A stretch of 64,000 bases of DNA from Agromyces sp. H66. GTDB taxonomy: Bacteria; Actinomycetota; Actinomycetes; Actinomycetales; Microbacteriaceae. A program made the translations under genes and the position numbers. Positions 1 to 64,000 of the stretch are shown here, piece after piece. The first letter of the stretch is position 1. Each line of letters starts with the position of its first letter. The DNA is taken from positions 62,001 to 126,000 of the forward strand of contig NZ_SJZG01000001.1 in the NCBI RefSeq assembly GCF_004959775.1, read 5' to 3'. The notes beneath the pieces are model-generated. The model made no database searches, was not told the DNA's origin, and saw only the letters and a list, made by a program, of their open reading frames with translations.

Positions 1-516
1 GGCCGAGGGCAGCACCTGGTATCGCACGCGATTCAAGCCGGAGATGCCGTACGACCGGCTCGTCTCGGTCTGCACGGGGTCGGCGGCGCGCACGCCCTCG
101 ATGGTGTTCAGCAGCACGGGCCAGATCGCCGCCAGGACGATGATGAAGACCTTCATCCAGTCGGTCGGGCCGAAGAGCAGCAGCAGCACCGGAATCAGGA
201 CGGGAGGAGGCAGCGCACGGAAGAACTCGAAGACCGGCTCGGTGAACGCGCGCAGGTCGCGATTGAGGCCGACGAGCATGCCCAATAGGATGCCGGCGAC
301 GATGGCGATCACGACGCCGATGCCGAACCGGGCGATGCTCGGGAGGATGTCCACCCACAGGCGCGGACCGAACCAGGTCTCGACGAAGGTGACGATGAGC
401 TCACCCGGTGTCGGCACGAAGAAGCTCGGCGACACGGTCGTCGCGATCCACCACAGCACGACGAGGATCGCCGGAAGTCCCAGCGCGAAGCCGAGGGTGA
501 CGAACGCCTTCTTCAT
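1..516 (-). CDS. ABC transporter permease, NitT/TauT (SsuC) type, C-terminus outside window
   Basis: Inner-membrane permease of a nitrate/taurine/sulfonate-type ABC importer. The 172 visible codons give a hydrophobic N-terminus (MKKAFVTLGFALGLPAILVV), several membrane spans, and the start of the cytoplasmic EAA loop (SYGISGLNRVRYQVLPSA) at the window edge, so the last third is missing. The ATG overlaps the stop of the upstream permease gene in an ATGA arrangement, which fixes the start and shows translational coupling. With the second permease and the lipoprotein upstream it forms a heterodimeric importer. The ATPase gene is not in the window and may lie beyond the left edge. The substrate is unknown; the neighbours suggest an organic acid later activated with CoA. 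Confidence 0.9.
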   Translation of the reverse strand, partial: MKKAFVTLGFALGLPAILVVLWWIATTVSPSFFVPTPGELIVTFVETWFGPRLWVDILPSIARFGIGVVIAIVAGILLGMLVGLNRDLRAFTEPVFEFFRALPPPVLIPVLLLLFGPTDWMKVFIIVLAAIWPVLLNTIEGVRAADPVQTETSRSYGISGLNRVRYQVLPSA

Positions 517-1364
517 ACCGGGATCTCCCCACGTACCGAGTGGTGCCACGACAACAGCGCCCGCTCCAGGAACCTGGCGCCGAAGTTGATGAGGACTCCG
601 AGGAATCCGGTCGCCAGCACCAGCGCATACATCGTCGTGTAGAGGCCGGCGTTCTGCGCCCGCGCGATCTCGAGCCCCAAGCCGGGGGTTCCGATGATCA
701 GCTGTGCGGTGATGGCGAGGATGAGCGCGACCGCGGCGGCCAGCCGGATTCCGGTCATCAGGTACGGCAGCGTCGTGGGGAACACGATGTCGCGAATGCG
801 CTGCCACGTGGAGAACCCGTAGCTCTGACCGGTGTCCATCGCGATCTTGTCGACATCGGCGACGCCGTAGAGCACCTGGATGAAGATCTGCCAGAACGCG
901 GCGTACACGATCAACAGCAGGCTCGCCTCGATCCGCACGCCGAACAGCAGCACCGCCAGGGGGATCAGCGCGACCGAGGGAACCGGGCGGAGGAACTCCA
1001 CGGTCGAACTGGTGGCCCGTCGCAGGAACGGGGAGAGCCCGATCACCACACCGGTGACCGAGGCCAGCACGAGCGCGATGGCCAGGCCGAGTCCCCACTG
1101 CACCAGCGTGTCGCCGACCGCGATCCAGAACGGCGCGATCGTCGCGATCTCGAGCAGGCGCGGCAGCACTTCGGAAGGCGGCGGCAGGAAGCGGGGGTCG
1201 ACGAGACCGACGCGGGCCGCGATCTCCCAGATGGCCAGCAGGGTCAGGATGCCGGCGAGTCCCAGCAGCGCGCGGCGGGGACGGTAGCGGCGTCGTCGGC
1301 TCTTGGCCTGGACGGCGGCGACGCTGCGCGTGACGGTCTGGTCGCCCGGTGATTGCACGGTCAA
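513..1364 (-). CDS. ABC transporter permease, NitT/TauT (SsuC) type
   Basis: Second inner-membrane permease of the same importer, 283 residues if translation begins at TTG 1364. That TTG overlaps the ligase stop codon (TTGA), as in the other junctions of this operon. A GTG two codons later (1358) is the alternative. The reading frame stays open upstream into the ligase gene, so longer versions are probably shadow translation. The N-terminus is basic (KSRRRRYRPRRALLG), followed by about six membrane spans and the EAA-type loop SYGFSTWQRIRDIVFPTTLP, which contacts the ATPase. It is about the usual length for this family. Two different permeases in tandem suggest a heterodimeric channel. Confidence 0.88.
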   Translation of the reverse strand: MTVQSPGDQTVTRSVAAVQAKSRRRRYRPRRALLGLAGILTLLAIWEIAARVGLVDPRFLPPPSEVLPRLLEIATIAPFWIAVGDTLVQWGLGLAIALVLASVTGVVIGLSPFLRRATSSTVEFLRPVPSVALIPLAVLLFGVRIEASLLLIVYAAFWQIFIQVLYGVADVDKIAMDTGQSYGFSTWQRIRDIVFPTTLPYLMTGIRLAAAVALILAITAQLIIGTPGLGLEIARAQNAGLYTTMYALVLATGFLGVLINFGARFLERALLSWHHSVRGEIPV

Positions 1365-2923
1365 GAGCGGGGCCCCCCATCGGCCGGCCGGTCGGTCGAC
1401 GGCACCGCGAACTCGGCGCGCAGGTCGGCCTTGCGGATCTTGCCGCTCGCGGTACGAGGCAACTCGTCGACGAACACGACGCGCTTCGGGATCTTGTACT
1501 TCGCGAGGCGCCCGGTGAGGTGTGCGATGACGTCCTCGGCCGTCAGGGACGCTCCGTCCTTCAGGGTGGCGACGGCGAGCGGGACCTCGCCCCACTTCGC
1601 GTCGGGCACCCCGATCAGGGCGACGGCGGAGACCTCGGTGAGTTCCATGATGACCCCCTCGACTTCGGCGGAGTAGATGTTCTCGCCGCCTGAGATGATC
1701 ATGTCCTTCAACCGGTCGGAGATGTAGATGTAGCCGTCCTCGTCGAAGTAGCCGAGATCGCCCGAGCGGAACCAGCCGTCGACGAGGGCGGCCTCACTGG
1801 CCTCGGGACGGTTCCAGTACTCCGTGATGACGTTGGGGCCGCTGATCCAGATCTCCCCGACCTCGCCGGGCGGCAGTTCGTCACCGTGCTCGTCGACGAT
1901 CTTCACGTCGGTGAAGAAGTGCTTGAGGCCCGACGATCCCAACTTGTGACGAGCCATGTGGGCGGGCATCGCGGTGGCCCCGGGCGCGGTCTCGGTCATC
2001 CCGTAGCCGCCGGTGAAGCCGAGCCCGCGCGCCTCGTAGGCCTGCAGCATCCGTTCGGGCATGGCCGACCCGCCGCAGGTCAGGTGTCGCAGGCTGCTGA
2101 TGTCGGTGGAATCCCATGCCGGGTGTTCCTGCAGCATCTGGAACGTCGTCGGCACGCCCGAGAGCATCGTCACCTGTTCGGCCTCGATGGTGGACAGGAC
2201 CCGACCGGCGTCGAATTTCTCATGCAGGATCACCGTGCCGCCCTGCAGGAGCACCGGGAGCGCTCCGTTGGTGAGCGAGGCGACATGGAACATCGGCGAG
2301 ATGAGCAGGACGCGCTCCCCGGCGGTGACGCCGTAGTCGACCATGACGTTGAAGCAGTTCCAGGTCAGGTTGCCGTGCGTGAGCACGGCGCCCTTCGGGT
2401 GACCCGTCGTGCCGGAGGTGTAGAGGATGAGGGCGGCATCGTCGAGCGTGACGGGCTCGTCGCGATGGTCGGCGGCGCCGGATGCGACGACCGCTTCGTA
2501 TTCCTCGATCCCCTCGACGGGGGGCTGCCCGGCGACGATGAAGCGGCGCTTCGCGCGGGTGGACCAACTGCCCGAACGGGCGAGGTCGGTCAGCTCGGAG
2601 TGGAAGACGAGGGTGGTTGCACCCGAGTCCTCGAGCGCGAACTCGATCTCGGGTGCGGCGAGGCGCGTGTTGAGCGGAACGAAGATGGCGCCGAGCGTGG
2701 CCGTCGCGAAGAAGGTCTCGAGGAACGACGGATGATTGTTGCCGAGGTAGGCCACGCGGTCCCCGGCCGCGACGCCGCGGTCGGCGAGGGCGTTGGCCAA
2801 CCGGTCGATCCGCTCGGCGAGCACCTCGTAGCGGATGCGCTGATCGCGGTAGGTCAGGGCGATGTCGCCGCGAGAACGCTCGCGCCGACGCCAGACCCAT
2901 GGCCCGATCCCGTGGTTGTGCAC
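1361..2923 (-). CDS. AMP-dependent acyl-CoA synthetase/ligase
   Basis: Adenylate-forming enzyme that activates a carboxylic acid to its CoA thioester using ATP and CoA, in the cytoplasm. The phosphate-binding motif TSGTTGHPKG is at about residues 169-178. The GGYGMTET motif, the hinge region (YISDRLKDMIISGGENIYS) and the catalytic-lysine tail (RTASGKIRKADL) follow in order. At 520 residues it has normal length. GTG 2923 was chosen because AAGAAGGGA precedes it; an in-frame ATG at 2989 has no such site. The gene lies between the binding protein and the permeases, so the imported compound is probably its substrate. The acid cannot be named from sequence; medium-chain or aromatic acids are both possible. 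Confidence 0.9.
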   Translation of the reverse strand: MHNHGIGPWVWRRRERSRGDIALTYRDQRIRYEVLAERIDRLANALADRGVAAGDRVAYLGNNHPSFLETFFATATLGAIFVPLNTRLAAPEIEFALEDSGATTLVFHSELTDLARSGSWSTRAKRRFIVAGQPPVEGIEEYEAVVASGAADHRDEPVTLDDAALILYTSGTTGHPKGAVLTHGNLTWNCFNVMVDYGVTAGERVLLISPMFHVASLTNGALPVLLQGGTVILHEKFDAGRVLSTIEAEQVTMLSGVPTTFQMLQEHPAWDSTDISSLRHLTCGGSAMPERMLQAYEARGLGFTGGYGMTETAPGATAMPAHMARHKLGSSGLKHFFTDVKIVDEHGDELPPGEVGEIWISGPNVITEYWNRPEASEAALVDGWFRSGDLGYFDEDGYIYISDRLKDMIISGGENIYSAEVEGVIMELTEVSAVALIGVPDAKWGEVPLAVATLKDGASLTAEDVIAHLTGRLAKYKIPKRVVFVDELPRTASGKIRKADLRAEFAVPSTDRPADGGPRS

Positions 2924-3001
2924 GGCAGTCCCTTCTTGACAGGGGGTACGGATGCGAGGGGATGGGCCCGGTGCCGCCGGGAGCGGCACCGGGCCCGGCC
3001 G

Positions 3002-3982
3002 TCACTCGAAGATGACCTTGTCGAGGTCGGGCTCGCTGTCGATGAAGCCGTACTTGAGCGCCATCGCGCTGAGCTCCTCGATGATGCCTCGGTCGAGGTC
3101 GCCCGACAGCCGTTCGAGGTTGATGTTCTCGACGACGTCGGCGGGCATGCCGGTGTAGTCGACGATGGCGGCGCGGTACAGCTCGGTGTCGTCCATCGCC
3201 AGGGCGGTGGACTCGCTGATGGCCGCGGCGAACGCCTCGACGACCTCGGGGTTGGCCTCCGCGTACGCCGTGGAGCTGAAGGTGACCATCGTGTAGAGGT
3301 CGTCGATCGCCGCGAGCGGGTCGCCGAGGAACGTCGCACCCTCGGTGGCGAGCGACGCGCTGAGGAACGGCTCGGGGACCCACGATGCGTCGATGTGCCC
3401 CTGCTCGAGCTGGGCGAGCTGGTCGGGGAACGCGATCTCGGTGAAGGTGACGGCATCGGGGTCGCCGCCGTCCTCCTCCACCATCGCCATGGTGGTCAGG
3501 TCGCCCTGCGTGTTCACGGCGTTCAGGGCGACGGTCTTGCCCTCGAGGTCGGACCAGGTCTGGATGCCCGAGCTCTCCATCACGACGATGCCGGACGGTG
3601 CCGGATCGGCGATCTGCGAGTAGCCGGCGACGATGCTCATCTCCAGGCCCTGGCTGGCAGCGACGAGAACGGAGAGCGGGTTTCCGACCGCGAACTCGAT
3701 CGACTGGCTGGACACGGCGGGCAGCAGTGCCGCACCGCCCTGACCGAGCTGGACCTCGACGTCGAGGCCGTGCTTCTCGAAGATGCCCTCGTCGATGCCG
3801 AGCTGGACCGCCGCCGCCGGTGCGATCTGGAGCAGGCCGACCGTGACGGGGATCAGCTCGCCCGACTCGGTGCCGTCGGCTTCATCGGTGGGTTCGCCGC
3901 TGAGCGTTCCCTGAGAGCAGGCGGTGAGCATGAGTGCCCCCGCCGTGAGGGCTGCAAAGCCCGCGAGGCGCTTTCGCATCAT
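3002..3982 (-). CDS. ABC transporter substrate-binding lipoprotein, NMT1/SsuA-like
   Basis: Extracytoplasmic receptor of the importer, 326 residues. A basic lipoprotein signal peptide ends in the lipobox LTAC near residue 22, followed by an acidic linker. The rest reads like a NitT/TauT-family receptor (IDEGIFEKHGLDVEVQLGQG, FAVGNPLSVLVAASQG, DLEGKTVALN). ATG 3982 is preceded by AAAGGAG at good spacing. The frame is open to 4180, but that part overlaps the upstream gene's 3' end and looks non-coding. It is the first transport gene of the catabolic operon, about 100 bp below the hydratase gene, so it may have its own translation signals but share the transcript. Confidence 0.9.
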   Translation of the reverse strand: MMRKRLAGFAALTAGALMLTACSQGTLSGEPTDEADGTESGELIPVTVGLLQIAPAAAVQLGIDEGIFEKHGLDVEVQLGQGGAALLPAVSSQSIEFAVGNPLSVLVAASQGLEMSIVAGYSQIADPAPSGIVVMESSGIQTWSDLEGKTVALNAVNTQGDLTTMAMVEEDGGDPDAVTFTEIAFPDQLAQLEQGHIDASWVPEPFLSASLATEGATFLGDPLAAIDDLYTMVTFSSTAYAEANPEVVEAFAAAISESTALAMDDTELYRAAIVDYTGMPADVVENINLERLSGDLDRGIIEELSAMALKYGFIDSEPDLDKVIFE

Positions 3983-4079
3983 TTCAGTGACTCCTTTGTG
4001 ACTGTGCGTGTGAGTGCAGGATGCGCCCGCCGAGTGACGGTCGCCGGTATTCAGTTGTGGGTATGGGGCGCGGGCCCCG

Positions 4080-4532
4080 TCAGGCGTAGAAGCGTTGCAG
4101 GCTGCGGGCGACGACGGCGGGCTTGCTGCCGCCCTCGATCTCGATGGTGACGTCGACGGTGAGCTGGTAGCCGCCCGCAACCTCCGTCACCTCGGCGATG
4201 GTCGCCGTCATGCGGATGCGAGAACCGACCGGGACGGGGGAGACGAAGCGGACCTTGTCGAGGCCGTAGTTGACCTTGGTGCCGACGCCCTCGACGTCGA
4301 GGAGCTCGGTCCACAGCGGGATCAGCAGCGACAGCGTGAGGAAGCCGTGGGCGATGGCGGTGCCGAACGGGCCGTCCTTCGCCCGCTCGGGATCGGTGTG
4401 GATCCACTGGTGGTCGCTGGCCGCCTCGGCGAAGGTGTCGACGCGCTCCTGGCTGATCTCCATCCAGTCGGTGTAGCCGAGGTCGGCTCCCACCAGCGAG
4501 GGGAGGTCGTCGTAGGCGACGGTCGTGGTCAT
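4080..4532 (-). CDS. MaoC family (R)-specific enoyl-CoA hydratase-like protein
   Basis: Single hot-dog domain of 150 residues. The catalytic signature (DHQWIHTDPERA, around residues 39-50, then GFLTLSL) matches MaoC dehydratases, in which Asp and His add water to 2-enoyl-CoA. It acts in the cytoplasm. Placed between acyl-CoA dehydrogenase and CoA-ligase genes, it probably hydrates the enoyl-CoA made by the dehydrogenase, and the short-chain dehydrogenase upstream would then oxidise the hydroxyacyl-CoA. Start ATG 4532 has AAAGGAC upstream. Together these proteins make a compact beta-oxidation-like path for one particular acid. Confidence 0.88.
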   Translation of the reverse strand: MTTTVAYDDLPSLVGADLGYTDWMEISQERVDTFAEAASDHQWIHTDPERAKDGPFGTAIAHGFLTLSLLIPLWTELLDVEGVGTKVNYGLDKVRFVSPVPVGSRIRMTATIAEVTEVAGGYQLTVDVTIEIEGGSKPAVVARSLQRFYA

Positions 4533-4569
4533 GTGGTGTCCTTTCTCAGTCCCCGAGCATGCCGAGGGG

Positions 4570-5757
4570 TCAGACGAATGCGGAGGCGCCGGTCAGCGCG
4601 CGTCCGACGATGAGGGAGTTGATCTCGTGCGTGCCCTCGTACGAGTACACGGCTTCGGCATCGGCGAAGAAGCGGGCGACGTCGTGCTCGAGCAGGATGC
4701 CGTTGCCGCCGAGCACCTCGCGTCCGAGCGCGACGGTCTCGCGGGCCATCAGCGACGTCTGCATCTTGGCCAGGGCCGAGTTCGTGTCGCTCCACTCGCC
4801 GGCATCCTGCCTGGCCGACAGCTGCACGGCCATGCCCAGCGAGGAGACCGCGTTCCCCAGCATCCGGGCGAGCTTCTCCTGCACGAGCTGGAAGCCGCCG
4901 ATCGGTCGGCCGAACTGCTCGCGCGAGCGCACGTACTTCACGGCCGCCTCGAGTGCGCCGGCCTGGAGCCCTGCCGCGATCCACGCGACATCCGACCGCA
5001 TCGTGCGCAGGATGCCCGCGACATCGCGCCACGAGTTCACGTTCTGCATGCGCCACCGCTCAGAGACGCGGGCGCCGTCGAGCGTGATGACGGCGTTCTG
5101 CATGGGGCGCAGCGACACCTTGCCCTGGATGATGTCGATCGTCACGCCCGGGGCCTCGCGGTCGACGAGGAAGAGCTTCACCTCGCCGTCGGCGACATCA
5201 CGCGCGAATATCGCCAGCTTGTCGGCCGCCGCGGCGCCGCCGATCCAGCGCTTGGCGCCGTCGATGATCCATTCGTCGCCGTCGCGGCGGGCCGACGTGG
5301 CCAGTCCCCCCGCGACGTCCGACCCGTGATCGGGCTCGGTGAGGGCGAAGACGCCCTTCAGCCCGAACGTGCGGATCAGCGGGTCGAGCTCGTCGGCCTG
5401 TTCGGCGGACCCGCCGAGTCGGACGGCCGCGCGGAAGAGCCCCGACTGCGCGTTGTACACCGTCGCCACCGAGACGTCGGTGCGGGCGAGCACGTAGGTG
5501 CGGAAGCCGGAGAACATCGAGGATCGGGCCTCGTCGGCCGAGACGCCCCGTGGCTGCATCAGGTCGAGCGGGACGAGCGCGCCGAGGATGCCGTCGGGCA
5601 TCGTGGCGGTCTCCCACGCGTCGTTCAGCAGGGGGCGCACGTCGCGTCGGAGCGTCTCGTCGAGCCGTGCGAGGGCGTCGAGCGCCCCGGCGCTCAGGTG
5701 CGACGCCGCATAGCCGTACGGATCGAGGCCGATCGCGGGCGAGGTGGCGATGCTCAC
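4570..5757 (-). CDS. acyl-CoA dehydrogenase, glutaryl-CoA dehydrogenase-like
   Basis: FAD-dependent acyl-CoA dehydrogenase of 395 residues, normal family length. The N-terminal helical part, middle beta domain (ALTEPDHGSDVAGG) and C-terminal helices are in order. The catalytic base is probably Glu374 in SYEGTHEINSLIVGRALTG, a layout like glutaryl-CoA dehydrogenases (YEGTHD...GRAITG). The GTG start at 5757 overlaps the amidohydrolase stop (GTGA), so the genes are coupled. It would desaturate the CoA ester made by the ligase. Whether it also decarboxylates, as true glutaryl-CoA dehydrogenase does, cannot be told here. Confidence 0.9.
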   Translation of the reverse strand: MSIATSPAIGLDPYGYAASHLSAGALDALARLDETLRRDVRPLLNDAWETATMPDGILGALVPLDLMQPRGVSADEARSSMFSGFRTYVLARTDVSVATVYNAQSGLFRAAVRLGGSAEQADELDPLIRTFGLKGVFALTEPDHGSDVAGGLATSARRDGDEWIIDGAKRWIGGAAAADKLAIFARDVADGEVKLFLVDREAPGVTIDIIQGKVSLRPMQNAVITLDGARVSERWRMQNVNSWRDVAGILRTMRSDVAWIAAGLQAGALEAAVKYVRSREQFGRPIGGFQLVQEKLARMLGNAVSSLGMAVQLSARQDAGEWSDTNSALAKMQTSLMARETVALGREVLGGNGILLEHDVARFFADAEAVYSYEGTHEINSLIVGRALTGASAFV

Positions 5758-6644
5758 GACGCCTCCCCGAGGCCGAGCAGTCGCACGGCGTTGTCCTTGA
5801 GGATCCGCGGCATGACCTCGGGCTTGAGCGCCGTCTGCTCGGCGTCGCGCAGCCAGCGCTCGGGGGAGATCAGGGGGAAGTCCGATCCGAACAGCACGCG
5901 ATCGGTGATGACCGAGTTGGCGTAGCGCACGAGTTCGGCGGGGAAGTACTTGGGGCTCCACCCCGAGAGGTCGATCCACGTGTTGTGCTTGTGCGTCGCG
6001 ACGGACAGCGCCTCGTCCTGCCACGGCACCGACGGGTGGGCCATGATGATCTGCAGGTCGGGGAAGTCCGCGGCGACGGCGTCGAGGAGCATCGGGTTCG
6101 AAAGCCCGAGTCGCAGGCCGCGCCCGCCCGGAAGCCCGGCGCCGATACCGGTCTGGCCGGTGTGGAAGAGCGCCGGCAGGCCGGCGTCCCGAATGACGCC
6201 GTAGAGCGGATAGTGGGCCCGGTCGCTCGGGTCGAACCCCTGCACGGTCGGGTGGAACTTGAAGCCGCGGACCCCGTGGTCCTCGATGAGTCGGCGCGCG
6301 CGGTCGACGGCATCGGGCCGACGGGGGTCGACCGACCCGAAGGGGATCAGCACGTCGTTGTTCCGCGCCGCTCCCTCCGCGATCTCGGCGCTCGAGACCG
6401 GCTCGTGTCCGAGCTGCGTCTCGGCATCCACGGAGAAGACGACCGCGGCCATCCCCAGCCCGCGATAGTGCTCCGCGACGCGGTCGAGCGTCGGCCACCC
6501 CTCGCCGCTGCCGAAGTAGCGGCTCGCCGCTGCGGACAGGTCGGCGGGGAGAGCACCGTGGCCGTGATCGTCCATGTCGACGTGCACGTGCACGTCTATC
6601 GCCTGGATCGCGTCGAGGTCGATCGCGGGTTCGTAGCGGGTCAT
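5754..6644 (-). CDS. amidohydrolase-2 (ACMSD-like) family protein
   Basis: Metal-dependent TIM-barrel protein of 296 residues from the amidohydrolase-2 family, which includes decarboxylases (ACMSD, gamma-resorcylate decarboxylase) and lactone or hydratase-type enzymes. The metal-binding HxH is His19-x-His21 (IDVHVHVD). Downstream are GFKFHPTVQGFD, the strand histidine in IIMAHPSVPW and the catalytic Asp in VLFGSDFPL. It is coupled to the dehydrogenase downstream by a GTGA overlap. The specific reaction is unknown. In this context it may remove or add a carboxylate or hydrolyse a ring-derived product of the imported compound. Confidence 0.87.
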   Translation of the reverse strand: MTRYEPAIDLDAIQAIDVHVHVDMDDHGHGALPADLSAAASRYFGSGEGWPTLDRVAEHYRGLGMAAVVFSVDAETQLGHEPVSSAEIAEGAARNNDVLIPFGSVDPRRPDAVDRARRLIEDHGVRGFKFHPTVQGFDPSDRAHYPLYGVIRDAGLPALFHTGQTGIGAGLPGGRGLRLGLSNPMLLDAVAADFPDLQIIMAHPSVPWQDEALSVATHKHNTWIDLSGWSPKYFPAELVRYANSVITDRVLFGSDFPLISPERWLRDAEQTALKPEVMPRILKDNAVRLLGLGEAS

Positions 6645-6698
6645 GTTCTGCCGTTCCTGGTCCGGGTCGAAAGGCGGTCGTGAGTGACGGGACGCCGG

Positions 6699-7634
6699 TC
6701 AGGCGCCGACGGGCGCCGGGCGCTGAAGTTCGTCGGGCAGGGGCGGGAAGGTCTCGCCGACCGACTGCAGCTGCTCGCCCACGACCGACTGGAACTCTGC
6801 TCCGAGGGCCTCGTAGGACCAGCCCCCGTCGTGGTACGCGGTGACGACCGGCTCGGGGTGCGACCAGAGCTGGAGGCGGTCGCCGCCGACGCCGAGCGCC
6901 TGGCCGGTGACGCCGGCCGCGGCATCCGATGCGAGGAAGGCGACGAGCCCGGCCACGTCGTCGGAGGTGCCGAAGCCGAGGTCGTGGCGGAAGAACGCCG
7001 GCATCGGCTCGCCCTTGGACTCGGCTTCGACCGCTGCGGCGAAGTAGGGCACGGTCGCCGTCATCGCGGTCGCGGCGACGGGGATGACCGCATTCGCGGT
7101 GATGCCGGCCTTCTTGAGCTCGAGCGCCCAGGTGCGCACCATGCCGACGATGCCGGCCTTGGCGGCGGCGTAGTTCGTCTGCCCGAAGTTGCCGCGCTGC
7201 CCGGTCGGCGAGCCGATCGTGATGATCCGGCCGGCGATCTGGTTCTCGCGCATGTAGGTCGCGGCTTCGCGGACGCAGGTGAAGGTGCCGCGCAGGTGCA
7301 CGTCGATGACGGTGTCGAAGTCGTCGTCGCTCATCTTCCACAGCACCGTGTCGCGAAGGACGCCGGCGTTGGTGACGAGGATGTCGAGCCGGCCGAAGTT
7401 GTCGACGGCCGCGGCGACCAACTGCTTCGCCGTCTCGGTGGGGCCGACGGGTGCGACCACCGCGACGGCCTTGCCGCCCGCCTGCTCGATCGACGCCACG
7501 GCTTCGGCGGCGGTGGCGTCGTCCACGTCGTTGACGACGACGGATGCCCCCTGCCGGGCGAGTTCCTGCGCGTAGGCGAGGCCGAGGCCGCGGCCGGATC
7601 CGGTGACGATGGCGACTTTGCCGTCGAGTGACAT
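6699..7634 (-). CDS. short-chain dehydrogenase/reductase (beta-oxidation type)
   Basis: NAD(P)-dependent SDR of 311 residues, first gene of the catabolic operon. The cofactor motif TGSGRGLG is near residues 11-18, NAG near 90, and the catalytic Tyr/Lys in NYAAAKAG. A C-terminal extension of about 50 residues beyond a classical SDR resembles SDRs fused to or derived from multifunctional beta-oxidation proteins. Its likely job is oxidising a 3-hydroxyacyl-CoA. The promoter lies in the gap shared with the divergent marR gene, where TTGACA (minus strand, 7689-7684) stands 17 bases from TCTCAT. A palindrome covers the -35 box. RBS AAAGGAG precedes ATG 7634. Confidence 0.88.
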   Translation of the reverse strand: MSLDGKVAIVTGSGRGLGLAYAQELARQGASVVVNDVDDATAAEAVASIEQAGGKAVAVVAPVGPTETAKQLVAAAVDNFGRLDILVTNAGVLRDTVLWKMSDDDFDTVIDVHLRGTFTCVREAATYMRENQIAGRIITIGSPTGQRGNFGQTNYAAAKAGIVGMVRTWALELKKAGITANAVIPVAATAMTATVPYFAAAVEAESKGEPMPAFFRHDLGFGTSDDVAGLVAFLASDAAAGVTGQALGVGGDRLQLWSHPEPVVTAYHDGGWSYEALGAEFQSVVGEQLQSVGETFPPLPDELQRPAPVGA

Positions 7635-7674
7635 GTGGGGCTCCTTTGCTGCTCACGTCTATGAGAATCCACTT

Positions 7675-7691
7675 TATTGAGATTGTCAATA
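7675..7691. promoter_or_regulatory. MarR operator candidate overlapping catabolic operon promoter
   Basis: Inverted repeat TATTGA-N5-TCAATA in the 94-bp gap between the divergent SDR and marR genes. It is AT-rich against a GC-rich background. It overlaps a minus-strand -35 box (TTGACA at 7689-7684), with TCTCAT 17 bases further on as -10. A MarR dimer bound here would block the catabolic operon and could also control its own gene. The repeat is seen directly; the regulatory role is inferred. Confidence 0.6.
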
Positions 7692-7728
7692 GTTACTTCT
7701 TCCAACTGGCGCCTGCTAGCATGCTGCA

Positions 7729-8226
7729 ATGCTGAATCCGACCGAGTCGCTGGCGACGGCGCCGATGCTCTCCGGTTCCGAGCGCCTCTGGGCGACGTCC
7801 GTCGTGCGTGACCTGGCGTTCCTCCTGGCCCGCGCGAACGCACTCTCCCTCGCGCAGGCGAACGCCGCCGCCGCGACCCACGGCCTGAAGGTGCGCTCGT
7901 ACACCGTGCTCGCCATCGCCGTGAGCGACACGCGGCCGACGCAGCGGGAGCTGGCGGAGTTCCTCCGGCTCGATCCCAGCCAGATCGTCGCGCTCGTCGA
8001 CGAACTGGAGTCGCGCGCCCTCGTGCGCCGGGAACCCGACCCCAGCGACCGGCGCGCCAACGTCGTCGTCGCGACCGACGAGGGTCGTGCGACCTACGCC
8101 TCGGCGCATGCCACGGTGGCCGACTCCGAGCGCGCCATCTTCGCGGCGCTCTCCGCAGAGGAGCGCACGACGCTGATGGAGATGCTGCGCCGCCTCGCCG
8201 GCGCGCCCGACGCGCTGTCGGCCTGA
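7729..8226 (+). CDS. MarR family transcriptional regulator of the catabolic operon
   Basis: Winged-helix DNA-binding protein of 165 residues. The recognition region reads [43 protein letters not shown], the classic MarR helix-turn-helix plus basic wing with the DRR motif. Terminal helices would form the dimer interface. It is divergently transcribed from the SDR/acyl-CoA operon with a palindromic operator between them, so it is most likely the local repressor. In characterised degradation clusters, MarR ligands are often CoA esters or aromatic acids; the inducer here is unknown. Fold confidence is high and target confidence moderate. Confidence 0.88.
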
Positions 8227-8296
8227 GCGCCATCGGATCGTCTCGCGCCGTAGGCTTGGCTGGCGCGGGCAGCGGCGCCCGCTGACAGGAGGACTC

Positions 8297-10006
8297 GTGG
8301 CGCTCAGCAGCATCGAGATCGGTCAGGCGGCGGAGCTCCGACCCATCGGCGCGATCGCGGCCGGCCTGGGCATTACCGACGAGCACCTCGTGCCGTACGG
8401 CCGCTACAAGGCGAAGGTGCCGCTCGCCTACCTCGAGACCCTGACCGACCGCCCGCTGGGCAGGCTCGTGCTGATGACCGGGGTGTCACCCACCCCGGCG
8501 GGCGAAGGCAAGTCCGCGACGTCGGTCGGGCTGGGCGACGCGCTCCGACGCATCGGCGAGCGCTCGATGATCTGCCTGCGCGAGCCCGCCCTCGGCCCGG
8601 TGTTCGGCATGAAGGGCGGCGCCGCCGGCGGCGGGTACGCGCAGCTCGCGCCGATGGAGGACATCAACCTGCACTTCACCGGTGACTTCGCGGCGATCCA
8701 GATCGCCACGAACCTGCTCGCCGCGATGATCGACAACCACGTGCACCACGGCAACGAGCTCGGCATCGACGTGCGCCGGGTCACGTGGCGCCGCGTGCTC
8801 GACGTCAACGACCGGGCGCTGCGCGACATCGTGATCGGACTCGGCGGAACCGGCAACGGGTATCCGCGCGAGGCGGGCTTCGACATCGTCGTCGCGAGCG
8901 AGGTGATGGCGATCTTCTGCCTGGCCACGAGCCTCGCCGACCTCAAGGAGCGGCTCGGCCGGATCGTGGTCGCCCATACCCGCGACCGCAGGCCGGTGCG
9001 CGCGAGCGACCTGCGCGCGCACGGCGCGATGGCCGCCGTCCTGCGCGATGCGCTCGCACCCAACCTCGTGCAGTCGCTCGAGGGCACCCCCGCGTTCGTG
9101 CACGGCGGCCCGTTCGCGAACATCGCGCACGGCACCAACTCGCTCATCGCGACCCGCTCCGCGCTGCGGCTCGCCGACTACGTCGTCACCGAGGCCGGGT
9201 TCGGCACCGACCTCGGCGCGGAGAAGTTCGTCGACATCCTGTGCCGTTCCTCGGGCCTGCGGCCGTCGGCGGCGGTCATCGTGGCGACCGTGCGGGCGAT
9301 GAAGTACCACGGCGGGGTCGCCGTCGGCGACCTCACCACCGAGGACGTGGCCGCCCTCGAGCGCGGGCTGCCCAACCTGGAACGGCACGTGCACATCCTC
9401 CGCGAGGTGTTCGGGATCCCATGCGTCGTGGCGATCAACGAACGCGCCGAGGACACCGAGGCCGAACTCGACGCGCTCGTCGCGGGGGCCGCCCGGTTCG
9501 GGGTTCGCGCCGTGCGGGCGCGTCACTTCGCCGAGGGCGGCGCCGGGGCGGAGGACCTGGCCCGCGAGGTCGTCGCCCTCTGCGGGGACCGCCCGGCCGA
9601 GGCATCCGGTGCCGTGGCGACCTCCGGCGACGGCCTGAGGTTCACCTATACCGACGACGCGTCGCTCTGGCAGAAGATGAAGGCCGTCGCCACGCGCATC
9701 TACGGCGCGTCCGACGTCACCGCATCGACCGCGGTGCGTGCGCAGCTGAAGCGGCTCGAGGAGGAGGGATACGGCCACCTGCCGGTGTGCGTCGCGAAGA
9801 CCCAGTACTCCTTCTCGACCGACGCCAAACTGCGCGGGGCGCCCACGGGCCACGTCGTCGACATCCGCGAGGTGCGGCTCGCCGCCGGCGCGGAGTTCGT
9901 CGTGATGGTGTGCGGCGACATCATGACGATGCCGGGGCTGCCGGTGCGTCCCGCGGCCGAGTCGATCGACGTCACCGACGACGGCCGCATCGTCGGGCTG
10001 TACTGA
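8297..10006 (+). CDS. fhs: formate-tetrahydrofolate ligase
   Basis: ATP-dependent enzyme making 10-formyl-tetrahydrofolate from formate, feeding one-carbon metabolism in the cytoplasm. The 569-residue length is normal. Conserved blocks include the P-loop TPAGEGKS (residues 66-73), [20 protein letters not shown], the [11 protein letters not shown] segment, the [10 protein letters not shown] block and the C-terminal [11 protein letters not shown]. The start is GTG 8297, preceded by AGGAGG. It stands alone between marR and a convergent hydroxylase gene, so it is probably monocistronic and unrelated to its neighbours. It may salvage formate released by catabolism, but nothing in the sequence proves that link. 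Confidence 0.96.
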
Positions 10007-10033
10007 CGCGTCGCCCCGGGCGGGCGAGTCCGC

Positions 10034-12001
10034 TCAGCCGGCTGACCCTCCGGCCATCGCGGGCGCCCGCTGCGGCAGCAGGAACCGCGCGAAGAACTCC
10101 TCGAGTTCGTCGTGGGAGTCCAGCGGCAGCACGTGCGCGACGTACTGGTCGGGCCGCACCACGACGAGGCATCCGTGCTCGCGGTCGATGCCCCGAGCGT
10201 CGAAGACGTCGTCGCCGCGCACCGACGGCGCGAAGGCCTTCTCGTAGTCCGCCAGGCCGTAGCGTCCCTTGTGCGGTCGCAGCAGTTCGGGCAGCGACGT
10301 CGGCTCGACGTCGCGATGGCTCTGCTGCAGGATGCCGCGAACGTCGACGACCGCGTCGGGGTCGGCGCCGTCCGGGGTGAACCGGGCGCCGGGCCCGGCA
10401 CGCCAGGACTCGGCGAACGCGCGCAGCCGCGACCGCGGGTCGTCGATCGGAAGGCGGTCGCCGAAGGCGTAGATGCGCCAGCGGCCGTCGGCCCGGTGGA
10501 CATGGCCGAGCTCGAGGGGCTGGGCGTCGCCGACCCGGGCGACGGGCGCGGAGTGGAAGCGCTCGCCGATCGGGAAGCCCGTCGCGAGGTGCTGCCACGT
10601 GCCCTCGCCGGTGAGCAGGCCCGGCTCGTAGCGGGTGGCCATGCCGGCCGTGTAGCGCCCCTGCTGCTGGAAGTGCCGCTGGAGGGCGGCGGGGTCGACG
10701 CCGTCGTCCGTGCCGGATGCCGTGTCGAGCGGCTTCGCGCTGAGCATCGCGGCCCACTCGCGGTCGAAGTCGATGAGGTCCTGCGCGACCGACTGGCGCT
10801 CCGCCGAGTAGGTGTGCAGCAGTTCCGGCGCGCTGCGGCCCTCGAGCACGGCCGCGAGCTTCCAGCCCAGGTTGAAGGCGTCCTGCATCGACACGTTCAT
10901 CCCCTGACCGGCCTTGGGGCTGTGCGTGTGGCAGGCGTCGCCCGCGACGAACACGCGCGGCGTCCGGGTCGCGAGCGCGTCGTCGGGCACGTCGTCGAAC
11001 TTGTCGGTGAGGCGCTGGCCGATCTCGTACACCGACCACCACACGATCTCCTGGACGTCGAGCGAGTGCGGATGCAGGATGCGGCGGGCCGCCGCGATGA
11101 GGTCGTCGGACGTGATCGCCCGCCCGGCCACGCGCTCGCCCGGCTCGAGCTCGTCCATCTCGATGTAGAGCCGCACGAGGTAGCCGCCCTCGCGCGGGAT
11201 GATGACCATGTTGCCGGCGTCGGCGGACTGGATGACCGACTTGAAGCGGATGTCGGGATAGTCGGTGACCGGGAGCACGTCGATCACGCCCCACGCCTGG
11301 TTCGCCGAGTCGCCGCGCAGTACCCGCCCGATCGACCGCCGCACCGTGCTGCGAGCACCGTCGCAGCCGACGACGTAGCGGGCGCGGATCGTGAGCTCCT
11401 CGCCGTCGTCGACCCGCCGCATCCGCACCGTGACGGGGTGGTCGCCCGCCGCGTCGCCCGCCGCGTCGCCCGTATCGGCGGCCGTCTCGGCGATCTCGAC
11501 GTCGACGACCTCGAGGCCGTAGTCGGGTTCGAGGCGGCGGGGCGAGTTGCGCATCTTCTCGAGCAGGAACTCCTGCACCCGGGCCTGGTTCAGGATGAGG
11601 TGGGGGAACTCCGACAGGCCCTCCTCGACGTCCTGGATCCGGCCGCTGCGTACGATGCGCGACCGATCGTCGGGGTCGGGCCGCCAGAACACGGTCTCGG
11701 TCACCTGGCACGCCTCGGCGAGCAGGCGGTCGGCGACGCCGAACGCCTCGAACATCTCGACCGAGCGGCAGGCGACGCCGTCGGCCTGCCCGAGTTCCAG
11801 CGGTCCTTCCCGGCGCTCGACGATCCTGGTGCTGATGCCGGGGAAGGCTGCCAGTTGCGCGGCGAGCACGCATCCGGCTGGCCCCGTGCCGACGATCAGC
11901 ACGTCGACGGTGTCGGGCAGCTCGGCCGGGTTCGCGAGTGCGGGATCCGCGGGCGGGACGGCCGGATCGCCGGTGTGGAACCCGTTCAGGTACGCCTGCA
12001 T
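10034..12001 (-). CDS. FAD-dependent aromatic hydroxylase (phenol 2-monooxygenase / 3-hydroxybenzoate 4-hydroxylase type)
   Basis: Class A flavoprotein monooxygenase of 655 residues. The dinucleotide motif VGTGPAGCVLAAQL follows an N-terminal extension that begins MQAYLNGFHTGDP, typical of MobA/PheA-like enzymes. The NADPH/FAD motif (YVVGCDGARS) and the second FAD motif GDACHTHSPKAGQGMN come later. The last 170 residues form the thioredoxin-like dimerisation domain of phenol hydroxylases. It hydroxylates a phenolic ring with NADPH and O2. A regulator gene of the tandem-MarR type lies upstream in the same direction. An AT-rich patch (12040-12052, with palindromic ATACGTAT) marks the promoter. 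No ring-cleavage gene is present, so the pathway is incomplete here. Confidence 0.9.
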   Translation of the reverse strand: MQAYLNGFHTGDPAVPPADPALANPAELPDTVDVLIVGTGPAGCVLAAQLAAFPGISTRIVERREGPLELGQADGVACRSVEMFEAFGVADRLLAEACQVTETVFWRPDPDDRSRIVRSGRIQDVEEGLSEFPHLILNQARVQEFLLEKMRNSPRRLEPDYGLEVVDVEIAETAADTGDAAGDAAGDHPVTVRMRRVDDGEELTIRARYVVGCDGARSTVRRSIGRVLRGDSANQAWGVIDVLPVTDYPDIRFKSVIQSADAGNMVIIPREGGYLVRLYIEMDELEPGERVAGRAITSDDLIAAARRILHPHSLDVQEIVWWSVYEIGQRLTDKFDDVPDDALATRTPRVFVAGDACHTHSPKAGQGMNVSMQDAFNLGWKLAAVLEGRSAPELLHTYSAERQSVAQDLIDFDREWAAMLSAKPLDTASGTDDGVDPAALQRHFQQQGRYTAGMATRYEPGLLTGEGTWQHLATGFPIGERFHSAPVARVGDAQPLELGHVHRADGRWRIYAFGDRLPIDDPRSRLRAFAESWRAGPGARFTPDGADPDAVVDVRGILQQSHRDVEPTSLPELLRPHKGRYGLADYEKAFAPSVRGDDVFDARGIDREHGCLVVVRPDQYVAHVLPLDSHDELEEFFARFLLPQRAPAMAGGSAG

Positions 12002-12105
12002 GCTGCTCCTCGTCGTCGATGACGCATTCGCTTCGGGAATTAATACGTATACTGAGGATATGTGACGGGCGATGGTGCCGCAAGGCCGGACTCGGATTCG
12101 CCCGC

Positions 12106-12999
12106 CTAACCGGTCGCGAACGCGATGGGCACGAGGAGCGCGAGGAAGCGCTCACGCTCGGCGGCGTCGAGCGGTTCGAGGAGCCGATCCTGCACGGCGG
12201 CGACCCGTGGCGCGAAGGCGTCGGCGGCTCGGCGCGCCGCCGGGGTCAGCGACAGGACGCGACGCCTGCCGTCGGAGACATCCCGCGCCCGCAGGATCCA
12301 GCCGCGCCCGACCAGCCGCTGCACGAGGTCGGCGGCGGTGGACCTGTCGAGGCCCGCGCGATCGCCGAGCTCGCGCTGGCTGATCGCCGGATGCTCGACG
12401 AGCACGTGCAGCGCCGCGTACTGCGGGCCCGTGAGCTCCCGGCCGAACTCGTCGGCGAACAGCGCGGTGTGCACCTGCTGCGCGCGACGGAGCAGATGGC
12501 CGGGGATGTGCATGGGCGAGAAGCCGGCGCCGTGCGCGGGTTCCGCGCGTGCGACCCGGCGGAGCAGGTCGACGAAGGCCTCACGCGCCCCCGGGGGCAG
12601 CGGTTCGAGCAGCCGGTCCTGCACGCGCCGCACCCGCGGCCGGAGTCCATCGAGGGCGGCGGCCGCCCCGTCGGTCGTCGTCAACATGTCGCGTCGCCCG
12701 TCGGCAGGGTCGCGCTCGCGTGCGATCCAGCCGCGACGAGCCAGGCGCGCGACCACGTCCATCGTCGAGGACGTGTCGAGCGAGGCGAGCTCGCCGACCT
12801 GGCGCTGATCGAGGCCGGGGGATGCCGCGATCGCGGCGAGCACGGCGTACTGCGGGCTCGTCGGCGCGGCGCCGACCTCGTGGAGCCAGAGCGCGTTGTG
12901 CACCTGTTGCGCGCGGCGCAGCAGGTGGCCGCACACCGCGCCGAGCGGCACGCCGCCGAGCGGCCGGGATGTCGCGTGCTCCGACGCCTCCTCCGTCAC
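12106..12999 (-). CDS. double-length MarR regulator (two tandem MarR domains in one chain)
   Basis: A 297-residue protein made of two complete MarR modules. Module 1 runs from about residue 24 to 150 and module 2 from about 167 to 293. The same peptides recur at an offset of 143 residues: GHLLRRAQQVH (24 and 167) and VQDRLLEPL (126 and 269). Both keep the helix-turn-helix (PGLDQRQVGELASLD; PAISQRELGDRAGLD) and the wing DGRR motif. A normal MarR is about 150 residues and dimerises, so this one could bind an operator as a single-chain pseudodimer. GTG 12999 is used as start; longer frames run into the MFS gene. It follows the MFS gene by seven bases and probably controls it and/or the hydroxylase. 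Confidence 0.88.
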   Translation of the reverse strand: MTEEASEHATSRPLGGVPLGAVCGHLLRRAQQVHNALWLHEVGAAPTSPQYAVLAAIAASPGLDQRQVGELASLDTSSTMDVVARLARRGWIARERDPADGRRDMLTTTDGAAAALDGLRPRVRRVQDRLLEPLPPGAREAFVDLLRRVARAEPAHGAGFSPMHIPGHLLRRAQQVHTALFADEFGRELTGPQYAALHVLVEHPAISQRELGDRAGLDRSTAADLVQRLVGRGWILRARDVSDGRRRVLSLTPAARRAADAFAPRVAAVQDRLLEPLDAAERERFLALLVPIAFATG

Positions 13000-13006
13000 G
13001 CTCGCA

Positions 13007-14215
13007 TCACCGCCCCTCGAGCACGTACCGGTCGCGTCCGGCGAGCAGCCCGGTGACGACCTGGCCGGCCATGACGAACAGGAGCAGTCCCAACGGCGCC
13101 ACCCAGCCCCCGACGGTCGCATGCAGCCACCCGAACGCGACGGGACCGATCGCCGCGAACAGGTACCCGATCGACTGCGACATCCCCGACAGCGCCGACG
13201 ACGCCTCGTGGTCACGCGCGCGCTGCGCGATCAGCGTGAGGGCCATGGCGAGGGACGAACCCGAGAACAACCCCATGATGATCGCCCACAGCGGGACCCA
13301 CTGCGGCGCGAGCATGAGGCCGACGGTGGCGACGATCCCGAGCACCGGGATGAGCGCGGGGATGAACCGCTCGGCGCGTGCCCGCAGCGCGAGCGGCAGG
13401 ATCAGCGATCCGGCCAGCGAGAGGAGCTGGTAGATCATCACGTCGAAGCCGGCCACGACCGGACTGCGTCCGATCGAGGTGGAGATCGTGGCGAGCCAGG
13501 TGACCACCATGTAGAACGTCGCCGACTGGAACGCCATGTAGCCCGCGACCTGCCACGCCACCGCGTCGCCCCAGATGCCGGTTCGGCGGTGCCGGACCCG
13601 TGGCGCACCGCGGAGCACCGGGTGCGTGCCGCGGTGCGCCCACGCCCATGCGACGATCGCGAACGGCAGGAGCGCGCCCCCGGTGACGAGCAGTGAGATG
13701 CGCCATCCCGCGGACGGGTCGTCGGCGAGCTGCGAGATCGGCACCGCGACCCCGGAGGCGACGGCCCCCATGCCCCCGAGCAGCGCCGTGTACACCGACA
13801 TCATGAGCGGGACGCGGCGCGGGAAGTCGCGCTTGACCGCGGCCGGCATGAGCACGTTCGCGATCGCCAGGGCGACGCCGATGAGTGCCGTGCCGAGCCA
13901 GAGGCCCACCGTGGGGCCCGGCAGCGATCGCACCGCGGTGCCCACCGCGAGGAGGAGCAGCGACCAGAGCACGACCCGCGACATCCCGAACCGCCTGCTC
14001 AGGCCGTGCGCGAGCGGCGAGACGACCGCCCAGGCGACCAGCGGCACCGAGGTGATCAGGCCGAGCGTGGCGAGCGGCATGCCGGTGTCCGCGCCGATCG
14101 CTTCGAGCAGCGGTCCGACGGCCGTGATGGTGGGCCGCATGTTGGCGGCCACGAGGCACAACGCCACGACGAGCGCGATGACGGCGCCGCGCCGGTTCCC
14201 GCTCTCGTTGCCCAT
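13007..14215 (-). CDS. MFS transporter, CynX/NimT (cyanate/nitroimidazole-like) family
   Basis: Twelve-helix membrane transporter of 402 residues. The N-terminus (ALCLVAANMRPTITAVGPLL) and the early loop (HGLSRRFGMSR) match the CynX/NimT/YycB group of major facilitator proteins. It likely exports or imports a small anion or aromatic drug by proton coupling. The double MarR gene begins seven bases after its stop, an arrangement usual for a transporter with its own repressor. The upstream gap is shared with a divergent quinone oxidoreductase gene and carries a perfect 13-bp inverted repeat. Substrate unknown. Confidence 0.88.
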   Translation of the reverse strand: MGNESGNRRGAVIALVVALCLVAANMRPTITAVGPLLEAIGADTGMPLATLGLITSVPLVAWAVVSPLAHGLSRRFGMSRVVLWSLLLLAVGTAVRSLPGPTVGLWLGTALIGVALAIANVLMPAAVKRDFPRRVPLMMSVYTALLGGMGAVASGVAVPISQLADDPSAGWRISLLVTGGALLPFAIVAWAWAHRGTHPVLRGAPRVRHRRTGIWGDAVAWQVAGYMAFQSATFYMVVTWLATISTSIGRSPVVAGFDVMIYQLLSLAGSLILPLALRARAERFIPALIPVLGIVATVGLMLAPQWVPLWAIIMGLFSGSSLAMALTLIAQRARDHEASSALSGMSQSIGYLFAAIGPVAFGWLHATVGGWVAPLGLLLFVMAGQVVTGLLAGRDRYVLEGR

Positions 14216-14311
14216 GACTACCGGACTCTAGTCGAGGTCTCCCTCGTTCCCGACTTCGTCCCTCCTGAGTCCGTCCCGACCTCCTCCGGTCCGGCCCCCC
14301 ATTCCGCCGAC

Positions 14312-14372
14312 TGTTGACGTTCGCCGGCGAGTGACGTCGGTAGGGAGCGGTCCCAGGCTGCGAACGTCAACA
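14312..14372. repeat. perfect 13-bp inverted repeat in divergent promoter region
   Basis: TGTTGACGTTCGC at 14312-14324 is mirrored exactly at 14360-14372, 35 bases apart. It sits in the 211-bp gap between the divergent MFS and quinone oxidoreductase genes. Each arm contains TTGACG, a possible -35 box facing inward. It may be a paired operator, a looped element or a small interspersed repeat. The rest of this gap (14216-14426) shows nothing else I can assign. Confidence 0.55.
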
Positions 14373-14426
14373 CTCGGGGTTGGCGTAGTGCGGAATCCCA
14401 GGCGGGTGCCGCCGGTTGCACCTGCC

Positions 14427-15455
14427 ATGAGAGCGATCGTCTACCGCCTGCCCGGAGATTCCTCGGTGCTCGAGCTCGCCGAGCGAGACATCCCCGAGCC
14501 CGGCCCCGGAGAGCTGCGCGTGCGCCTCGTCGTCTCGGGCGTGAACCCCACCGACTGGAAGTCGCGACGCGGCACGGGCACGGCGGCCGCCGCGGGCGGC
14601 GAGAGCGTGCCGAACCAGGACGGCGCCGGCATCGTCGACGCGGTGGGCGAGGGTGTCGCCGGATTCGCCGTCGGCGACCGGGTGTGGCTCGCGATCTCGG
14701 CGTGGCAGCGCCCCGCGTCGGGCACGGCGCAGGAGTTCACGATCACGCTCGCCGAGCGGGCCTTCCCGCTGCCCGACGAGGTGTCGTTCGACGTGGGGGC
14801 GAGCCTCGGCGTGCCGGCGGTCACCGCGCACCGCGCGCTGACCGTCTCGGAGGACGGCCCCGACCGGCTGCGTCCCGGTGCGCTCGACGGGAGGACCGTG
14901 CTCGTCGCCGGGGGAGCCGGCGCCGTCGGACATGCGGCGATCCAACTCGCGCGCTGGGCCGGCGCGACGGTGATCACGACGGTGAGCAGCGCCGACAAGG
15001 GCGCGCTCGCTGAGGCCGCCGGCGCGCACCACGTCGTGGACTATCGAGAGACGGATGCCGCGGAGCGGATCCGCGCGATCGCGCCGGGCGGCGTCGACCT
15101 GGTCGTCGAGGTGGCCGCGGGCGCGAACGCCGGGCTCGACCAGGCCGTGACCCACGAGCGTTCGACGATCGCGAGCTACGGCAACGACGGCGGGGCGCCG
15201 GTGACCATCGACTTCGGCCGGGCGATCATGCAGAACCTGCGCTATCAGTTCGTGCTCATCTACACGATGGGCGCGCGCGCCTGGGCCGCGGCGGGCGAGG
15301 ACGTGACGGCGGCCGCCCGCGACGGCGCGCTGGCGGTCGGCGATGCGGCGGGCCTGCCTGTGCACCGGTACCCGCTGGAGCAGACCGCGGCCGCCCACGA
15401 CGCGGTCCAGGGCGGAGCGGTGGGCAAGGTGCTCATCGACGTCGCCTCGCGCTGA
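14427..15455 (+). CDS. zinc-independent quinone oxidoreductase (MDR family)
   Basis: NADPH:quinone reductase-like protein of 342 residues in the medium-chain dehydrogenase superfamily. It has the GroES-like N-terminal domain (GVNPTDWKSRRG, QDGAGIVDAVGEGV, GDRVWLAI) and a Rossmann domain with LVAGGAGAVGHAAIQLARWAG. The zinc ligands of alcohol dehydrogenases are absent, as expected for QOR-type enzymes. The frame is open upstream, but ATG 14427 begins where homology to this family starts (MRAIVYRLPGD). It probably protects against electrophilic quinones, which would fit the divergent exporter. Confidence 0.9.
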   Translation: MRAIVYRLPGDSSVLELAERDIPEPGPGELRVRLVVSGVNPTDWKSRRGTGTAAAAGGESVPNQDGAGIVDAVGEGVAGFAVGDRVWLAISAWQRPASGTAQEFTITLAERAFPLPDEVSFDVGASLGVPAVTAHRALTVSEDGPDRLRPGALDGRTVLVAGGAGAVGHAAIQLARWAGATVITTVSSADKGALAEAAGAHHVVDYRETDAAERIRAIAPGGVDLVVEVAAGANAGLDQAVTHERSTIASYGNDGGAPVTIDFGRAIMQNLRYQFVLIYTMGARAWAAAGEDVTAAARDGALAVGDAAGLPVHRYPLEQTAAAHDAVQGGAVGKVLIDVASR

Positions 15456-15471
15456 CGCGGCATCCCGTCTG

Positions 15472-15522
15472 CCGGATCGCTCGACCTTCCGGATCGCTTG
15501 ACCTTCCGGATCGCTTGACGCC
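15472..15522. repeat. three tandem 17-bp repeats carrying a -35 box
   Basis: Unit CCGGATCGCTTGACCTT, copies at 15472-15488, 15489-15505 and 15506-15522. The first has CTCGAC in place of CTTGAC and the third ends in GACGCC. The TTGACG of the third copy is the -35 box of the arsR promoter, so the duplications have placed extra -35-like strings upstream. Length changes by slippage are likely between strains. Confidence 0.7.
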
Positions 15523-15559
15523 GCCGACCGGCGTGCGTATATTCACCCATATGGGTGAA
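15515..15559 (+). promoter_or_regulatory. strong promoter and palindromic ArsR operator; probably leaderless transcript
   Basis: TTGACG (15515-15520), a 17-base spacer and TATATT (15538-15543) form a near-consensus promoter. The predicted start of transcription is at the ATG of arsR (15551), with no ribosome binding site, so the message is probably leaderless. A perfect 18-bp palindrome, TTCACCCATATGGGTGAA (15542-15559), overlaps the -10 box and start codon and is the obvious binding site for the ArsR protein itself. Confidence 0.75.
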
Positions 15560-15952
15560 CATCAACTCGACGCCGTGCTCAGCGCGGTGGCCGATCCGAC
15601 GCGGCGGGCGATCCTCGATCGGCTGCGGGCGGGCGACGCGCGGGTCACCGACCTCGCGAGCGCCTTCCCGATCTCGCTGAACTCGACGAGCAAGCACATC
15701 AAGGTGCTCGAGCGCGCCGAGCTCGTGCACCGGGAGGTGCGCGGTCGCGACCACGTGCTCTCGCTGCGGGCCGAGGCGCTCGGCGAGGCCGTCGCCTGGA
15801 TGCAGCAGTACCGCGAGTTCTGGGAGCAACGCCTCGAAGCCCTCGAGGCGTTCGTGCTGGCGGGCGACGCGGGCGAGACGGGGGATGCCGCGGCCGGGGC
15901 ATCCGGCCCCGAGGCATCCGGTACCGAACCGAGCGACGGAGGCGCCCGATGA
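15551..15952 (+). CDS. ArsR family regulator, first gene of ArsR/SRPBCC/SDR operon
   Basis: Winged-helix repressor of 133 residues. The N-terminal AVADPTRRAILDRL, recognition helix (SLNSTSKHIKVLERAELV) and wing (REVRGRDHVLSLRAEAL) are typical of the ArsR subgroup paired with SRPBCC proteins. No metal-binding Cys pair is seen, so it is not a classical metal sensor. The C-terminal 30 residues are low-complexity Gly/Ala. The start is ATG 15551, inside a perfect palindrome just after a -10 box, so the transcript is likely leaderless and autorepressed. The stop overlaps the next start (ATGA). Confidence 0.9.
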   Translation: MGEHQLDAVLSAVADPTRRAILDRLRAGDARVTDLASAFPISLNSTSKHIKVLERAELVHREVRGRDHVLSLRAEALGEAVAWMQQYREFWEQRLEALEAFVLAGDAGETGDAAAGASGPEASGTEPSDGGAR

Positions 15953-16386
15953 CGGCGGCCGTGACGGTGAGCCGGCGCATCGCGGCATCCGCCGAGCGCC
16001 TCTTCGACGCCTGGCTCGATCCGGCGGCGATCGCGCAGTGGATGCGCCGCGACGACAGCGGCCGGCCGTCGGTGGTGGTCTCCGACCCGCGCGTCGGCGG
16101 CACCTACTCGATCACGATGATCGATCGCTTCGGCGAGAACGTGCACGTCGGCGCCTACCGGGTGATCGACCGGCCGCGCGAGCTCGAGTTCACGTGGCGC
16201 TCGGAGCACACCGTCGGCATCGACTCGGTGGTGCGCGTCACCTTCGAGCCCGACGGCGACGGCACCGTCGTCGAAGTGCATCACACGAGGCTGCCCGACG
16301 CCGCGGCGGCCGCAGTCCACGAAGCAGGCTGGACCGAGCTCCTCGGCCGGCTCGAACGAACCATGAACGGAATGGAGGCGGCGTGA
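15949..16386 (+). CDS. SRPBCC/AHSA1 domain protein
   Basis: A 145-residue START-like fold protein. Typical pieces are VSRRIAASAERLFDAWLDP at the N-terminus, VGGTYSITM in the middle, and GWTELLGRLERTMNGM in the long C-terminal helix. These proteins have a hydrophobic ligand cavity, but most have no known function. It is translationally coupled to the ArsR gene upstream and to the SDR downstream (TGATG), so the three act together, perhaps sensing and modifying one small hydrophobic molecule. It is one of four ArsR/SRPBCC pairs in this window. Confidence 0.88.
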   Translation: MTAAVTVSRRIAASAERLFDAWLDPAAIAQWMRRDDSGRPSVVVSDPRVGGTYSITMIDRFGENVHVGAYRVIDRPRELEFTWRSEHTVGIDSVVRVTFEPDGDGTVVEVHHTRLPDAAAAAVHEAGWTELLGRLERTMNGMEAA

Positions 16387-17180
16387 TGCTGCTCGACGAC
16401 AAGGTGGCCGTGATCCACGGCGGTGGCGGCTCGATCGGACGCGCCGCGGCGCGGGTGTTCGCGCGCGAGGGCGCGCGGCTGTTCCTCGCCGGGCGGTCGG
16501 CGCCCCGGCTCGAGGAGGCGGCATCCGCTGCCCGTGCCGAGGGCGCCGAGGTGTCGACGGCCGTCGTCGACGCGATGGACCAGGCGGCCGTCGACCGGCA
16601 CGTCGACGAGGTGACGGATGCCGCGGGCCGCATCGACATCGCCCTCAACGCGGTCGGCTTCGATCACGTGCAGGGCAGGTCGATCGCCGACACGTCGCTC
16701 GAGGACTACCTGCACCCGATCACGGGGTACCTGCAGACGAACTTCGTGACGGCGAAGGCGGTGTCGCGGCCGATGATCGCGCGGGGGAGCGGCGTCATCC
16801 TCACGATCTCGACGCCCGGAGCGCGGCTCACCGGGAAGGGGCTCATCGGCAACGCGGCGCAGTCGGCCGCGCTCGAGGGCTTCTCGCGGGCGCTCGCCGG
16901 GGAGCTCGGCCCGTCGGGGATCCGCGTCGTGTGCGTGCGACCGAACGCGATGTCGGATGCCGTCGCGACGTCGTACACGGGCGAGATGTTCGGCCGCATC
17001 GCCGAGGTCGGCGGCATCTCGATGGACGAGTGGCTGACGGGGCTCGCCGGCGGCACGCTGCTCGGGCGGCTGCCCGTGCTCGACGAGGTGGCCGAGTACC
17101 TCGCATTCGCGGCATCCGACCGCGCGGGCTCCATGACCGGGGCGATCGCGAACCTCTCGGCGGGCATGCTCGTCGACTGA
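16386..17180 (+). CDS. SDR-fold protein lacking the usual Tyr-Lys catalytic pair
   Basis: Rossmann-fold short-chain dehydrogenase homologue of 264 residues. The cofactor motif is altered (IHGGGGSIGRA for TGxxxGIG), while the NAG-like segment (LNAVGFDHVQG) and the active-site Ser region (LTISTPGARL) are present. Where a YxxxK would stand, the sequence reads GNAAQSAALEGFSRALAGEL, so the catalytic Tyr and Lys are missing. A wider group of such SDR-like proteins occurs beside SRPBCC genes. It may bind nucleotide without classical dehydrogenase chemistry. Start ATG 16386 overlaps the previous stop; a GTG one codon earlier is possible. Confidence 0.85.
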   Translation: MLLDDKVAVIHGGGGSIGRAAARVFAREGARLFLAGRSAPRLEEAASAARAEGAEVSTAVVDAMDQAAVDRHVDEVTDAAGRIDIALNAVGFDHVQGRSIADTSLEDYLHPITGYLQTNFVTAKAVSRPMIARGSGVILTISTPGARLTGKGLIGNAAQSAALEGFSRALAGELGPSGIRVVCVRPNAMSDAVATSYTGEMFGRIAEVGGISMDEWLTGLAGGTLLGRLPVLDEVAEYLAFAASDRAGSMTGAIANLSAGMLVD

Positions 17181-17269
17181 GCCGGTCGGCGCGGCGGCGG
17201 CCGCTTTTCGCGGCGGCGGCACGAACTCGGGCCGCCATTGCGAGGGGCAGCCGCCGCCACGCGCCTGAG

Positions 17270-17784
17270 TCACGTTCCCGTGCGGCCGACCGGCTTCCGC
17301 CCGTGCGCCGACCTGCCGGATGATCGCAACAGGCGGATCGCCGTGGCGGTCACGGCGATCGCCGCGCCAAGTTCGAGGACGCCGGTCACCTCGAAGAGCA
17401 CGTCGTCGGGAGGGAAGTGCTCGTCGGGGTTGAGGAGGACGTAGAGGTCGGCCGGCCCGCCCGCGAGGAAGACCACGTCCTTGTAGAGGTGCGAATACGC
17501 GCTGTGCACGACGCCGAGGAGGCCGGCGAGCACGAGGGCGATGGTCGCATACGTCTGCAGGGCAGCCCGCCGCCCGGTGCGCCCGAAAATCCCGAGCGCC
17601 GTCACGGCGGCCGCGACGGGGAGCCCCACCAGTACGGGCACGAGCAGGCGGTTCGGCGAATCGAGCGCGAGTCTCCGTAGAGGTGATGCGCGGTGGTGAC
17701 CGCATAGAGCGCCAGAAGAGTGATCAGCGCGGGCCGGGTCGCGGGCGGTGCCGCGACGGCGGGGTCGAGGCGGGCGGTGGTCAT
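17270..17784 (-). pseudogene. membrane protein gene with a frameshift
   Basis: A small membrane protein split over two frames. From ATG 17784 (AAGGGA upstream) the first frame encodes TRPALITLLALYAVTTAHHLYG and then runs into out-of-frame sequence. From about 17671 the other frame continues naturally (LALDSPNRLLVPVLVGLP...) to the stop at 17270 with three more hydrophobic segments. One extra or two missing bases near 17671-17676 would explain it. The rejoined product would have about 171 residues and four membrane spans. It could be a real pseudogene, programmed slippage (no slippery run seen) or a sequencing error. A TetR gene is divergent upstream. Confidence 0.7.
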
Positions 17785-17810
17785 GGCGGTCCCTTCTGTC
17801 GGAGACATCC

Positions 17811-17825
17811 GTCGACTATTTCGAC
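17811..17825. promoter_or_regulatory. possible TetR operator
   Basis: GTCGA-CTATT-TCGAC, a 15-bp inverted repeat between the divergent frameshifted membrane gene and tetR (gap 17785-17915). The position is right for a repressor that controls both genes. Only the symmetry supports it. Confidence 0.4.
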
Positions 17826-17915
17826 AGGTGTAGCCGAGACGGTAGTCTGGAGCCCGGCGAGCCGCGAGCGTCAGCCGGGCCCGCTGCGTCGAGTATCCCG
17901 ACACGGAGGGTGCGA

Positions 17916-18491
17916 ATGTCGAACAACGTCGCTCACGATCGGGTCGACCTGCGCAGCCGCCGCACCGAGCAGCACCTCCGCGACGCGCTCGTGGCGCTCA
18001 TGGCGCAGCGCGGCTACGACTCGATCACGGTCGTCGACATCTGCGACCGGGCGATGGTGCACCGCACGACGTTCTACAAGCACTACGAGGACAAGTTCGA
18101 TCTCCTCGACGACGTGCTCGACACGAGGCTGCTCGAACTCCTCGGACCGGATGTCCTCGCGGGCGATCCTGCACGACCCGGACCTGACGAGGTCGCCCAC
18201 CTGCTCCTGCGCATGGCCGGGAGGATCCAAGCCGATCGGGACTTCTTCGGACTGCTCGCCAGCCCGGATGCAACGAGCCTCGTGCCGCGGCTCACCGAAG
18301 CGCTGCGACGGCGACTCCTCGAGACGCCGCGGGGAGCGCGCGCATCCGCCCACGATCGCGAACGCGCCGAGCTGCAGGCCCACCTTCACGCCGCGCTCAT
18401 CGTCAATGCCATCACGTGGTGGATGGCCCGCCCCGACCGGCTCACCCCCGCAGAGGTCGCCGAGGTGCTCACCGGCGAGCTCACGCGTTGA
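17916..18491 (+). CDS. TetR/AcrR family transcriptional regulator
   Basis: A 191-residue regulator. The N-terminal helix-turn-helix reads LRDALVALMAQRGYDSITVVDICDRAMVHRTTFYKHYEDKFDLLD, with the FYKHYxDK signature of TetR proteins. The helical ligand-binding half follows, ending with NAITWWMARPDRLTPAEVAEVL. ATG 17916 has GGAGGG upstream; the longer open frame has none. It is divergent from the frameshifted membrane gene, its probable target. Its last 106 bases overlap, tail to tail, the end of the SSS symporter gene. Confidence 0.9.
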   Translation: MSNNVAHDRVDLRSRRTEQHLRDALVALMAQRGYDSITVVDICDRAMVHRTTFYKHYEDKFDLLDDVLDTRLLELLGPDVLAGDPARPGPDEVAHLLLRMAGRIQADRDFFGLLASPDATSLVPRLTEALRRRLLETPRGARASAHDRERAELQAHLHAALIVNAITWWMARPDRLTPAEVAEVLTGELTR

Positions 18492-20014
18492 TCGGCGACC
18501 GCGTCGGCGCCACGCCGCGTGGCCGCCGCACGGTCAGCCGACGCCGCCGCTCGGCCGCGCGGCAGCTCGGGCGAGTGCAGCCGGCTGAGCATGCGCTCGG
18601 TGTTCAGCGGCGCGCGCCGGTCGAGCAGCGAGACGACGATGGTGGTGATCGCGGCGGCGGCGATCGTCCACGCTCCCGGCTGCGCGAGCAGCGCCGCCGC
18701 GGGGCCCGCGCCGGTCCCGAGTAGCGGCGACGCGAAGAGCGCGCCCGAGCAGAGCACCGACCCGACGAGCATGCCGGCGATCGCACCACGTGCGGTCAGG
18801 CGGCGCCACCAGATGCCGAGCACGATCACGGGCGAAAGCGCCGAGGCGGCGAAGACGAACACCGTGCCGACCGACGTGACGAGACCCTGCGGGACGGTGG
18901 CGAGCGCGACCACGAGCGGCACGGCGGTCGTGAACACCGCCGCCCAGCGGAACGAGCGCACCGTGCCGCGGAACAGGTCCTGGCTGACCGTGCTCGAGAG
19001 CGACACCACGAGGCCCGACGACGTGCCGAGGAACGCGGCGAGCGCGCCGGCGATGACGAGCGCCGTGAGCAGGTCGCCGGCCATGCCGGGGATCAGCCGC
19101 GACGGCAGCAACAGCGCCACGGTGTCGGCGATGCCTGGCTGTGCGAGGTCGGGCGCGGTCGCCCGGGCGATGAGTCCGACCGTGCCCGAGACCATGTAGA
19201 AGGCGCTGATCATGACGATCACGATCACGGTCGTCCATCGCGCCGAACTGCCGGTCGGGCTCGTGTAGAAGCGCACGAGCACATGCGGCAGGCCGATCGT
19301 GCCCAGGAGGAGCGCGACGAGCAGCGAGGCCGTGGTGTACGTGTCGAGTCCGCTCGGACCCCGTTCGGGCGGGAAGACCAGGGACGGGTCGATCGCCGGC
19401 TCGTGCGCGCCGAGCGTGATCGCGAAGAAGACCACGGGCACGGCCAGGGCCGCGAACTTGAGCCAGAACTGGAACCCCTGCACGAACGTGATCGATCGCA
19501 TGCCGCCCGCCGCGACCGAGCCGCTCACCACGACGGCGACGGTGACCGCGCCGACCCACGGCGGGATGTCGGCGACGACGTTGAGGGCGAGTGCCGCGCC
19601 GTGCAGCTGGGGGACGATGTACAGCCAGCCGATGACCAGCACGAGCACGCTCGTGATGCGCCGGGCGACGACCGAGTCGAGGCGGGCGTGGATGAAGTCG
19701 GGGATCGTGTAGGCGCCGCTCCGGCGCAGGGGAGCGGCGACGAACATCAGCACGAGCAGGTAGCCCGCCGCGTAGCCGATCGGGAACCAGAACGCGTCGG
19801 AGCCCGAGAGCAGCACGAGGCCCGAGAGGCCGAGGAACGTGCCGGCCGACAGGTACTCGCCGCTGATGGCCGACGCGTTCCAGATCGGGCGCACGGTGCG
19901 CGAGGCCACGAAGAAGTCGCTCGTGGTGCGCGAGATGCGCAGGCCGTAGACGCCGATCACCGAGGTGACGACGAGCACGAGCGCGATGGCCGCGATGGGC
20001 AGCAGCGGGTTCAT
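18386..20014 (-). CDS. sodium:solute symporter (SSS), acetate/pyruvate ActP/MctC-like
   Basis: Membrane symporter of 542 residues with about 13 spans. The signature segments (SDFFVASRTVRPIWNASAISGEYLSAGTFLG, AYTIPDFIHARLDS, GFQFWLKFAAL) match the ActP/MctC monocarboxylate branch, whose members carry acetate, propionate or pyruvate with sodium or protons. The last 60-70 residues are Ala/Arg-rich, extend into the convergent tetR gene and probably have no transport role. It ends a six-gene operon running from cstA. ATG 20014 overlaps the stop of the small membrane gene upstream by four bases. Confidence 0.9.
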   Translation of the reverse strand: MNPLLPIAAIALVLVVTSVIGVYGLRISRTTSDFFVASRTVRPIWNASAISGEYLSAGTFLGLSGLVLLSGSDAFWFPIGYAAGYLLVLMFVAAPLRRSGAYTIPDFIHARLDSVVARRITSVLVLVIGWLYIVPQLHGAALALNVVADIPPWVGAVTVAVVVSGSVAAGGMRSITFVQGFQFWLKFAALAVPVVFFAITLGAHEPAIDPSLVFPPERGPSGLDTYTTASLLVALLLGTIGLPHVLVRFYTSPTGSSARWTTVIVIVMISAFYMVSGTVGLIARATAPDLAQPGIADTVALLLPSRLIPGMAGDLLTALVIAGALAAFLGTSSGLVVSLSSTVSQDLFRGTVRSFRWAAVFTTAVPLVVALATVPQGLVTSVGTVFVFAASALSPVIVLGIWWRRLTARGAIAGMLVGSVLCSGALFASPLLGTGAGPAAALLAQPGAWTIAAAAITTIVVSLLDRRAPLNTERMLSRLHSPELPRGRAAASADRAAATRRGADAVADQRVSSPVSTSATSAGVSRSGRAIHHVMALTMSAA

Positions 20015-20430
20015 TCGTGCTCCACGAGGGCCCTGAACCGGCGTTCGGTGCGCATCGCGGCGACCGTGTAGGCGACGGCGAAGACGATGATGATCGGGTA
20101 GTACCCGTACGCCTGGATCAACCACGGCAGGGGGACGCCGGCGATCGACTGGTCGTGCAGCGACGGGATGCCGCTGATGACGAACGTGACGAGCACGACG
20201 GCCAGGACGAACGAGACGACGAAGACCAGCGCGAGTCGGCCCTGCGCGCGCATGAGGCTTCGGGTGAAGAGCGTCTCGGCCTCGCTCACGTGCGCCCGGC
20301 CGGCGCGGGCGAGCGGTTCGGTGCGCGGGGCGGGCCGGTCGACGCTGGTGACGCGCTCGCGTGCCGGTCGCCCCGGCCGGTGCCGACGGTCGGCGGCGGG
20401 CGCCGTGCGCGTGGCATCCGGATCGCTCAC
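20011..20430 (-). CDS. small two-helix membrane protein (DUF485-like symporter partner)
   Basis: A 139-residue protein with a cytoplasmic, Arg-rich N-terminus and two membrane spans (LALVFVVSFVLAVVLVTFVI and YYPIIIVFAVAYTVAAM). It ends in charged residues. Genes of this type (DUF485/YjcH and actinobacterial relatives) commonly precede ActP/MctC symporter genes and are thought to form a complex with them. The GTG start at 20430 overlaps the response-regulator stop (GTGA), and its own end overlaps the symporter start. Placement in DUF485 is by position and topology, not by a clear motif. Confidence 0.78.
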   Translation of the reverse strand: MSDPDATRTAPAADRRHRPGRPARERVTSVDRPAPRTEPLARAGRAHVSEAETLFTRSLMRAQGRLALVFVVSFVLAVVLVTFVISGIPSLHDQSIAGVPLPWLIQAYGYYPIIIVFAVAYTVAAMRTERRFRALVEHE

Positions 20431-21203
20431 CGTCGCTCCTCGCGGGGTTGCAGGATCGCCTCGCGGACGACGGGGATCGACCGGCGGCTGACCGGGATCT
20501 CCTCTCCGGCGACGGTGAGGGTGGGGTGCGCGCCGATGAGCTTCACGGTGGTGATCGCGCGGCGGTCGACGAGGTACGAGCGGTGCACGCGGATGAAGCC
20601 CGCGTCGGCCCACCGCAGTTCCAGGTCGGAGATCGGCTCCCGGATCAGGTGGCTGTCGGTCTCGGTCACGAGCCGGGAGTAGTCGCCCTGCGCCTGCACC
20701 CAGCGCACGTCGCTTCGGTGCACGACGCGCATGACGTTGCCGATCCGCACGGCGATCGACTCGTCGGCGATCGGGTCGGGCTCGGCGTTCGCGTCGCGGC
20801 CCGCGAGGATCCGCCCGACGGCGCGCTGCAGCCGCTCCCGGCGGATCGGCTTCAGGATGAAGTCCACCGCCTGGAAGTCGAACGCCTCCACGGCGCCCGC
20901 CTCGTCGGCGGTGACGAACACGATCGCGGGCGGCACGTTGAACCGCGACACCGCGCGGGCGAGGTCGAACCCCGAAAGCCCCGGCATGTGGATGTCGAGG
21001 AACGCGGCGTCCACCCCGTGCTCGGCGAGCAGGCGCACCGCCCCCGAGCCCGACGAGGCCCGCCAGATCCGCCCCACCCGGGTGTCGCGGCGCAGCAGCA
21101 GCTCGAGCTCGTCGAGCACGGGGCGCTCGTCGTCGGCGATGAGCACGTCGATGGTGCGGGTCGCCGCATCTCCCGCGCGAGCGCCCGCGTCAGCGGCCGT
21201 CAT
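20427..21203 (-). CDS. LytTR family response regulator
   Basis: A 258-residue response regulator. The receiver domain (residues 18-135) has acidic residues DDE, the phospho-acceptor Asp70 (FLDIHMPG) and Lys in LKPI. The C-terminal LytTR DNA-binding domain (about 150-255) has VRWVQAQGDYSRLVT and FIRVHRSYLVD. Such regulators (BtsR/YehT, YpdB, LytR) bind direct repeats and control few genes. It is coupled to the sensor kinase upstream (ATGA) and lies between cstA and the SSS symporter, the likely targets. Confidence 0.92.
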   Translation of the reverse strand: MTAADAGARAGDAATRTIDVLIADDERPVLDELELLLRRDTRVGRIWRASSGSGAVRLLAEHGVDAAFLDIHMPGLSGFDLARAVSRFNVPPAIVFVTADEAGAVEAFDFQAVDFILKPIRRERLQRAVGRILAGRDANAEPDPIADESIAVRIGNVMRVVHRSDVRWVQAQGDYSRLVTETDSHLIREPISDLELRWADAGFIRVHRSYLVDRRAITTVKLIGAHPTLTVAGEEIPVSRRSIPVVREAILQPREERR

Positions 21204-22372
21204 CCGACCACCTGCCTCTCCGTCTCGTTGAAGGGCTGGGACTTGGGGATGCGCATGCGCACCATCGTCCCGGCCCCCGGGTTCGTCTCGACCACGAGCG
21301 CGTGGTCGTCGCCGTAGATGCCGCGCATGCGCGAGTCGACGTTGCGCAGGCCCACGTGGTCGGTGGGCTCGCTGTCGGTGAGCAGCGCGCGGAGTTCGGA
21401 CGGTCGCATGCCGACGCCGTCGTCGTCGACCGTGATCTCGGTGTGGGTGCCGTCGTCGACCGCGGAGATCACGACGGTGCCGCCGTGCTCGCGCGGCTCG
21501 AGCCCGTGCCGGATGGCGTTCTCGACGAGCGGCTGCAGGCTGAGGAACGGGATGACCGTCGCGAGCGTCTCGGGGGCGATACGCAGCGTGACGCTCAGTC
21601 GCTCCTCGAAGCGGGCGCGCTCGAGCTCGACGTACGAGTGCACGCTCTTGAGCTCCTCGGCCAACGTGGTGAACTCGCCCTGGCGTCGGAACGTGTAGCG
21701 GATGAAGTCGGCGAAGTCGAGCAACAGGTCTCGCGCGCGCTCGGGGTCGGTGCCGATGTACGACGCGATGGCGCCGAGGGCGTTGTAGACGAAGTGCGGG
21801 CTGATCTGCGCGCGGAGGGCTCGCAGTTCGGCTTCGGCGAGGGCGGCTCGGGATGCCTCGAGCCCGCCGAGCTCGATCTGCGCGCCGCTCCACTTCGCGA
21901 CCTCGGTGGTGGCCCGCACGAGCGGGGGGCGCACTTTCGCCGCGAACGCGACGATCACCCCGACGACGCGTCCGTTGGCGATGATGGGCGCTCCGACCGC
22001 GTCGCCGGCCTTCGTGGAGAGGAGCTGTCGCTGGCCCGTCTCGATGACGCCCGACGCGAGTTGCCAGGCCTCGGGCCCGAGGTCGAGCCGCCCGTCGACC
22101 GACACGATGCCGTTCCGGTCGGCGATCGCGATCGCGTCGCTGCCGAGGAGCGCCTTCAGCGAGCGCGCCGCCCGGTGCGCCTCGCCCGTGTCGAGGCCGC
22201 CGCGCAGGTGCACGGCGGCCCGCGACGCGAGCGAGAGGGTGCGGAACGTGGCGCGTTCCGCGTCGCTGCCGAGGTCGCGTGAGCCGCGCGCGAGGCGCCA
22301 GGCCAGCTGCGCGAGCAGCGTGACCGCCACGCTGATCGCGGCGACGACGGGAAGCCACATGGCGTCGATCAT
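21200..22372 (-). CDS. LytS-like sensor histidine kinase (His_kinase domain, GAF-type sensor)
   Basis: A 390-residue kinase. It has one N-terminal membrane span, a GAF-like sensor region (about 70-150: IAIADRNGIVSVDG, VGAPIIANGRVVGVIVAF), the phospho-acceptor His193 in ISPHFVYNALGAI, and a HATPase domain with PLVENAIRHGL and DDGVGM. It lacks the 5TM-LytS domain of BtsS; the sensing part is closer to DcuS/LytS GAF proteins. ATG 22372 has GAGGAGG four bases upstream, so it is preferred over GTG 22387. It probably senses a carboxylate and signals to the adjacent LytTR protein. Confidence 0.9.
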   Translation of the reverse strand: MIDAMWLPVVAAISVAVTLLAQLAWRLARGSRDLGSDAERATFRTLSLASRAAVHLRGGLDTGEAHRAARSLKALLGSDAIAIADRNGIVSVDGRLDLGPEAWQLASGVIETGQRQLLSTKAGDAVGAPIIANGRVVGVIVAFAAKVRPPLVRATTEVAKWSGAQIELGGLEASRAALAEAELRALRAQISPHFVYNALGAIASYIGTDPERARDLLLDFADFIRYTFRRQGEFTTLAEELKSVHSYVELERARFEERLSVTLRIAPETLATVIPFLSLQPLVENAIRHGLEPREHGGTVVISAVDDGTHTEITVDDDGVGMRPSELRALLTDSEPTDHVGLRNVDSRMRGIYGDDHALVVETNPGAGTMVRMRIPKSQPFNETERQVVG

Positions 22373-22388
22373 GCGCCTCCTCGTCACG

Positions 22389-22658
22389 TCAGCAGCAGCG
22401 GGCCCCGGGGTTGCGGTCCTGGTCGTCCATCCTCTCCCGCCAGAACTCGCGCTCGGTCAGTGGCGGATGCTCCGCGCCGTGGTTCGCGAGGTGATGGTCG
22501 AGGTAGACCCGGTAGGCATTGTCGCCCATCAAGTTGTGCACGTACCACGCGATGCCGCGGCATCCGCGGATCAGCAGGTCGAGGGCGACGGGGGCGCCCG
22601 CCCGAACCTCGGAGGTTCGGGCGGGACGCCGCTCGGTGGTGTCGGTCACGTCGGACAT
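22389..22658 (-). CDS. YbdD/YjiX family (DUF466) small protein, CstA partner
   Basis: An 89-residue protein with the family core: a short helix (RGIAWYVHNLMGDNAYRVYLDHH), an Asn-His region and PLTEREFWRERMDDQDRNPGARCC. YbdD proteins nearly always follow cstA-type transporter genes, and in enterobacteria YbdD is needed with CstA for pyruvate uptake. The start overlaps the cstA stop (TGATG). Ending in Cys-Cys is typical of the family. Its stop lies 16 bases above the kinase start, so the sensor genes are in the same transcript. Confidence 0.93.
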   Translation of the reverse strand: MSDVTDTTERRPARTSEVRAGAPVALDLLIRGCRGIAWYVHNLMGDNAYRVYLDHHLANHGAEHPPLTEREFWRERMDDQDRNPGARCC

Positions 22659-24946
22659 CAGTGGCGGGTCGACTCGGGCTGCCGCTCGGCGGGCAGGGCG
22701 GCCCACTGGCGTTCGAGCGCCTTCTCGGCCTTCGTGGCGAACAGTCCGGCGGGAGCGAAGCGACGGGATGCCACGGCCGGGTCTTCGTGGTTCTCGCCGC
22801 CGCCGTTCCGCCACGCCTTCACGGTGGCGACGACCGACGTGATCAGCACGATGATCGCGAGCGTGACGAACACGATCGACAGGGTGCCCTGCACGAAGGT
22901 GTTGCGCACGACGGCCTCCATCGCCTCGACGGTCGGCGCGGTGCCGAACGAGGTCTCGCCCGCGTCGAGTGCGTTGCGGAACGCGACGTGGTTCGCCCAG
23001 TAGCCCACCTGCGGCACCGGCGAGAAGATCTTGTACATCGACGCGGTGATGGTGACGACGGCGGCGAACGCCAGGGGAAGGGCCACGATCCAGAGCCAGC
23101 GGTGGTAGCTGCGACCGCGCTTGGCGACGATCGCGAGCACCACCGCCAGGGCGATGACCGCGAGCAGCTGGTTCGCGATGCCGAACAGCGGGAAGAACGT
23201 GTTGATGCCGCCGAGTGGATCGGTGACGCCGAGGATCAGGATGTAGCCCCACCCGGCGACCATGATCGCGGTGGTGATCCAGACTCCCGGACGCCAGGCC
23301 GTGTCCTTGAACCGGGGGATGACGTTGCCGATCGAGTCCTGCAGCATGAAGCGCGCGACCCGGGTGCCCGCGTCGACCGCCGTGAGGATGAACAGCGCCT
23401 CGAACATGATGGCGAAGTGGTACCAGAAGCCCGCCAGCGCTGCGCCGCCGAACGCCTGCTGCATGATCTGCGAGAGGCCGAGCGCGAGGGTCGGGGCGCC
23501 GCCCGTGCGGGAGACGATCGACTCCTCGCCGACCGCGGCGGCCGTCGAGGTGAGCACGTCGGGCGTGAGGTTGACGCCCGTGAGCCCGAGCGAGTTGACG
23601 AACGCGACCGCACCCTCCACGGTGCCGCCGGTCGCGGCGCCCGACGAGTTCATCGCGAAGTAGATGCCCCGGTCGAGCGAGATCGCGGCGACGAGCGCCA
23701 TGATCGCCACGAACGACTCCATGAGCATGCCGCCGTAGCCGATGAAGCGGGTCTGCCGCTCTTTCTCGATGAGCTTGGGCGTGGTGCCCGACGCGATCAG
23801 GGCATGGAAGCCCGAGAGGGCGCCGCACGCGATCGTCACGAACAGGAACGGGAACAACGAACCCGAGAAGACGGGGCCGAGCTCGCCGCCGGCGAACTCG
23901 CTGAACGCGGGAACCGAGATCTCGGGGCGCACGAGCACGATCGCGCCGGCGAGCATCACGATGACGCCGATCTTCATGAACGTCGACAGGTAGTCGCGGG
24001 GGGCGAGCAGCAACCACACCGGCAGCACCGCGGCGATGAAGCCGTAGACGATGATGCCCCAGGCGATCGTGGTGCGATCGAGGTGGAAGATCTCGGCGCC
24101 CCACGGGGTCGCGGCGACCCAGCCGCCCGCGACGATCGCGGCGAGCAGCAGCACGAAGCCGATGATCGAGACCTCGGTGATGCGGCCGGGCCGGAGGTAT
24201 CGCAGGTAGATCCCCATGAACAGGGCGATCGGGATGGTCATCGACACGCTGAACACGCCCCACGGGCTCTCGCCGAGTGCGTTCACGACGACCAGCGCGA
24301 GGATCGCGATGATGATGAGCATGATGAGCAGCGACGCGACGATCGCGGCGGTGCCGCCGATGCGACCGAGCTCGTCGCGCGCCATCTGGCCGATGCTGCG
24401 GCCACCGCGGCGCGTCGAGAAGAAGAGCACCAGGTAGTCCTGCACCGCGCCGGCGAGGATGACGCCGACGATGATCCAGATCGTGCCGGGCAGGTAGCCC
24501 ATCTGCGCCGCGAGCACGGGGCCGACGAGCGGGCCGGCGCCGGCGATCGCGGCGAAGTGGTGGCCGAACAGCACGCGCCGGTCGGTGGCGTGGAAGTCCT
24601 TGCCGTCGGCCTTGACCTCCGCCGGGGTGGCGCGCCGGTCGTCGGGGCGCGCGATGTAGCGCTCGATGACCTTCGCGTAGAAGCGGTAGCCGATGAGGTA
24701 GCTGGCGACCGCGGCGAAGACGAACCACATCGCGTTCACGGTCTCGCCGCGCACGATGGCGATCATGGTCCAAGCGATGCCGCCGACCAGGGCGATGGCG
24801 CCCCAGAGCAGGATCTTCGGCCAGGTCCACTTGCGCTCGCGCTCGAGTTCGGCCTCGGGTACGGCCGTCGGGGGAAGGGTGGGATCGGGTTCGAGTTCGG
24901 CGACGGAATGCCCGTCGTTCGTCGTTCGCGGGGGTTGCGACGTCAT
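22658..24946 (-). CDS. cstA: CstA family carbon-starvation / pyruvate transporter
   Basis: Large membrane transporter of 762 residues with about 16-18 spans. Hallmarks include GYRFYAKVIERYIARPDDRRATP, HHFAAIAGAGPLVGPVLAAQMGY, STRRGGRSIGQMARDE and GINTFFPLFGIANQLLA. CstA and BtsT of E. coli take up pyruvate (and peptides), induced when carbon is short. ATG 24946 has GAGGAGG upstream. It is the first gene of a six-gene operon with YbdD, a sensor kinase, a LytTR regulator, a small membrane protein and an SSS symporter. A 21-bp near-palindrome lies 28 bases above the start. Confidence 0.95.
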   Translation of the reverse strand: MTSQPPRTTNDGHSVAELEPDPTLPPTAVPEAELERERKWTWPKILLWGAIALVGGIAWTMIAIVRGETVNAMWFVFAAVASYLIGYRFYAKVIERYIARPDDRRATPAEVKADGKDFHATDRRVLFGHHFAAIAGAGPLVGPVLAAQMGYLPGTIWIIVGVILAGAVQDYLVLFFSTRRGGRSIGQMARDELGRIGGTAAIVASLLIMLIIIAILALVVVNALGESPWGVFSVSMTIPIALFMGIYLRYLRPGRITEVSIIGFVLLLAAIVAGGWVAATPWGAEIFHLDRTTIAWGIIVYGFIAAVLPVWLLLAPRDYLSTFMKIGVIVMLAGAIVLVRPEISVPAFSEFAGGELGPVFSGSLFPFLFVTIACGALSGFHALIASGTTPKLIEKERQTRFIGYGGMLMESFVAIMALVAAISLDRGIYFAMNSSGAATGGTVEGAVAFVNSLGLTGVNLTPDVLTSTAAAVGEESIVSRTGGAPTLALGLSQIMQQAFGGAALAGFWYHFAIMFEALFILTAVDAGTRVARFMLQDSIGNVIPRFKDTAWRPGVWITTAIMVAGWGYILILGVTDPLGGINTFFPLFGIANQLLAVIALAVVLAIVAKRGRSYHRWLWIVALPLAFAAVVTITASMYKIFSPVPQVGYWANHVAFRNALDAGETSFGTAPTVEAMEAVVRNTFVQGTLSIVFVTLAIIVLITSVVATVKAWRNGGGENHEDPAVASRRFAPAGLFATKAEKALERQWAALPAERQPESTRH

Positions 24947-24973
24947 TGTGCTCCTCCTCGGAGTGCCTCGTTG

Positions 24974-24994
24974 CGTACGGTGAGTCACCCTACG
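24974..24994. promoter_or_regulatory. near-perfect 21-bp palindrome upstream of cstA
   Basis: Outer arms CGTA...TACG and inner core GGTGA-G-TCACC, with one mismatched pair. It is 28 bases upstream of the cstA start, in the gap 24947-25145. The remainder of that gap shows no gene. Symmetry suggests a dimeric regulator rather than the direct repeats used by LytTR proteins, so an additional regulator may act here. Confidence 0.5.
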
Positions 24995-25145
24995 AACGCC
25001 GTTGCACGTCGAACCGCCCGTCGCGGTCAGCGGCGGCTTCGTGCGACAGGCGGTCGGATTCTGCGACGAATGGCGGTGCGTGATACGTCGATCTGCGTGC
25101 CGCCCCGGGGCAGCCCTGACCGTCCGGGTGCCCCTCCGGCCTGTG

Positions 25146-25667
25146 TCAGTCCGGCGGCCGAGGCGGAGCGGCGGATGCCCCGCGGGGCCACGACTCGACG
25201 AACCGATCGAGCAGCTCGGCCAGCACCCGGGCCTCCTGGTCGGTGAATCCGGCGAGCGCCTCGGTGACGTTTCGGCGGCGCGCGTCGTGCACCCGGTCGA
25301 CGATCTCCTTGCCGTCGGCGGAGAGCTCGATGCGCGCGTAGCGGGCGTCGTCGGGCGCCGTGGTGCGCCGGATGAGCCCATCGGCGAGCAGTTCGGTCGT
25401 CAGGCGGCTGGCTCGGGGCCGGTCGATGCCGATCGCGTCCGCGATCTCCGAGATGGAGCGGCCGTCACCGGTCTCGTCGAGCGCATCGAGGTAACGGAAG
25501 CGTGCGGCATCCGCGGCCGCCGCCCGCGCGCGTGAGTCGCCCGCGTCATTGGCGTCGCGTGCGTCCCGGCGGTGCAGCCGGCGTGCCTGCTGGTCGCGCC
25601 GGATGCGCACCAGCGCACGTTCGATCACGATCTCGGGCGCGATGGCCCCCTCGTCGGGGACGGGCAT
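25146..25667 (-). CDS. MarR family transcriptional regulator
   Basis: A 173-residue winged-helix protein. The DNA-binding segment (SISEIADAIGIDRPRASRLTTELLADGLIRRTTAPDDARYARIEL) and the C-terminal dimer helix (FTDQEARVLAELLDRFVESW) are MarR-like. An Arg/Asp-rich stretch near residues 28-50 is an insertion compared with typical MarR proteins. ATG 25667 follows the family better than the upstream TTG at 25700. It is divergent from a four-helix membrane protein, with a perfect 17-bp palindrome between them, and is almost certainly the repressor of both. Confidence 0.87.
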   Translation of the reverse strand: MPVPDEGAIAPEIVIERALVRIRRDQQARRLHRRDARDANDAGDSRARAAAADAARFRYLDALDETGDGRSISEIADAIGIDRPRASRLTTELLADGLIRRTTAPDDARYARIELSADGKEIVDRVHDARRRNVTEALAGFTDQEARVLAELLDRFVESWPRGASAAPPRPPD

Positions 25668-25676
25668 GTGTGCTAG

Positions 25677-25701
25677 TTTACAACAGTTGTAAAAACACAA
25701 C
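25677..25701. promoter_or_regulatory. MarR operator between divergent genes
   Basis: TTTACAAC-A-GTTGTAAA is a perfect 17-bp palindrome (25677-25693). A second, partly overlapping inverted repeat, GTTGT-N6-ACAAC, spans 25686-25701. The site lies between the marR start (25667) and the membrane protein start (25715), so a bound dimer would cover both promoters. Confidence 0.7.
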
Positions 25702-25714
25702 TATTGGAGGAGCA

Positions 25715-26185
25715 ATGTCCACGCTCGCACGCGATTCCCGATCGGGCGACGATGCCCGACAGGGGAGGATCCGCACCGGCCTGCTGCGTCGCCTCGCCAT
25801 CGGCGTCGGGGCGGTCGTCGTCTACGTCGCGGTCGCCGTCCTCGTCGCTGTCGGGGCTCCCGCCGGCTGGCCCGCGATCGGAGCCGCCGGGTACGCGCAT
25901 GCGCAGGCGACGATCGTGCCCGCGCTGAACGTCTTCGGGCTCACCGCGATCGTGCTGAGCATCGTCGGCCCGGTCGTGCCCGCCGTGCTCCGCGCGTCGG
26001 TCGCCGCCGTGCTCGCGTTCGCGGCTGCTCTGGCCGGGCCGTTGGCGGCGGTCGCCGACGGCACGATCGGTGCGGGTGCGATCGTGTCCGTCGGAACCGC
26101 CGTGCTCGCGGTCGCCGGGGCCGCGATCGGCGTGGCACTGGCGCTGCTCGTCGGCCCGGCCATGCGATCGACCGAGCCGGCCTGA
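25715..26185 (+). CDS. small integral membrane protein controlled by MarR
   Basis: A 156-residue protein with a charged N-terminus and four predicted membrane helices (VVVYVAVAVLVAVGAP, VFGLTAIVLSIVGPVVPAVL, SVAAVLAFAAALAGPLAAVA, GTAVLAVAGAAIGVALALLVG). The composition is almost entirely Ala/Val/Gly/Leu. I do not recognise a family. ATG 25715 follows TGGAGGAG. Proteins of this shape next to a divergent MarR gene often belong to DUF6069-like groups. Function is unknown; a stress or membrane role is only a guess. Confidence 0.8.
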   Translation: MSTLARDSRSGDDARQGRIRTGLLRRLAIGVGAVVVYVAVAVLVAVGAPAGWPAIGAAGYAHAQATIVPALNVFGLTAIVLSIVGPVVPAVLRASVAAVLAFAAALAGPLAAVADGTIGAGAIVSVGTAVLAVAGAAIGVALALLVGPAMRSTEPA

Positions 26186-26285
26186 CCGCGCCGACATCGT
26201 CGGTCGGCGGCCGCGATTCCTCGTGCCGGCGACTCGAACTCCGCCGCCGGCTCGAATTCGGCCGCCGACGAGGAGGAGTCCTGCC

Positions 26286-26324
26286 GCTCGGGATGCCACG
26301 GCGTGCTGCCGCGGCATCCCGAGC
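26286..26324. terminator. bidirectional terminator-like hairpin
   Basis: GCTCGGGATGCC at 26286-26297 pairs perfectly with GGCATCCCGAGC at 26313-26324, with a 15-base loop. It lies between convergent genes (stops at 26185 and 26331). A longer-range repeat, GTCGGCGGCCG (26203-26213) with CGGCCGCCGAC (26259-26269), lies beside it. There is no T-run, as is common in high-GC actinobacteria. Confidence 0.65.
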
Positions 26325-26330
26325 CCAGTA

Positions 26331-28667
26331 TCACGAGTCGCCGGTGCTCCGGCTTCGCCGTCGGTGATGGAGCAGGAGCAGCACGCCCCCACTGATCAGG
26401 GCGATCAGCGCGAGTGATCCCGCGCCCAGGGCGAAGGGTCCAGCGTCGAAGCCGGTCCGGGCGAGGGTGCCCTGACCGTCGGCGGACGGTGCCGTCGAGG
26501 GATCGGCCGGGGGCGGCGTCGGTCCGTTGCCCGGAGTCGGCTGCGGCGCCGGCGCGGCGACGACCTCGTACATCGTCTCCTGCGTCGTCGTGTTGCCGGC
26601 CTCGTCGATCGCCGTGACGACGAACTCGAAGGTGCCGACGGCGTCGGTGGGGATCGCCTGGCCGGAGGGCACCGTGCCCTCGCACGACTCGATGCCCGAG
26701 ACCTCGTCGTGGCACGTGTAGTCGGCGAGGAGTTCGCCGCCGACCTCGACCCGGGCGATGCCGGTGTCCCCCGCGCCCTGCGTGCCCGCGGAGGGAGAGC
26801 GCAGCGCGACCCGTGGGGCGGTGCCGTCGATGCGCACGTCGATCCGGGTCCAGCCGGTGGTGTTGCCCGCGCGGTCCCGCGCTTCGACCTGCACTTCGTG
26901 GTCACCGTCGGCGGTGAAGGTGTGCGAGTATGCGAACCCCTCGGCAGAGACGGGCACGCCGCCGTCGATGCGCACGACCAACGACTCCATGCCGGAGTGC
27001 GCGTCGGTCGCCTTCAGCTTCACCCTGACTGGCTCGTCGTACCACCCCGTCGGCGGTTGTTCCGGCATCGTGACCTCGACGGCCGGGGGCACTTGGTCGG
27101 CGGCGATCGTGTACGACACCGTCCGACTGACGGTGTTCCCCGCTTCGTCGATGGCATCGACCGTGAATGCGTGGTCACCCGGCTGCGACGTGTCGACCGG
27201 TGTGCCGCTGGCGAGCGAACCGTCGCACGATGCGACGCCCGAGGTCGCATCGTCGCACTCGAAGTCGGCGATGACCTCCGCGCCGATGTCGTATCGAGCA
27301 CCGTCGGCGGGAGCTCGAAGGTCGATCGACGGCGCCGTCTCGTCGATCCGGATGGTGGCGGCAACGGGATCGCTCGCGTTGTCCTGGTGATCGATCGCGC
27401 GGAAGACCAGTTGGTGCGTCCCATCGCCGGCGACGGGTACCGCGATGGAATCGCCGTACCCGGTCGTCTCTGCGGAACCATCGAGTCGCCAGCTGATCCG
27501 GGAGACTCCCGGGGCGTGGTCGACGGCGTGGATCGTCGCGGTGATATCCTGCGTGAACCAGCCGGATGGTCCGGGCTTCGCGGGGTCGGTCGTGATGCTG
27601 GTCATCGGCGCGGTGGAATCGGCGGGGACCACGAGCGCCGATGCGGTGCGCGAATAGGTCTCGTCGCCGATGGTCGCCCAGACCTTCACGAGGTAGACAC
27701 CCGGTTCCAGCGTGCCGAACCGGGCGCGGTAGCCTCCGTTCTCGAGCGTCATTGCCGCCTCGCTGGAACCGCCCGTCGAGTCGGTGATCCGCGCCCGGGG
27801 CTGCAGGTCACGCCGTGCGACGCCGTCTACGGCGAACCCGGCGGTGACGTCGACCGTCGGCTGTGACGGGCGCACGCCGACGTTCACCGTGGTGCGTGTG
27901 GTATGCCAGCCCCACTCGTACGATGCCTGCGCGGCCTCCCCTCCGGTGTTCGTCAGCCGCAGGATCCACACGCCGCTGACCGGAGTCTGGAGCGACAGGG
28001 TGAGCTGCTTCACCGCATCACCGGACGTGTCGCCCCAGGCGGTCGGGCCCGATGGCGGGATGAGCGACAGGTGCACGCTCGGGTCGCTGACCGAGTAGGC
28101 GTTCACCGACGTTGCGTCCGTCGTCCTGAAGACGAAATCGCGGGCCTCGCCCGCGGCGATGACCCCCGCCGACAGCTCGGTGCTCGGCGTGACCGCCTCG
28201 TGTATCGAGTCGGCAGTTGCCGGTTGATCGGACACCTGCTCCACGGGCTCGGGTTCGGCGGCGTCACCGTCGGTCGCCGCGGCATCCCCGGATTCGAGGT
28301 CGGCCGGGTCGGCCGGGTCGATCGGTGCGGAGTCGACGGAGGCCGCCGGCGTGTCACGGGACGCGTCCGAGAGGCTCGATGAGCTCGTGGCATCCGACTC
28401 CGCCGGGGCCGCTGCCAGGGCATCCGGGGACCGGTCGGCGGGCGCCGCGGGCGCCGCGGCCGAATCCGATGCCGTGTCGACCTCAGCGGCCCAGACCCCG
28501 CTGGTCAGCAGCGACGCGGTGAGCAGCGCGGCGACGGTCGCGGAGACTGCGCCGACGATTCGACGTCGTGAGGATCGGCGGGGATCGCCGATGTGTTCAT
28601 CGTGGACAGCGGAGGGAGCCGGCGCGACGAGCCGGTTCGCGCGTCGGCCGCGGGTGGGTGGTGTCAT
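26331..28667 (-). CDS. sortase-anchored surface protein with Ig-like repeats
   Basis: A 778-residue exported protein. A long basic N-terminus leads to a signal helix (IVGAVSATVAALLTASLLTSGVWAAEV, about residues 37-63). A Ser/Ala/Asp-rich linker follows to about 160, then a pre-peptidase-like beta domain (GEARDFVFRTTDA...). At least three HYR/Ig-like repeats follow, each with a TAPxxxx start and an AIDEAGN or ARDRAGN end. The end is a cell-wall sorting signal: LARTG (735-739), a membrane helix and RRRSRS. LAxTG-type motifs are typical of class E sortases in high-GC actinobacteria. It is probably a wall-displayed adhesin or scaffold; no catalytic domain is seen. The 153-bp gap upstream holds no gene. 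Confidence 0.85.
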   Translation of the reverse strand: MTPPTRGRRANRLVAPAPSAVHDEHIGDPRRSSRRRIVGAVSATVAALLTASLLTSGVWAAEVDTASDSAAAPAAPADRSPDALAAAPAESDATSSSSLSDASRDTPAASVDSAPIDPADPADLESGDAAATDGDAAEPEPVEQVSDQPATADSIHEAVTPSTELSAGVIAAGEARDFVFRTTDATSVNAYSVSDPSVHLSLIPPSGPTAWGDTSGDAVKQLTLSLQTPVSGVWILRLTNTGGEAAQASYEWGWHTTRTTVNVGVRPSQPTVDVTAGFAVDGVARRDLQPRARITDSTGGSSEAAMTLENGGYRARFGTLEPGVYLVKVWATIGDETYSRTASALVVPADSTAPMTSITTDPAKPGPSGWFTQDITATIHAVDHAPGVSRISWRLDGSAETTGYGDSIAVPVAGDGTHQLVFRAIDHQDNASDPVAATIRIDETAPSIDLRAPADGARYDIGAEVIADFECDDATSGVASCDGSLASGTPVDTSQPGDHAFTVDAIDEAGNTVSRTVSYTIAADQVPPAVEVTMPEQPPTGWYDEPVRVKLKATDAHSGMESLVVRIDGGVPVSAEGFAYSHTFTADGDHEVQVEARDRAGNTTGWTRIDVRIDGTAPRVALRSPSAGTQGAGDTGIARVEVGGELLADYTCHDEVSGIESCEGTVPSGQAIPTDAVGTFEFVVTAIDEAGNTTTQETMYEVVAAPAPQPTPGNGPTPPPADPSTAPSADGQGTLARTGFDAGPFALGAGSLALIALISGGVLLLLHHRRRSRSTGDS

Positions 28668-28820
28668 GGCTGCGTGTTCCTGGTCGGGTGACCGCGCGCG
28701 CCGGCGGACGCGCGTGGGCGACGGATGTCACGGCTCGACGGTCCCGCGCGCGGCGTCCCGACGGCCAGAGACGGATGTCCCGGATCATCCGGGCGCCGCC
28801 GTCATCACCACGCACGCCGC

Positions 28821-29474
28821 TCAGGAGGCGCGGCGCAGCGGCATCCGGCCGAACTCGGCACCCATGCGGCGAGCGGCCTCGTGGGCGGCGGAGCGACCCG
28901 GCTCCGCGTCGGCGACGGCGAGGTTCGGACGGAATGCGATCGACGAGACATCCGTGATCCCCGCCCAGTTCAGCCAGTTCTCGAAGTAGGGCTGCTGGAA
29001 GTCGCTGCCGAACGCGGGCGGGCGGTCTTCGCCGTACACGGCGCTCGTGTACACGACGACGGCGCGCCGGCCCTCGAGCAGCCCGCTGTACCCGGCCTCG
29101 GGGTCGAACCCGAACACCATGCCGGGCTGGCTGACGACGTCGATGAACTGCTTGGCGATGTACGGGATGCCGGCGTTCCACATCGGCAGGCTGAAGAGGT
29201 AGAGGTCGGCCGCCGCGAACCGCTCGAAGGCGAGGCGCGCGCGGTGCCAGGCGACCTCCTGCGGGCCGACGGGCTGCTCGCCGGCGAAGATCCGCATCTT
29301 CGCGCCGGCGCCCTCGGGTCCGAAGTCGGGCAGCGAGCCGTCCCACAGGTCCCATTCGTCGACGGATGCCGCGGGGTTCGCCTTGCGGAAGGCGCCGACG
29401 AACGCACGGGCGATCGCGAGCGACTCGGATGCCTCGCCGCGAGGCGATGCCGAGACGTGGAGGAGGGTGGTCAT
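28821..29474 (-). CDS. azoR: FMN-dependent NADH-azoreductase / NAD(P)H dehydrogenase (quinone)
   Basis: Flavodoxin-fold oxidoreductase of 217 residues. The FMN phosphate loop is in LLHVSASPRGEASESLAIA (residues 4-22), the second flavin contact in YLFSLPMWNAGIPYIAKQFID, and the third in VVVYTSAVYG. Enzymes of this group reduce quinones or azo compounds by two electrons with NAD(P)H. It is divergent from a MarR gene with two palindromes between, a common arrangement for quinone- or drug-induced reductases. ATG 29474 has AAAGGAT upstream and starts the family match. Confidence 0.9.
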   Translation of the reverse strand: MTTLLHVSASPRGEASESLAIARAFVGAFRKANPAASVDEWDLWDGSLPDFGPEGAGAKMRIFAGEQPVGPQEVAWHRARLAFERFAAADLYLFSLPMWNAGIPYIAKQFIDVVSQPGMVFGFDPEAGYSGLLEGRRAVVVYTSAVYGEDRPPAFGSDFQQPYFENWLNWAGITDVSSIAFRPNLAVADAEPGRSAAHEAARRMGAEFGRMPLRRAS

Positions 29475-29489
29475 GGTCCGATCCTTTCT

Positions 29490-29550
29490 TGCGTGCAGAC
29501 GCACATAAATGAGGATGAGCGCCACCATAACATGTACGTGCGCACGCACA
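29490..29550. promoter_or_regulatory. two candidate MarR operators between azoR and marR
   Basis: Site 1 is TGCGT-GCAG-ACGCA (29490-29503), next to the azoR start. Site 2 is an 18-bp palindrome at 29533-29550 with core CGTGCGCACG and flanking TGT/ACA, with one mismatched pair. Both share GTGCG/CGCAC elements. Together they span the 98-bp divergent promoter region. TAGGAT at 29561-29566 could be the marR -10 box. Confidence 0.55.
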
Positions 29551-29572
29551 CAATCTCGGATAGGATGGCCGC

Positions 29573-30043
29573 ATGCCGAAGCCGAGCGATGCCGAACGCG
29601 CGTGGGAGGCGGTGCTGCGCCTGCACGCCGCGCTGCTGCCCCGACTCGACCGGGTGGTCGCGCGCGAGGGCGGCATGCCGCTGGGCTGGTACGACGTGCT
29701 GCTCGAGCTCAACGACGGGGGCGGCCGGCTCACGATGGGGCAGCTCGCCGAGCGGGTCGTGCTGAGCCGCACGCGCGTGAGTCGTCTCGTCGACGAACTG
29801 ACCGGTGCGGGTCTCGTGGCCCGAGAGGCGAACCCCGACGACGGGCGGTCGGCATTCGCGGTGCTCACCGCCGATGGGCGGCGCCGGTTCCTCGCCGCCG
29901 CACGCGCATACCTCCCGGCGATCGAACGCGAGTTCGCGCCGGTCGACGCCGACCGGCTCGCCGAGGTCGCCGACGGGCTCGAGGCGGTGCTCGGAGCGGT
30001 GACGGGGGAGCCGGCTGCGCGCGAGCGTCGCAGCCGTCGGTAG
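29573..30043 (+). CDS. MarR family regulator, divergent from azoreductase
   Basis: A 156-residue winged-helix protein with TMGQLAERVVLSRTRVSRLVDELTGAGLVAREANPDDGRSAFAVLT as the DNA-binding unit, and helical ends. It resembles the MarR group that senses quinones or phenolics. It is divergent from azoR, the likely target. The proposed -10 box TAGGAT ends six bases before the ATG, so the transcript may be leaderless. A weak AGGA also stands upstream, so that is not certain. Confidence 0.9.
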   Translation: MPKPSDAERAWEAVLRLHAALLPRLDRVVAREGGMPLGWYDVLLELNDGGGRLTMGQLAERVVLSRTRVSRLVDELTGAGLVAREANPDDGRSAFAVLTADGRRRFLAAARAYLPAIEREFAPVDADRLAEVADGLEAVLGAVTGEPAARERRSRR

Positions 30044-30159
30044 CACCGCGTCCGCGGCATCCTCTCGTCCGCCGGGGCTGCGCCGCGCCGCGCGCCGCGG
30101 CTACGCTGAGCAGAGAAGGGGGCGCCGGTCGGCGTGCCCGAACAGGAGGGGGACGACCG

Positions 30160-30636
30160 ATGGACATCACCGACAACGGGCCCGAGCCGAACGCGTTCGA
30201 CATCGAGACCGCGACCACGGAGAATACCAACTACCGCGTCGCGGCCTGGACCGGCAAGTACCTGCAGGTCACGCTGATGTCGATTCCCGTGGGCGAGGCG
30301 ATCGGTCTCGAGGCGCACCCCGAGACCGACCAGTTCCTGCGGGTGGATGCGGGCCGGGGCCGCGTGAAGATGGGCCCGTCGAAGGACGAACTCACCTTCC
30401 AGCAGGATGTCGCGGACGGCTGGAGCATCCAGGTGCCGGCGGGCACGTGGCACGACCTCGAGAACACGGGTGACGAGCCGCTTCGGCTGTACACCATCTA
30501 CGCGCCCGTGCATCACGGGGCGGGCATCGTGCAGCCCACGCGCGAGGACGCGGAGCGCGACGAGGAGGCGGGCGTCGACGAGCCGCCGTCGTGGAGCGTG
30601 CAGCCGCCCAAGGCCGAACCCGACAAGCACGCCTGA
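30160..30636 (+). CDS. cupin domain protein
   Basis: A 158-residue single-domain cupin. The first metal motif lies in GEAIGLEAHPETDQFLRVDAGRGRVKMG and the second in IQVPAGTWHDLENTG, so one His/Glu set and a distal His are present. The acidic and Pro-rich tail (about 130-158) is disordered. Close relatives are annotated only as cupins and occur widely. ATG 30160 has AGGAGGGGG upstream. It stands alone after marR and is convergent with a response regulator gene; the function is unknown. Confidence 0.87.
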   Translation: MDITDNGPEPNAFDIETATTENTNYRVAAWTGKYLQVTLMSIPVGEAIGLEAHPETDQFLRVDAGRGRVKMGPSKDELTFQQDVADGWSIQVPAGTWHDLENTGDEPLRLYTIYAPVHHGAGIVQPTREDAERDEEAGVDEPPSWSVQPPKAEPDKHA

Positions 30637-30664
30637 CTGCACGCGCCGCGATCGCGTCGACCGG

Positions 30665-31321
30665 TCAGTCGACGAGCCCGGCGCGGTGGGCGAGGATCGC
30701 GAGCGCGGTGCGGTCGCGAACCTCGAGCTTGGCGAGCAGGCGGCTGACGTAGGTGCGTGCGGTCGCGGGGCTCAGGAACAGGGCGGTCGCGATCTCCTCG
30801 TTGGTGTCGCCGTGCCCGACCCGCACGAGCACCGCCCGCTCGCGCTCGGTGAGGAGGTCGAGTCGCGCGGCCGCCGCCGGCGGCGGCGGTGCCGGTGACC
30901 GGGCGACGTGCTCCATCACGCGTCGGGTGATCGCGGGCGAGAGCAGGTTCTCTCCCGCGGCGGTGGTCTTCACGGCGCTGCGGAGCGCGTCGGCGGGCGT
31001 GTCCTTCAGGAGGTAGCCCGCCGCTCCGCGCGTGATCGCCTCGATGATGTCGTCGTCATCGTCGAACGTGGTGAGGATGACGATGCGCGACGCGTCGAGC
31101 GCCGGGTCGGCGCGGATGGCCTCGGTCGCCTCGAGCCCGTCCATGACCGGCATCCGGATGTCCATGAGGACGATGTCGGGGCGCAGCGCCCGCGCCTGGG
31201 CGACCGCGGTGCGCCCGTCCGCCGCCTCGCCGACGACCGCGAGCTCGGGATCGTTCTCGAGCAGGGTCCGGATGCCGGCGCGCACCAGCGCCTGGTCGTC
31301 GACGATCAGCACGCCGATCAC
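30665..31321 (-). CDS. NarL/LuxR family response regulator
   Basis: A 218-residue regulator. The receiver domain has DD at 8-9, phospho-acceptor Asp54 (VLMDIRMPVMDG) and Lys in YLLKDTPAD. After a Pro/Ala linker the LuxR helix-turn-helix reads LTERERAVLVRVGHGDTNEEIATALFLSPATARTYVSRLLAKLEVRDR. The linker is short and Pro-rich. It is coupled by overlap (31318-31321) to the kinase gene upstream. Targets are unknown. Confidence 0.93.
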   Translation of the reverse strand: MIGVLIVDDQALVRAGIRTLLENDPELAVVGEAADGRTAVAQARALRPDIVLMDIRMPVMDGLEATEAIRADPALDASRIVILTTFDDDDDIIEAITRGAAGYLLKDTPADALRSAVKTTAAGENLLSPAITRRVMEHVARSPAPPPPAAAARLDLLTERERAVLVRVGHGDTNEEIATALFLSPATARTYVSRLLAKLEVRDRTALAILAHRAGLVD

Positions 31322-32496
31322 GGGGCCTCCCCGAGCGGCAACACGGCCTCGACCGTGAAGCCGTCCTGATCGGCGCGGGCGGTGAGCCGTCCACCCAGGG
31401 ACTCGGCTCGCTCGCGCATGCCGCGGATGCCGTGGCCGCCGCCCCCGCCGCCGGCGCCGTGGTCGCCCGTCCCGCGGTCGCCGGCGCCGCGGTCGACCGC
31501 ACCGTCATCGTGCACCCGCACCCGCACGTCGTGGTCGAAGGCGGTGACCTCGATGCCCAGACGGGTGCCGCCCGAATGCCGGACGGCGTTCGTCACCGCC
31601 TCCTGCGCGATGCGGAAGACGGCCGCCTCGACGAGCGGCGGAAGCACCGGCGCGTCGATCGAGACGTCGACCTCGAAGCCCGCGACCCGCGCGGCATCGG
31701 CGAGCGACGGGACATCCGCCACTGAGATGACCGTGCGCCCGCGCTCGGCCGGATCGCGCAACAGCGCCACGGTTCGCCTGAGCTCGGCCATGGTGGTCGC
31801 AGTGGTCGCCGCGATCACGTCGAGCGCACGGCGGATCGCGTCGTCGTCGCGACCGACGGACTCGCGTGCGACCTCGGTGTGCAGTGAGGTCACCGAGGTG
31901 GCGTGACCGATGGAGTCGTGCAGGTCGCGCGCGACGGCGAGTCGCTCGGCGTGGATCCTGGCGTCCGACGCCTGCTGCAACTGCCGCGCGGTCAGGTCGG
32001 CGATGAGCCTCGCGCTCGCCTGCGCCGCACGCCGCGACCGCACGCTGTCGCCGAGGGCGATGGCGGCCGCCATGAGTGCGACATGCCCCACGAGCTCGTA
32101 GCCGACCACGAGCGAGAAGGCCTGCCCCTCGAGCAGTCGGAAGCCGACCGACACGACCGTCACGACGACGGCGGTGACGATCGACGGGACGAGTCGCCCG
32201 AACTCCGCCGCCGAGTACAGTGCCGCGGCCACCGGCACGGCCAGGCCGATCGCGGGGTACCCGATCGCGTAGTACGCGAACAGGCCGAGCGCCGTGACGG
32301 CGAGCACGACGATCGGATGGCGTCGGCGCGCCAGCATCAGGGCGCCGAGCCCGACGGCCCACAGGTACGCGATGGCGTCGGGGCGCTGACGGCCGCCCTG
32401 GTCGGCCGTGATGACCACGGCGAGCACGGCGGCGACGCCGGCACCGATCACGGCATCGACCACCCACGCGGGCCACCGCCTCGGCGACTCGGGCAT
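31318..32496 (-). CDS. NarL-type sensor histidine kinase (HisKA_3)
   Basis: A 392-residue kinase with about six N-terminal membrane helices and almost no extracytoplasmic domain, as in DesK-like envelope sensors. The HisKA_3 phospho-acceptor is His193 in VARDLHDSIGHATS. The ATP-binding domain has AVTNAVRHSG and a Gly-rich lid (the run of GDRGTGDHGAGGGG is unusually long). ATG 32496 has GGAGGA upstream; ATG 32511 is the alternative. It pairs with the overlapping NarL-type regulator. Signal unknown. Confidence 0.9.
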   Translation of the reverse strand: MPESPRRWPAWVVDAVIGAGVAAVLAVVITADQGGRQRPDAIAYLWAVGLGALMLARRRHPIVVLAVTALGLFAYYAIGYPAIGLAVPVAAALYSAAEFGRLVPSIVTAVVVTVVSVGFRLLEGQAFSLVVGYELVGHVALMAAAIALGDSVRSRRAAQASARLIADLTARQLQQASDARIHAERLAVARDLHDSIGHATSVTSLHTEVARESVGRDDDAIRRALDVIAATTATTMAELRRTVALLRDPAERGRTVISVADVPSLADAARVAGFEVDVSIDAPVLPPLVEAAVFRIAQEAVTNAVRHSGGTRLGIEVTAFDHDVRVRVHDDGAVDRGAGDRGTGDHGAGGGGGGHGIRGMRERAESLGGRLTARADQDGFTVEAVLPLGEAP

Positions 32497-32644
32497 GAGA
32501 TCCTCCGCCATGACCTCGAGCGTACGCGGGCCCGGATGCCGCGTGCAGTCGCCTCGAGGCGACGCGGGATGTCGCTCCGCGGCGACCCAGAAGACGCCGG
32601 TCGACGGATGTCGCGGGCCGGGCTCGATTCATAGCGTGAACGCC

Positions 32645-33175
32645 ATGACCACACCACACGGATCCCAGCACCCCGACCAGCCCCGCCCCACCGCGCCGAG
32701 CGCGGCGGAAGCGCCGGCCGTGCCGCCCGCACGACGCAATCGAGCGCTCGGCCTCTCCTTCCTGGCGATCGTCGGACTGGCGCTGCTCGCGGTGCCGCGC
32801 GTCGTGCTGCACGACCTCCATCTCATCGACGAGGGCACGTTCGTCAACGCCCTGCTCGTGTTCGTCCCGCTCGTCGTCTGGATCGCGGTCGTGCTGTGGC
32901 GACGGGTGCCGAACCCGTTCCTCACGCTCCTCGTCGTCGGTGCGTGCTACGGCGTCTTCCTCGCCGCCGTGCACCTGCTCCTCTGGAACGTCGCGATGGC
33001 GGGCAACGAGCCCGCGCTCGGCGGCAACCTCGTCGACGTCGACCCCACGGTGCAGGCGTTCGTCTTCCGCGCCTACACGGTCGTCAGCAGCCTGTTCACC
33101 GGGCTGATCGCCGGAGCCGTCACCGGGCTCGTGGCGTGGGGGATCGCCGCGCTGAGTCGTCGGAACGCCCATTGA
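32645..33175 (+). CDS. four-helix membrane protein of unknown function
   Basis: A 176-residue protein. A Pro-rich cytoplasmic N-terminus is followed by membrane spans at ALGLSFLAIVGLALLAVP, FVNALLVFVPLVVWIAVVLW, FLTLLVVGACYGVFLAAVHLLLW and VVSSLFTGLIAGAVTGLVAWGI. I do not recognise a family. It is divergent from the kinase above and may be regulated by that system, since small membrane proteins are frequent targets of DesK-like sensors, but the sequence shows no direct evidence. A GTG three codons upstream is an alternative start. Confidence 0.75.
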   Translation: MTTPHGSQHPDQPRPTAPSAAEAPAVPPARRNRALGLSFLAIVGLALLAVPRVVLHDLHLIDEGTFVNALLVFVPLVVWIAVVLWRRVPNPFLTLLVVGACYGVFLAAVHLLLWNVAMAGNEPALGGNLVDVDPTVQAFVFRAYTVVSSLFTGLIAGAVTGLVAWGIAALSRRNAH

Positions 33176-33280
33176 GCGGCTTCCGGATGCCGGCCGGTTC
33201 GGTGCGACTGCTCCCATGAACGGATGCGATACTCCCGACGTGGTAATGTTGGTGTATCCGCAAACACTCTGGAGGTGGCC

Positions 33281-33859
33281 ATGACACGAGCCGGCACGCT
33301 CCTGCGCGCGGCCCGCGCCTCTTCGGGTCTGACGCAGGCTGAGGTCGTACGCCGTTCCGGCGTCGACAAGTCGACGGTGTCCCTCATCGAGTCGGGCCGC
33401 CGGAACCCGTCGCTCGAGAAGGTGGATCACCTGCTGCGCTCGACCGGTCGACGGGTCGGCATCTATCCGACGACCCGCAGCGGCTCCGTGGAGGCCGGGG
33501 GAATCATCGGTGAGTGGGTGGCCGACGGAGACGAGGAGGCCGCGCTTCGCGCATTCCTGCGATTCAGCGACAACCTCTCCGCGACGACGGGAGTCGATCG
33601 CGTCGTACTCGCTGCTGCCGAACCACCACCCACGGGGTCCGCGACATGGGATGCTGCGCTCGCCGCGGTCACTGAGTACTGGCTCGAGCAGGAGAACCTT
33701 CCCAAGCCCGCCTGGGTCGATGACGAATCCCGCACGCTTCGCGAGGCGACGCCGCTGATACTCAATCGTTGGACGTCCGCGCGCTCGATTCGCGACGTCC
33801 CGAACGCGTTCGGCAAGCATCGGGTTCTCGTCGACGAGTCCACCCTGCAGAGCGCATGA
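33281..33859 (+). CDS. XRE-family regulator (antitoxin-like)
   Basis: A 192-residue protein. The N-terminal XRE helix-turn-helix is LRAARASSGLTQAEVVRRSGVDKSTVSLIESGRRNPSLEKVDHLL. A second half of about 110 residues follows, ending RDVPNAFGKHRVLVDESTLQSA. I know this architecture as the first gene of two-gene units whose second gene encodes a nucleotidyltransferase-fold protein. ATG 33281 has TGGAGGT upstream. The stop overlaps the start of a damaged gene (ATGA), so the partner was once translated with it. It may now be an orphan antitoxin or regulator. Confidence 0.82.
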   Translation: MTRAGTLLRAARASSGLTQAEVVRRSGVDKSTVSLIESGRRNPSLEKVDHLLRSTGRRVGIYPTTRSGSVEAGGIIGEWVADGDEEAALRAFLRFSDNLSATTGVDRVVLAAAEPPPTGSATWDAALAAVTEYWLEQENLPKPAWVDDESRTLREATPLILNRWTSARSIRDVPNAFGKHRVLVDESTLQSA

Positions 33860-34127
33860 CCACGCTCACTCGCGACGACATGATCGAGGGTCTCAGGGAG
33901 CTCGTCCGTGAGCTGCATGCCAGAGGCGAGTCCGGTGGCGTGCGCATCGTCGGCGGGGCGGCCATGCTGTCGGCATCACGACGGTCGACGACGCGGAGGC
34001 GCTGTATGAGCGGTTCTACCCCGGGGAGCTGCCGAAGGACGTCGCCTACGTGATGCTCGAGGACATCATTGATGCGGGGCTGGCCGACGCCCCTCCGGCC
34101 CCTCCGCTGCCCTACCTCGGCGCCTGA
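33856..34127 (+). pseudogene. decayed nucleotidyltransferase-type toxin partner, internal deletion
   Basis: Remnant of a second gene coupled to the XRE gene. The first 37 residues (MTTLTRDDMIEGLRELVREL ... VRIVGGAAM) match the N-terminus of nucleotidyltransferase-fold proteins (DUF6036/AbiEii-like). Just after, the frame breaks. The true C-terminus resumes in another frame at about 33972 (GITTVDDAEALYERFYPGEL...) and ends at 34127. The core, which would hold the catalytic acidic residues, is gone. Intact relatives are near 200 residues; only about 90 codons remain. It is therefore inactive. Confidence 0.7.
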
Positions 34128-34148
34128 CCGCGGTGCATTTGCACGCAC

Positions 34149-34367
34149 TCACGGGCGTCTATAGAAGCCTCGTGAAGGTCGCGACCCGCCGGATGGTCGG
34201 CCAGATGCCGACGGCTGCAGCACCTCGGCGCCGACGAGCACCTCCGCGGCGTGCAGGGTCGCGGCGTACGCCGACATCCGGCGCATGCCCTCGGCGATCA
34301 CGTCGTCGCCGATCGACTCGGGCGACTCCTCGGCGTAGTGCAGTAGCAGTGTGTATCGCATCATCAT
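34149..34367 (-). pseudogene. truncated YCII-related (DGPF) protein
   Basis: The first 50 residues (MRYTLLLHYAEESPESIGDD ... VLVGAEVLQPS) match YCII/DGPF-type proteins of about 115-120 residues. The sequence then loses the family pattern, the DGPF motif is absent, and it stops 72 codons from the start. The break lies 22 bases from the end of the nucleotidyltransferase remnant, so one deletion may have removed the 3' ends of both. It follows a dihydrofolate-reductase-like gene in the same direction, a typical pairing near ECF41 sigma genes. Confidence 0.68.
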
Positions 34368-34379
34368 CCCCGTGCCGGT

Positions 34380-34958
34380 TCAGCCAACAGCGTACTTCGC
34401 GATGATGACGCCGGTCGTGGTGGGCACGGTGCGCTGCAGCCCGAACTCCACGCGCGTCGACCCGAACAGTCTCGTTCCGGTTCCCAGGACGAGTGGATGC
34501 CGCAGCAGCACGAGCTCGTCGACGAGCTTCGCGCCGAGCAGCGCCCGCACGAGTTCGCCGCTGCCGAGCACCGTGATCGCGCCGTCGAAGGTCCGGCGGA
34601 GCTCGGCGACGGTCCGGGACGCCTCGCCGGCGAGGAGGGTGGAGTTCGGGTACGCGAGACGGAGGTCGTGATCCCGCGAGGCGACGTGCTTCGGCGTGTT
34701 CACCAGGACCTCGGTGAACGGGTTGGGTTCGGGGGTCGTCGTCCAGAACCCGAGCAGGTCGTCGTAGGTGCGCCGCCCGAACAGCAACGCGCCGCCGCGC
34801 GACATCTCCTCGGCCGCGAACCGACCGGCGACGTCGTCCCGGTACGGCGCCGCCCACCCGCCGTGTCGGAACCCGCCGCGGGTGTCCTCGTCGGGCCGTC
34901 CGGGCGCCTGCATGACGCCGTCGAGCGTGACGCTCTCGAACGCTGTGATGGTGGCCAT
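34380..34958 (-). CDS. dihydrofolate reductase-like (RibD C-terminal domain) protein
   Basis: A 192-residue protein of the deaminase-reductase family. The N-terminus (MATITAFESVTLDGVMQAPG), GGALLFGRRTYDDLLGFW and ITVLGSGELVRALLGAKLVDELVLLRHPLVLGTGTRLF are typical. Members use NADPH but few have known substrates, and most are not true folate enzymes. It is divergent from the first ECF41 sigma gene with the truncated YCII gene behind it. A role in redox stress under that sigma factor is possible but unproved. Confidence 0.88.
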   Translation of the reverse strand: MATITAFESVTLDGVMQAPGRPDEDTRGGFRHGGWAAPYRDDVAGRFAAEEMSRGGALLFGRRTYDDLLGFWTTTPEPNPFTEVLVNTPKHVASRDHDLRLAYPNSTLLAGEASRTVAELRRTFDGAITVLGSGELVRALLGAKLVDELVLLRHPLVLGTGTRLFGSTRVEFGLQRTVPTTTGVIIAKYAVG

Positions 34959-35056
34959 GGTGTGCTCCTGTCCCGGGCGCCGGATGCGGCCCGTCATCCC
35001 ATGAACGAGCGATACGCCGCCCGATCGACACCGGGCGGGGATTCTTCTGCCCGGGG

Positions 35057-35083
35057 TGTCACATTCCCGGGTCGGGCGGTGTC
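35057..35083 (+). promoter_or_regulatory. ECF41-type promoter upstream of the first sigma gene
   Basis: TGTCACA at 35057-35063, then 16 bases, then TGTC at 35080-35083. The published ECF41 consensus is TGTCACA and CGTC at this spacing, so only one base differs. It lies 40 bases upstream of the sigma gene start, consistent with autoregulation. Confidence 0.65.
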
Positions 35084-35122
35084 TGCATGTCGAGAGGATT
35101 CGCACCCGATCTCGGAGAAGAC

Positions 35123-36031
35123 ATGAACGGCAGCACTCGGACCGGTCTCGCCCCTATGAGCGAGGATCCGTTCGTCACCCATCGCAACCTGCTCTTCACG
35201 GTCGCGTACGAGATGCTCGGCTCGGCCGCCGATGCCGAGGACGTGTTGCAGGAGTCGTGGCTGCGGTGGTCGGCGGTCGACCAGGCGCAGGTCCGCGAGC
35301 CGCGCGCGTACCTCGTGCGCATCGTCACCAGGCAGGCGCTGAACCAGCTGCGCACGGTGTCGCGCCGCCGCGAGGACTACGTGGGCGAGTGGCTGCCCGA
35401 ACCGCTGCTCACGAGTCCGGATGTCGCCGACGACGTCGAGCTCGCCGAGAGCGTCTCGATCGCGATGTTGACCGTGCTCGAGACGCTCGGCCCCGCTGAG
35501 CGTGCGGTGTTCGTGCTGCGCGAGGTGTTCGACCTGCCCTACGACGAGATCGCCACCGCGGTGGACAAGACGCCGGCCGCGGTGCGGCAGATCGCCCACC
35601 GCGCCAAGGAGCACGTCGCGGCGCGCCGACCTCGGGTGGTCGTCGACAGCGCCGAGCAGGAGGCGGTCGTCGCCCGGTTCGTGGCGGCGGTGAACTCGGG
35701 TGACCTGCAGGGGCTCATGGACGTGCTCGCGCCCGACGTGGTCTCGGTCGCCGACGGCGGCGGCAAGGTCCGCGGTGCCGCGCGGCGGCCGATCGTGGGC
35801 GCCGCGAAGCTGGCGGCCTACATCCTGGGCGGCATGGAGAAGTTCGGCGTGCAGCTCACGGCCACGCCGGCATGGGTCAACGGCGCGCCGGGCGCCCGGG
35901 TCGAGGTCGACGGCGCGCTCGTCGGCGCGATGAGCGTGACCGTCGAGCACGGGCGCATCACCCGGATCTACTCCGTCGCGAACCCCGACAAGCTGGCCCG
36001 GCTCGACGCGGAGGCGGAACTCGCCCGGTAG
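35123..36031 (+). CDS. ECF41-family RNA polymerase sigma factor with SnoaL-like C-terminal domain
   Basis: A 302-residue sigma factor. Region sigma-2 spans about residues 15-80 (VAYEMLGSAADAEDVLQESWLRW), the linker has the diagnostic WLPEP (90-94), and sigma-4 includes LPYDEIATAVDKTPAAVRQIAHRAKEHV. The C-terminal SnoaL/NTF2-like domain (about 180-300) replaces an anti-sigma factor in ECF41 proteins and ends with the NPDKL motif (287-291). Start ATG 35123 has GGAG upstream; ATG 35156 is possible. A matching ECF41 promoter precedes it. It is a paralogue of the sigma factor at 52817-53695. Confidence 0.92.
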   Translation: MNGSTRTGLAPMSEDPFVTHRNLLFTVAYEMLGSAADAEDVLQESWLRWSAVDQAQVREPRAYLVRIVTRQALNQLRTVSRRREDYVGEWLPEPLLTSPDVADDVELAESVSIAMLTVLETLGPAERAVFVLREVFDLPYDEIATAVDKTPAAVRQIAHRAKEHVAARRPRVVVDSAEQEAVVARFVAAVNSGDLQGLMDVLAPDVVSVADGGGKVRGAARRPIVGAAKLAAYILGGMEKFGVQLTATPAWVNGAPGARVEVDGALVGAMSVTVEHGRITRIYSVANPDKLARLDAEAELAR

Positions 36032-36039
36032 CGGCATCC

Positions 36040-37572
36040 TCACTCGGGCCGGTTGCCCTCATCGCCGTCGATCGTGAACGGCGTGGCGACGCCCTCGTAC
36101 ATGACGTGGGCGATGAGCCCGTCGACCGCGTGCGGGAGCGTGTGGCAGTGGTCGCTCCAGATGCCCGGGTTGTCGGCGACGAACGCGATGTCGTACGACT
36201 CGCCGGGTCGCGCGTCGAGCGAGTCGACCCACCACGGGCTGCCGGATGCCGCGACCCCGTCCCGCGAGAGCACGACCACGTGGTGGCCGTGCAGGTGCAT
36301 CGGGTGCACGTCGCCCGAGTCGTTGCGCAGGCGCATCACCACGACATCGCCCTCGCGCACCTCGAACATCGGGACATCGGGGAACATGCGGCCGTTGATG
36401 GTCCAGAAGTTCCCGGGGCGGCCGTCGATGATTCCGAACCGACGCCCGATGACGTAGTCGTACGAGCGGTCGGGTGCTGTCGGGTCGAAGTCGAGCGGTT
36501 CCGGCGACCCGTAGGCGAGCAGGTCGAGCGACTCCGCCGGCTGCGGCGCCGAAGGGGCGGATGCCGCGGGGTCGCCGATCACGACGCTGCGCGCGCCGCC
36601 GACGTGCAGCCGCACGGCACGGCCTTCGGAAGGCGCGGCGACCGCGACATCCGCCCGCCCGCCGGCCGGGATCAGCAGGCGCCGCCCCTCGACGTCGGTC
36701 GGCTCGTGCACGTCGCGCCCGTCGATCGCGACGACGCGGAACGGATCGCCCGACCACACGGCCGCGGTGCCCTGGTCGGTGTTGATGACGCGCACCCGTA
36801 CGATCGAGCCGGGTTCGGCGGCCACCTGTTCGTCGCCGACTCGGCCGTTCAGCGAGTGCTGCCCGCCATAGACGTGGAGCAGCGCGGTGACATCGACGTC
36901 GGGCGCGGCACCCGTCGATGCGGTGGATGCCTCGGCGGGCTCGATCACGACCGCCCCGAGCAGTCCGCCGACGACCTGCTCGTGCGAGACCTGGTGCGAG
37001 TGGTACCAGTACGTGCCGGCGTCCTCGGCCACGAATCGGTAGACGTGCCGCCCGCCGACGGGTACCGCGTCCTGGGTGATGCCGGCGACGCCGTCGGCCG
37101 CGTTCGGCACGTCGATGCCGTGCCAGTGCAGCGTCGCGCCGTCGCCGACCGACTCGTTGACGAACACGACCTCGACGAGATCGCCCTGCTTCGCCCGGAG
37201 CTCGGGTCCGGGCGACGAGCCGTTCACGGTGTACCCGTCGACCGAGCGGCCACCGGGCACGTCGATCGTCTCCTGCCGCGCGACGAATTCGACCCGCACG
37301 TCGGCGGGACGGTCGGGGTCGGCGGTGAGCGATGTCACGCTGACCGCGCTCGCCGCGTCAGCGGTTCCGCCGGCTCCCGATGCCGCCGCGCCATCGGCCT
37401 CGCCCGCCCCGTGCTCCCCGTGGCTCCCGCCGTCGTCGGCGGGGTGGCCCATGTCCATCACGGAGTACTCGCCGAGCAGCGTCGAGCTCCATGCGAGCGC
37501 GCCGACGCCGAGCGCGGTGGTCACCGCGACGGCGACGGCGGCTCGCCGGATCAGTTCACGCCTGGACGGCAT
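36040..37572 (-). CDS. multicopper oxidase
   Basis: Exported cupredoxin enzyme of 510 residues. A twin-Arg-like N-terminus (SRRELIRRAAVAVAV) and signal helix precede a His/Gly/Asp-rich segment (about 40-60: DMGHPADDGGSHGEHG) that may bind metal. Copper ligands are HWH (149-151), HSH (191-193), HPMHLHGHH and HCHTLPH (475-481). The last motif has Thr-Leu-Pro where laccases have ILEHE, so the axial type-1 copper site differs. It oxidises metals or phenols outside the cell and may aid copper tolerance. The gene overlaps the membrane gene upstream by 17 bases. Confidence 0.9.
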   Translation of the reverse strand: MPSRRELIRRAAVAVAVTTALGVGALAWSSTLLGEYSVMDMGHPADDGGSHGEHGAGEADGAAASGAGGTADAASAVSVTSLTADPDRPADVRVEFVARQETIDVPGGRSVDGYTVNGSSPGPELRAKQGDLVEVVFVNESVGDGATLHWHGIDVPNAADGVAGITQDAVPVGGRHVYRFVAEDAGTYWYHSHQVSHEQVVGGLLGAVVIEPAEASTASTGAAPDVDVTALLHVYGGQHSLNGRVGDEQVAAEPGSIVRVRVINTDQGTAAVWSGDPFRVVAIDGRDVHEPTDVEGRRLLIPAGGRADVAVAAPSEGRAVRLHVGGARSVVIGDPAASAPSAPQPAESLDLLAYGSPEPLDFDPTAPDRSYDYVIGRRFGIIDGRPGNFWTINGRMFPDVPMFEVREGDVVVMRLRNDSGDVHPMHLHGHHVVVLSRDGVAASGSPWWVDSLDARPGESYDIAFVADNPGIWSDHCHTLPHAVDGLIAHVMYEGVATPFTIDGDEGNRPE

Positions 37573-38038
37573 CGGAGTCCGCCCCTTCGACCTCGGACCC
37601 CGCGTCGGCCGCGCCGGCCGTTCGCCGTTCCCCGACGCGGCGTGCGGACATCGACGCCGTCGCGACGATCGCGATGGCGACCGCGCCGTGGATCGTCCCG
37701 ATGAACGGCACGTCCGCGACCGCGTAGCCCAGGGCCACCTGCATCACGACGAGTCCGAACACGATCGCCGCCCACAGCTTCGCCCCGCGTGTCCGTACGA
37801 AGAACGACACCACGAGCAGCGCGAGCGCGAGCACCGGAATGACGACCCCGCCGACGAGCGCGTGGACGACGGATCCGGGCTCGCCGCCACCTTGGCCGCC
37901 CTCGAGGGCCGCCGTGTCGAGGACGCTCCCCTCGGAGACCCGGTTGAGCACGCCCCCGAATGCGAACGCGATCGCGGCGGATTGGACGACGACCCCGCCG
38001 GCGACGAGCCAGGCGAGGACCGAGTAGAGCTTGCGCAT
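37556..38038 (-). CDS. DUF6220-like four-helix membrane protein
   Basis: A 160-residue membrane protein. The spans are LAWLVAGGVVVQSAAIAFAFG, ALVGGVVIPVLALALLVVSFF, LWAAIVFGLVVMQVALGYA and FIGTIHGAVAIAIVATASM. The paired residues between helices (Gln/Ala, His, His in GTIHG) recall small haem-binding or DUF6220 proteins; this is weak evidence. ATG 38038 has GAGGAGG upstream. It is coupled by overlap to the multicopper oxidase gene, so it may pass electrons or support copper insertion. Confidence 0.78.
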   Translation of the reverse strand: MRKLYSVLAWLVAGGVVVQSAAIAFAFGGVLNRVSEGSVLDTAALEGGQGGGEPGSVVHALVGGVVIPVLALALLVVSFFVRTRGAKLWAAIVFGLVVMQVALGYAVADVPFIGTIHGAVAIAIVATASMSARRVGERRTAGAADAGSEVEGADSDAVQA

Positions 38039-38236
38039 GGAGACCTCCTCGTTCGTGCGGCGCCAGGTCGCGGCATCCGCTCGTTCCCCACCCTCGCCGG
38101 AGTCGCACGGTCGGCGGATCGCAGGGAACCGGATGCCGGATGGCGGCGAGCCGCACCGCCGATGGAGGCCAGCCGCCATGTGCGGGGCGTGGAGCGCCCC
38201 CTCCCGCAGGCGCCGTGACAGGAGCACGATGGGAGG

Positions 38237-40336
38237 GTGCTTCGCAGATGGGGATGGTTCGCGGCCCTCGCCCCGCTCGGCACGGCGTCGCTCGTGTACG
38301 CCGTGATCGCGCGGGGGTTCATCGCCGGCGACGCGGGCCACGGACTCGCGTGGCCGCTCCTCGGGATCCTGCCGCTGTTCACGTTCGGCATGTGGCTGCT
38401 GACCGCGTCGACGTCGAGGTCGGCGCTCTACATCGCGTGGGCATCCACGGCCATGGCCGTGGGGTCCGCCGTCGACACGTTCGTGCGATTGAACGTCGAC
38501 GTGGTGCGCGAGCCCTGGTTCCCCGCCTTCTCCCTCATCGGGCTCATCGCCGATGCGGTCACTGCGGCGGGCTTCATCAGCATGTTCGCCACCTTCCCGA
38601 CCGGGATCCCCGAGCGGAGATGGCAGCGCATCATGGTCGCCCTCTTCTGGCTCCCCGTCGTCGTGGCGCCGCTGTCGCTGCTGACCACGCCGCACGCCGT
38701 CACGCCGTTGTTCCTCGGCGTGGACGGCGAGGGTGTCCCCAACCCGTTCGCCGTGCCGTGGCTCGAATGGGCGGACCCCATCGTCGAATGGATCGTGTAC
38801 CTGTGGCCGTCGGCGATCGCGGGGATCGCGGTGCTCATCGCGCGGGCGTTCTTCGGCGACCCCGAGGTGCGCAAGCGCATGCGGGTGATGACGGTGGCCG
38901 TGCTCGCCACCGTCGTGAGCTGGTCGCTCTGGACGCTCCTCACGCCGAACTGGCTCGCCGACCTGGCGGTCTACGTCTCGCTGGCCGCGGTCCCCTTGGC
39001 CGCGATCCACGGCATCCTCCGCTACGGCGCCTTCGATATCTCGCCGGGGGACCGATCGCGGTTCGTCGCCCGGTCGTCGGACCTGCTGATCACCCTGCTC
39101 TACGGGGTCGGCACCGCCGCGCCCGGTGTGCTCCTCGCCGACGTGCTGTCTCCCGTCGGCGCCGTGCTGCTCACCACCGTCGCGGCCCTGCTCCTGCTGC
39201 CGGTCAGGTCGCTGCTGCAACGCTGGATCCACTGGGTCGTGTTCGCCGACCTCGATCGCCAGCTCGCGATCCTCGGCGATCTCGGCGCGCAGCTCGAGCG
39301 AGCCGGCGAACCGCTCGATCTGCTCACCAGGCTGGCGGAGGCGGTGCACGACGGCCTCCACTCTTCCTGGGTGCGCATTCGGATCGCGACGATCGCGACG
39401 GAGGACCACGACCTCGTCACGCCGGTCGCGATCGCCGGCGACGAGGAAGCCGCGGCGCGGGACGAGCCGGTGCTCTCCTCCGACCTCGTCCGCGGCGACG
39501 AAACGCTCGGGCGCATCGAGGTCGGCCCGCGCCGTCGCGGCGAGTACAGCGACGCCGAGCGGGCGCTGCTGCGCACGGTGGCCGGCCAGGCCGCGGCATC
39601 CGTCGCCAACGTGCGGCTCACGGCCCGGCTCGCCGAGCAGCTCGACGAGCTGACCGCCTCGCGAGAACGGCTCGTGGCCGCGCAGGACGACGAGCGGCGA
39701 CGCCTCGAGCGCGACCTGCACGACGGCATCCAGCAGGACGTCGTGGCCCAGATCGCGGGACTCCGGCTGGCGCGCAACCGTCTCGAGCGCGGCCAGCTGA
39801 CGCCCGAGGAACTCGCCGAGCTGCAGGATCAGGCCCGGGCGACGCTGAACGACCTTCGGGAGCTCGCCCGGGGCATCCACCCGCCGGTGCTGAGCGACAA
39901 CGGACTCGTCGCCGCGGTCGAATCGGGCGTGGCCCGGTTCCCGATCCCCCTCGCAGTGGAGGCCGAGGAGAGCGTGCGTGGCGAGCGGTTCCCCGAGGAG
40001 GTCGAGACCACGGCGTACTACGTGGTGCGCGAGGCGCTCGCGAACGCGGCCAAGCACGCGAACGCGACCCACGCGTCGGTCGCGATGGCGCGCAGCAACG
40101 GGCGCCTCCGGATCTCGATCAGCGACGACGGCCGGGGCATCGGGCCGATCGTGCCGGCGTCGGTTTCGAGGGGTGGGCTGGCGAACATCCGCGACCGGGT
40201 CGCGGCGCTCCGCGGCACGATGCGGGTAACGTCGGATGGACCGTCGGGCACCGGTACGACGGTGCTCGTGGAGTTGCCGGTGGGCGGCGTGGCGCCGGCG
40301 GCGGGCGCGCCGCGGGAGGGAGCACCCGTTGGATGA
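38237..40336 (+). CDS. large membrane sensor histidine kinase (HisKA_3) with GAF-like domain
   Basis: A 699-residue kinase. The first 330 residues hold about nine membrane helices. A GAF-like domain follows (about 345-460, ending LLRTVAGQAAASVANVRLTARL), then phospho-acceptor His495 in RDLHDGIQQDVVAQ and a HATPase domain (ALANAAKHANATHASV, DDGRGI). The start is taken as GTG 38237; the Shine-Dalgarno AGGAG is rather distant. It faces away from the copper oxidase genes and is coupled to a response regulator. The signal may be a membrane or redox stress. Confidence 0.9.
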   Translation: MLRRWGWFAALAPLGTASLVYAVIARGFIAGDAGHGLAWPLLGILPLFTFGMWLLTASTSRSALYIAWASTAMAVGSAVDTFVRLNVDVVREPWFPAFSLIGLIADAVTAAGFISMFATFPTGIPERRWQRIMVALFWLPVVVAPLSLLTTPHAVTPLFLGVDGEGVPNPFAVPWLEWADPIVEWIVYLWPSAIAGIAVLIARAFFGDPEVRKRMRVMTVAVLATVVSWSLWTLLTPNWLADLAVYVSLAAVPLAAIHGILRYGAFDISPGDRSRFVARSSDLLITLLYGVGTAAPGVLLADVLSPVGAVLLTTVAALLLLPVRSLLQRWIHWVVFADLDRQLAILGDLGAQLERAGEPLDLLTRLAEAVHDGLHSSWVRIRIATIATEDHDLVTPVAIAGDEEAAARDEPVLSSDLVRGDETLGRIEVGPRRRGEYSDAERALLRTVAGQAAASVANVRLTARLAEQLDELTASRERLVAAQDDERRRLERDLHDGIQQDVVAQIAGLRLARNRLERGQLTPEELAELQDQARATLNDLRELARGIHPPVLSDNGLVAAVESGVARFPIPLAVEAEESVRGERFPEEVETTAYYVVREALANAAKHANATHASVAMARSNGRLRISISDDGRGIGPIVPASVSRGGLANIRDRVAALRGTMRVTSDGPSGTGTTVLVELPVGGVAPAAGAPREGAPVG

Positions 40337-41021
40337 GCCGGGCACGCTTCGGGTCGTCATCGCCGAGGACAACTACCTGGTCCGCGAGGGCGTGCGGCGG
40401 CTGCTGGAGGACTCCGGCGAGGTCGACGTGGTCGCCGGAACGGGCAACGCGACCGAACTGCTCGACGCGGTGCGGCGGCTGTCGCCGCACGCGGTGCTCA
40501 CCGACATCCGGATGCCGCCCGGCCACCACATGGAGGGCATCGAGGCGGCACGCACGATCCGGGCCGAGCATCCCGACATCGGGGTCGTGGTGTTGTCGCA
40601 GCACGCCGACGAGAGCTACGCCCTCGCGCTCTTCGCGGACGGCTCGGCGGGACTCGGCTACCTCCTGAAGGATCGGATCGGCGACCTCGAGGACCTCGTG
40701 CATGCGCTCCGCGAGGTGCGGGCCGGCGGCTCGGTGATCGACCCGCAGATCGTGGACACGCTCGTGCGCCGTCGCAGCGTGGCCGGAGCGTCGAGCCCGC
40801 TCGCGGCCCTGTCGCCGCGTGAGCTCGAGGTGCTGCGGCAAATGGCGGCCGGCAAGACGAACGCCGGCATCGAGCAGGCCCTGTTCCTGTCGACCTCGAC
40901 CGTCGAGAAGCACGTGAACGCGATCTTCTCCAAGCTGCGGCTGCCCGTGAGCGGCGTGCATCGGCGCGTCGCGGCCGTGCTCGCATTCCTGCAGAATGAC
41001 GGCGGCCGGACGGCGTCGTAG
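40329..41021 (+). CDS. NarL family response regulator
   Basis: A 230-residue regulator. It has the acidic ED pair at 13-14, phospho-acceptor Asp59 (VLTDIRMPPGHHMEG), Lys in YLLKDRIGD, and a LuxR helix-turn-helix (LSPRELEVLRQMAAGKTNAGIEQALFLSTSTVEKHVNAIFSKL). The start is TTG 40329, which overlaps the kinase stop by eight bases and has GGGAGGGAG at good spacing. The HMEGIEA pattern after the Asp is common in the actinobacterial regulators that pair with large membrane kinases. Targets are unknown. Confidence 0.92.
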   Translation: MDEPGTLRVVIAEDNYLVREGVRRLLEDSGEVDVVAGTGNATELLDAVRRLSPHAVLTDIRMPPGHHMEGIEAARTIRAEHPDIGVVVLSQHADESYALALFADGSAGLGYLLKDRIGDLEDLVHALREVRAGGSVIDPQIVDTLVRRRSVAGASSPLAALSPRELEVLRQMAAGKTNAGIEQALFLSTSTVEKHVNAIFSKLRLPVSGVHRRVAAVLAFLQNDGGRTAS

Positions 41022-41078
41022 GCTGAGGGCATCGATCATCCGCAACGGCGCGGGATGCCGCGCGAGGGGGTAGGCCAG

Positions 41079-41483
41079 ATGGACCTCACGACCGAGGCGA
41101 CCGACGCGACCGACACGACCGAGCACGTCGTCACGACCGAGATCGAGAAGATCGCGCGCGCGTTCTCGAGCCACCGCTTCGACCAGGCGCTGCCGCACCT
41201 CACCGACGATGTCGTCTGGACGAGGGTCGGCGAGAAGCCGCTGATCGGGCGGAAGGCCGTGAAGAAGGCCTGCGAGCGCACCGCCGCCGGCCTTACCGAT
41301 GTGACGACCGAGTTCCAGCGATTCCGCACGGTGGTCGGCGACGAGAGCGTGGCGGTCGAGAGCCTGGCGAGGTACACCGGCGCCGACGGCAGCGTGTCGG
41401 TCGTCGCGGCGTGCGACGTGTACGACTTCGACGACGAACGCGTCACCGAGATCGTCTCCTACATGGTGGAACTGCCCGGCTGA
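41079..41483 (+). CDS. SnoaL/NTF2-like protein
   Basis: A 134-residue alpha+beta barrel protein. After a Thr/Asp-rich start it has IARAFSSHRFDQALPHLTDDVVWTRVGEKPLIGRKAVKKACE and a C-terminal strand pair (ACDVYDFDDERVTEIVSYMVEL), the pattern of SnoaL-like folds. Most members lack known activity; some are isomerases or ligand carriers. It follows the response regulator by 57 bases and may share its transcript. ATG 41079 is preferred over 41055 because the family match begins there. Confidence 0.82.
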   Translation: MDLTTEATDATDTTEHVVTTEIEKIARAFSSHRFDQALPHLTDDVVWTRVGEKPLIGRKAVKKACERTAAGLTDVTTEFQRFRTVVGDESVAVESLARYTGADGSVSVVAACDVYDFDDERVTEIVSYMVELPG

Positions 41484-41515
41484 CGCTCGGACGGGGTCAC
41501 AGGCGCAGTCGGCGG

Positions 41516-41980
41516 TCACCCCTCGCGGCGACGCTCGTGGCGGAGTCGTGCGGCCTCGTGCGCGTCGCGCAACAGCTCGATCGCCGTCTCCATGGTGCGC
41601 TCGCCCGGGTTCACGATCGCGATCCAGCCGAGCGGCCCGTAGACGGGATGCGGGTTGATCTCATCGACGGCCGCGAAGTCGCGGACGCGACGGAGCGTGC
41701 GCGGAGTCTCGCCGGTGAGCCGTTCGAAGGACTGCCGGCCGACGTGGATGTTCAGCCGCCAGCGCTCGGGTGCAGCGAGGTGGGAGGCGGTGTCGTCGGG
41801 GTAGTCCTTGGTGACGACGGTGCCGTAGGGCTGCACGTTCTGCGGCACCCGTCCATCGGGCGCGTAGTAGAAGAACGCGTCGCCCCACGCCAGTTCGGGG
41901 AACTCGCTGCCGGGCCCCGGGGCGAGGATCAGCACGCCGTCGAAGGTGCGCACGATCTCGAGAATCTGCTCCATACTCAT
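41516..41980 (-). CDS. DUF6194 family protein
   Basis: A 154-residue cytoplasmic protein. Recognisable pieces are GDAFFYYAPDGRVPQNVQPYGTVVTKDYPDD, LNIHVGRQSFERL and DEINPHPVYGPLGWIAIVNPGE, the pattern of the actinobacterial DUF6194 group. Its function is unknown. The fold may resemble luciferase-associated or YjbR-like proteins because of the WRLNIHVG region, but this is only a resemblance. It is divergent from the double MerR gene with a 41-bp gap, so that regulator probably controls it. Confidence 0.83.
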   Translation of the reverse strand: MSMEQILEIVRTFDGVLILAPGPGSEFPELAWGDAFFYYAPDGRVPQNVQPYGTVVTKDYPDDTASHLAAPERWRLNIHVGRQSFERLTGETPRTLRRVRDFAAVDEINPHPVYGPLGWIAIVNPGERTMETAIELLRDAHEAARLRHERRREG

Positions 41981-42021
41981 AGTTCAAGCGTGACCTTGAA
42001 GTGCTTCTGTGGGGTTCGGCC

Positions 42022-42771
42022 ATGACGTTGACTTCCGAAGGCGCCGGGAGCCGGATGCTTCGGACGGCACAGGTCTCCGCGGCGTCCGGGTACTCGGTGC
42101 AGCAGGTTCGCGACCTCGAGCGGCTCGGAGTCATTCCGGCGGCCGCGCGCGGGGAGAACGGCTACCGCTCCTACTCGTCGCTGCATGTGCGCGCGCTCGC
42201 CGCGTATCGGGGGCTCGCCGCCGCGATCGGCCCCGTCGAGGCACGCCGCCTGCTCGTCGGGATCTGGACGATGACGGTCGCCGATGCCGCGGCCGAGATC
42301 GGGTCGGTGCACGTGCGCCTCGCGACCGAGCGGGCGCGCCTCCTTCGGGCCCAGGATGCGCTGCGATGGATCCGAGGCGACTCCGACGTCGAGGCCGGCG
42401 CCGCGGCATCCGGTGCCGACGACACCATGACCATCACGGAGCTCGCCCGCGCGCTCGGCGTGCGGTCCTCCACGCTGCGCTTCTGGGAGCAGGAGGGCCT
42501 CGTCGTGCCGGAACGGGTGACCTCGTTGCGCGTCCGGATCTACGACGCGGCGAGCATCCGGGCGCTGCGGATCGTCGCCGCCCTGCGCGGCGCGGGATAC
42601 CGGATCCCCGACGTCCGCGACATCCTCGCCTCGCTCGACGACGTCGATGCGGGCGACGCGACCGGCCGCGTGCTGCAGCGGCGACTCGACGACCTCGCCA
42701 CCCGCACGGTCCTGCTCCTCGAGGCGGGGACGGACCTCGCGCAGGTCATCACTCGCCTGCGCCGAGCATAG
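42022..42771 (+). CDS. double MerR-type regulator (two HTH modules in one chain)
   Basis: A 249-residue protein with two MerR-like winged-helix modules. Module 1 (about 12-80) reads LRTAQVSAASGYSVQQVRDLERLGVIPAAARGENGYRSYSSLHVRAL. Module 2 (about 135-205) reads MTITELARALGVRSSTLRFWEQEGLVVPER, with an IPDVRDIL dimerisation-type helix. The modules are diverged from each other, so the fusion is not recent. A normal MerR protein has one such module and dimerises by a coiled coil; here one chain could bind both half-sites. It is divergent from the DUF6194 gene, its likely target. Start ATG 42022 is a choice among three in-frame ATGs. Confidence 0.82.
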   Translation: MTLTSEGAGSRMLRTAQVSAASGYSVQQVRDLERLGVIPAAARGENGYRSYSSLHVRALAAYRGLAAAIGPVEARRLLVGIWTMTVADAAAEIGSVHVRLATERARLLRAQDALRWIRGDSDVEAGAAASGADDTMTITELARALGVRSSTLRFWEQEGLVVPERVTSLRVRIYDAASIRALRIVAALRGAGYRIPDVRDILASLDDVDAGDATGRVLQRRLDDLATRTVLLLEAGTDLAQVITRLRRA

Positions 42772-42834
42772 CGCGCTCCCTCGGTGGAAGCCGGCACGAC
42801 GAAGGGGTTCGCAATGCCTCGACTAATCCCGTCA

Positions 42835-42867
42835 GGGCCGGTCCGCACGGAGTGTGCGAACCGGCCC
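42835..42867. terminator. bidirectional terminator hairpin
   Basis: Two 14-base arms (42835-42848 and 42854-42867, GGGCCGGT...ACCGGCCC) with one mismatch and a five-base loop. It lies in the 119-bp gap between convergent genes (merR-type stop at 42771, hydrolase stop at 42891). No T-run follows. Confidence 0.75.
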
Positions 42868-42890
42868 GAGTCCGGATGCGGTCGGTGAGT

Positions 42891-43601
42891 TCAGCGGGCG
42901 CGGACGAGGGCGTTCTCTGCGGCCGTGGCGATCACGTCGGAGACGACGCCGGCCTGCGTCATGAAGAGGGCGTGACTGGCCGAGACGTGCGTGATCTCTG
43001 CACCGGCCCGCGTCGCCATGTGGTTCAGCATCGCCTGGTCGAAGGACTGGTCCTCGGTGGCGATGACGGCCCACGTCGGCTTGTCCTTCCATGCGGCGTG
43101 TGTCACCGAGGTGGCGAAGGCCGACATGTTGATCGGCACCTGCGTGTCACGGAGGAACGCGGCATCCGCATCACTGGCATCGGCAGCGAACCCGATCTTG
43201 AATGTGTCGTGGTTGAGGAAGCCGAATCCGTCATCGGTGACGTCGATGACGAAGTTCGGAGTGGGCGCGAACCCTTCGTACTGCTTCGAGGTGTTCTCGC
43301 CACTGTCGGGGGCGAGCGCCGACACGTAGACCAGTCCGGCGACCGCGGGATGGTTGCCGGCCTCGGTGATGACCGTTCCGCCCCAGGAGTGGCCGACGAG
43401 GATCGTCGGGCCGTCCTGCAGGTCGAGGACTCTCCTGGTGGCGGCGACGTCGTCCTCCAGCGAGGTGAGCGGATTCTGGACGATGCTCACGCGGTAGCCC
43501 CGGGCCGTCAGGTTGTCGTACACCCCGCGCCATCCCGAACCGTCGGCGAACGCCCCGTGTACCAGCACGACGTTCCTGATCTCTTGCTCTGTGGTGGTCA
43601 T
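42891..43601 (-). CDS. alpha/beta hydrolase
   Basis: A 236-residue alpha/beta-fold hydrolase. The oxyanion region is VLVHGAFADGSGW, the nucleophile Ser72 is in GHSWGG, and the catalytic His lies near the end in VSASHALFMTQ. It is a paralogue of the hydrolase at 53920-54660 (VLVHGAFAESASW, GHSYGG). It resembles esterase/haloperoxidase-like proteins with broad small-ester activity; the substrate is unknown. ATG 43601 follows a long purine run (GGAAACGGAA repeated), a strong ribosome site. It is divergent from the large LuxR gene. Confidence 0.88.
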   Translation of the reverse strand: MTTTEQEIRNVVLVHGAFADGSGWRGVYDNLTARGYRVSIVQNPLTSLEDDVAATRRVLDLQDGPTILVGHSWGGTVITEAGNHPAVAGLVYVSALAPDSGENTSKQYEGFAPTPNFVIDVTDDGFGFLNHDTFKIGFAADASDADAAFLRDTQVPINMSAFATSVTHAAWKDKPTWAVIATEDQSFDQAMLNHMATRAGAEITHVSASHALFMTQAGVVSDVIATAAENALVRAR

Positions 43602-43707
43602 TTCCGTTTCCTTCCGTTTCCTTTCCGTTCCCGCCGGCGTCGCCGGCGGGAGTCCCGTGGAGTGGGCGGTCGCTCGGCGACGCATGGGGTTGTAACAAAT
43701 ATCGCAC

Positions 43708-43719
43708 GCAATATATTGC
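43708..43719. promoter_or_regulatory. perfect AT-rich palindrome in hydrolase/LuxR gap
   Basis: GCAATATATTGC, 12 bp, in the 273-bp gap between the divergent hydrolase (start 43601) and LuxR (start 43875) genes. It is the most AT-rich point in the gap and may be an operator or a promoter core. The rest of the gap holds no gene that I can support. Confidence 0.45.
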
Positions 43720-43874
43720 ACCGCCGCCTGGCGTCCGGCGAAGAGTCGATCGACCCGTCCGAGTCATCGGCGGGTCGATCGGGACGAGCGATCGGCGGCC
43801 GGAATCACGGCACAGCAGGGCGAGAGGGTGATCGGGGAATGCGCGCCGACCCGCGCTTTCCGTATCATCGGACA

Positions 43875-46004
43875 ATGGCCCCCCGGTCGTCTCTCGGGAA
43901 CGACACGCCCGCCCCATCCGCCCTCGCGCTCCGACACCTCGAGGACGTCTACGGTGCGGGAGCCGTACCGGCGGTCGCGGCACAGCGGCTCGACCCGCAG
44001 GATCAGTGGTTCGGCGTCCTACCCCGACTCGTCGACCTGAATTCCGAGGGTGTGGAACTCGTCGATGACTTCCGCGCATTGACGCCCGAGCTCCGTGGCC
44101 GTCTCCTCGCGTTCGCCCTCCAGGGCGAGATGGGCGCACTGACCGCCGAACGAGCCTCCGCGGCGGCGACCGGATTCGTCGACATCGCCCAGTGGGGGCG
44201 GATTCGCTGGACGTCGAATCTGCACCGCGTCGCCGTCCTCGCCGGGGCCGAACCCGACGACCACCGGCTCGCCGGCGGCATGCGTTCCTCGGATCACTCC
44301 CCGCGCGGAGGCGCGCTCCACCTGCTCTTCGCCGACGAGACGGTCGAGGTCGCCGACCTCGTCGACGCCGCCGACTTCTTCGCCCGCGCGGACCGGCCGT
44401 CGTGGGCCGTGCACTGCCTTGTCAGCGCTGCCGACTCCGCGCCCGACCCGAAGACGGCCGCCGCGCTGGCCGCCGCCGCTGCGAACATCGCGGCACTCGA
44501 TGGCGACTTCGCGGTCACGGAACGAGTGATGGAGCGGTTCGCGTCGGCCGACACGCGGGTGCTCATCCGAGAGAGCGCTCCCGCCCGGGCGCTCCGCCAG
44601 GCGCTCGTCGAGAGCGATCCCTCCGCGGGGAGGGCGACCATTCGCGCGCGGCTCACGAGCGACCGCCTCGATTCCGACGCCGTCGGCGAGGCGCTCGCCG
44701 CATATGCCCTCATCAACGTGGTCGACGCGGACCCCGGTGCGTGGGAGGGGTACATCCAGGCCTGCTCCGCGGCCTCGGTGCCACTGCACCCGGAGGTCGT
44801 CGCGATCGCCACGACGATCGGGGCGCCCAACGCCGCATCCGAGCCGCACTTGGGCTTCCCGGCTGCGACCGATGGGCGAGGGTGGTCGCAGTTGGCCGGA
44901 TGCGTGGCCACCATCGTGCACGCGTACCGCCACATGCGTCTGGGGTCGTTCGCTCCCTCTGCCGGGCTGGCGAAGCGCGTCGGCAACAGACTCGTGCGGG
45001 CGGTCGAGGCGACCTACGTATCGGTCATGCTCGCGCACAATCAGCTCTGGAACGAGCTCGAGACGGCACTGGGGGTCGCGCTCGAGACCACGACCGACAC
45101 CGTGCCCGTTCCGCTGATGCGTGTCGGGTCCGAGGCCATGCTCGCCTTCGCCGAAGCGTTCCGGGGGGAGCGTGAAGCGGCGCGGCGGCGCGTGGACCGC
45201 GTGCTCGCCGAGCCGGTCGTGCGGCGAGCGCATCGGTTGAGGGCGATCCTCGATTCCGTCGTGGTCATGATCGAGGGGCCGCGCGGCCACTACGAACACG
45301 CCATGGCCCTGCTGTCCACCAGGCAGTCCGACGTCCTCAATCTGACGACGGGCCCCTGCGGGCCCATCGAGCTGTTCGATTTCGTCGACTACGCGCTCAT
45401 GGTGCAGGAGGAGGATCAGGCGGTGGCGCGGGTGGAGCGGTTCCGCGACGCTCTCCGACAGCAGCACTCGCAACGGGCGGACTTCGTGCTGGCCGCCTGC
45501 GACGCGGTCATCGCTGCGCGGACGACGCTGGCACCCATGGAGGAGTTGCTGGCCCGCGCGGAGTCGCTTCCGTTCGTGTACGAGGCCGCCCGGCTGCGTC
45601 TCGTGTACGCCGAACGATTGCGACGGGCGCGCCGAACGGCCGAGGCGCGGCGCCATCTGGTCCGCGTCGAGTTCGACTTGGCCAGCGTGCAGGCGGGCGC
45701 CTGGCTGGACCGCGTGCAGCGCGAGCTCCGTGCATGCCAGAGGGAGATCGAGGTGCGCGTCGCCGATCTCACCGAGCAGGAGACGCGAGTCGCGGAACTC
45801 GCGGCCGGGGGCCTGTCGAACAAGGAGATCGGTGCACGGCTGTACCTGTCGCCGCGGACCGTCGGCGGCCACCTCTACAAGATCTTTCCCAAGCTCGGCA
45901 TCGCCACCCGCGCGCAGTTGCGCGACGCACTCTCCGCGACCGTCGAGGCCGACGACGGGCCGACGCACTCGGAGACCCGGCGAGACGAGTCGCGAAGCGG
46001 CTGA
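43875..46004 (+). CDS. large LuxR-family regulator without an ATPase domain
   Basis: A 709-residue protein. The last 75 residues carry the LuxR helix-turn-helix (LTEQETRVAELAAGGLSNKEIGARLYLSPRTVGGHLYKIFPKLGI). The preceding 630 residues are alpha-helical and Ala/Arg-rich, with TPR-like pieces (LRLVYAERLRRARRTAEARRHL), but show no Walker A motif. It is therefore not a standard LAL/MalT-type regulator. Its sensor region may be a degenerate AAA/TPR scaffold. ATG 43875 is used; ATG 43839, with a somewhat better ribosome site, would add 12 residues. It is divergent from the hydrolase gene. Confidence 0.82.
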   Translation: MAPRSSLGNDTPAPSALALRHLEDVYGAGAVPAVAAQRLDPQDQWFGVLPRLVDLNSEGVELVDDFRALTPELRGRLLAFALQGEMGALTAERASAAATGFVDIAQWGRIRWTSNLHRVAVLAGAEPDDHRLAGGMRSSDHSPRGGALHLLFADETVEVADLVDAADFFARADRPSWAVHCLVSAADSAPDPKTAAALAAAAANIAALDGDFAVTERVMERFASADTRVLIRESAPARALRQALVESDPSAGRATIRARLTSDRLDSDAVGEALAAYALINVVDADPGAWEGYIQACSAASVPLHPEVVAIATTIGAPNAASEPHLGFPAATDGRGWSQLAGCVATIVHAYRHMRLGSFAPSAGLAKRVGNRLVRAVEATYVSVMLAHNQLWNELETALGVALETTTDTVPVPLMRVGSEAMLAFAEAFRGEREAARRRVDRVLAEPVVRRAHRLRAILDSVVVMIEGPRGHYEHAMALLSTRQSDVLNLTTGPCGPIELFDFVDYALMVQEEDQAVARVERFRDALRQQHSQRADFVLAACDAVIAARTTLAPMEELLARAESLPFVYEAARLRLVYAERLRRARRTAEARRHLVRVEFDLASVQAGAWLDRVQRELRACQREIEVRVADLTEQETRVAELAAGGLSNKEIGARLYLSPRTVGGHLYKIFPKLGIATRAQLRDALSATVEADDGPTHSETRRDESRSG

Positions 46005-46019
46005 GCGTTTCGCGCGGTG

Positions 46020-46704
46020 GCCGCGTCTCGAACGGCCTCGCTCGCCCCGGTCTGAGCGCCCGCCAGGCGGTCGACCTCGCCGTGACCACCGACCGCGCGG
46101 GCCTCGACCTCGTGACGTTCCAGGACCACCCCTACCAGTCGGCCTTCCTCGACACCTCGACGCTGCTCGCCTACGTGGCCGCCCGCACCGAGCGCGTGCA
46201 CGTCGGTGCGAACGTCACCAGCCTGCCGCTGCGGCCGCCGGCGGTGCTGGCCCGCGCCGCGGCATCCCTCGACATCCTGAGCGGCGGCCGCTTCGAGCTC
46301 GGAATCGGCGCCGGCTCGTACTGGGACGGCATCGCGGCGATGGGCGGCCGCAGGCTGACGCCCGGCCAGGGCGTCGACGCGCTCCGCGAGGCGATCGCGA
46401 TCATCCGCGACCTCTGGAACGTGGATGCCCCGAGCCGGATGTCCCATCACGGCGCCTCGGCGCCGGGCGGTCGCCGAGCGACGTGCGCCGCCTGATGAAC
46501 TTCATGCGGGTCGGCCTCTCGCCCGTGTCGCGCGGACCCCAAGACGGCCCCGTCGAGCAGTGGATCGACGAGCTCGCCGGCCTCGCGCTCGAGCACGGCC
46601 TGAGCGCGTTCCTCATCGGCGGCGACGACCCCGGCATCATCGAGCGGTTCGGCGCCGAGATCGCGCCGGCGGTGCGCGAGCTCGTGGCGCGGGAGCGCGG
46701 CTGA
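46020..46704 (+). pseudogene. luciferase-like (LLM) flavin monooxygenase remnant
   Basis: Fragments of an F420/FMN-type LLM oxidoreductase. The first frame (about 46035-46440) encodes LSARQAVDLAVTTDRAGLDLVTFQDHPY, ERVHVGANVTSLPLRPP and GRFELGIGAGSYWDGIAAMG. It lacks a start codon and the first 20 or so residues. After IIRDLWNVDAPS the frame breaks, about 100 residues are missing, and the C-terminus resumes in another frame (DVRRLMNFMRVGLSPVSRG...) to the stop at 46704. At least two events, a 5' loss and an internal deletion with frameshift, have destroyed it. Confidence 0.75.
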
Positions 46705-46827
46705 CGTCGGCCGTTCGCGACCGAGCGCGGGGGATCCCGCGGGCCGGGGGATGCGCCGCGAGCCGATTCGTGCCGAGCGTCCCCCGCCGTCCCGCGCGTC
46801 GGCGTCGTTCGTCCCGACTTCCCCCAT

Positions 46828-46852
46828 GCATCGATGCGAATCGATAACGATT
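46828..46852. promoter_or_regulatory. twin small palindromes upstream of the livK-like gene
   Basis: GCATCGATGC (46828-46837) followed by AATCG-ATAA-CGATT (46839-46852), inside the 238-bp gap before the binding-protein gene. TAGGAT near 46900 may be the -10 box. A regulator binding here could control the whole amino-acid ABC operon. Nothing else is recognised in the gap. Confidence 0.45.
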
Positions 46853-46942
46853 TCGAGCGTGCACCGCCACGGGGGATTCGGCGTCGAGCGGCCGTCATAG
46901 GATTACGCCACCCTACCTATCCCCCCCCAAGAGAGGTCCTCA

Positions 46943-48124
46943 ATGATGAGCTCACGACACCTGTCCGCCATCGCGGGCGGCTCACTCCTCCTACTGGCCC
47001 TCGCCGCCTGTTCGACGACGCCTCCCGCGGGCGACGACGCGGAGGCCGGCGGACTCGTCGGCACCGGCACCGGCGCCGAGTGCAGCATCGAGTCCGAGGT
47101 GCCCATCGCCGCGGCATTCAGCCTCACCGGGGCCGCGGCGCAGTACGGCAGCAGCCAGAAGAACGCCCTCGAGATGGCGGTCGACGACCTCAACGAGGTC
47201 GGCGGCGTCACCTACGCGCTGACCGTCGAAGACGACGCCACCGACCCCCAGCAGGCGATCCAGGTGTTCGACGGGTTCATCAGCAGCGGTGCGAGCGTCA
47301 TCATCGGCCCGACGCTCTCGAACACGGCCAAGCAGACGAACCCGATCGCCCAGGAGGCCGGGGTTCCGGTGCTCGGCGTGTCCAACACCGCCGCCGGGAT
47401 CACCGAGATCGGCGACTACATCTTCCGCGACTCGCTCACCGAGGACGCGGTCATCCCGCAGACGGTGGCCGCCGCAGTCGAGGAGTTCGGCCTCGAGAAG
47501 GTCGTCGTGATGTACAGCAACGACGACGCGTTCACGGAGTCGGGATACCAGGCGTTCGCCGCCGCGCTCGAGGACGAGGGCGTCGAGGTCATCGAGACCC
47601 TGACCTTCTCCAAGACCGACACGGACTTCCGTGCCCTCCTCGACAAGGCGAAGCAGTCCGACCCCGATGCGCTCGTGGTGTCGGCGCTCATCGAGGCGGC
47701 AGTGCCGCTCGTCACGCAGGCGCGTGAGATCGGCATCGACGCACCGATCATCGGTGGCAACGGGTTCAACTCGCCTGCGCTCATCAGCGGCGCCGGCGAA
47801 GCGGCCGAAGGCGTGATCGTCGGTGCGGCGTGGAACTCCGCGTCCGAGAACGAGCAGAACGTCGCGTTCATCGAGGCGTACACCGAGCGGTTCGACGGCG
47901 CCCCCGACCAGTTCGCCGCGCAGGCGTACGCGGGCATGCAGATCGTCGACGAGGCCGTCCGTGCGAACTGCTCCGGTGAGCGCGAGGACATCAAGGCAGG
48001 ACTCGGCGGCATCACCGGCCTGCCCACCGTCCTCGGTGACGTCTCGATCAACGAGAACCGCGACGCCGAGCACGAGGCGCTTGTGCAGGTCGTCGAGGGC
48101 GGGAAGTTCGCGATCCTCGACTGA
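46943..48124 (+). CDS. branched-chain amino acid ABC transporter substrate-binding lipoprotein
   Basis: Extracytoplasmic receptor of 393 residues (LivK/periplasmic-binding type I fold). The signal peptide ends in the lipobox LAAC at about residue 23. Typical segments are VPIAAAFSLTGAAAQYGSSQKNALEMAVDDLN, DPQQAIQVFDGFISSGASVIIGP and DAPIIGGNGFNSPALI. It probably binds leucine, isoleucine, valine or another small organic molecule. ATG 46943 has AGAGAGG upstream; a second ATG follows. It starts a four-gene operon with permeases and ATPases. Confidence 0.93.
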   Translation: MMSSRHLSAIAGGSLLLLALAACSTTPPAGDDAEAGGLVGTGTGAECSIESEVPIAAAFSLTGAAAQYGSSQKNALEMAVDDLNEVGGVTYALTVEDDATDPQQAIQVFDGFISSGASVIIGPTLSNTAKQTNPIAQEAGVPVLGVSNTAAGITEIGDYIFRDSLTEDAVIPQTVAAAVEEFGLEKVVVMYSNDDAFTESGYQAFAAALEDEGVEVIETLTFSKTDTDFRALLDKAKQSDPDALVVSALIEAAVPLVTQAREIGIDAPIIGGNGFNSPALISGAGEAAEGVIVGAAWNSASENEQNVAFIEAYTERFDGAPDQFAAQAYAGMQIVDEAVRANCSGEREDIKAGLGGITGLPTVLGDVSINENRDAEHEALVQVVEGGKFAILD

Positions 48125-48210
48125 CCCTTCACCAGGGCACGCACACGCTAGCGTGAGCCGTGCGTCGCCGGATCGTTCGGCGGCGCACGGCTCGACTTAG
48201 GGACGACATC

Positions 48211-49086
48211 ATGCAGCTATTCGTCGATGGGATCTTCCTCGGCTCGATCTACGCGCTGTTCGCCATCGGGTTCACGCTCGTCTTCGGCATCCTCGATCGA
48301 CTCAACCTCGCCCACGCCGCCGTGTTCTCCGCCGGTGCGCTCGTGGGGATCGAGGTCGTCACCCGATGGGGTCTCTCCATCTGGCTGGCCATCCCGATCG
48401 TCTTCGCCCTCGGCGCGCTGCTCGGCGTGCTCATCGAGCGGATCGCGTTCCGGCCGCTCGCCGGGCGACACGACGCGCATTTCGCCGGGCTGATCTCGTC
48501 GATCGCCTTCGGGGCCATCATCCTGTCGGTGCTGCAGGCCCTCTACGGGGCCGACACGCGCCGCTTCCCCGCCGACGCCTTCCCCTCCACCCGGTTGGAG
48601 TTCCTGGGGGCCACCTTCTCGCTGCTGCAGCTCATGATCCTGGTGATCAGCGTTGGGCTCATGGTCGTGCTGACCTGGGTCGTCGCGAAGTCCAAGCTCG
48701 GACGCGGCATGCGCACGATCGCCGAGAACCCGCATGCGGCCGCGGTGCTCGGGCTGAACGTCGGCCGCATCAGCAGCATGACGTTCGCGATCTCCTCCGC
48801 CCTCGGCGCGGTGGCGGGCGTGCTCTTCACGCTCAACGTGAACGCCGCCAACCTGGGAATCGGGCACGCCGTCGAGCTCAAGGCACTCGCCGTGATCATC
48901 CTCGGCGGGCTCGGTTCGCTGCCGGGCGCCCTCATCGGCGGGCTCATCCTCGGCCTCGCCGAGGTGTACGCGGTCAACACCGTCGGCAGTTCATGGCGCG
49001 ACATGGTCGCGTTCGGCCTGCTGTTCCTCGTGCTCATCATCCGGCCGCAAGGCATCTTCGGCGCTCGCAAGGTGCGTGAGGTCTAG
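48211..49086 (+). CDS. livH: branched-chain amino acid ABC transporter permease, LivH type
   Basis: Inner-membrane permease of 291 residues with about eight spans. The start (QLFVDGIFLGSIYALFAIGFTLVFGILDRLNLAHA) and the ATPase-contact loop (GRGMRTIAENPHAAAVLGLNV) with GLGSLPGALIGGLILG are LivH hallmarks. ATG 48211 begins the match; the longer frame has no such sequence. The next gene starts two bases after its stop. Confidence 0.93.
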   Translation: MQLFVDGIFLGSIYALFAIGFTLVFGILDRLNLAHAAVFSAGALVGIEVVTRWGLSIWLAIPIVFALGALLGVLIERIAFRPLAGRHDAHFAGLISSIAFGAIILSVLQALYGADTRRFPADAFPSTRLEFLGATFSLLQLMILVISVGLMVVLTWVVAKSKLGRGMRTIAENPHAAAVLGLNVGRISSMTFAISSALGAVAGVLFTLNVNAANLGIGHAVELKALAVIILGGLGSLPGALIGGLILGLAEVYAVNTVGSSWRDMVAFGLLFLVLIIRPQGIFGARKVREV

Positions 49087-49088
49087 GC

Positions 49089-50849
49089 ATGTTCGAATAC
49101 TCGTCACTGCTCACCTTCATCGCGCTGACCGCGATCCTCGCGTTCAGCTTCTACGCGGTGCTCATCGCCGGGCAGTTGAGCCTCGCGCAGGTCGGGCTCG
49201 CATCGCTCGCCGCATTCACGTCATCGCTCGTCGTCCCGAACGAGCCGCTGTTCGGGTTCATCCCCCCGCTCCTGATCGGCGTCGTGTTCGGCATGGCGGT
49301 CGGCGTCATCGCGGCATTCGTGCTCGGACTGCCGGTCATGCGACTCCGCGGGGTGTTCCTCGCCATCGCCACGCTCGCGTTCGGCGAGATGGTGCGGATC
49401 TTCCTCATCAACCAGTCGTGGACGAACGGCGCACAGGGACTCAGCTTCCCGAAGCTCGTCGGCATCGAGACGGCATGGATCGCCCTCGCGCTGGTGGCGT
49501 TCTGGTTCTGGCGGCTGTCGGGCTCGCGCATGGGCCGGGCGTTCGCCGCGATCCGCGAAGACGAGCTCGCGGCGACCACGATGGGCATCGACGTCCCCCG
49601 CTATCGCATGGCCTCGTTCGTCATCGCGGGCGCGGTGGCCGGCCTCTACGGGGTGCTCTTCGCACACTTCACGCGGTTCGCCGACCCGAACCAGTTCTCG
49701 TTCGAGGCCGCCGTCGACGGACTCGTCACCGCCGTCGTGGGCGGCACCACGTTCTTCGTCGGGCCGCTGCTCGGATCCGTCTTCCTCTCCACGCTTCCCG
49801 AACTCCAGCGAACCCTCGGCATCGACGCCGGCTGGATCCGGCCCGCGATCTCGGGACTCCTGCTGCTCGTCGTCATCCTGTTCCTCCCGGGCGGCCTCGC
49901 CGGACTCATCCCGCGGCGCAGGTCGTCCACGAAGCTGGTGAGCGATCCGGCGGCGCTCCCGCAGCTCGAGCCCCTGCCCGCACGTGGCACGGAGGTCATG
50001 AGCCTTCGCGGCCTCGGCAAGTCGTACGGCGGCGTGCGAGCGGTGCACGACGTCGACCTCACCCTCGCCACGGGGGAGATCCTCGGCCTGATCGGTCCCA
50101 ACGGGGCGGGCAAGACGACGCTCGTGAACATGGTCACCGGCGTGACCGCCCCGACCGGCGGATCCGGAACGGTGCTCGGCATCGAGCTGGCCGCCAAGAC
50201 GCGCGCCCACCGGCTCGCGTCGGCGGGAATCGCGCGCACGTTCCAGCAGATCAAGCTCTTCAATCGTCTTTCGGCCCTCGACAACGTGCTCGTCGGCGGC
50301 TACCGCATCAGCCGGGACACCCTGCTCAGGCGGCTGGTGTTCCTTCCCTCCGCTCGCCGGTTCGAACGGCAGGCGGCGGCTGTGGCATCCGCCCAGCTGA
50401 TTCGCGTGGGGCTGGGCGACAAGGCGACGACCGCGGCCGGAGACCTCTCGTACGGCGACCAGCGCCGGCTCGAGATCGCCCGCGCGCTCGCGTCGCATCC
50501 CACGTTGCTGGTGCTCGACGAGCCGGCCGCGGGCATGAACCACGTCGAGGCCGAGCGCCTGTCGGAGCTCATCCGCTCCCTGGCCGCCGACGGCGTCGCG
50601 GTGCTCATCATCGAGCACAACGTGCGGATGATGCTCGCCCTGTGCGATCGCATCACCGTGCTCAACTTCGGCGAGGTCATCGCGGCGGGCACGCCGGAGG
50701 AGATCGCCCGGGACCCGAGGGTGCTCGAGGCTTACCTCGGAGCGGACGGGGATGCCGCAGCCGCCACCGCAGCGGAGGAACTCGCCGAGGTCGCGGCCGA
50801 CGCGGTCAAGGGCCACGACGACGCGGCCGGAACGGAGGACGCACGATGA
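49089..50849 (+). CDS. LivM-LivG fusion: permease plus ATPase of the amino acid ABC importer
   Basis: A 586-residue fused protein. Residues 1-275 are a LivM-type permease with about eight spans (SLAQVGLASLAAF, GVFLAIATLAFGEMVRIF). After a linker of about 25 residues, 303-550 form the LivG ATPase with Walker A GPNGAGKT (336-343), the LSYGDQ signature motif and Walker B LLVLDEPAAG. A Glu/Ala-rich tail ends the chain. Fusion of the second permease to its ATPase is seen in some actinobacterial systems. The stop overlaps the next start (ATGA). Confidence 0.93.
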   Translation: MFEYSSLLTFIALTAILAFSFYAVLIAGQLSLAQVGLASLAAFTSSLVVPNEPLFGFIPPLLIGVVFGMAVGVIAAFVLGLPVMRLRGVFLAIATLAFGEMVRIFLINQSWTNGAQGLSFPKLVGIETAWIALALVAFWFWRLSGSRMGRAFAAIREDELAATTMGIDVPRYRMASFVIAGAVAGLYGVLFAHFTRFADPNQFSFEAAVDGLVTAVVGGTTFFVGPLLGSVFLSTLPELQRTLGIDAGWIRPAISGLLLLVVILFLPGGLAGLIPRRRSSTKLVSDPAALPQLEPLPARGTEVMSLRGLGKSYGGVRAVHDVDLTLATGEILGLIGPNGAGKTTLVNMVTGVTAPTGGSGTVLGIELAAKTRAHRLASAGIARTFQQIKLFNRLSALDNVLVGGYRISRDTLLRRLVFLPSARRFERQAAAVASAQLIRVGLGDKATTAAGDLSYGDQRRLEIARALASHPTLLVLDEPAAGMNHVEAERLSELIRSLAADGVAVLIIEHNVRMMLALCDRITVLNFGEVIAAGTPEEIARDPRVLEAYLGADGDAAAATAAEELAEVAADAVKGHDDAAGTEDAR

Positions 50850-51559
50850 GCGAGCCGATCCTCAGCGTCGAAGGCCTGAACGTGAGCTACGGGCGCGTCG
50901 ACGCGGTACGAGATGTCTCGTTCGCGGTCGAGCCCGGGGCCCTCGTCGCCCTGATCGGCGCGAACGGCGCCGGCAAGACGTCGATCCTCAACGCGATCGC
51001 GGGCCTCGTGCGCCCGAAGAGCGGCGCCGTGCGATTCAACGGCAGGGACATCACCCGGAAGCCGGCGCACCAGCTCGTCAGGGCCGGCCTCGTGCAGGTG
51101 CCCGAGGGCCGCGAGATCCTCGGCACGCTGACCGTCGATGAGAACCTCAGCCTCGGCGGCTGGCATCGCAGTCGAACGATGGCCGGCAGCATCGCCGAGG
51201 TCTACGAGCGGTTCCCGATCCTCAACGAGCGCCGGAAGCTGCCGGCCGGCGCGCTCTCCGGCGGTGAACAGCAGATGCTCGCGATCGCCCGGGCACTCGT
51301 GGCGAAGCCCGAGGTGCTGCTGCTCGACGAGCCGTCGATGGGGCTCGCCCCGAAGATCGTCGACGAGGTCTTCGCGGTCATCGCCGAGATCCGCGATGCC
51401 GGCACGACCGTGGTGCTCGTCGAGCAGAACGCGCGACGAGCACTGGCGGCGGCCGATGTCGGCTACGTGCTCGAGACCGGTGAGATCACCCATTCCGGTC
51501 CTGCCGGCGACCTGCTCGCCGACGAGCGGGTGATCGAGGCGTATCTCGGGCTGAGCTGA
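50846..51559 (+). CDS. livF: branched-chain amino acid ABC transporter ATPase, LivF type
   Basis: ATPase of 237 residues. Walker A GANGAGKT (38-45), LivF-typical VQVPEGREILGTLTVDENLSLGG, signature LSGGEQQMLAIARAL, Walker B LLLDEPSMGLAP and the switch His-equivalent region (EQNARRALAAADVGYVLETG). In LivF proteins the H-loop His is often replaced by Asn, as here. It is coupled to the fusion protein by an ATGA overlap and pairs with that protein's ATPase half. Confidence 0.94.
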   Translation: MSEPILSVEGLNVSYGRVDAVRDVSFAVEPGALVALIGANGAGKTSILNAIAGLVRPKSGAVRFNGRDITRKPAHQLVRAGLVQVPEGREILGTLTVDENLSLGGWHRSRTMAGSIAEVYERFPILNERRKLPAGALSGGEQQMLAIARALVAKPEVLLLDEPSMGLAPKIVDEVFAVIAEIRDAGTTVVLVEQNARRALAAADVGYVLETGEITHSGPAGDLLADERVIEAYLGLS

Positions 51560-51569
51560 GGGCGCCGGG

Positions 51570-52328
51570 CTACTTCACCGGCGCCGGCTGGGCGGCCAGC
51601 CAATCCGCGAAGGTCGTCGTCGCCAGCTGCGCGTCGGGTCCGGGGGTGAGCTCGTCGCCCGTCAGCGTCGTGCCGAAGTACGGCGCGTCGGGGTCGGCGA
51701 CGACCGAGCGGGTGTCGCCCTTCGCGGCGAGGCCGCGGCCGATGAACTCCGCCATGGAGAGCTGCTCGGGGCCGCCGATCTCGACGATCCCGTCGGCCGG
51801 CGAGCCCTCGGCGACACGCGCGACGGCGGCCGAGACATCCGCTGCCGCGATCGGCTGCATGCGCCCCGTCGACACGCGGACCGTGCCGTCGACCGTCGCC
51901 TCGTCGGCGATGCGGAGCGCGAACTCGAAGAACTGCGTCGCGCGAACGATCGTGTACGGGCGGCCGGACTCGGCGATGAGACGCTCCTGCGCGACCTTGG
52001 CGCGCAGGTATCCGCTGTCGGGCAGCCGGTCGCTCCCGACCACCGAGAGCGCGACGTGGTGCTGCACGCCCGCCGCGCGCTCGGCCGCGAGCAGGTTCCG
52101 GGTCGACGTGGTGAAGAACGCGAGCACGTCGGCGTCGGCGAACGACGGCGAGTTCGACACGTCGACGACCACGTCGGCGCCCGCGAGCGCCTCGGCGACG
52201 CCCTCGCCGGTCAGCGTGTTCACGCCCGAGTTCGGCGACGCGGCGATCGCCTCGTGCCCGCGCCCGGCGAGCTCCGACACGACCCTGGATCCGATGAGGC
52301 CGGTGCCTCCGATGACGACGATCTTCAT
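51570..52328 (-). CDS. NmrA/atypical SDR NAD(P)-binding protein
   Basis: A 252-residue atypical SDR. The start MKIVVIGGTGLIGSRVV has the glycine-rich NAD(P) motif GGTGLIG (7-13). GADVVVDVSNSPSFAD and SGYLRAKVAQERLIAES (Tyr...Lys) follow, with no classical catalytic triad spacing. Such proteins bind NAD(P) and act as quinone reductases or redox sensors. It has its own ECF41-type promoter 55-80 bases upstream and lies two genes below the second ECF41 sigma gene. ECF41 genes are usually linked to oxidoreductase or epimerase genes of this kind, so it is the probable target. Confidence 0.9.
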   Translation of the reverse strand: MKIVVIGGTGLIGSRVVSELAGRGHEAIAASPNSGVNTLTGEGVAEALAGADVVVDVSNSPSFADADVLAFFTTSTRNLLAAERAAGVQHHVALSVVGSDRLPDSGYLRAKVAQERLIAESGRPYTIVRATQFFEFALRIADEATVDGTVRVSTGRMQPIAAADVSAAVARVAEGSPADGIVEIGGPEQLSMAEFIGRGLAAKGDTRSVVADPDAPYFGTTLTGDELTPGPDAQLATTTFADWLAAQPAPVK

Positions 52329-52382
52329 GACCTGGTGCCTTCCGTGTGGGGCTGCGGCGGTTCCGCTGCCGTCACAAGCTCC

Positions 52383-52409
52383 GACCGGGCAGCCGGGGCG
52401 TCTGTGACA
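52383..52409 (-). promoter_or_regulatory. ECF41-type promoter of the NmrA-like gene
   Basis: Reading on the minus strand: TGTCACA (52409-52403), 16 bases, GGTC (52386-52383). The same two boxes and spacing precede the sigma gene at 53695. Consensus -10 is CGTC. It predicts control of the NAD(P)-binding gene by an ECF41 sigma factor. Confidence 0.65.
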
Positions 52410-52437
52410 GTGGCGCGAGCGGATGCTGCGACCCTCC

Positions 52438-52827
52438 TCACTCCACGACGGGCCGACGCCGATTCCAGTGCGCGAGCCTGCCGGGCGCGGTGGTCAGCCA
52501 GAGCCGGTCGATCGCGTGGCCGCCGTCCGGCTCGCGGCCGCGGTCCGCGTCGATCACGAGCACGCCGACGACGCAGCCGTCGGGACGGCGCATCGCGAGA
52601 CCGGGCCCGCCGTTCACGTGCACGATCTCGAGCGAGGCATCCGGATGCGGCATCCGCAGCCCGAGCAGTGCACGGATGACGCGCACCCGACCGCGCAGCT
52701 CACCGCCCGTCTGGTCGCCCGTGTCGGCGACCATGGCGACGTCGGGGGTCAGGAGGCTCGCCAGCGCACGCTCGTCGCGCAGGTCGAGCGCGAGGAGGAG
52801 GCGGGCGGCGAGGTCGTCACGCGGCAC
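52438..52827 (-). CDS. SnoaL/NTF2-like protein
   Basis: A 129-residue SnoaL-fold protein (ARLLLALDLRDERALASLLTPDVAMVADTGDQTGGELRGRVRVIRALLGL), much like the C-terminal domain of the ECF41 sigma factors. GTG 52827 overlaps the sigma gene's end by 11 bases, so the two are translated together. A free SnoaL domain beside an ECF41 gene could modulate the sigma factor or be its split regulatory domain. No enzymatic residues can be assigned. Confidence 0.8.
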   Translation of the reverse strand: MPRDDLAARLLLALDLRDERALASLLTPDVAMVADTGDQTGGELRGRVRVIRALLGLRMPHPDASLEIVHVNGGPGLAMRRPDGCVVGVLVIDADRGREPDGGHAIDRLWLTTAPGRLAHWNRRRPVVE

Positions 52828-53695
52828 GGTGCGTCACGGCGCCGAGCTTGTGGGGGTTCATCATCCAGAGCACCTGGTCGATGCGCCCGGGCGACGCGAC
52901 CACGGTGAGCACCGCGAACGTCGCGCCGTCCTTCGAGAGGAGCACCGAGGGCTGGCCGTTCGCGACCGCCTCGGTGACCTCCACGCCGGTCCAGAAGTGG
53001 GTGTGGAACGCTCGCACGTACTTCGCCACGGTCTCGCGGCTGCGCACCGGGAACTTCGACGCGCGCACGTAGCCGCCGCCGTCGGAGTATGACACGACGT
53101 CTTCGGCGAACAGGCGCTCGAGCGCGTCGAGATCGCCCGTCTGCGCGGCACTCACGAACGCCGTGAGCAGGCGCCGTTGCTCCTCCTGCGACACCTCGCG
53201 CCGACGCTCCCCGGCGAGGTGCTTGCGCGCGCGGCTGACGAGCTGGCGCGCGGCGGGCTCCGAGACCTGGATGATCTCGCAGATCAGCGAGTACGGGTAC
53301 GCGAACGCCTCGTGCAGCACGTAGGCGGCACGCTCGGTCGGCGTGAGTCGCTCGAGCATCACCAGCACCGCGAATCCGAGGGCCTCGGCACGCTCGGCAC
53401 CGAGCGTGGGGTCGTTGCTCGTGTCGACGGGCTCGGGCAGCCATGGGCCGACGTACGTCTCGCGGCGGGCACGCGCCGACTGCAGGGCGTTGATGGCGAG
53501 TCGGGTCGTGGTCGTGGCGAGGAACGCCGGCGGGTTCTCGACCACCGATCGATCGGTGCCCTGCCAGCGCAGCCAGGTCTCCTGCACGAGGTCCTCGGCC
53601 TCGGTGGCGCTGCCCAGCATGCGGTAGGCGATGCCGAAGAGCCGCGGGCGCACGGCGGAGAACGTGGCAAGGGCCTCGTCGAGGTCGGCATCCAT
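52817..53695 (-). CDS. ECF41-family RNA polymerase sigma factor (second copy)
   Basis: A 292-residue sigma factor. Sigma-2 has GIAYRMLGSATEAEDLVQETWLRW, the linker has WLPEP (85-89), and sigma-4 has YSLICEIIQVSEPAARQLVSRARKHLAG. The SnoaL-like C-terminal domain ends with NPHKL (280-284), equivalent to the NPDKL of ECF41. It resembles the factor at 35123-36031 but the two are clearly diverged. ATG 53695 begins the match; there is no strong ribosome site. A TGTCACA-N16-GGTC promoter precedes it, suggesting autoregulation. Confidence 0.92.
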   Translation of the reverse strand: MDADLDEALATFSAVRPRLFGIAYRMLGSATEAEDLVQETWLRWQGTDRSVVENPPAFLATTTTRLAINALQSARARRETYVGPWLPEPVDTSNDPTLGAERAEALGFAVLVMLERLTPTERAAYVLHEAFAYPYSLICEIIQVSEPAARQLVSRARKHLAGERRREVSQEEQRRLLTAFVSAAQTGDLDALERLFAEDVVSYSDGGGYVRASKFPVRSRETVAKYVRAFHTHFWTGVEVTEAVANGQPSVLLSKDGATFAVLTVVASPGRIDQVLWMMNPHKLGAVTHRAA

Positions 53696-53748
53696 GCGGT
53701 GATCCCAATCAGTCGGCGGATGGGGTCGAATTCGTCCCCTGCAACTGA

Positions 53749-53775
53749 GACCGGGTGGATCGCACGGTTGTGACA
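53749..53775 (-). promoter_or_regulatory. ECF41-type promoter of the second sigma gene
   Basis: Minus strand: TGTCACA (53775-53769), 16 bases, GGTC (53752-53749), about 55 bases upstream of the start codon. It is identical in both boxes to the promoter at 52383-52409. Confidence 0.65.
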
Positions 53776-53919
53776 GCCCCCGCCGACTCGTTCCGGATGG
53801 CACGGACGATACTCCGGATGCCTCGGACGCGCGAGACCCGGGGTGGGTTCCGCGCGCCCGGGGCATCGGCTCGGGCTTCGGCTCGGGCGTCGATCGATGC
53901 GGGGTCCGGCGGTGCCGGC

Positions 53920-54660
53920 TCACGCCGCGGCGGCGCGCGCCTCGGTCACGGAGCGCACGGCGTCGAGGATCGTCGCCGCGACCGCGTCGGGCTGCGACAC
54001 GGTGATGGCGTGCGAGGCGCCCTCGATCTCGGTGGTGCCGCGCGACCCGGCGCGCTCGGCCCCGGCGCGGAACACGGCGACCGGGATGTTGCGGTCCTCG
54101 CTGCCGAACACGTGCCACGACGGGCGGTCCTTCCAGCCGGGTACGGATGCCGCGACGGCATCCCGCAGCGCGGCCTCGGTGACCGGGCGCTGCGTGGCAC
54201 CCATGAGGCCGGCGACCTGCACGGGCACGTCGGCGGCGAACTGCTCTCGGAACACGTCGCGACGGATCGCGAACTCGATGCCGCCGGTCGAGATCGGGTG
54301 CGCCTCGAGCGCTTCGCCGAGGGTCGATCCGGGCGCGCTCGCCGAGAGCGAGAACGCGCTGTCGCCCGGCTCGGGGGTGAACGCGGAGGCGTAGACGAGG
54401 GCGGCCACGCGGGCGTTGCCGGCGGATGCCTCGCTGATCACGAGTCCGCCGTAGGAGTGGCCGACGAGCACGACGGGCGCGTCGATCGACGCGATCACGT
54501 CGCGCACGTACGCGGCGTCGCCCGCGAGGCTGCGGAGCGGGTTGGCGACGGCGACCGAGGTGACGCCCTCGGCGTACAGGCGCTCGATGACGCCGTTCCA
54601 GCTGGCGGATTCGGCGAACGCGCCGTGCACGAGCACGACGGTCGGCTTGTGGTCTGACAT
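53920..54660 (-). CDS. alpha/beta hydrolase
   Basis: A 246-residue alpha/beta hydrolase: VLVHGAFAESASWNGVIERL, nucleophile Ser69 in GHSYGG, acid region near GSEDRNIPVAVF and His in EIEGASHAITVSQPD. It is a paralogue of the hydrolase at 42891-43601. The substrate is unknown. It lies just upstream of the second ECF41 sigma gene but is separated from it by 224 bases containing the sigma promoter, so it is probably a separate unit. Start ATG 54660 has AAGGGAA upstream. Confidence 0.88.
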   Translation of the reverse strand: MSDHKPTVVLVHGAFAESASWNGVIERLYAEGVTSVAVANPLRSLAGDAAYVRDVIASIDAPVVLVGHSYGGLVISEASAGNARVAALVYASAFTPEPGDSAFSLSASAPGSTLGEALEAHPISTGGIEFAIRRDVFREQFAADVPVQVAGLMGATQRPVTEAALRDAVAASVPGWKDRPSWHVFGSEDRNIPVAVFRAGAERAGSRGTTEIEGASHAITVSQPDAVAATILDAVRSVTEARAAAA

Positions 54661-54753
54661 GGGTGTTCCCTTCTCGATCCGGTGCCCACGGGGTGCAGGC
54701 GCGGTGTTCGATCAGCTCTGACCGGACGCGGCGGCAGGATGTGACGCGGGCTC

Positions 54754-54827
54754 CTCCGCGGGTTGAGGAGGCGCGCAGCGCCGTCTCGAACTCCGCGGGT
54801 TGAGGAGGCGCGCAGCGCCGTCTCGAA
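54754..54827. repeat. two exact 37-bp tandem copies of an interspersed intergenic repeat
   Basis: The unit starts CTCCGCGGGTTGAGGAGG and ends GCGCCGTCTCGAA. Copy 1 is 54754-54790 and copy 2 is 54791-54827. Elements with the pattern GGTTGAGGAGsGCGC...GTCTCGAAAC are, from memory, scattered through genomes of Microbacteriaceae as a REP-like family. Here they fill part of a 286-bp gap (54661-54946) with no gene. Confidence 0.7.
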
Positions 54828-54840
54828 ACCCGGCGGGTCG

Positions 54841-54879
54841 CGCGGGTCGAGGCGCTCCTTCGTCGCTCCTCGACCCGCG
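54841..54879 (-). terminator. hairpin, probable terminator of the membrane protein gene
   Basis: CGCGGGTCGAGG (54841-54852) and CCTCGACCCGCG (54868-54879) are perfect 12-base arms with a 15-base loop. It lies downstream of the minus-strand gene ending at 54947 and next to the 37-bp repeats. The sequence resembles the repeat family (GGGTCGAGG for GGGTTGAGG), so it may be a diverged third member. Confidence 0.6.
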
Positions 54880-54946
54880 AACTCGATCACGCCTCGGGGC
54901 ACCTGCGCTCAGGGTCGGCGCCGGCATCGGATCGCCGCCCGTGCGG

Positions 54947-55456
54947 TCAACCGTTCGACAGCGGCGTCACCTCGACGTGCACGTTGCCGAACACGAACGG
55001 GAAGAAGAACGGCTCGGTGCCGTCCCAACCGTCGAGCGGGATCGTGAAGAACGAGACCTGCGTGACCAGCGTCCAGGCGACGACGACGATGATGATCGCG
55101 ACCGCGGCGCGATCGAGCGTGCGCATCGCGGCGGCCTCGCTCGCGGCGGACCGCAGGACGCGCGTGATCGCGGCGAGCACGATGATCGTGATGGCCGCGT
55201 AGACGATGCCGCCCGGCTGCAGCGTGAGCGTGAGGCATTGCGGCGCGACATCCGTCGGCTGCCCGGAGGCGTCGAGGAATCCGCCGTTGCCGGTGAACCC
55301 GCCGGGGCAGTACGACCGCGACCCCACCCCGAGCGCGGTGTAGGCGAATGCCGCGATCAGCGCCCCGATCAGCAGTCGGCGCGTGCGAAGCAGCACCGCC
55401 GCCCCGGGCAGGGTCGAGAGCGCGGCGCTCGGCCGGCGTTCGAGGATCTCGGGCAT
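54947..55456 (-). CDS. membrane protein of unknown function with an extracytoplasmic Cys pair
   Basis: A 169-residue protein with three predicted membrane spans (LLIGALIAAFAYTALGVG, GGIVYAAITIIVLAAITRVL, AVAIIIVVVAWTLVTQV). Between the first two is an extracytoplasmic loop with two Cys (SRSYCPGGFTGN...APQCLTLTL) that could form a disulfide. The C-terminus (TEPFFFPFVFGNVHVEVTPLSNG) is aromatic-rich. I do not recognise the family. ATG 55456 has GGAGG upstream. It is divergent from the SRPBCC/ArsR pair and may be under that ArsR's control. Confidence 0.78.
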   Translation of the reverse strand: MPEILERRPSAALSTLPGAAVLLRTRRLLIGALIAAFAYTALGVGSRSYCPGGFTGNGGFLDASGQPTDVAPQCLTLTLQPGGIVYAAITIIVLAAITRVLRSAASEAAAMRTLDRAAVAIIIVVVAWTLVTQVSFFTIPLDGWDGTEPFFFPFVFGNVHVEVTPLSNG

Positions 55457-55550
55457 GCGGCCTCCGCGGTCGTAGGGTTGCCGCCATGCTGCCAGCGGTC
55501 GCGCTGCTCGCGCAATCTGCAATTCAGGGGTTGCAATAATTCTCCCAACC

Positions 55551-55568
55551 TGCAACTGTCGAGTTGCA
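55551..55568. promoter_or_regulatory. ArsR operator candidate upstream of SRPBCC/ArsR genes
   Basis: TGCAACT-GTCG-AGTTGCA, an 18-bp perfect inverted repeat. Related half-sites (TGCAATT at 55519 and TTGCAAT at 55531) stand upstream. All lie in the 182-bp gap between the divergent membrane protein (55456) and SRPBCC (55639) genes. This suggests cooperative binding of the ArsR protein encoded at 56142-56459. Confidence 0.6.
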
Positions 55569-55638
55569 CTGATCGGGGAGAGATGATGACGGCCACCCGC
55601 AACCCGTTCGTAGCAGGCATCCGCAGAGAGGAATGATC

Positions 55639-56145
55639 ATGGTGAGCATGACCGACAACCCGGCATCCGTCATCGACGAGGCCGCATTCAGCGTTCGTCG
55701 CACCATCCGCATCGCCGCCCCCGTCGACAAGGTGTGGCGCGCCGTCACCGAGCCCGAGCACATCTCGCGGTGGTTCGGGCAAGTGGTGCTCGACGGCGCG
55801 GGCGCCGGGGCGACGGGCACCATCACCTTCCCCGAGTTCGGCGTCGTTCCGCTGCGCCTCGAGGCGGTGGATGCCCCGCGCATGGTGTCGTACCGCTGGG
55901 GCAACGCCGACTCGGCCGGGCGCCTGCCCGACGCGATCGACGACCGTTCGACCGTCTTCACCTTCACCCTCGAGGAGGTGCCCGACGGCACCCGGCTCAC
56001 GGTCGTCGAGACCGGATTCGACCTCACGTCCGATCCGGCCGCGAACATGGCGGACCACGCCGAGGGCTGGGTCCTGGAGCTCGACAAGCTGGTCGCGCTG
56101 CTCGAGGGCTCCGAGGGCTCCGACGGCTCCGAGGGTGCCGCGTGA
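55639..56145 (+). CDS. SRPBCC/AHSA1 domain protein
   Basis: A 168-residue START-fold protein: SVRRTIRIAAPVDKVWRAVTEPEHISRWFG, TGTITFPEFGVVPLRLEAVDAPRMVSYRWG, and a C-terminal helix (AEGWVLELDKLVALLEG) with a Ser/Gly/Glu tail. Here the SRPBCC gene comes before arsR, the reverse of the pair at 15.5 kb. ATG 55639 lies seven bases after AGAGAGG and is chosen over ATG 55633, which is too close. The stop overlaps the ArsR start (GTGA). Ligand unknown. Confidence 0.87.
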   Translation: MVSMTDNPASVIDEAAFSVRRTIRIAAPVDKVWRAVTEPEHISRWFGQVVLDGAGAGATGTITFPEFGVVPLRLEAVDAPRMVSYRWGNADSAGRLPDAIDDRSTVFTFTLEEVPDGTRLTVVETGFDLTSDPAANMADHAEGWVLELDKLVALLEGSEGSDGSEGAA

Positions 56146-56459
56146 CCTCTGGAACGCTGGTTCCGGTGTTCGCGGCGCTCGGCGACGAGACCCGGTGGAG
56201 CATCCTGGCTGCGCTCGGCGAGGGAGACGCGTCGGCGTCCGCCCTCGCCGGGCGCCTCCCCGTGTCCAGGCAGGCGATCGCGAAGCACCTCGCCGTGTTG
56301 CAGGGCGTCGGCCTCGTCGAACCGGTGCGCGTGGGCCGCGAGGTGCGCTACCGCGTGATCGGGTCGCAGCTGAGCGCCACGGCCCGCCGGCTCGAGGACA
56401 TCGGCGCCGAGTGGGATCGCCGCCTGGCCGCGATCAAGGAGATCGCCGAGGGGCTCTAG
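56142..56459 (+). CDS. ArsR family regulator
   Basis: A compact 105-residue winged-helix regulator: FAALGDETRWSILAALGEGDASASALAGRLPVSRQAIAKHLAVLQGVGLVEPVRVGREVRYRVIGSQL. No metal-binding Cys is seen. GTG 56142 overlaps the SRPBCC stop. It probably represses its own operon, and perhaps the divergent membrane gene, through the palindrome at 55551-55568. It has family-typical length without extensions. Confidence 0.9.
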   Translation: MTSGTLVPVFAALGDETRWSILAALGEGDASASALAGRLPVSRQAIAKHLAVLQGVGLVEPVRVGREVRYRVIGSQLSATARRLEDIGAEWDRRLAAIKEIAEGL

Positions 56460-56493
56460 CCTCAGGTTGCGCCCACGGCACGACGGTGGGCCG

Positions 56494-56535
56494 GTTGCCC
56501 GATCGGGCAACAGCTGCTGCCCGCACGGGCAGCAG
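56494..56535. promoter_or_regulatory. two phased palindromic operators before the HExxH protein gene
   Basis: GTTGCCCGATCGGGCAAC (56494-56511) is a perfect 18-bp palindrome. A second one with arms CTGCTGCCCG and CGGGCAGCAG around CA spans 56514-56535. Both share the core TGCCCG-N2-CGGGCA. Their centres are 22 bp apart, about two helical turns, so two dimers would sit on the same face. They lie in the 114-bp gap after the arsR stop, 39 bases above the next start. A terminator role for the upstream operon is a weaker alternative. Confidence 0.65.
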
Positions 56536-56573
56536 TGGTGCGGTGTCCGTGTCGCGGCGGTAGCGTCCGATCC

Positions 56574-58904
56574 ATGCGAGGTACGGCAGGCGCGAAGCCC
56601 GGCGTGCGTCCCGGCCGGCCGGTCCCGCATCCGGTTGTGGGCGCCGCGCGTTCGCAGCGGCCGTCCGCCCCGGTGGCGGGCCGCGCCGCGACGACCGCAC
56701 CGGCGCTGCCCAGGATCTCGATGAACCCTTCATCGGGACTCATGCGCATGCCGGGCGCCGACCTGCTCGCGTTGCAGCGCACGGGCGGGAACGCCGCCAC
56801 CGCCCGGTTCGTCGCGGCATCCGCTCGCGACGGGGTCGGCGATGACAGGACACGGATGACCGTTGCGCGCCAGGCCACGCTCGTCGTCCCGCCCGAGCTG
56901 ACGCTCACGCCGACAACGCCGACGAATCCGAACATGAGCATGGCACCGTGGGCGACCGGTGGCGGAGGTCCGGCGCCGCGCGCCGCGCCGATCGGTGCCG
57001 ACGGCCGACCGCTTCCCGACCGGTACACGTCGCTGCTGCGGCCCGCTCTCGGCGAGGGCGACGCGAACCGGCTGCGGCAGGCGACCGGCGGCAGCGATCT
57101 GGTGGGCATGATCGAGCGACGTGACTCGGCCCGCCGGGCACTCGCCGACATGGAGGCCAGGGCGCGCACCGCCGGCGGTGACCAGGGCGGCCTGTTCGAG
57201 GAGTACGCCACCGCGCACGGCTATGAGGCGGACCTCACGAAGCGCATCGACGCGCGGCTGGCGCAGCTCGGTGTCGCCGACGAGGCGGCGCTGCTGCGCC
57301 TCGTGAACGAGGAGTTCCCGCGAATGGTCCTCCGCGAGGCGCGTCTCGTGGCCGACGGCATGCTCGACGCCAACGAGGAGCAGGCCCGCGCCGAGCAGGA
57401 GCGCTACTCGCAGAACGTGTGCAGCCCGGACATCGACGGGCTGCTCGACGCCGACCGCACCCTCGGCGAGATCGACCCGCACCCCATCGAGATGTCGATC
57501 CGCGTCGCCGAGGAGGCCCTGCGCCGGTTCCGCCCGGTGGCCGGCGTGCCGACGGCCGAGGAGTTCGAGGCGATGATCCCCGAGGGCGAGCGGAGCGTGC
57601 TCGTCGACATCGCGAACCTCGAGAAGAACCGGCAACTCCAACCGCAACGTCGCGCCGTCTACGATGCCGCCCGGTTCGGGTTCGGACGCGACTACCCGAT
57701 CCTGCTCAACTCGACGTACCGCCCCGGCATGTTCTCGAGGGCTCCCTACGATGAACTCGGCGAGGTCGTGCGCGGACCCGTGGCCGACATCCTCGAGAAC
57801 ATCGCCCGGGTGCGCGGCGCCATCGCCGACGACGAGCTCAAGGTGTGGAACCTGCACAACGTGCTCCAGATCACGCTGCAGCGGCTCGGGGTCGAGGACC
57901 CGGTGCTCATCGGAGCCGTGCGACGTCGCATCGCCGAGATCGAGTCCGACGAGACCTTCCTCGGCTGGGTGAAGGTCGCGCTCGCGATCGTGACCTCCGT
58001 GGTCGCGGGCCTCGTGTTCACCCCGGCCGTCGGCATGGCGGTCGCGGCCGCGTGGGGAGCCGGCAACCTCGCAGGCAGCATCTCGGAGTACCGCACCGAG
58101 TCCGCCGCCGAGAACGTCGCGGTCGAGGAATCCGTCGCCGACATCTCGTTGAAGGAGCCGACGCTCACGTGGGTGGTCATCGACGCCCTGTCGCTCGGCC
58201 TCGAGCTCGGGCCGCTCGCGCGGGCGGTGCGTCCGAGCGCGCGGGCCCTCGGGGCGATGCGGACTCCCGAGGCGCTCGGCGCGTTCCGCGCCCGGGCGGC
58301 GACGGTGGTCGGCGACGAGGCCGCCGACGAGCTCGGCCGCAAGGCCGCGACGCGGTTCGGGGTCGCAGGAGACGCCGCGGCATCCGCCGACACCGCCGCC
58401 GCCGACGTCGCCGCCGATGTCGCGAACGCCGGCGAGCGAGCGCGGTTCCACAAGGCGACGGTCAGGGGCGAAGCATCGAAGCCCGCCGGCCACGGCGGCA
58501 CCAACCGGTACGGCGACTACTGGTACTCGACGCAGGGCACGGTCGCCGAGCAGAACCTCGCGAGGTTCCACGAACAGGTGCACTCGATCCTGAGCCCGAA
58601 ACTGCTCCTGTTCCGCGAGTTCCGGGCCAGCCTCGGCATGACGCTCTACAAGAAGTCCTACATCATGCGCGGCCTCGAGGAGGCCCTCGCCGAGACGGTC
58701 GCGCAGCTCCGCGTCAACGGCATCAAGGGCCTGCCGACCGGCCTGATGTTCCCCATCAAGAACGGCTACCTGACCGTGTCGACGGCGGCCGACGCGGCGC
58801 GGCTCGGGGGTGAGATCGTGCTGGGCACGGTGATCGTCTCGGGCTACTCGTACACCGTGTACTGGATCGCGACGCGCGACACCTCGTCGGCGAGCGGGGA
58901 CTGA
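56574..58904 (+). CDS. LQRxxGN-motif protein with C-terminal HExxH (gluzincin-like) domain; possible eCIS/polymorphic-toxin cargo
   Basis: A 776-residue protein. The N-terminal 60 residues are Arg/Pro/Ala-rich and disordered. Then comes LLALQRTGGNAATARFV (residues 64-80), a form of the LQRxxGNxxVxRL motif that I associate with actinobacterial DUF4157 and extracellular contractile injection proteins. A helical middle with long charged segments (about 150-440) leads to a hydrophobic pair (about 460-500, VKVALAIVTSVVAGLVFTPAVGMAVAAAWGAG), then an Ala-rich linker (600-635). The C-terminal domain has HEQVH (666-670) and EEALAET (702-708), a zinc-peptidase-like layout, and ends with a hydrophobic segment (GEIVLGTVIVSGYSYTVYWIA). 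There is no signal peptide. TAGCGT (56561-56566) could be a -10 box for a leaderless message. Confidence 0.75.
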   Translation: MRGTAGAKPGVRPGRPVPHPVVGAARSQRPSAPVAGRAATTAPALPRISMNPSSGLMRMPGADLLALQRTGGNAATARFVAASARDGVGDDRTRMTVARQATLVVPPELTLTPTTPTNPNMSMAPWATGGGGPAPRAAPIGADGRPLPDRYTSLLRPALGEGDANRLRQATGGSDLVGMIERRDSARRALADMEARARTAGGDQGGLFEEYATAHGYEADLTKRIDARLAQLGVADEAALLRLVNEEFPRMVLREARLVADGMLDANEEQARAEQERYSQNVCSPDIDGLLDADRTLGEIDPHPIEMSIRVAEEALRRFRPVAGVPTAEEFEAMIPEGERSVLVDIANLEKNRQLQPQRRAVYDAARFGFGRDYPILLNSTYRPGMFSRAPYDELGEVVRGPVADILENIARVRGAIADDELKVWNLHNVLQITLQRLGVEDPVLIGAVRRRIAEIESDETFLGWVKVALAIVTSVVAGLVFTPAVGMAVAAAWGAGNLAGSISEYRTESAAENVAVEESVADISLKEPTLTWVVIDALSLGLELGPLARAVRPSARALGAMRTPEALGAFRARAATVVGDEAADELGRKAATRFGVAGDAAASADTAAADVAADVANAGERARFHKATVRGEASKPAGHGGTNRYGDYWYSTQGTVAEQNLARFHEQVHSILSPKLLLFREFRASLGMTLYKKSYIMRGLEEALAETVAQLRVNGIKGLPTGLMFPIKNGYLTVSTAADAARLGGEIVLGTVIVSGYSYTVYWIATRDTSSASGD

Positions 58905-58928
58905 GCGGCCGGCGCGCGTGCGCCCGGG

Positions 58929-60206
58929 TCAGCCGGTCGCGAGCACGGCGTCGAGGCTCGCGCGCACGATGGCCAGACCCCGGCCGAGCTCCTCCTCCGA
59001 GATCGTGAGTGCCGGCAGGAACTTCAGCACCTCGTCGAAGGCGCCCGAGGTCTCGATCACGAGCCCGCGGCGGAACGCCTCGGCCGAGATGCGGCCGGCG
59101 AGGCTGCGGTCGGAATCGCACGCGAGGCCCTGGAAGAGGCCGCGGCCGCGCACGACGAGGCCCTGGTCGCGGTGGTCGGCGGCGATGCGCTCGAGCTCAT
59201 CGTGCAGAACCCCCGCCTTCGCCGCGATGGCCTCGGTGAACGCGGAGTCGGCCCAGTAGGTCTCGAGCGCGACGCGTGCGGAGACGAAGGCGAGGTTGTT
59301 GCCTCGGAAGGTGCCGGTGTGCTGGCCGGGCTTCCACACGTCGACGTCGGGGCGCAGCAGCACGAGCGACATCGGCAGTCCCGAACCCGAGATCGACTTC
59401 GAGACGGTGACGAGGTCGGGCACGATGCCCGCGTGCTCGAAGGCGAAGAACGTGCCGGTGCGGCCGACGCCGGCCTGGATCTCATCGAGGATGAGCAGGA
59501 TGCCGCGAGCGGCCGTGATCTCGCGGAGCCGCTGCAGCCAGGGTGCGCTCGCGACGTTGATGCCGCCCTCGCCCTGCACGGCCTCGACGATCACCGCGGC
59601 CGGAAGGTCGAGGCCCGAACCCCGGTCGTCGAGCATCTTCTCGAGGAGGTCGAGCGTGTCGACATCCGGTCCCAGGTATCCGTCGTAGGGCAGGCGCGCG
59701 ATGTCGTCGAGGCCGACGCCCGCCGCCCCGCGGTAGTGGCTGTTGCCGGTCGCGGCGAGCGCGCCGAGGCTCAGGCCGTGGAACGCGTTCGTGAACGCCA
59801 CCACGGTGGAACGGCCGGTCGCCCGGCGGGCGACCTTGAGTGCCGCCTCGACGGCGTTCGCACCGGTCGGCCCGGTGAACTGCAGCTTGTAGTCGAGTCC
59901 GCGCGGTTCGAGCACGAACCGTTCGAAGGCCTCGATGAACGCCTTCTTCGCGGACGTGGCCATGTCGAGGCCGTGGATGATGCCGTCGTGCTCGAGGTAC
60001 TCGATGAGGGCGCGCGTGAACGCCGGGTTGTTGTGCCCGTAGTTGAGCACGCCGGCCCCCGCGAAGAAGTCGAGGTACTCGCGTCCGTCGGCGTCGACGA
60101 GCGTCGAACCGGTCGCACGGTCGAACACGGTCGGGAACGCGCGGATGTATCCGCGCACCTCCGACTCGCGACGGTCGAAGACATCCAGGGCTGCGTCGCT
60201 GCTCAT
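58929..60206 (-). CDS. ectB: diaminobutyrate-2-oxoglutarate aminotransferase (EctB type), orphan
   Basis: PLP-dependent class III aminotransferase of 425 residues. EctB-typical segments are RGYIRAFPTVFDRATGS, FFAGAGVLNYGHNNP, FTGPTGANAVEAALK, the cofactor Asp241 in LILDEIQAGVGRTG and Lys270 in TVSKSISGSGLP, then TGTFRGNNLAF. It converts aspartate semialdehyde and glutamate to 2,4-diaminobutyrate. No ectA or ectC is adjacent, so ectoine synthesis would need genes elsewhere, or the product may feed a siderophore or peptide. It is convergent with the HExxH gene. Confidence 0.92.
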   Translation of the reverse strand: MSSDAALDVFDRRESEVRGYIRAFPTVFDRATGSTLVDADGREYLDFFAGAGVLNYGHNNPAFTRALIEYLEHDGIIHGLDMATSAKKAFIEAFERFVLEPRGLDYKLQFTGPTGANAVEAALKVARRATGRSTVVAFTNAFHGLSLGALAATGNSHYRGAAGVGLDDIARLPYDGYLGPDVDTLDLLEKMLDDRGSGLDLPAAVIVEAVQGEGGINVASAPWLQRLREITAARGILLILDEIQAGVGRTGTFFAFEHAGIVPDLVTVSKSISGSGLPMSLVLLRPDVDVWKPGQHTGTFRGNNLAFVSARVALETYWADSAFTEAIAAKAGVLHDELERIAADHRDQGLVVRGRGLFQGLACDSDRSLAGRISAEAFRRGLVIETSGAFDEVLKFLPALTISEEELGRGLAIVRASLDAVLATG

Positions 60207-60284
60207 GGCAGGCGTGCTCCTCTCGAGGCAGGGTAAAGACGGTGAATCGACCCTACGTCCTGCGGCCGGGCATTCCGTGCACGC

Positions 60285-60338
60285 CGCCGTCCCGCACCCG
60301 CTCGCGGGCCGGGTCGGGCGGGCGGGTGCGGGACGGCG
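60285..60338 (-). terminator. long perfect hairpin, terminator of the ArsR/SRPBCC operon
   Basis: Arms of 17 perfect pairs (60285-60301 and 60322-60338, core CCGTCCCGCACCCGC and its complement) with a 20-base loop. It lies downstream of the minus-strand SRPBCC gene ending at 60367 and upstream of ectB, so it would stop read-through into ectB. No T-run. Confidence 0.75.
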
Positions 60339-60366
60339 CTCCGGTGCTCGCGTGCGCCGCGGAACC

Positions 60367-61011
60367 CTAGACCTGCCCGGCGCCGGAGAAGAACGCGGCG
60401 GTGCGCTCGGCGGATGCCCGCGCGACTTCGTCGGGCTCGCCGGCGGCGATGGCGGCGTCGCCCCACGCGGTCGCCGACGAACGGATGAACGTGAGGCCCT
60501 CGCTCGACGTCGCCCACTCGGTCGACTCGACCGGCGCCTCGGTGTCGAAGGCGAGGTATGCCGCGAGTCCGAGCAGGGCGTTGTCCCACCCGACGCCCGT
60601 CGCACCCGGGCCGAACTGGTCGTAGAACTCGTACGGCACCTCGCCGGAGTGCTGCAGCGTCAGGCGCGTGGCATCGCCCTCGGGCGCGAGCGTGACGGTG
60701 AGCTCGCTCGTGCCGCCCATGAACTCCCAGGTCGCGGTGAATCCGGTGGGAGCGTCGCAGGTGCGGATCGTTCCCGAGGCGTTGCCTTCGACGGCGTAGC
60801 TGCCGCCGACGCGGAAGTCGCCGCTCACGGGTCCGAACCAGCGCGCGAGGCGTTGCGGGTCGACGATCGCGTTCCAGAGGTCGTCGATGTCGGTGCGGTA
60901 GAGATGACTCGCGGTCAGCACGGTGGCGGCCGCGGCATCCTGCTTCTCGATGGTCACCGATCGCCGCGCCTCGGTGATGAGGCGGTCGGCCTCGGCCGCG
61001 TACTCGCTCAT
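60367..61011 (-). CDS. SRPBCC domain protein with C-terminal extension
   Basis: A 214-residue protein. Residues 20-145 form the SRPBCC domain (LTASHLYRTDIDDLWNAIVDPQRLARWFGPVSGDFRVGGSYAVEGN, TATWEFMGGTSELTVTLAP). An extension of about 60 residues follows (WATSSEGLTFIRSSATAWGDAAIAAGEPDEVARASAERTAAFFSG) and is probably helical. The start overlaps the ArsR stop (ATGA), so the regulator is translated first. It is the third ArsR/SRPBCC cassette in the window. Relatives are known only as activator of Hsp90 ATPase-like proteins; a ligand-binding role is inferred. Confidence 0.87.
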   Translation of the reverse strand: MSEYAAEADRLITEARRSVTIEKQDAAAATVLTASHLYRTDIDDLWNAIVDPQRLARWFGPVSGDFRVGGSYAVEGNASGTIRTCDAPTGFTATWEFMGGTSELTVTLAPEGDATRLTLQHSGEVPYEFYDQFGPGATGVGWDNALLGLAAYLAFDTEAPVESTEWATSSEGLTFIRSSATAWGDAAIAAGEPDEVARASAERTAAFFSGAGQV

Positions 61012-61382
61012 TCCCGTTCCTCCTTCTCCTTCGTGTTCTGCGGTTCGTCGTCGCTCGCTCGCTCGGCCCGCCTGCCGCGGGCGATCTCGGTCTCGAGCGC
61101 GAGCAGTCGCGGGGTCCAGTACCGCCGGAACGGCGTCATCCACTCGTCCACCTGCCGCATCCCCTCTGCCTCGAAGGAGTAGACGCGTCGCGGGCCCTCG
61201 GCGCGCGAGGAGGCGAAGCCGCTCTCGCGCAGCACGCGCAGGTGCTGCGACACGGCCGACTGGGTGATGCCGAACTCGTGCATCACGGCCTCGGTCAGTT
61301 CGCCCGCGCTGCGTTCGCCGTCGGCGAGCAGTTCGAGCACGCGCCGGCGCACCGGGTCGCCCAGGACATCGAACGCGTGCAT
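61008..61382 (-). CDS. ArsR family regulator, probably leaderless
   Basis: A 124-residue winged-helix protein: FDVLGDPVRRRVLELLADGERSAGELTEAVMHEFGITQSAVSQHLRVLRESGFASSRAEGPRRVYSFEAEG. The tail is charged (ERASDDEPQNTKEKEERE). No Shine-Dalgarno precedes ATG 61382. A minus-strand promoter, TTGACT-N18-TACAAT, puts the transcription start at or one base before the ATG. It is coupled to the SRPBCC gene and divergent from lysE. Confidence 0.9.
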   Translation of the reverse strand: MHAFDVLGDPVRRRVLELLADGERSAGELTEAVMHEFGITQSAVSQHLRVLRESGFASSRAEGPRRVYSFEAEGMRQVDEWMTPFRRYWTPRLLALETEIARGRRAERASDDEPQNTKEKEERE

Positions 61383-61389
61383 GCGGTCG

Positions 61390-61426
61390 ATTGTATTAGC
61401 GAGAGCTTATATGAGTCAAGGCTAAT
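61390..61426 (-). promoter_or_regulatory. promoter of the leaderless arsR with inverted-repeat operator
   Basis: Minus strand: TTGACT (61419-61414), 18 bases, TACAAT (61395-61390), then seven bases to the ATG. ATTAGC (61395-61400) and GCTAAT (61421-61426) form an inverted repeat enclosing the spacer, a likely ArsR binding site. The region is AT-rich against its surroundings. Confidence 0.7.
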
Positions 61427-61520
61427 TCGATCGGGCCGGCAGGCGCAGCCTCGGCCGACGGGCTGGCGTCATTCCGGCGGCCGCGGCAGGATCGAGGAAC
61501 GCGAACGAGGAGGCATCCCG

Positions 61521-62135
61521 ATGACCGTGGCATTCCTGCTGACGACGCTGGTGGTGGTCGCAACCCCGGGCACCGGCGCGGTGTACACGATCGGCGCCGG
61601 CCTGGCACGCGGCCGGCGCGCCAGCCTCATCGCGGCGTTCGGGTGCACGCTCGGGGTCGTTCCGCACATGGTCGCCGCGATCATGGGTCTCGCCGCGTTG
61701 CTGCACGCCAGTGCGCTCGCGTTCGAGGTGGTGAAGTGGCTCGGCGTCGCGTACCTGCTGCTCCTCGCATGGCAGACGGTTCGCGATCGTTCGGCGATCG
61801 AGGTCGATGCCGACGGCACCCCGGTCTCCTTCTGGCGGGTGACGGGCACGGCCGTGCTCATCAACCTGCTGAACCCGAAGCTGACCATCTTCTTCTTCGC
61901 GTTCCTTCCCCAGTTCGTTCCGGCGACCGCGGCGAATGCGACGCTGACGATGATCTGGCTGAGCCTCGTGTTCATGGCGGTCACCTTCGTGGTGTTCGCC
62001 GTCTACGGCGTCTTCGCCGCGACGATGCGCCGGCAGGTGATCGGCCGACCGCGAGTGATGGCGTGGCTGCGCCGCACCTTCGCCGCGACCTATGTGCTGC
62101 TCGCCGGGCGGCTCGCCCTCGAGGCGAGGTCGTAG
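61521..62135 (+). CDS. LysE/RhtB family amino acid exporter
   Basis: A 204-residue exporter with six membrane spans. The N-terminus (LLTTLVVVATPGTGAVYTIGAGLARGRRASLIAAFGCTLGV) and the INLLNPKLTIFFFAFLPQFVP motif are LysE/RhtB signatures. Members export lysine, homoserine, threonine or related molecules. ATG 61521 has GAGGAGG upstream. It is divergent from the leaderless arsR gene, but its own promoter is not obvious in the 138-bp gap. Substrate unknown. Confidence 0.92.
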   Translation: MTVAFLLTTLVVVATPGTGAVYTIGAGLARGRRASLIAAFGCTLGVVPHMVAAIMGLAALLHASALAFEVVKWLGVAYLLLLAWQTVRDRSAIEVDADGTPVSFWRVTGTAVLINLLNPKLTIFFFAFLPQFVPATAANATLTMIWLSLVFMAVTFVVFAVYGVFAATMRRQVIGRPRVMAWLRRTFAATYVLLAGRLALEARS

Positions 62136-62148
62136 CGCAAATATCTAC

Positions 62149-62177
62149 TTGCGTGTATATATACGACGGTGTATTCT
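62149..62177 (+). promoter_or_regulatory. promoter for DUF998/arsR/SRPBCC operon with palindrome in the spacer
   Basis: TTGCGT (62149-62154), 17 bases, TATTCT (62172-62177), then six bases to ATG 62184, so the message is probably leaderless. GTATATATAC (62155-62164) is a perfect palindrome inside the spacer, where a repressor would block polymerase. The ArsR protein of the same operon is the obvious candidate. Confidence 0.65.
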
Positions 62178-62183
62178 AACGTC

Positions 62184-62927
62184 ATGACCACACACAGCGC
62201 TCCAACACCAGCTCGCATCCGCCGCGTGCCCGCTGGGGTGGCCGTGCTCGGCGGCGTCGGATTCCTGGTGCTCTTCGTCGTCGCACATCTGGTGCAGCCC
62301 GGCGTCGACCCCTCGTGGCAACCGCCGAGCGAGCTCGCGCTCGGGCCGTCGGGCTGGGTGATGACCATCGCATTCCTGGCGCTCGGCGCCGGGTGCGCCG
62401 GGCTCGTCATCGCCCTCGCGTCGCAGGTCACGACCTGGCCCGGTCGCATCGCCCTGATCGCCCTCCTGCTCGCCGCGATCGGATGCCTCGTCGCCGCCGT
62501 GTTCCCGGCCGACCCGGCGATCGCACCGCCCTCCGAGGCCACCCTCAGCGGCACCCTCCACTCGATCGGCCCCGTGCTCTTCGACGGGCTGCCACTGGCC
62601 GCTGTCATCCTGGCGATCTCGCTGCCGCGGCGCAGCCCGCAGTGGCGCCGGCTCCGCCGGCTGCTCATCCTCGGCGCGGTGCTGACCGTCGTTGCCGCCC
62701 TCCTGCTCACCGTGAGCCTGGGCGTGCTCATGTCGGAGGCCGGGCAGCTCGGACCCGACGTCCCGGTCGGCTGGCAGGGACGGTTCCTCCTGGCCGTCGA
62801 CGCCGTGTGGATCGCCGCGCTCGGTGCCGCCGCGCTTCGGCTGCGGCGTCACGCCGACGCGGCCGATGACGAAGCGGCTGCGGCATCCGCTCGCCCGGCC
62901 GCCGCGACCACCGGACGGCCCCGATGA
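62184..62927 (+). CDS. DUF998-like membrane protein
   Basis: A 247-residue membrane protein with about six spans. VAVLGGVGFLVLFVVAHLVQPGVDPSWQPPSELALGPSGWVMTIAFLALG and CLVAAVFPADP match DUF998 family proteins (conserved Pro and Ser in the first loop, FPADP in the middle). Function unknown. No Shine-Dalgarno precedes ATG 62184, in line with the predicted leaderless transcript. The stop overlaps the ArsR start (ATGA). It is probably co-regulated with the ArsR/SRPBCC pair. Confidence 0.85.
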   Translation: MTTHSAPTPARIRRVPAGVAVLGGVGFLVLFVVAHLVQPGVDPSWQPPSELALGPSGWVMTIAFLALGAGCAGLVIALASQVTTWPGRIALIALLLAAIGCLVAAVFPADPAIAPPSEATLSGTLHSIGPVLFDGLPLAAVILAISLPRRSPQWRRLRRLLILGAVLTVVAALLLTVSLGVLMSEAGQLGPDVPVGWQGRFLLAVDAVWIAALGAAALRLRRHADAADDEAAAASARPAAATTGRPR

Positions 62928-63286
62928 GCGCCGCGACGAACGCCCCGGCGCTCGACCTCGAGGTGCTCACCGCGCTCGCGGAACCGAACCGGTTGCGCAT
63001 CGTCGAGCTGCTGCGCGAGGGGGGCCGACCCGTCGGCGAGATCGCCGAGACACTGTCGCTCCTCCAGCCGCAGACTTCGAGGCATCTCAGGATCCTCGCC
63101 GAGGCCGGCCTGGTGCGCGCCGACCGGCGGGCCCAGTCGCGCGTCTACCACCTGCTGCCGGCGCCGTTCCGGTCGCTGGAGGCGTGGCTCGACACGTTCG
63201 GCCAGGTCTGGGAGACCCGGGTCGACCGGCTCGACGCCTACCTCTTGGAGCTCGAGACGCAGGAGGGCGAGCCCGATGACGAGTAG
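62924..63286 (+). CDS. ArsR family regulator
   Basis: A 120-residue winged-helix regulator: LTALAEPNRLRIVELLREGGRPVGEIAETLSLLQPQTSRHLRILAEAGLVRADRRAQSRVYHLLPAPFRSLEAWLDTF. It resembles SdpR-type ArsR proteins, with no metal ligands. It is coupled at both ends: ATGA with the membrane gene and an 11-base overlap with the SRPBCC gene. It probably represses the promoter at 62149-62177. Confidence 0.9.
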   Translation: MSAATNAPALDLEVLTALAEPNRLRIVELLREGGRPVGEIAETLSLLQPQTSRHLRILAEAGLVRADRRAQSRVYHLLPAPFRSLEAWLDTFGQVWETRVDRLDAYLLELETQEGEPDDE

Positions 63287-63779
63287 GGTCACCAAGGACG
63301 TCGAGGGACGCCGGCTCATCGTCGAACGCGACTACGGGGCATCCGCCGACCTCGTGTGGCGCTGCTGGACCGAGGCGGCCCACCTGCGGCGCTGGTGGGG
63401 GCCGCACGGCTGGTTCGTCGACATCTTCGAGCTCGACGTGCGCCCGGGCGGGCTCTGGCGCTACCGGCTGCGCCCCGACGGCGAGCACGAGCTCGACGAT
63501 GAGCACTGGGGGAGGGCCGTGTACCGCGTCGTCGACGCGCCGCGCCGGCTGGAGTTCGACGACGCCGTCGCCGATCCCTCGGGCGTGCCCGTCGAGGGCA
63601 GTGAGATGCCGACGACCGTGGAGATCGGCGCCGAGGGCGGCCGGACGTCGGTCACGATCGTCGTCGCGTTCGCCGCAGCCGAGCAGCTCGAGGCGGCCGA
63701 GGCGATCGGCATGGTCGAGGGGTTCACCGACGCCCTCGAGCGACTCGAGGCCGCGCTCGCCGAGGCGGCGGACGCATGA
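63276..63779 (+). CDS. SRPBCC/AHSA1 domain protein
   Basis: A 167-residue START-fold protein: LIVERDYGASADLVWRCWTEAAHLRRWWGPHGWFVDIFELDVRPGGLWRYRL, with conserved WGP and VTIVVAFAAAEQLEAAEAIGMVEGFTDALERLEAAL as the C-terminal helix. It is the fourth SRPBCC member of an ArsR cassette in this window. It overlaps the ArsR gene by 11 bases. A hydrolase gene follows after 67 bases and may be in the same transcript. Confidence 0.88.
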   Translation: MTSRVTKDVEGRRLIVERDYGASADLVWRCWTEAAHLRRWWGPHGWFVDIFELDVRPGGLWRYRLRPDGEHELDDEHWGRAVYRVVDAPRRLEFDDAVADPSGVPVEGSEMPTTVEIGAEGGRTSVTIVVAFAAAEQLEAAEAIGMVEGFTDALERLEAALAEAADA

Positions 63780-63846
63780 TCCCGCCTCGGTCGGCGACGC
63801 CGCGCGACGCACGAACCCTGTCCCGTCCAGGAACGGAGTGATGACG

Positions 63847-64000
63847 ATGAAGACGAAGACGGATGCCGCGACCGGCCGCGCCGAGGGAACGGTCGTCTCG
63901 GCCGACGGCACCACGATCGCGTACGAGCGATCGGGAGCCGGCCCGCTGGTCGTGCTCGTCGCGCAGGCCCTGTCGGACCGGTCCGACAACCGCCGGCTCG
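63847..64000 (+). CDS. alpha/beta hydrolase, N-terminus only (cut by window end)
   Basis: The first 51 codons of a longer gene: MKTKTDAATGRAEGTVVSADGTTIAYERSGAGPLVVLVAQALSDRSDNRR. The GTTIAYERSGAGPLVVLV segment is the start of alpha/beta hydrolases of the type found after ArsR/SRPBCC cassettes. ATG 63847 lies about seven bases after GGAG; ATG 63841 is possible. The catalytic residues lie outside the window. Confidence 0.75.
   Translation, partial: MKTKTDAATGRAEGTVVSADGTTIAYERSGAGPLVVLVAQALSDRSDNRRL

Follow-up and report, generated by a model that had tools for sequence, protein, structure and literature searches.

A peptidase-like Agromyces protein encoded away from its genome's contractile injection system shares a sequence motif and an upstream palindrome with that system: a candidate trans-encoded cargo

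Extracellular contractile injection systems (eCIS), which are phage-tail-like machines, and the toxins associated with them, are the closest described systems to the locus reported here. According to extracts of the published work, one search for eCIS cargo used, among other features, DUF4157 and how far a gene lies from the last core gene, and its authors detected no conserved loading sequence (PMC11297309). A regulator of the LuxR/GerE class occurs beside 25.8% of eCIS loci (PMC8213781). A cargo protein is described that binds a DUF4157 protein, both being encoded beside the structural genes (PMC13277306), and PVC toxins have been reported without adjacent immunity genes (PMC3482391).

The window, meaning the whole stretch of 64,000 nucleotides that was analysed, corresponds to C1:62001-126000 in the genome of the soil bacterium Agromyces sp. 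H66 (4.23 Mb in 33 contigs). It encodes a 776-residue protein, designated P0001, with the following features in window coordinates.

56496..56509, strand undefined: operator-like palindrome 1, TGCCCGATCGGGCA, upstream of P0001
56518..56531, strand undefined: operator-like palindrome 2, TGCCCGCACGGGCA, its start 22 bp (about two helical turns) past that of palindrome 1
56561..56566, + strand: TAGCGT, a possible -10 element 7 nt ahead of the ATG, similar in the orthologous loci L003 and L004
56574..58904, + strand: coding sequence of P0001 (776 aa), with a poorly conserved N-terminus containing the LQR motif, a trunk, and a C-terminal HExxH domain
56763..56813, + strand: LQR motif LLALQRTGGNAATARFV, residues 64-80, common to the eCIS_core protein, the putative operon cargo and other palindrome-linked proteins
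56991..58367, + strand: trunk, residues 140-598, with 52% identity to a protein of Actinoplanes in which eCIS_core and another C-terminus are present
57975..58031, + strand: hydrophobic segment, residues 468-486, from a Kyte-Doolittle scan
58428..58901, + strand: C-terminal zinc-peptidase-like domain, residues 619-776
58569..58583, + strand: HEQVH, residues 666-670, predicted zinc-binding HExxH, with H666, E667 and H670 invariant in five sequences
58677..58697, + strand: EEALAET, residues 702-708, candidate third zinc ligand, with E703 and E707 invariant in five sequences

P0001 resembles the eCIS-associated toxins, as portrayed in extracts of PMC8213781 and PMC11297309, in having an eCIS in its genome, a long trunk and an enzyme-like C-terminal domain, and the eCIS_core fusion described there occurs also in an Actinoplanes relative of P0001. 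Unlike those toxins, it lacks two of their usual markers, an eCIS_core domain of its own and proximity to the eCIS locus, and has instead a shared sequence motif. The CIS effectors of Streptomyces (PMC11126660, PMC13277306) are likewise actinobacterial and are linked to DUF4157 either in cis (Tme) or through a partner (Sle1). As far as the extracts go, the Tme and Sle1 genes sit in the CIS cluster, whereas the P0001 gene does not, and their C-termini are endonuclease-like (Tme) or a helical globule (Sle1), in contrast to the HExxH domain of P0001. HExxH with a further ligand residue is found in type VI zinc metallopeptidases of the VgrG2b kind, such as SARI_02727 (extract of PMC12992299), and the type VI setting of these effectors is common to two Gram-negative relatives of the P0001 C-terminus. 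The C-terminal profile of P0001 matches no PDB chain by sequence, and the likeness to VgrG2b is one of motif and setting. Polymorphic toxins and PVC metallopeptidase toxins, as presented in part of PMC3482391, share with P0001 a constant trunk, a swapped C-terminus and the lack of an adjacent immunity gene; P0001 differs from them in having no Pfam match over cut-off and a gene unlinked from the machine. Among the matches listed in a search of mostly open-access literature with few preprints, there is no report of an unlinked eCIS effector or of an eCIS operator, which is no proof of novelty for either. None of six literal spellings of the LQR motif was found in this literature, and no paper in it combined eCIS with LQR and Actinobacteria.

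The reading frame of P0001 (ATG at 56574, stop at 58904) and the positions of LLALQRTGGNAATARFV at 64-80, HEQVH at 666-670 and EEALAET at 702-708 are as given in the initial annotation. Where that annotation saw a hydrophobic pair near residues 460-500, a Kyte-Doolittle scan with a cut-off of 1.6 recovers one segment, 468-486, and no second. No signal peptide is seen by eye. GC content at the three codon positions, 0.72, 0.53 and 0.91, shows the pattern of a coding gene in a GC-rich genome. Orthologues are found in Agromyces sp. Marseille-P2726 (L003, 79% identity) and Agromyces salentinus (L004, 78%). Among these three Agromyces sequences, dN/dS is 0.16-0.18 for the trunk (140-598) and 0.26-0.39 for the C-terminus (620-776); P0001 is a real gene under purifying selection. 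Residues 1-60 diverge nearly freely, at 0.55-1.20, and the 22 codons around the LQR motif show 0.12-0.77. The motif is thus a better-conserved island inside a freely diverging N-terminus. With TAGCGT only 7 nt from the ATG, the transcript may be leaderless; a scan for sigma-70 promoters and terminators found nothing.

Searches with P0001 return no match over cut-off in Pfam (the best, DUF1269, falls below it at E = 0.1) and none in NCBIfam or PHROGs. Pfam includes Tox-MPTase models, and the known metallopeptidase toxin families in Pfam and NCBIfam are unmatched. Against the PDB, the single sequence gives five matches with E >= 0.27, all outside the C-terminus, and the C-terminal profile gives none. 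The trunk has no relative among 395 other genomes sampled from the phylum, and the C-terminus none among 393 others sampled from the class, apart from one match in G211 (22.5 bits, E = 2.2e-4) that was taken as chance; it overlaps an ORF on the opposite strand that looks NmrA-like by eye. Weak matches of the whole-protein profile in G414, G442 and G446 overlap the eCIS_core matches of those genomes and were rejected as relatives. Viral contigs scanned with the P0001 C-terminus, its alignment and the Salmonella relative described below gave no match, and E. coli genomes contain no DNA match to that Salmonella relative.

The trunk does recur in Actinoplanes sp. KI2 (L005), in an ORF that is open for 1141 aa and was taken from the ATG at 9452 as a protein of 973 aa. 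There the order is VQQTGGN, an eCIS_core domain (6.6e-23), a trunk like that of P0001 (52% identity over 459 aligned residues) and a different C-terminus. This fusion reveals a constant trunk with a swapped tip and places the trunk in an eCIS_core protein. One trunk joined to different C-termini is a mark of polymorphic toxins, and P0001 shows it, with one other C-terminus seen. Relatives of the C-terminus itself come from two proteobacteria, at 32% and 38% identity: a 326-aa protein of Polymorphobacter megasporae, whose gene adjoins Hcp with an SMI1/KNR4 gene beyond, and a 311-aa protein of Salmonella enterica subsp. houtenae, from an island whose annotation includes Hcp, PAAR and two Vgr proteins. 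The proposal of a toxin-like C-terminus made in the initial annotation gains support from both the exchange in Actinoplanes and the occurrence of related proteins in type VI secretion islands of two Gram-negative bacteria.

An alignment of five sequences, namely the three Agromyces orthologues, one alphaproteobacterial and one gammaproteobacterial protein, keeps H666, E667, H670, E703 and E707 invariant, while E702 varies. Judged by its sequence, the C-terminus of P0001 carries an HExxH...E zinc-peptidase signature, and a peptidase function is predicted for the protein on that basis. An AlphaFold2 model made with only three close sequences as input (pLDDT 41.2, pTM 0.31) shows, at this low confidence, three strands, the HExxH helix and the E helix in that order, which fits a zincin and proves nothing. 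Flanks of 10 kb were compared by tblastn, using ORFs from an in-house GC-based caller, and hold no neighbour gene common to the three Agromyces species, hence no conserved immunity gene. In L003 alone, two genes directly upstream of P0001 recur 9.4 kb farther up, and one further gene in that flank matches the window about 41 kb away.

A genome-wide search shows that an eCIS is present, on other contigs than P0001, in keeping with the link to contractile injection that was suggested at the outset. Its genes occupy the last part of contig C6 and the first part of C29, and because both parts lie at contig ends, they are probably one eCIS locus broken by assembly. Encoded on C29 are a gp19 tube, a sheath, an eCIS_core protein of 240 aa, an AAA ATPase that also has a winged-helix domain, and a putative operon cargo of 1325 aa whose deaminase matches fall below cut-off. 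C6 contributes baseplate J, a Phage_GPD/base_V spike, a second gp19 tube and a CIS_tube+LysM protein. These contigs also encode two regulators: a GerE (LuxR-type) protein of 585 aa (C29:11704-13458), some 0.7 kb away from the ATPase gene, and a BTAD protein towards the end of C6. The eCIS_core protein (E about 1e-32 to 3.5e-33) is the sole match to that domain in the genome. P0001 does not match PF13699, the eCIS_core (DUF4157) model, and the domain is absent from its neighbouring genes as well; its own gene is on contig C1 (682 kb), at position 118.6 kb, away from the eCIS locus.

What P0001 shares with the eCIS locus is, in the first place, the LQR motif. The DNA pattern YTNCARCGNNNNNNNGGNAAY, which stands for LQRxxGN, has 7 matches in the whole genome against 2 for a control pattern, and 5 of the 7 show the extended form [LM]LxLQRxxGNxA, which the other 2 lack. 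The motif exceeds chance. The five extended forms belong to P0001, the eCIS_core protein (LLRLQREAGNGAVSDLV), the putative operon cargo (LLALQRDAGNAAVSALL), a protein on C33 with a peptidoglycan-binding domain (MLRLQRLAGNAAVSAYL) and an OmpA-domain protein on C1 (LLALQRTAGNAAVAADV). The initial annotation had tied the LQR region to eCIS-linked proteins, and LQRxAGN is indeed common to the eCIS_core protein and the putative operon cargo. Its further association of the motif with eCIS and DUF4157 holds in part: the eCIS locus, the shared motif, the trunk fusion and the operator-like site described next favour it, and P0001 itself is without DUF4157.

Upstream of P0001, TGCCCGATCGGGCA and TGCCCGCACGGGCA, with starts 22 bp apart, are followed by TAGCGT, 7 nt and the ATG. 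The L003 promoter has a palindrome pair with the same 22-bp spacing, the second copy having 1 mismatch to TGCCCGNNCGGGCA; that of L004 has one copy, with 1 mismatch to TGCCCGNNCGGGCA. The exact 14-mer TGCCCGATCGGGCA occurs only twice in the 4.23 Mb, ahead of P0001 and of the C33 LQR gene, compared with 0.06 copies expected from composition (GC 0.705 assumed) and 0.14 from a third-order Markov model built on 142 kb of sequence. At the genome's own eCIS locus, a palindrome with 1 mismatch stands 95 nt ahead of the sheath gene, and the eCIS_core gene is preceded by a tandem with 1 and 2 mismatches, 22 bp apart. The C6 part of the eCIS has no palindrome within 1 mismatch. LQR genes do not all carry the palindrome: the 3-kb locus of the OmpA-domain protein (L011, LQRTAGN) has none within 2 mismatches of the N2 form.

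Among 60 genomes of the genus, the exact 14-mer has 21 copies in 17, being present in 15 of the 21 eCIS_core-positive genomes against 2 of the 39 negative ones (Fisher p = 1.1e-7, which ignores relatedness and is too small because related genomes are not independent). The 2 copies in negative genomes do not exceed the Markov expectation. G430 and G444, counted among the 21 positives, have a weak divergent core only, and no 14-mer. The P0001 family occurs in 3 of the 60 genomes, all of them with eCIS_core (hypergeometric p = 0.039, weak alone and too small for the same reason).

A strict LQR motif lies downstream at 15 of the 21 exact sites, never on both strands. Counted by strand direction, LQR within 350 nt is found in 15 of 42 cases, compared with 34 of 6000 positions taken at random from the window, L003, L004, L006 and L009. 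Of the 15 motif-bearing sites, 4 precede eCIS_core genes, 2 precede P0001 and the orthologue in G443, and 9 precede further LQR genes. Degenerate forms were recognised by eye at three more sites (L041, L043, L052), one site (L037) runs into a contig end, and two in genomes without eCIS_core (L034, L042) have no LQR gene. Leaving aside the four eCIS_core sites and one site on the eCIS contig of G431, the palindrome-linked genes are on other contigs than eCIS_core or 0.2-3.3 Mb from it on the same contig.

Viewed from the machine, every LQR-bearing eCIS_core gene with upstream sequence (18/18) has the palindrome, with 0 mismatches to the 14-mer in 4, 1 in 7 and 2 in 7, at -214 to -236 from the LQR codon (n=18). 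For each of these copies, no more than 1.2% of 500 mononucleotide shuffles gave one equally good. The 18 were drawn from 22 eCIS_core matches in 21 genomes, leaving out G414, which has no upstream sequence, and the divergent cores of G430, G444 and the second match of G405, which the search pattern did not pick up and which have no LQR motif and a palindrome with at least 4-5 mismatches in 1.2-1.3 kb. The promoters of these divergent cores, which have long ORFs, may lie outside that stretch. A second palindrome 22 bp away was rejected as a general rule; of the 21 exact sites, just two, those of P0001 (L046) and of the orthologue in G443 (L049), have a close second copy with 0-1 mismatch to TGCCCGNNCGGGCA. 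Tandem near-copies are found also at some eCIS_core promoters.

The palindrome linking P0001, LQR genes and eCIS_core genes is a finding of this analysis. With a tandem palindrome in its promoter and an N-terminal LQRxxGN, P0001 shows both features by which we define an Agromyces eCIS regulon. LuxR-type boxes resemble CTGNCCNNNNGGNCAG. The palindrome fits this form when flanked by C and G; the copy at P0001 is flanked by T and A. Because of this resemblance and the GerE gene at the eCIS locus, the GerE protein is the first candidate for the regulator, with the BTAD protein of C6 as an alternative.

We consider P0001 to be probably a trans-encoded cargo of the genome's own eCIS, a member of its regulon encoded away from the machine. 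A shared palindrome and LQR motif do not prove loading, and P0001 might belong to the eCIS regulon while staying in the producer, as a protease for processing, maturation or release of the particle. The eCIS_core domain is itself HExxH, its role given as unknown in the extract of PMC8213781, and the failure to find an immunity gene beside P0001 would suit such a protease too. We regard it as rather unlikely, however, in view of an effector-like C-terminus that is exchanged in Actinoplanes and has relatives in type VI islands, and of the 18 among 21 eCIS_core-positive genomes that lack the P0001 family, so that the machine does not need P0001.

Alternatively, P0001 could be a polymorphic toxin exported by a different route, for instance type VII secretion or cell lysis, with motif and palindrome marking a broader stress or development regulon that includes the eCIS. 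Four palindrome-linked proteins with peptidoglycan-binding domains (L016, L036, L040, L053) could act on the producer envelope, and the LQR protein L011 has an OmpA domain. Yet the palindrome tracks eCIS_core across the genus and stands at all 18 LQR-bearing eCIS_core promoters, whereas both sites in eCIS_core-negative genomes are without an LQR gene, which makes this export route improbable. That HEQVH is a chance helix motif, in an ordinary or inactive protein whose domain has no catalytic role, would agree with the missing matches (none over cut-off in Pfam, none in NCBIfam, PHROGs or C-terminal PDB profile searches) and with a model confidence of 41. Against the invariance of H666, E667, H670, E703 and E707 from Agromyces to two proteobacterial relatives, and the purifying selection on P0001, we give that idea very little credence.

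If P0001 is a cargo of this eCIS, a regulator, perhaps the GerE/LuxR-type protein near the eCIS ATPase, would co-activate the machine and scattered cargo genes. The LQR segment would mark P0001 for the particle, with the eCIS_core protein or the AAA ATPase as the probable intermediary, and the trunk would serve in packaging and translocation. As a zinc peptidase, the C-terminal HExxH...E domain would attack a target-cell protein. The loading, the peptidase activity and the target are all predictions. For the genus, we are evenly divided on a wider proposal, that Agromyces eCISs use a scattered cargo repertoire, P0001 included, defined by a docking segment LLxLQRxAGNxAV and a TGCCCGATCGGGCA operator read by the GerE regulator.

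As to how an eCIS chooses its cargo, dispersed genes are here linked to the machine jointly by a motif in the protein and a palindrome in the DNA. A motif and control site shared despite distance suggest one way in which such machines might gain cargo encoded at other places in the genome. The LQR segment is a concrete candidate for a loading tag, and the palindrome a candidate target site for a regulator class present beside 25.8% of eCIS loci. In P0001 there is, in addition, a peptidase-like domain that matches no Pfam family over cut-off and is common to eCIS and type VI settings. If the proposal is true, the pair of motif and operator would allow eCIS cargo to be found anywhere in a genome, irrespective of operon linkage, and could expose cargo that operon-based searches have missed.

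In the Agromyces sp. H66 genome, the only exact copy of the operator-like palindrome other than that ahead of the gene for P0001, the 776-aa LQR-motif protein with a C-terminal HExxH domain, lies at an LQRLAGN gene on contig C33. Within the 3-kb locus of the OmpA-domain gene on C1, the palindrome was not found. The C-terminus of the 1325-aa putative cargo includes a deaminase-like stretch, with APOBEC-type Pfam matches below cut-off.

L016:1330-2745 (C33), LQRLAGN protein with PG_binding_1
L011:307-1680 (C1, about 57 kb downstream of the P0001 gene), LQRTAGN protein with C-terminal OmpA domain
L006:4031-8008 (C29, minus strand), putative cargo, LQRDAGN, inside the eCIS locus

Elsewhere in the genus, palindrome-linked genes include the following.

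L040:131-1438 (G420) and L053:560-1897 (G437), LQRTAGN, PG_binding_1 and HEGGH
L052:2006-3454 (G405) and L041:1564-2976 (G421), degenerate motif AGNRAV

The palindrome upstream of the HEGGH genes is exact, and their product is a second HExxH candidate, distinct from P0001. Judged by eye, both AGNRAV proteins contain a caspase-like stretch with SHG.

Relatives of parts of P0001 occur outside the genus.

L018:5630-6400 (plasmid of Polymorphobacter sp. PAMC 29334), type VI relative in a copy broken by in-frame stops
L005:9452-12373 (Actinoplanes sp. KI2), eCIS_core-trunk protein

The Actinoplanes C-terminus, over which no Pfam match was found, contains an ExK-like stretch by eye; this C-terminus is perhaps a nuclease.
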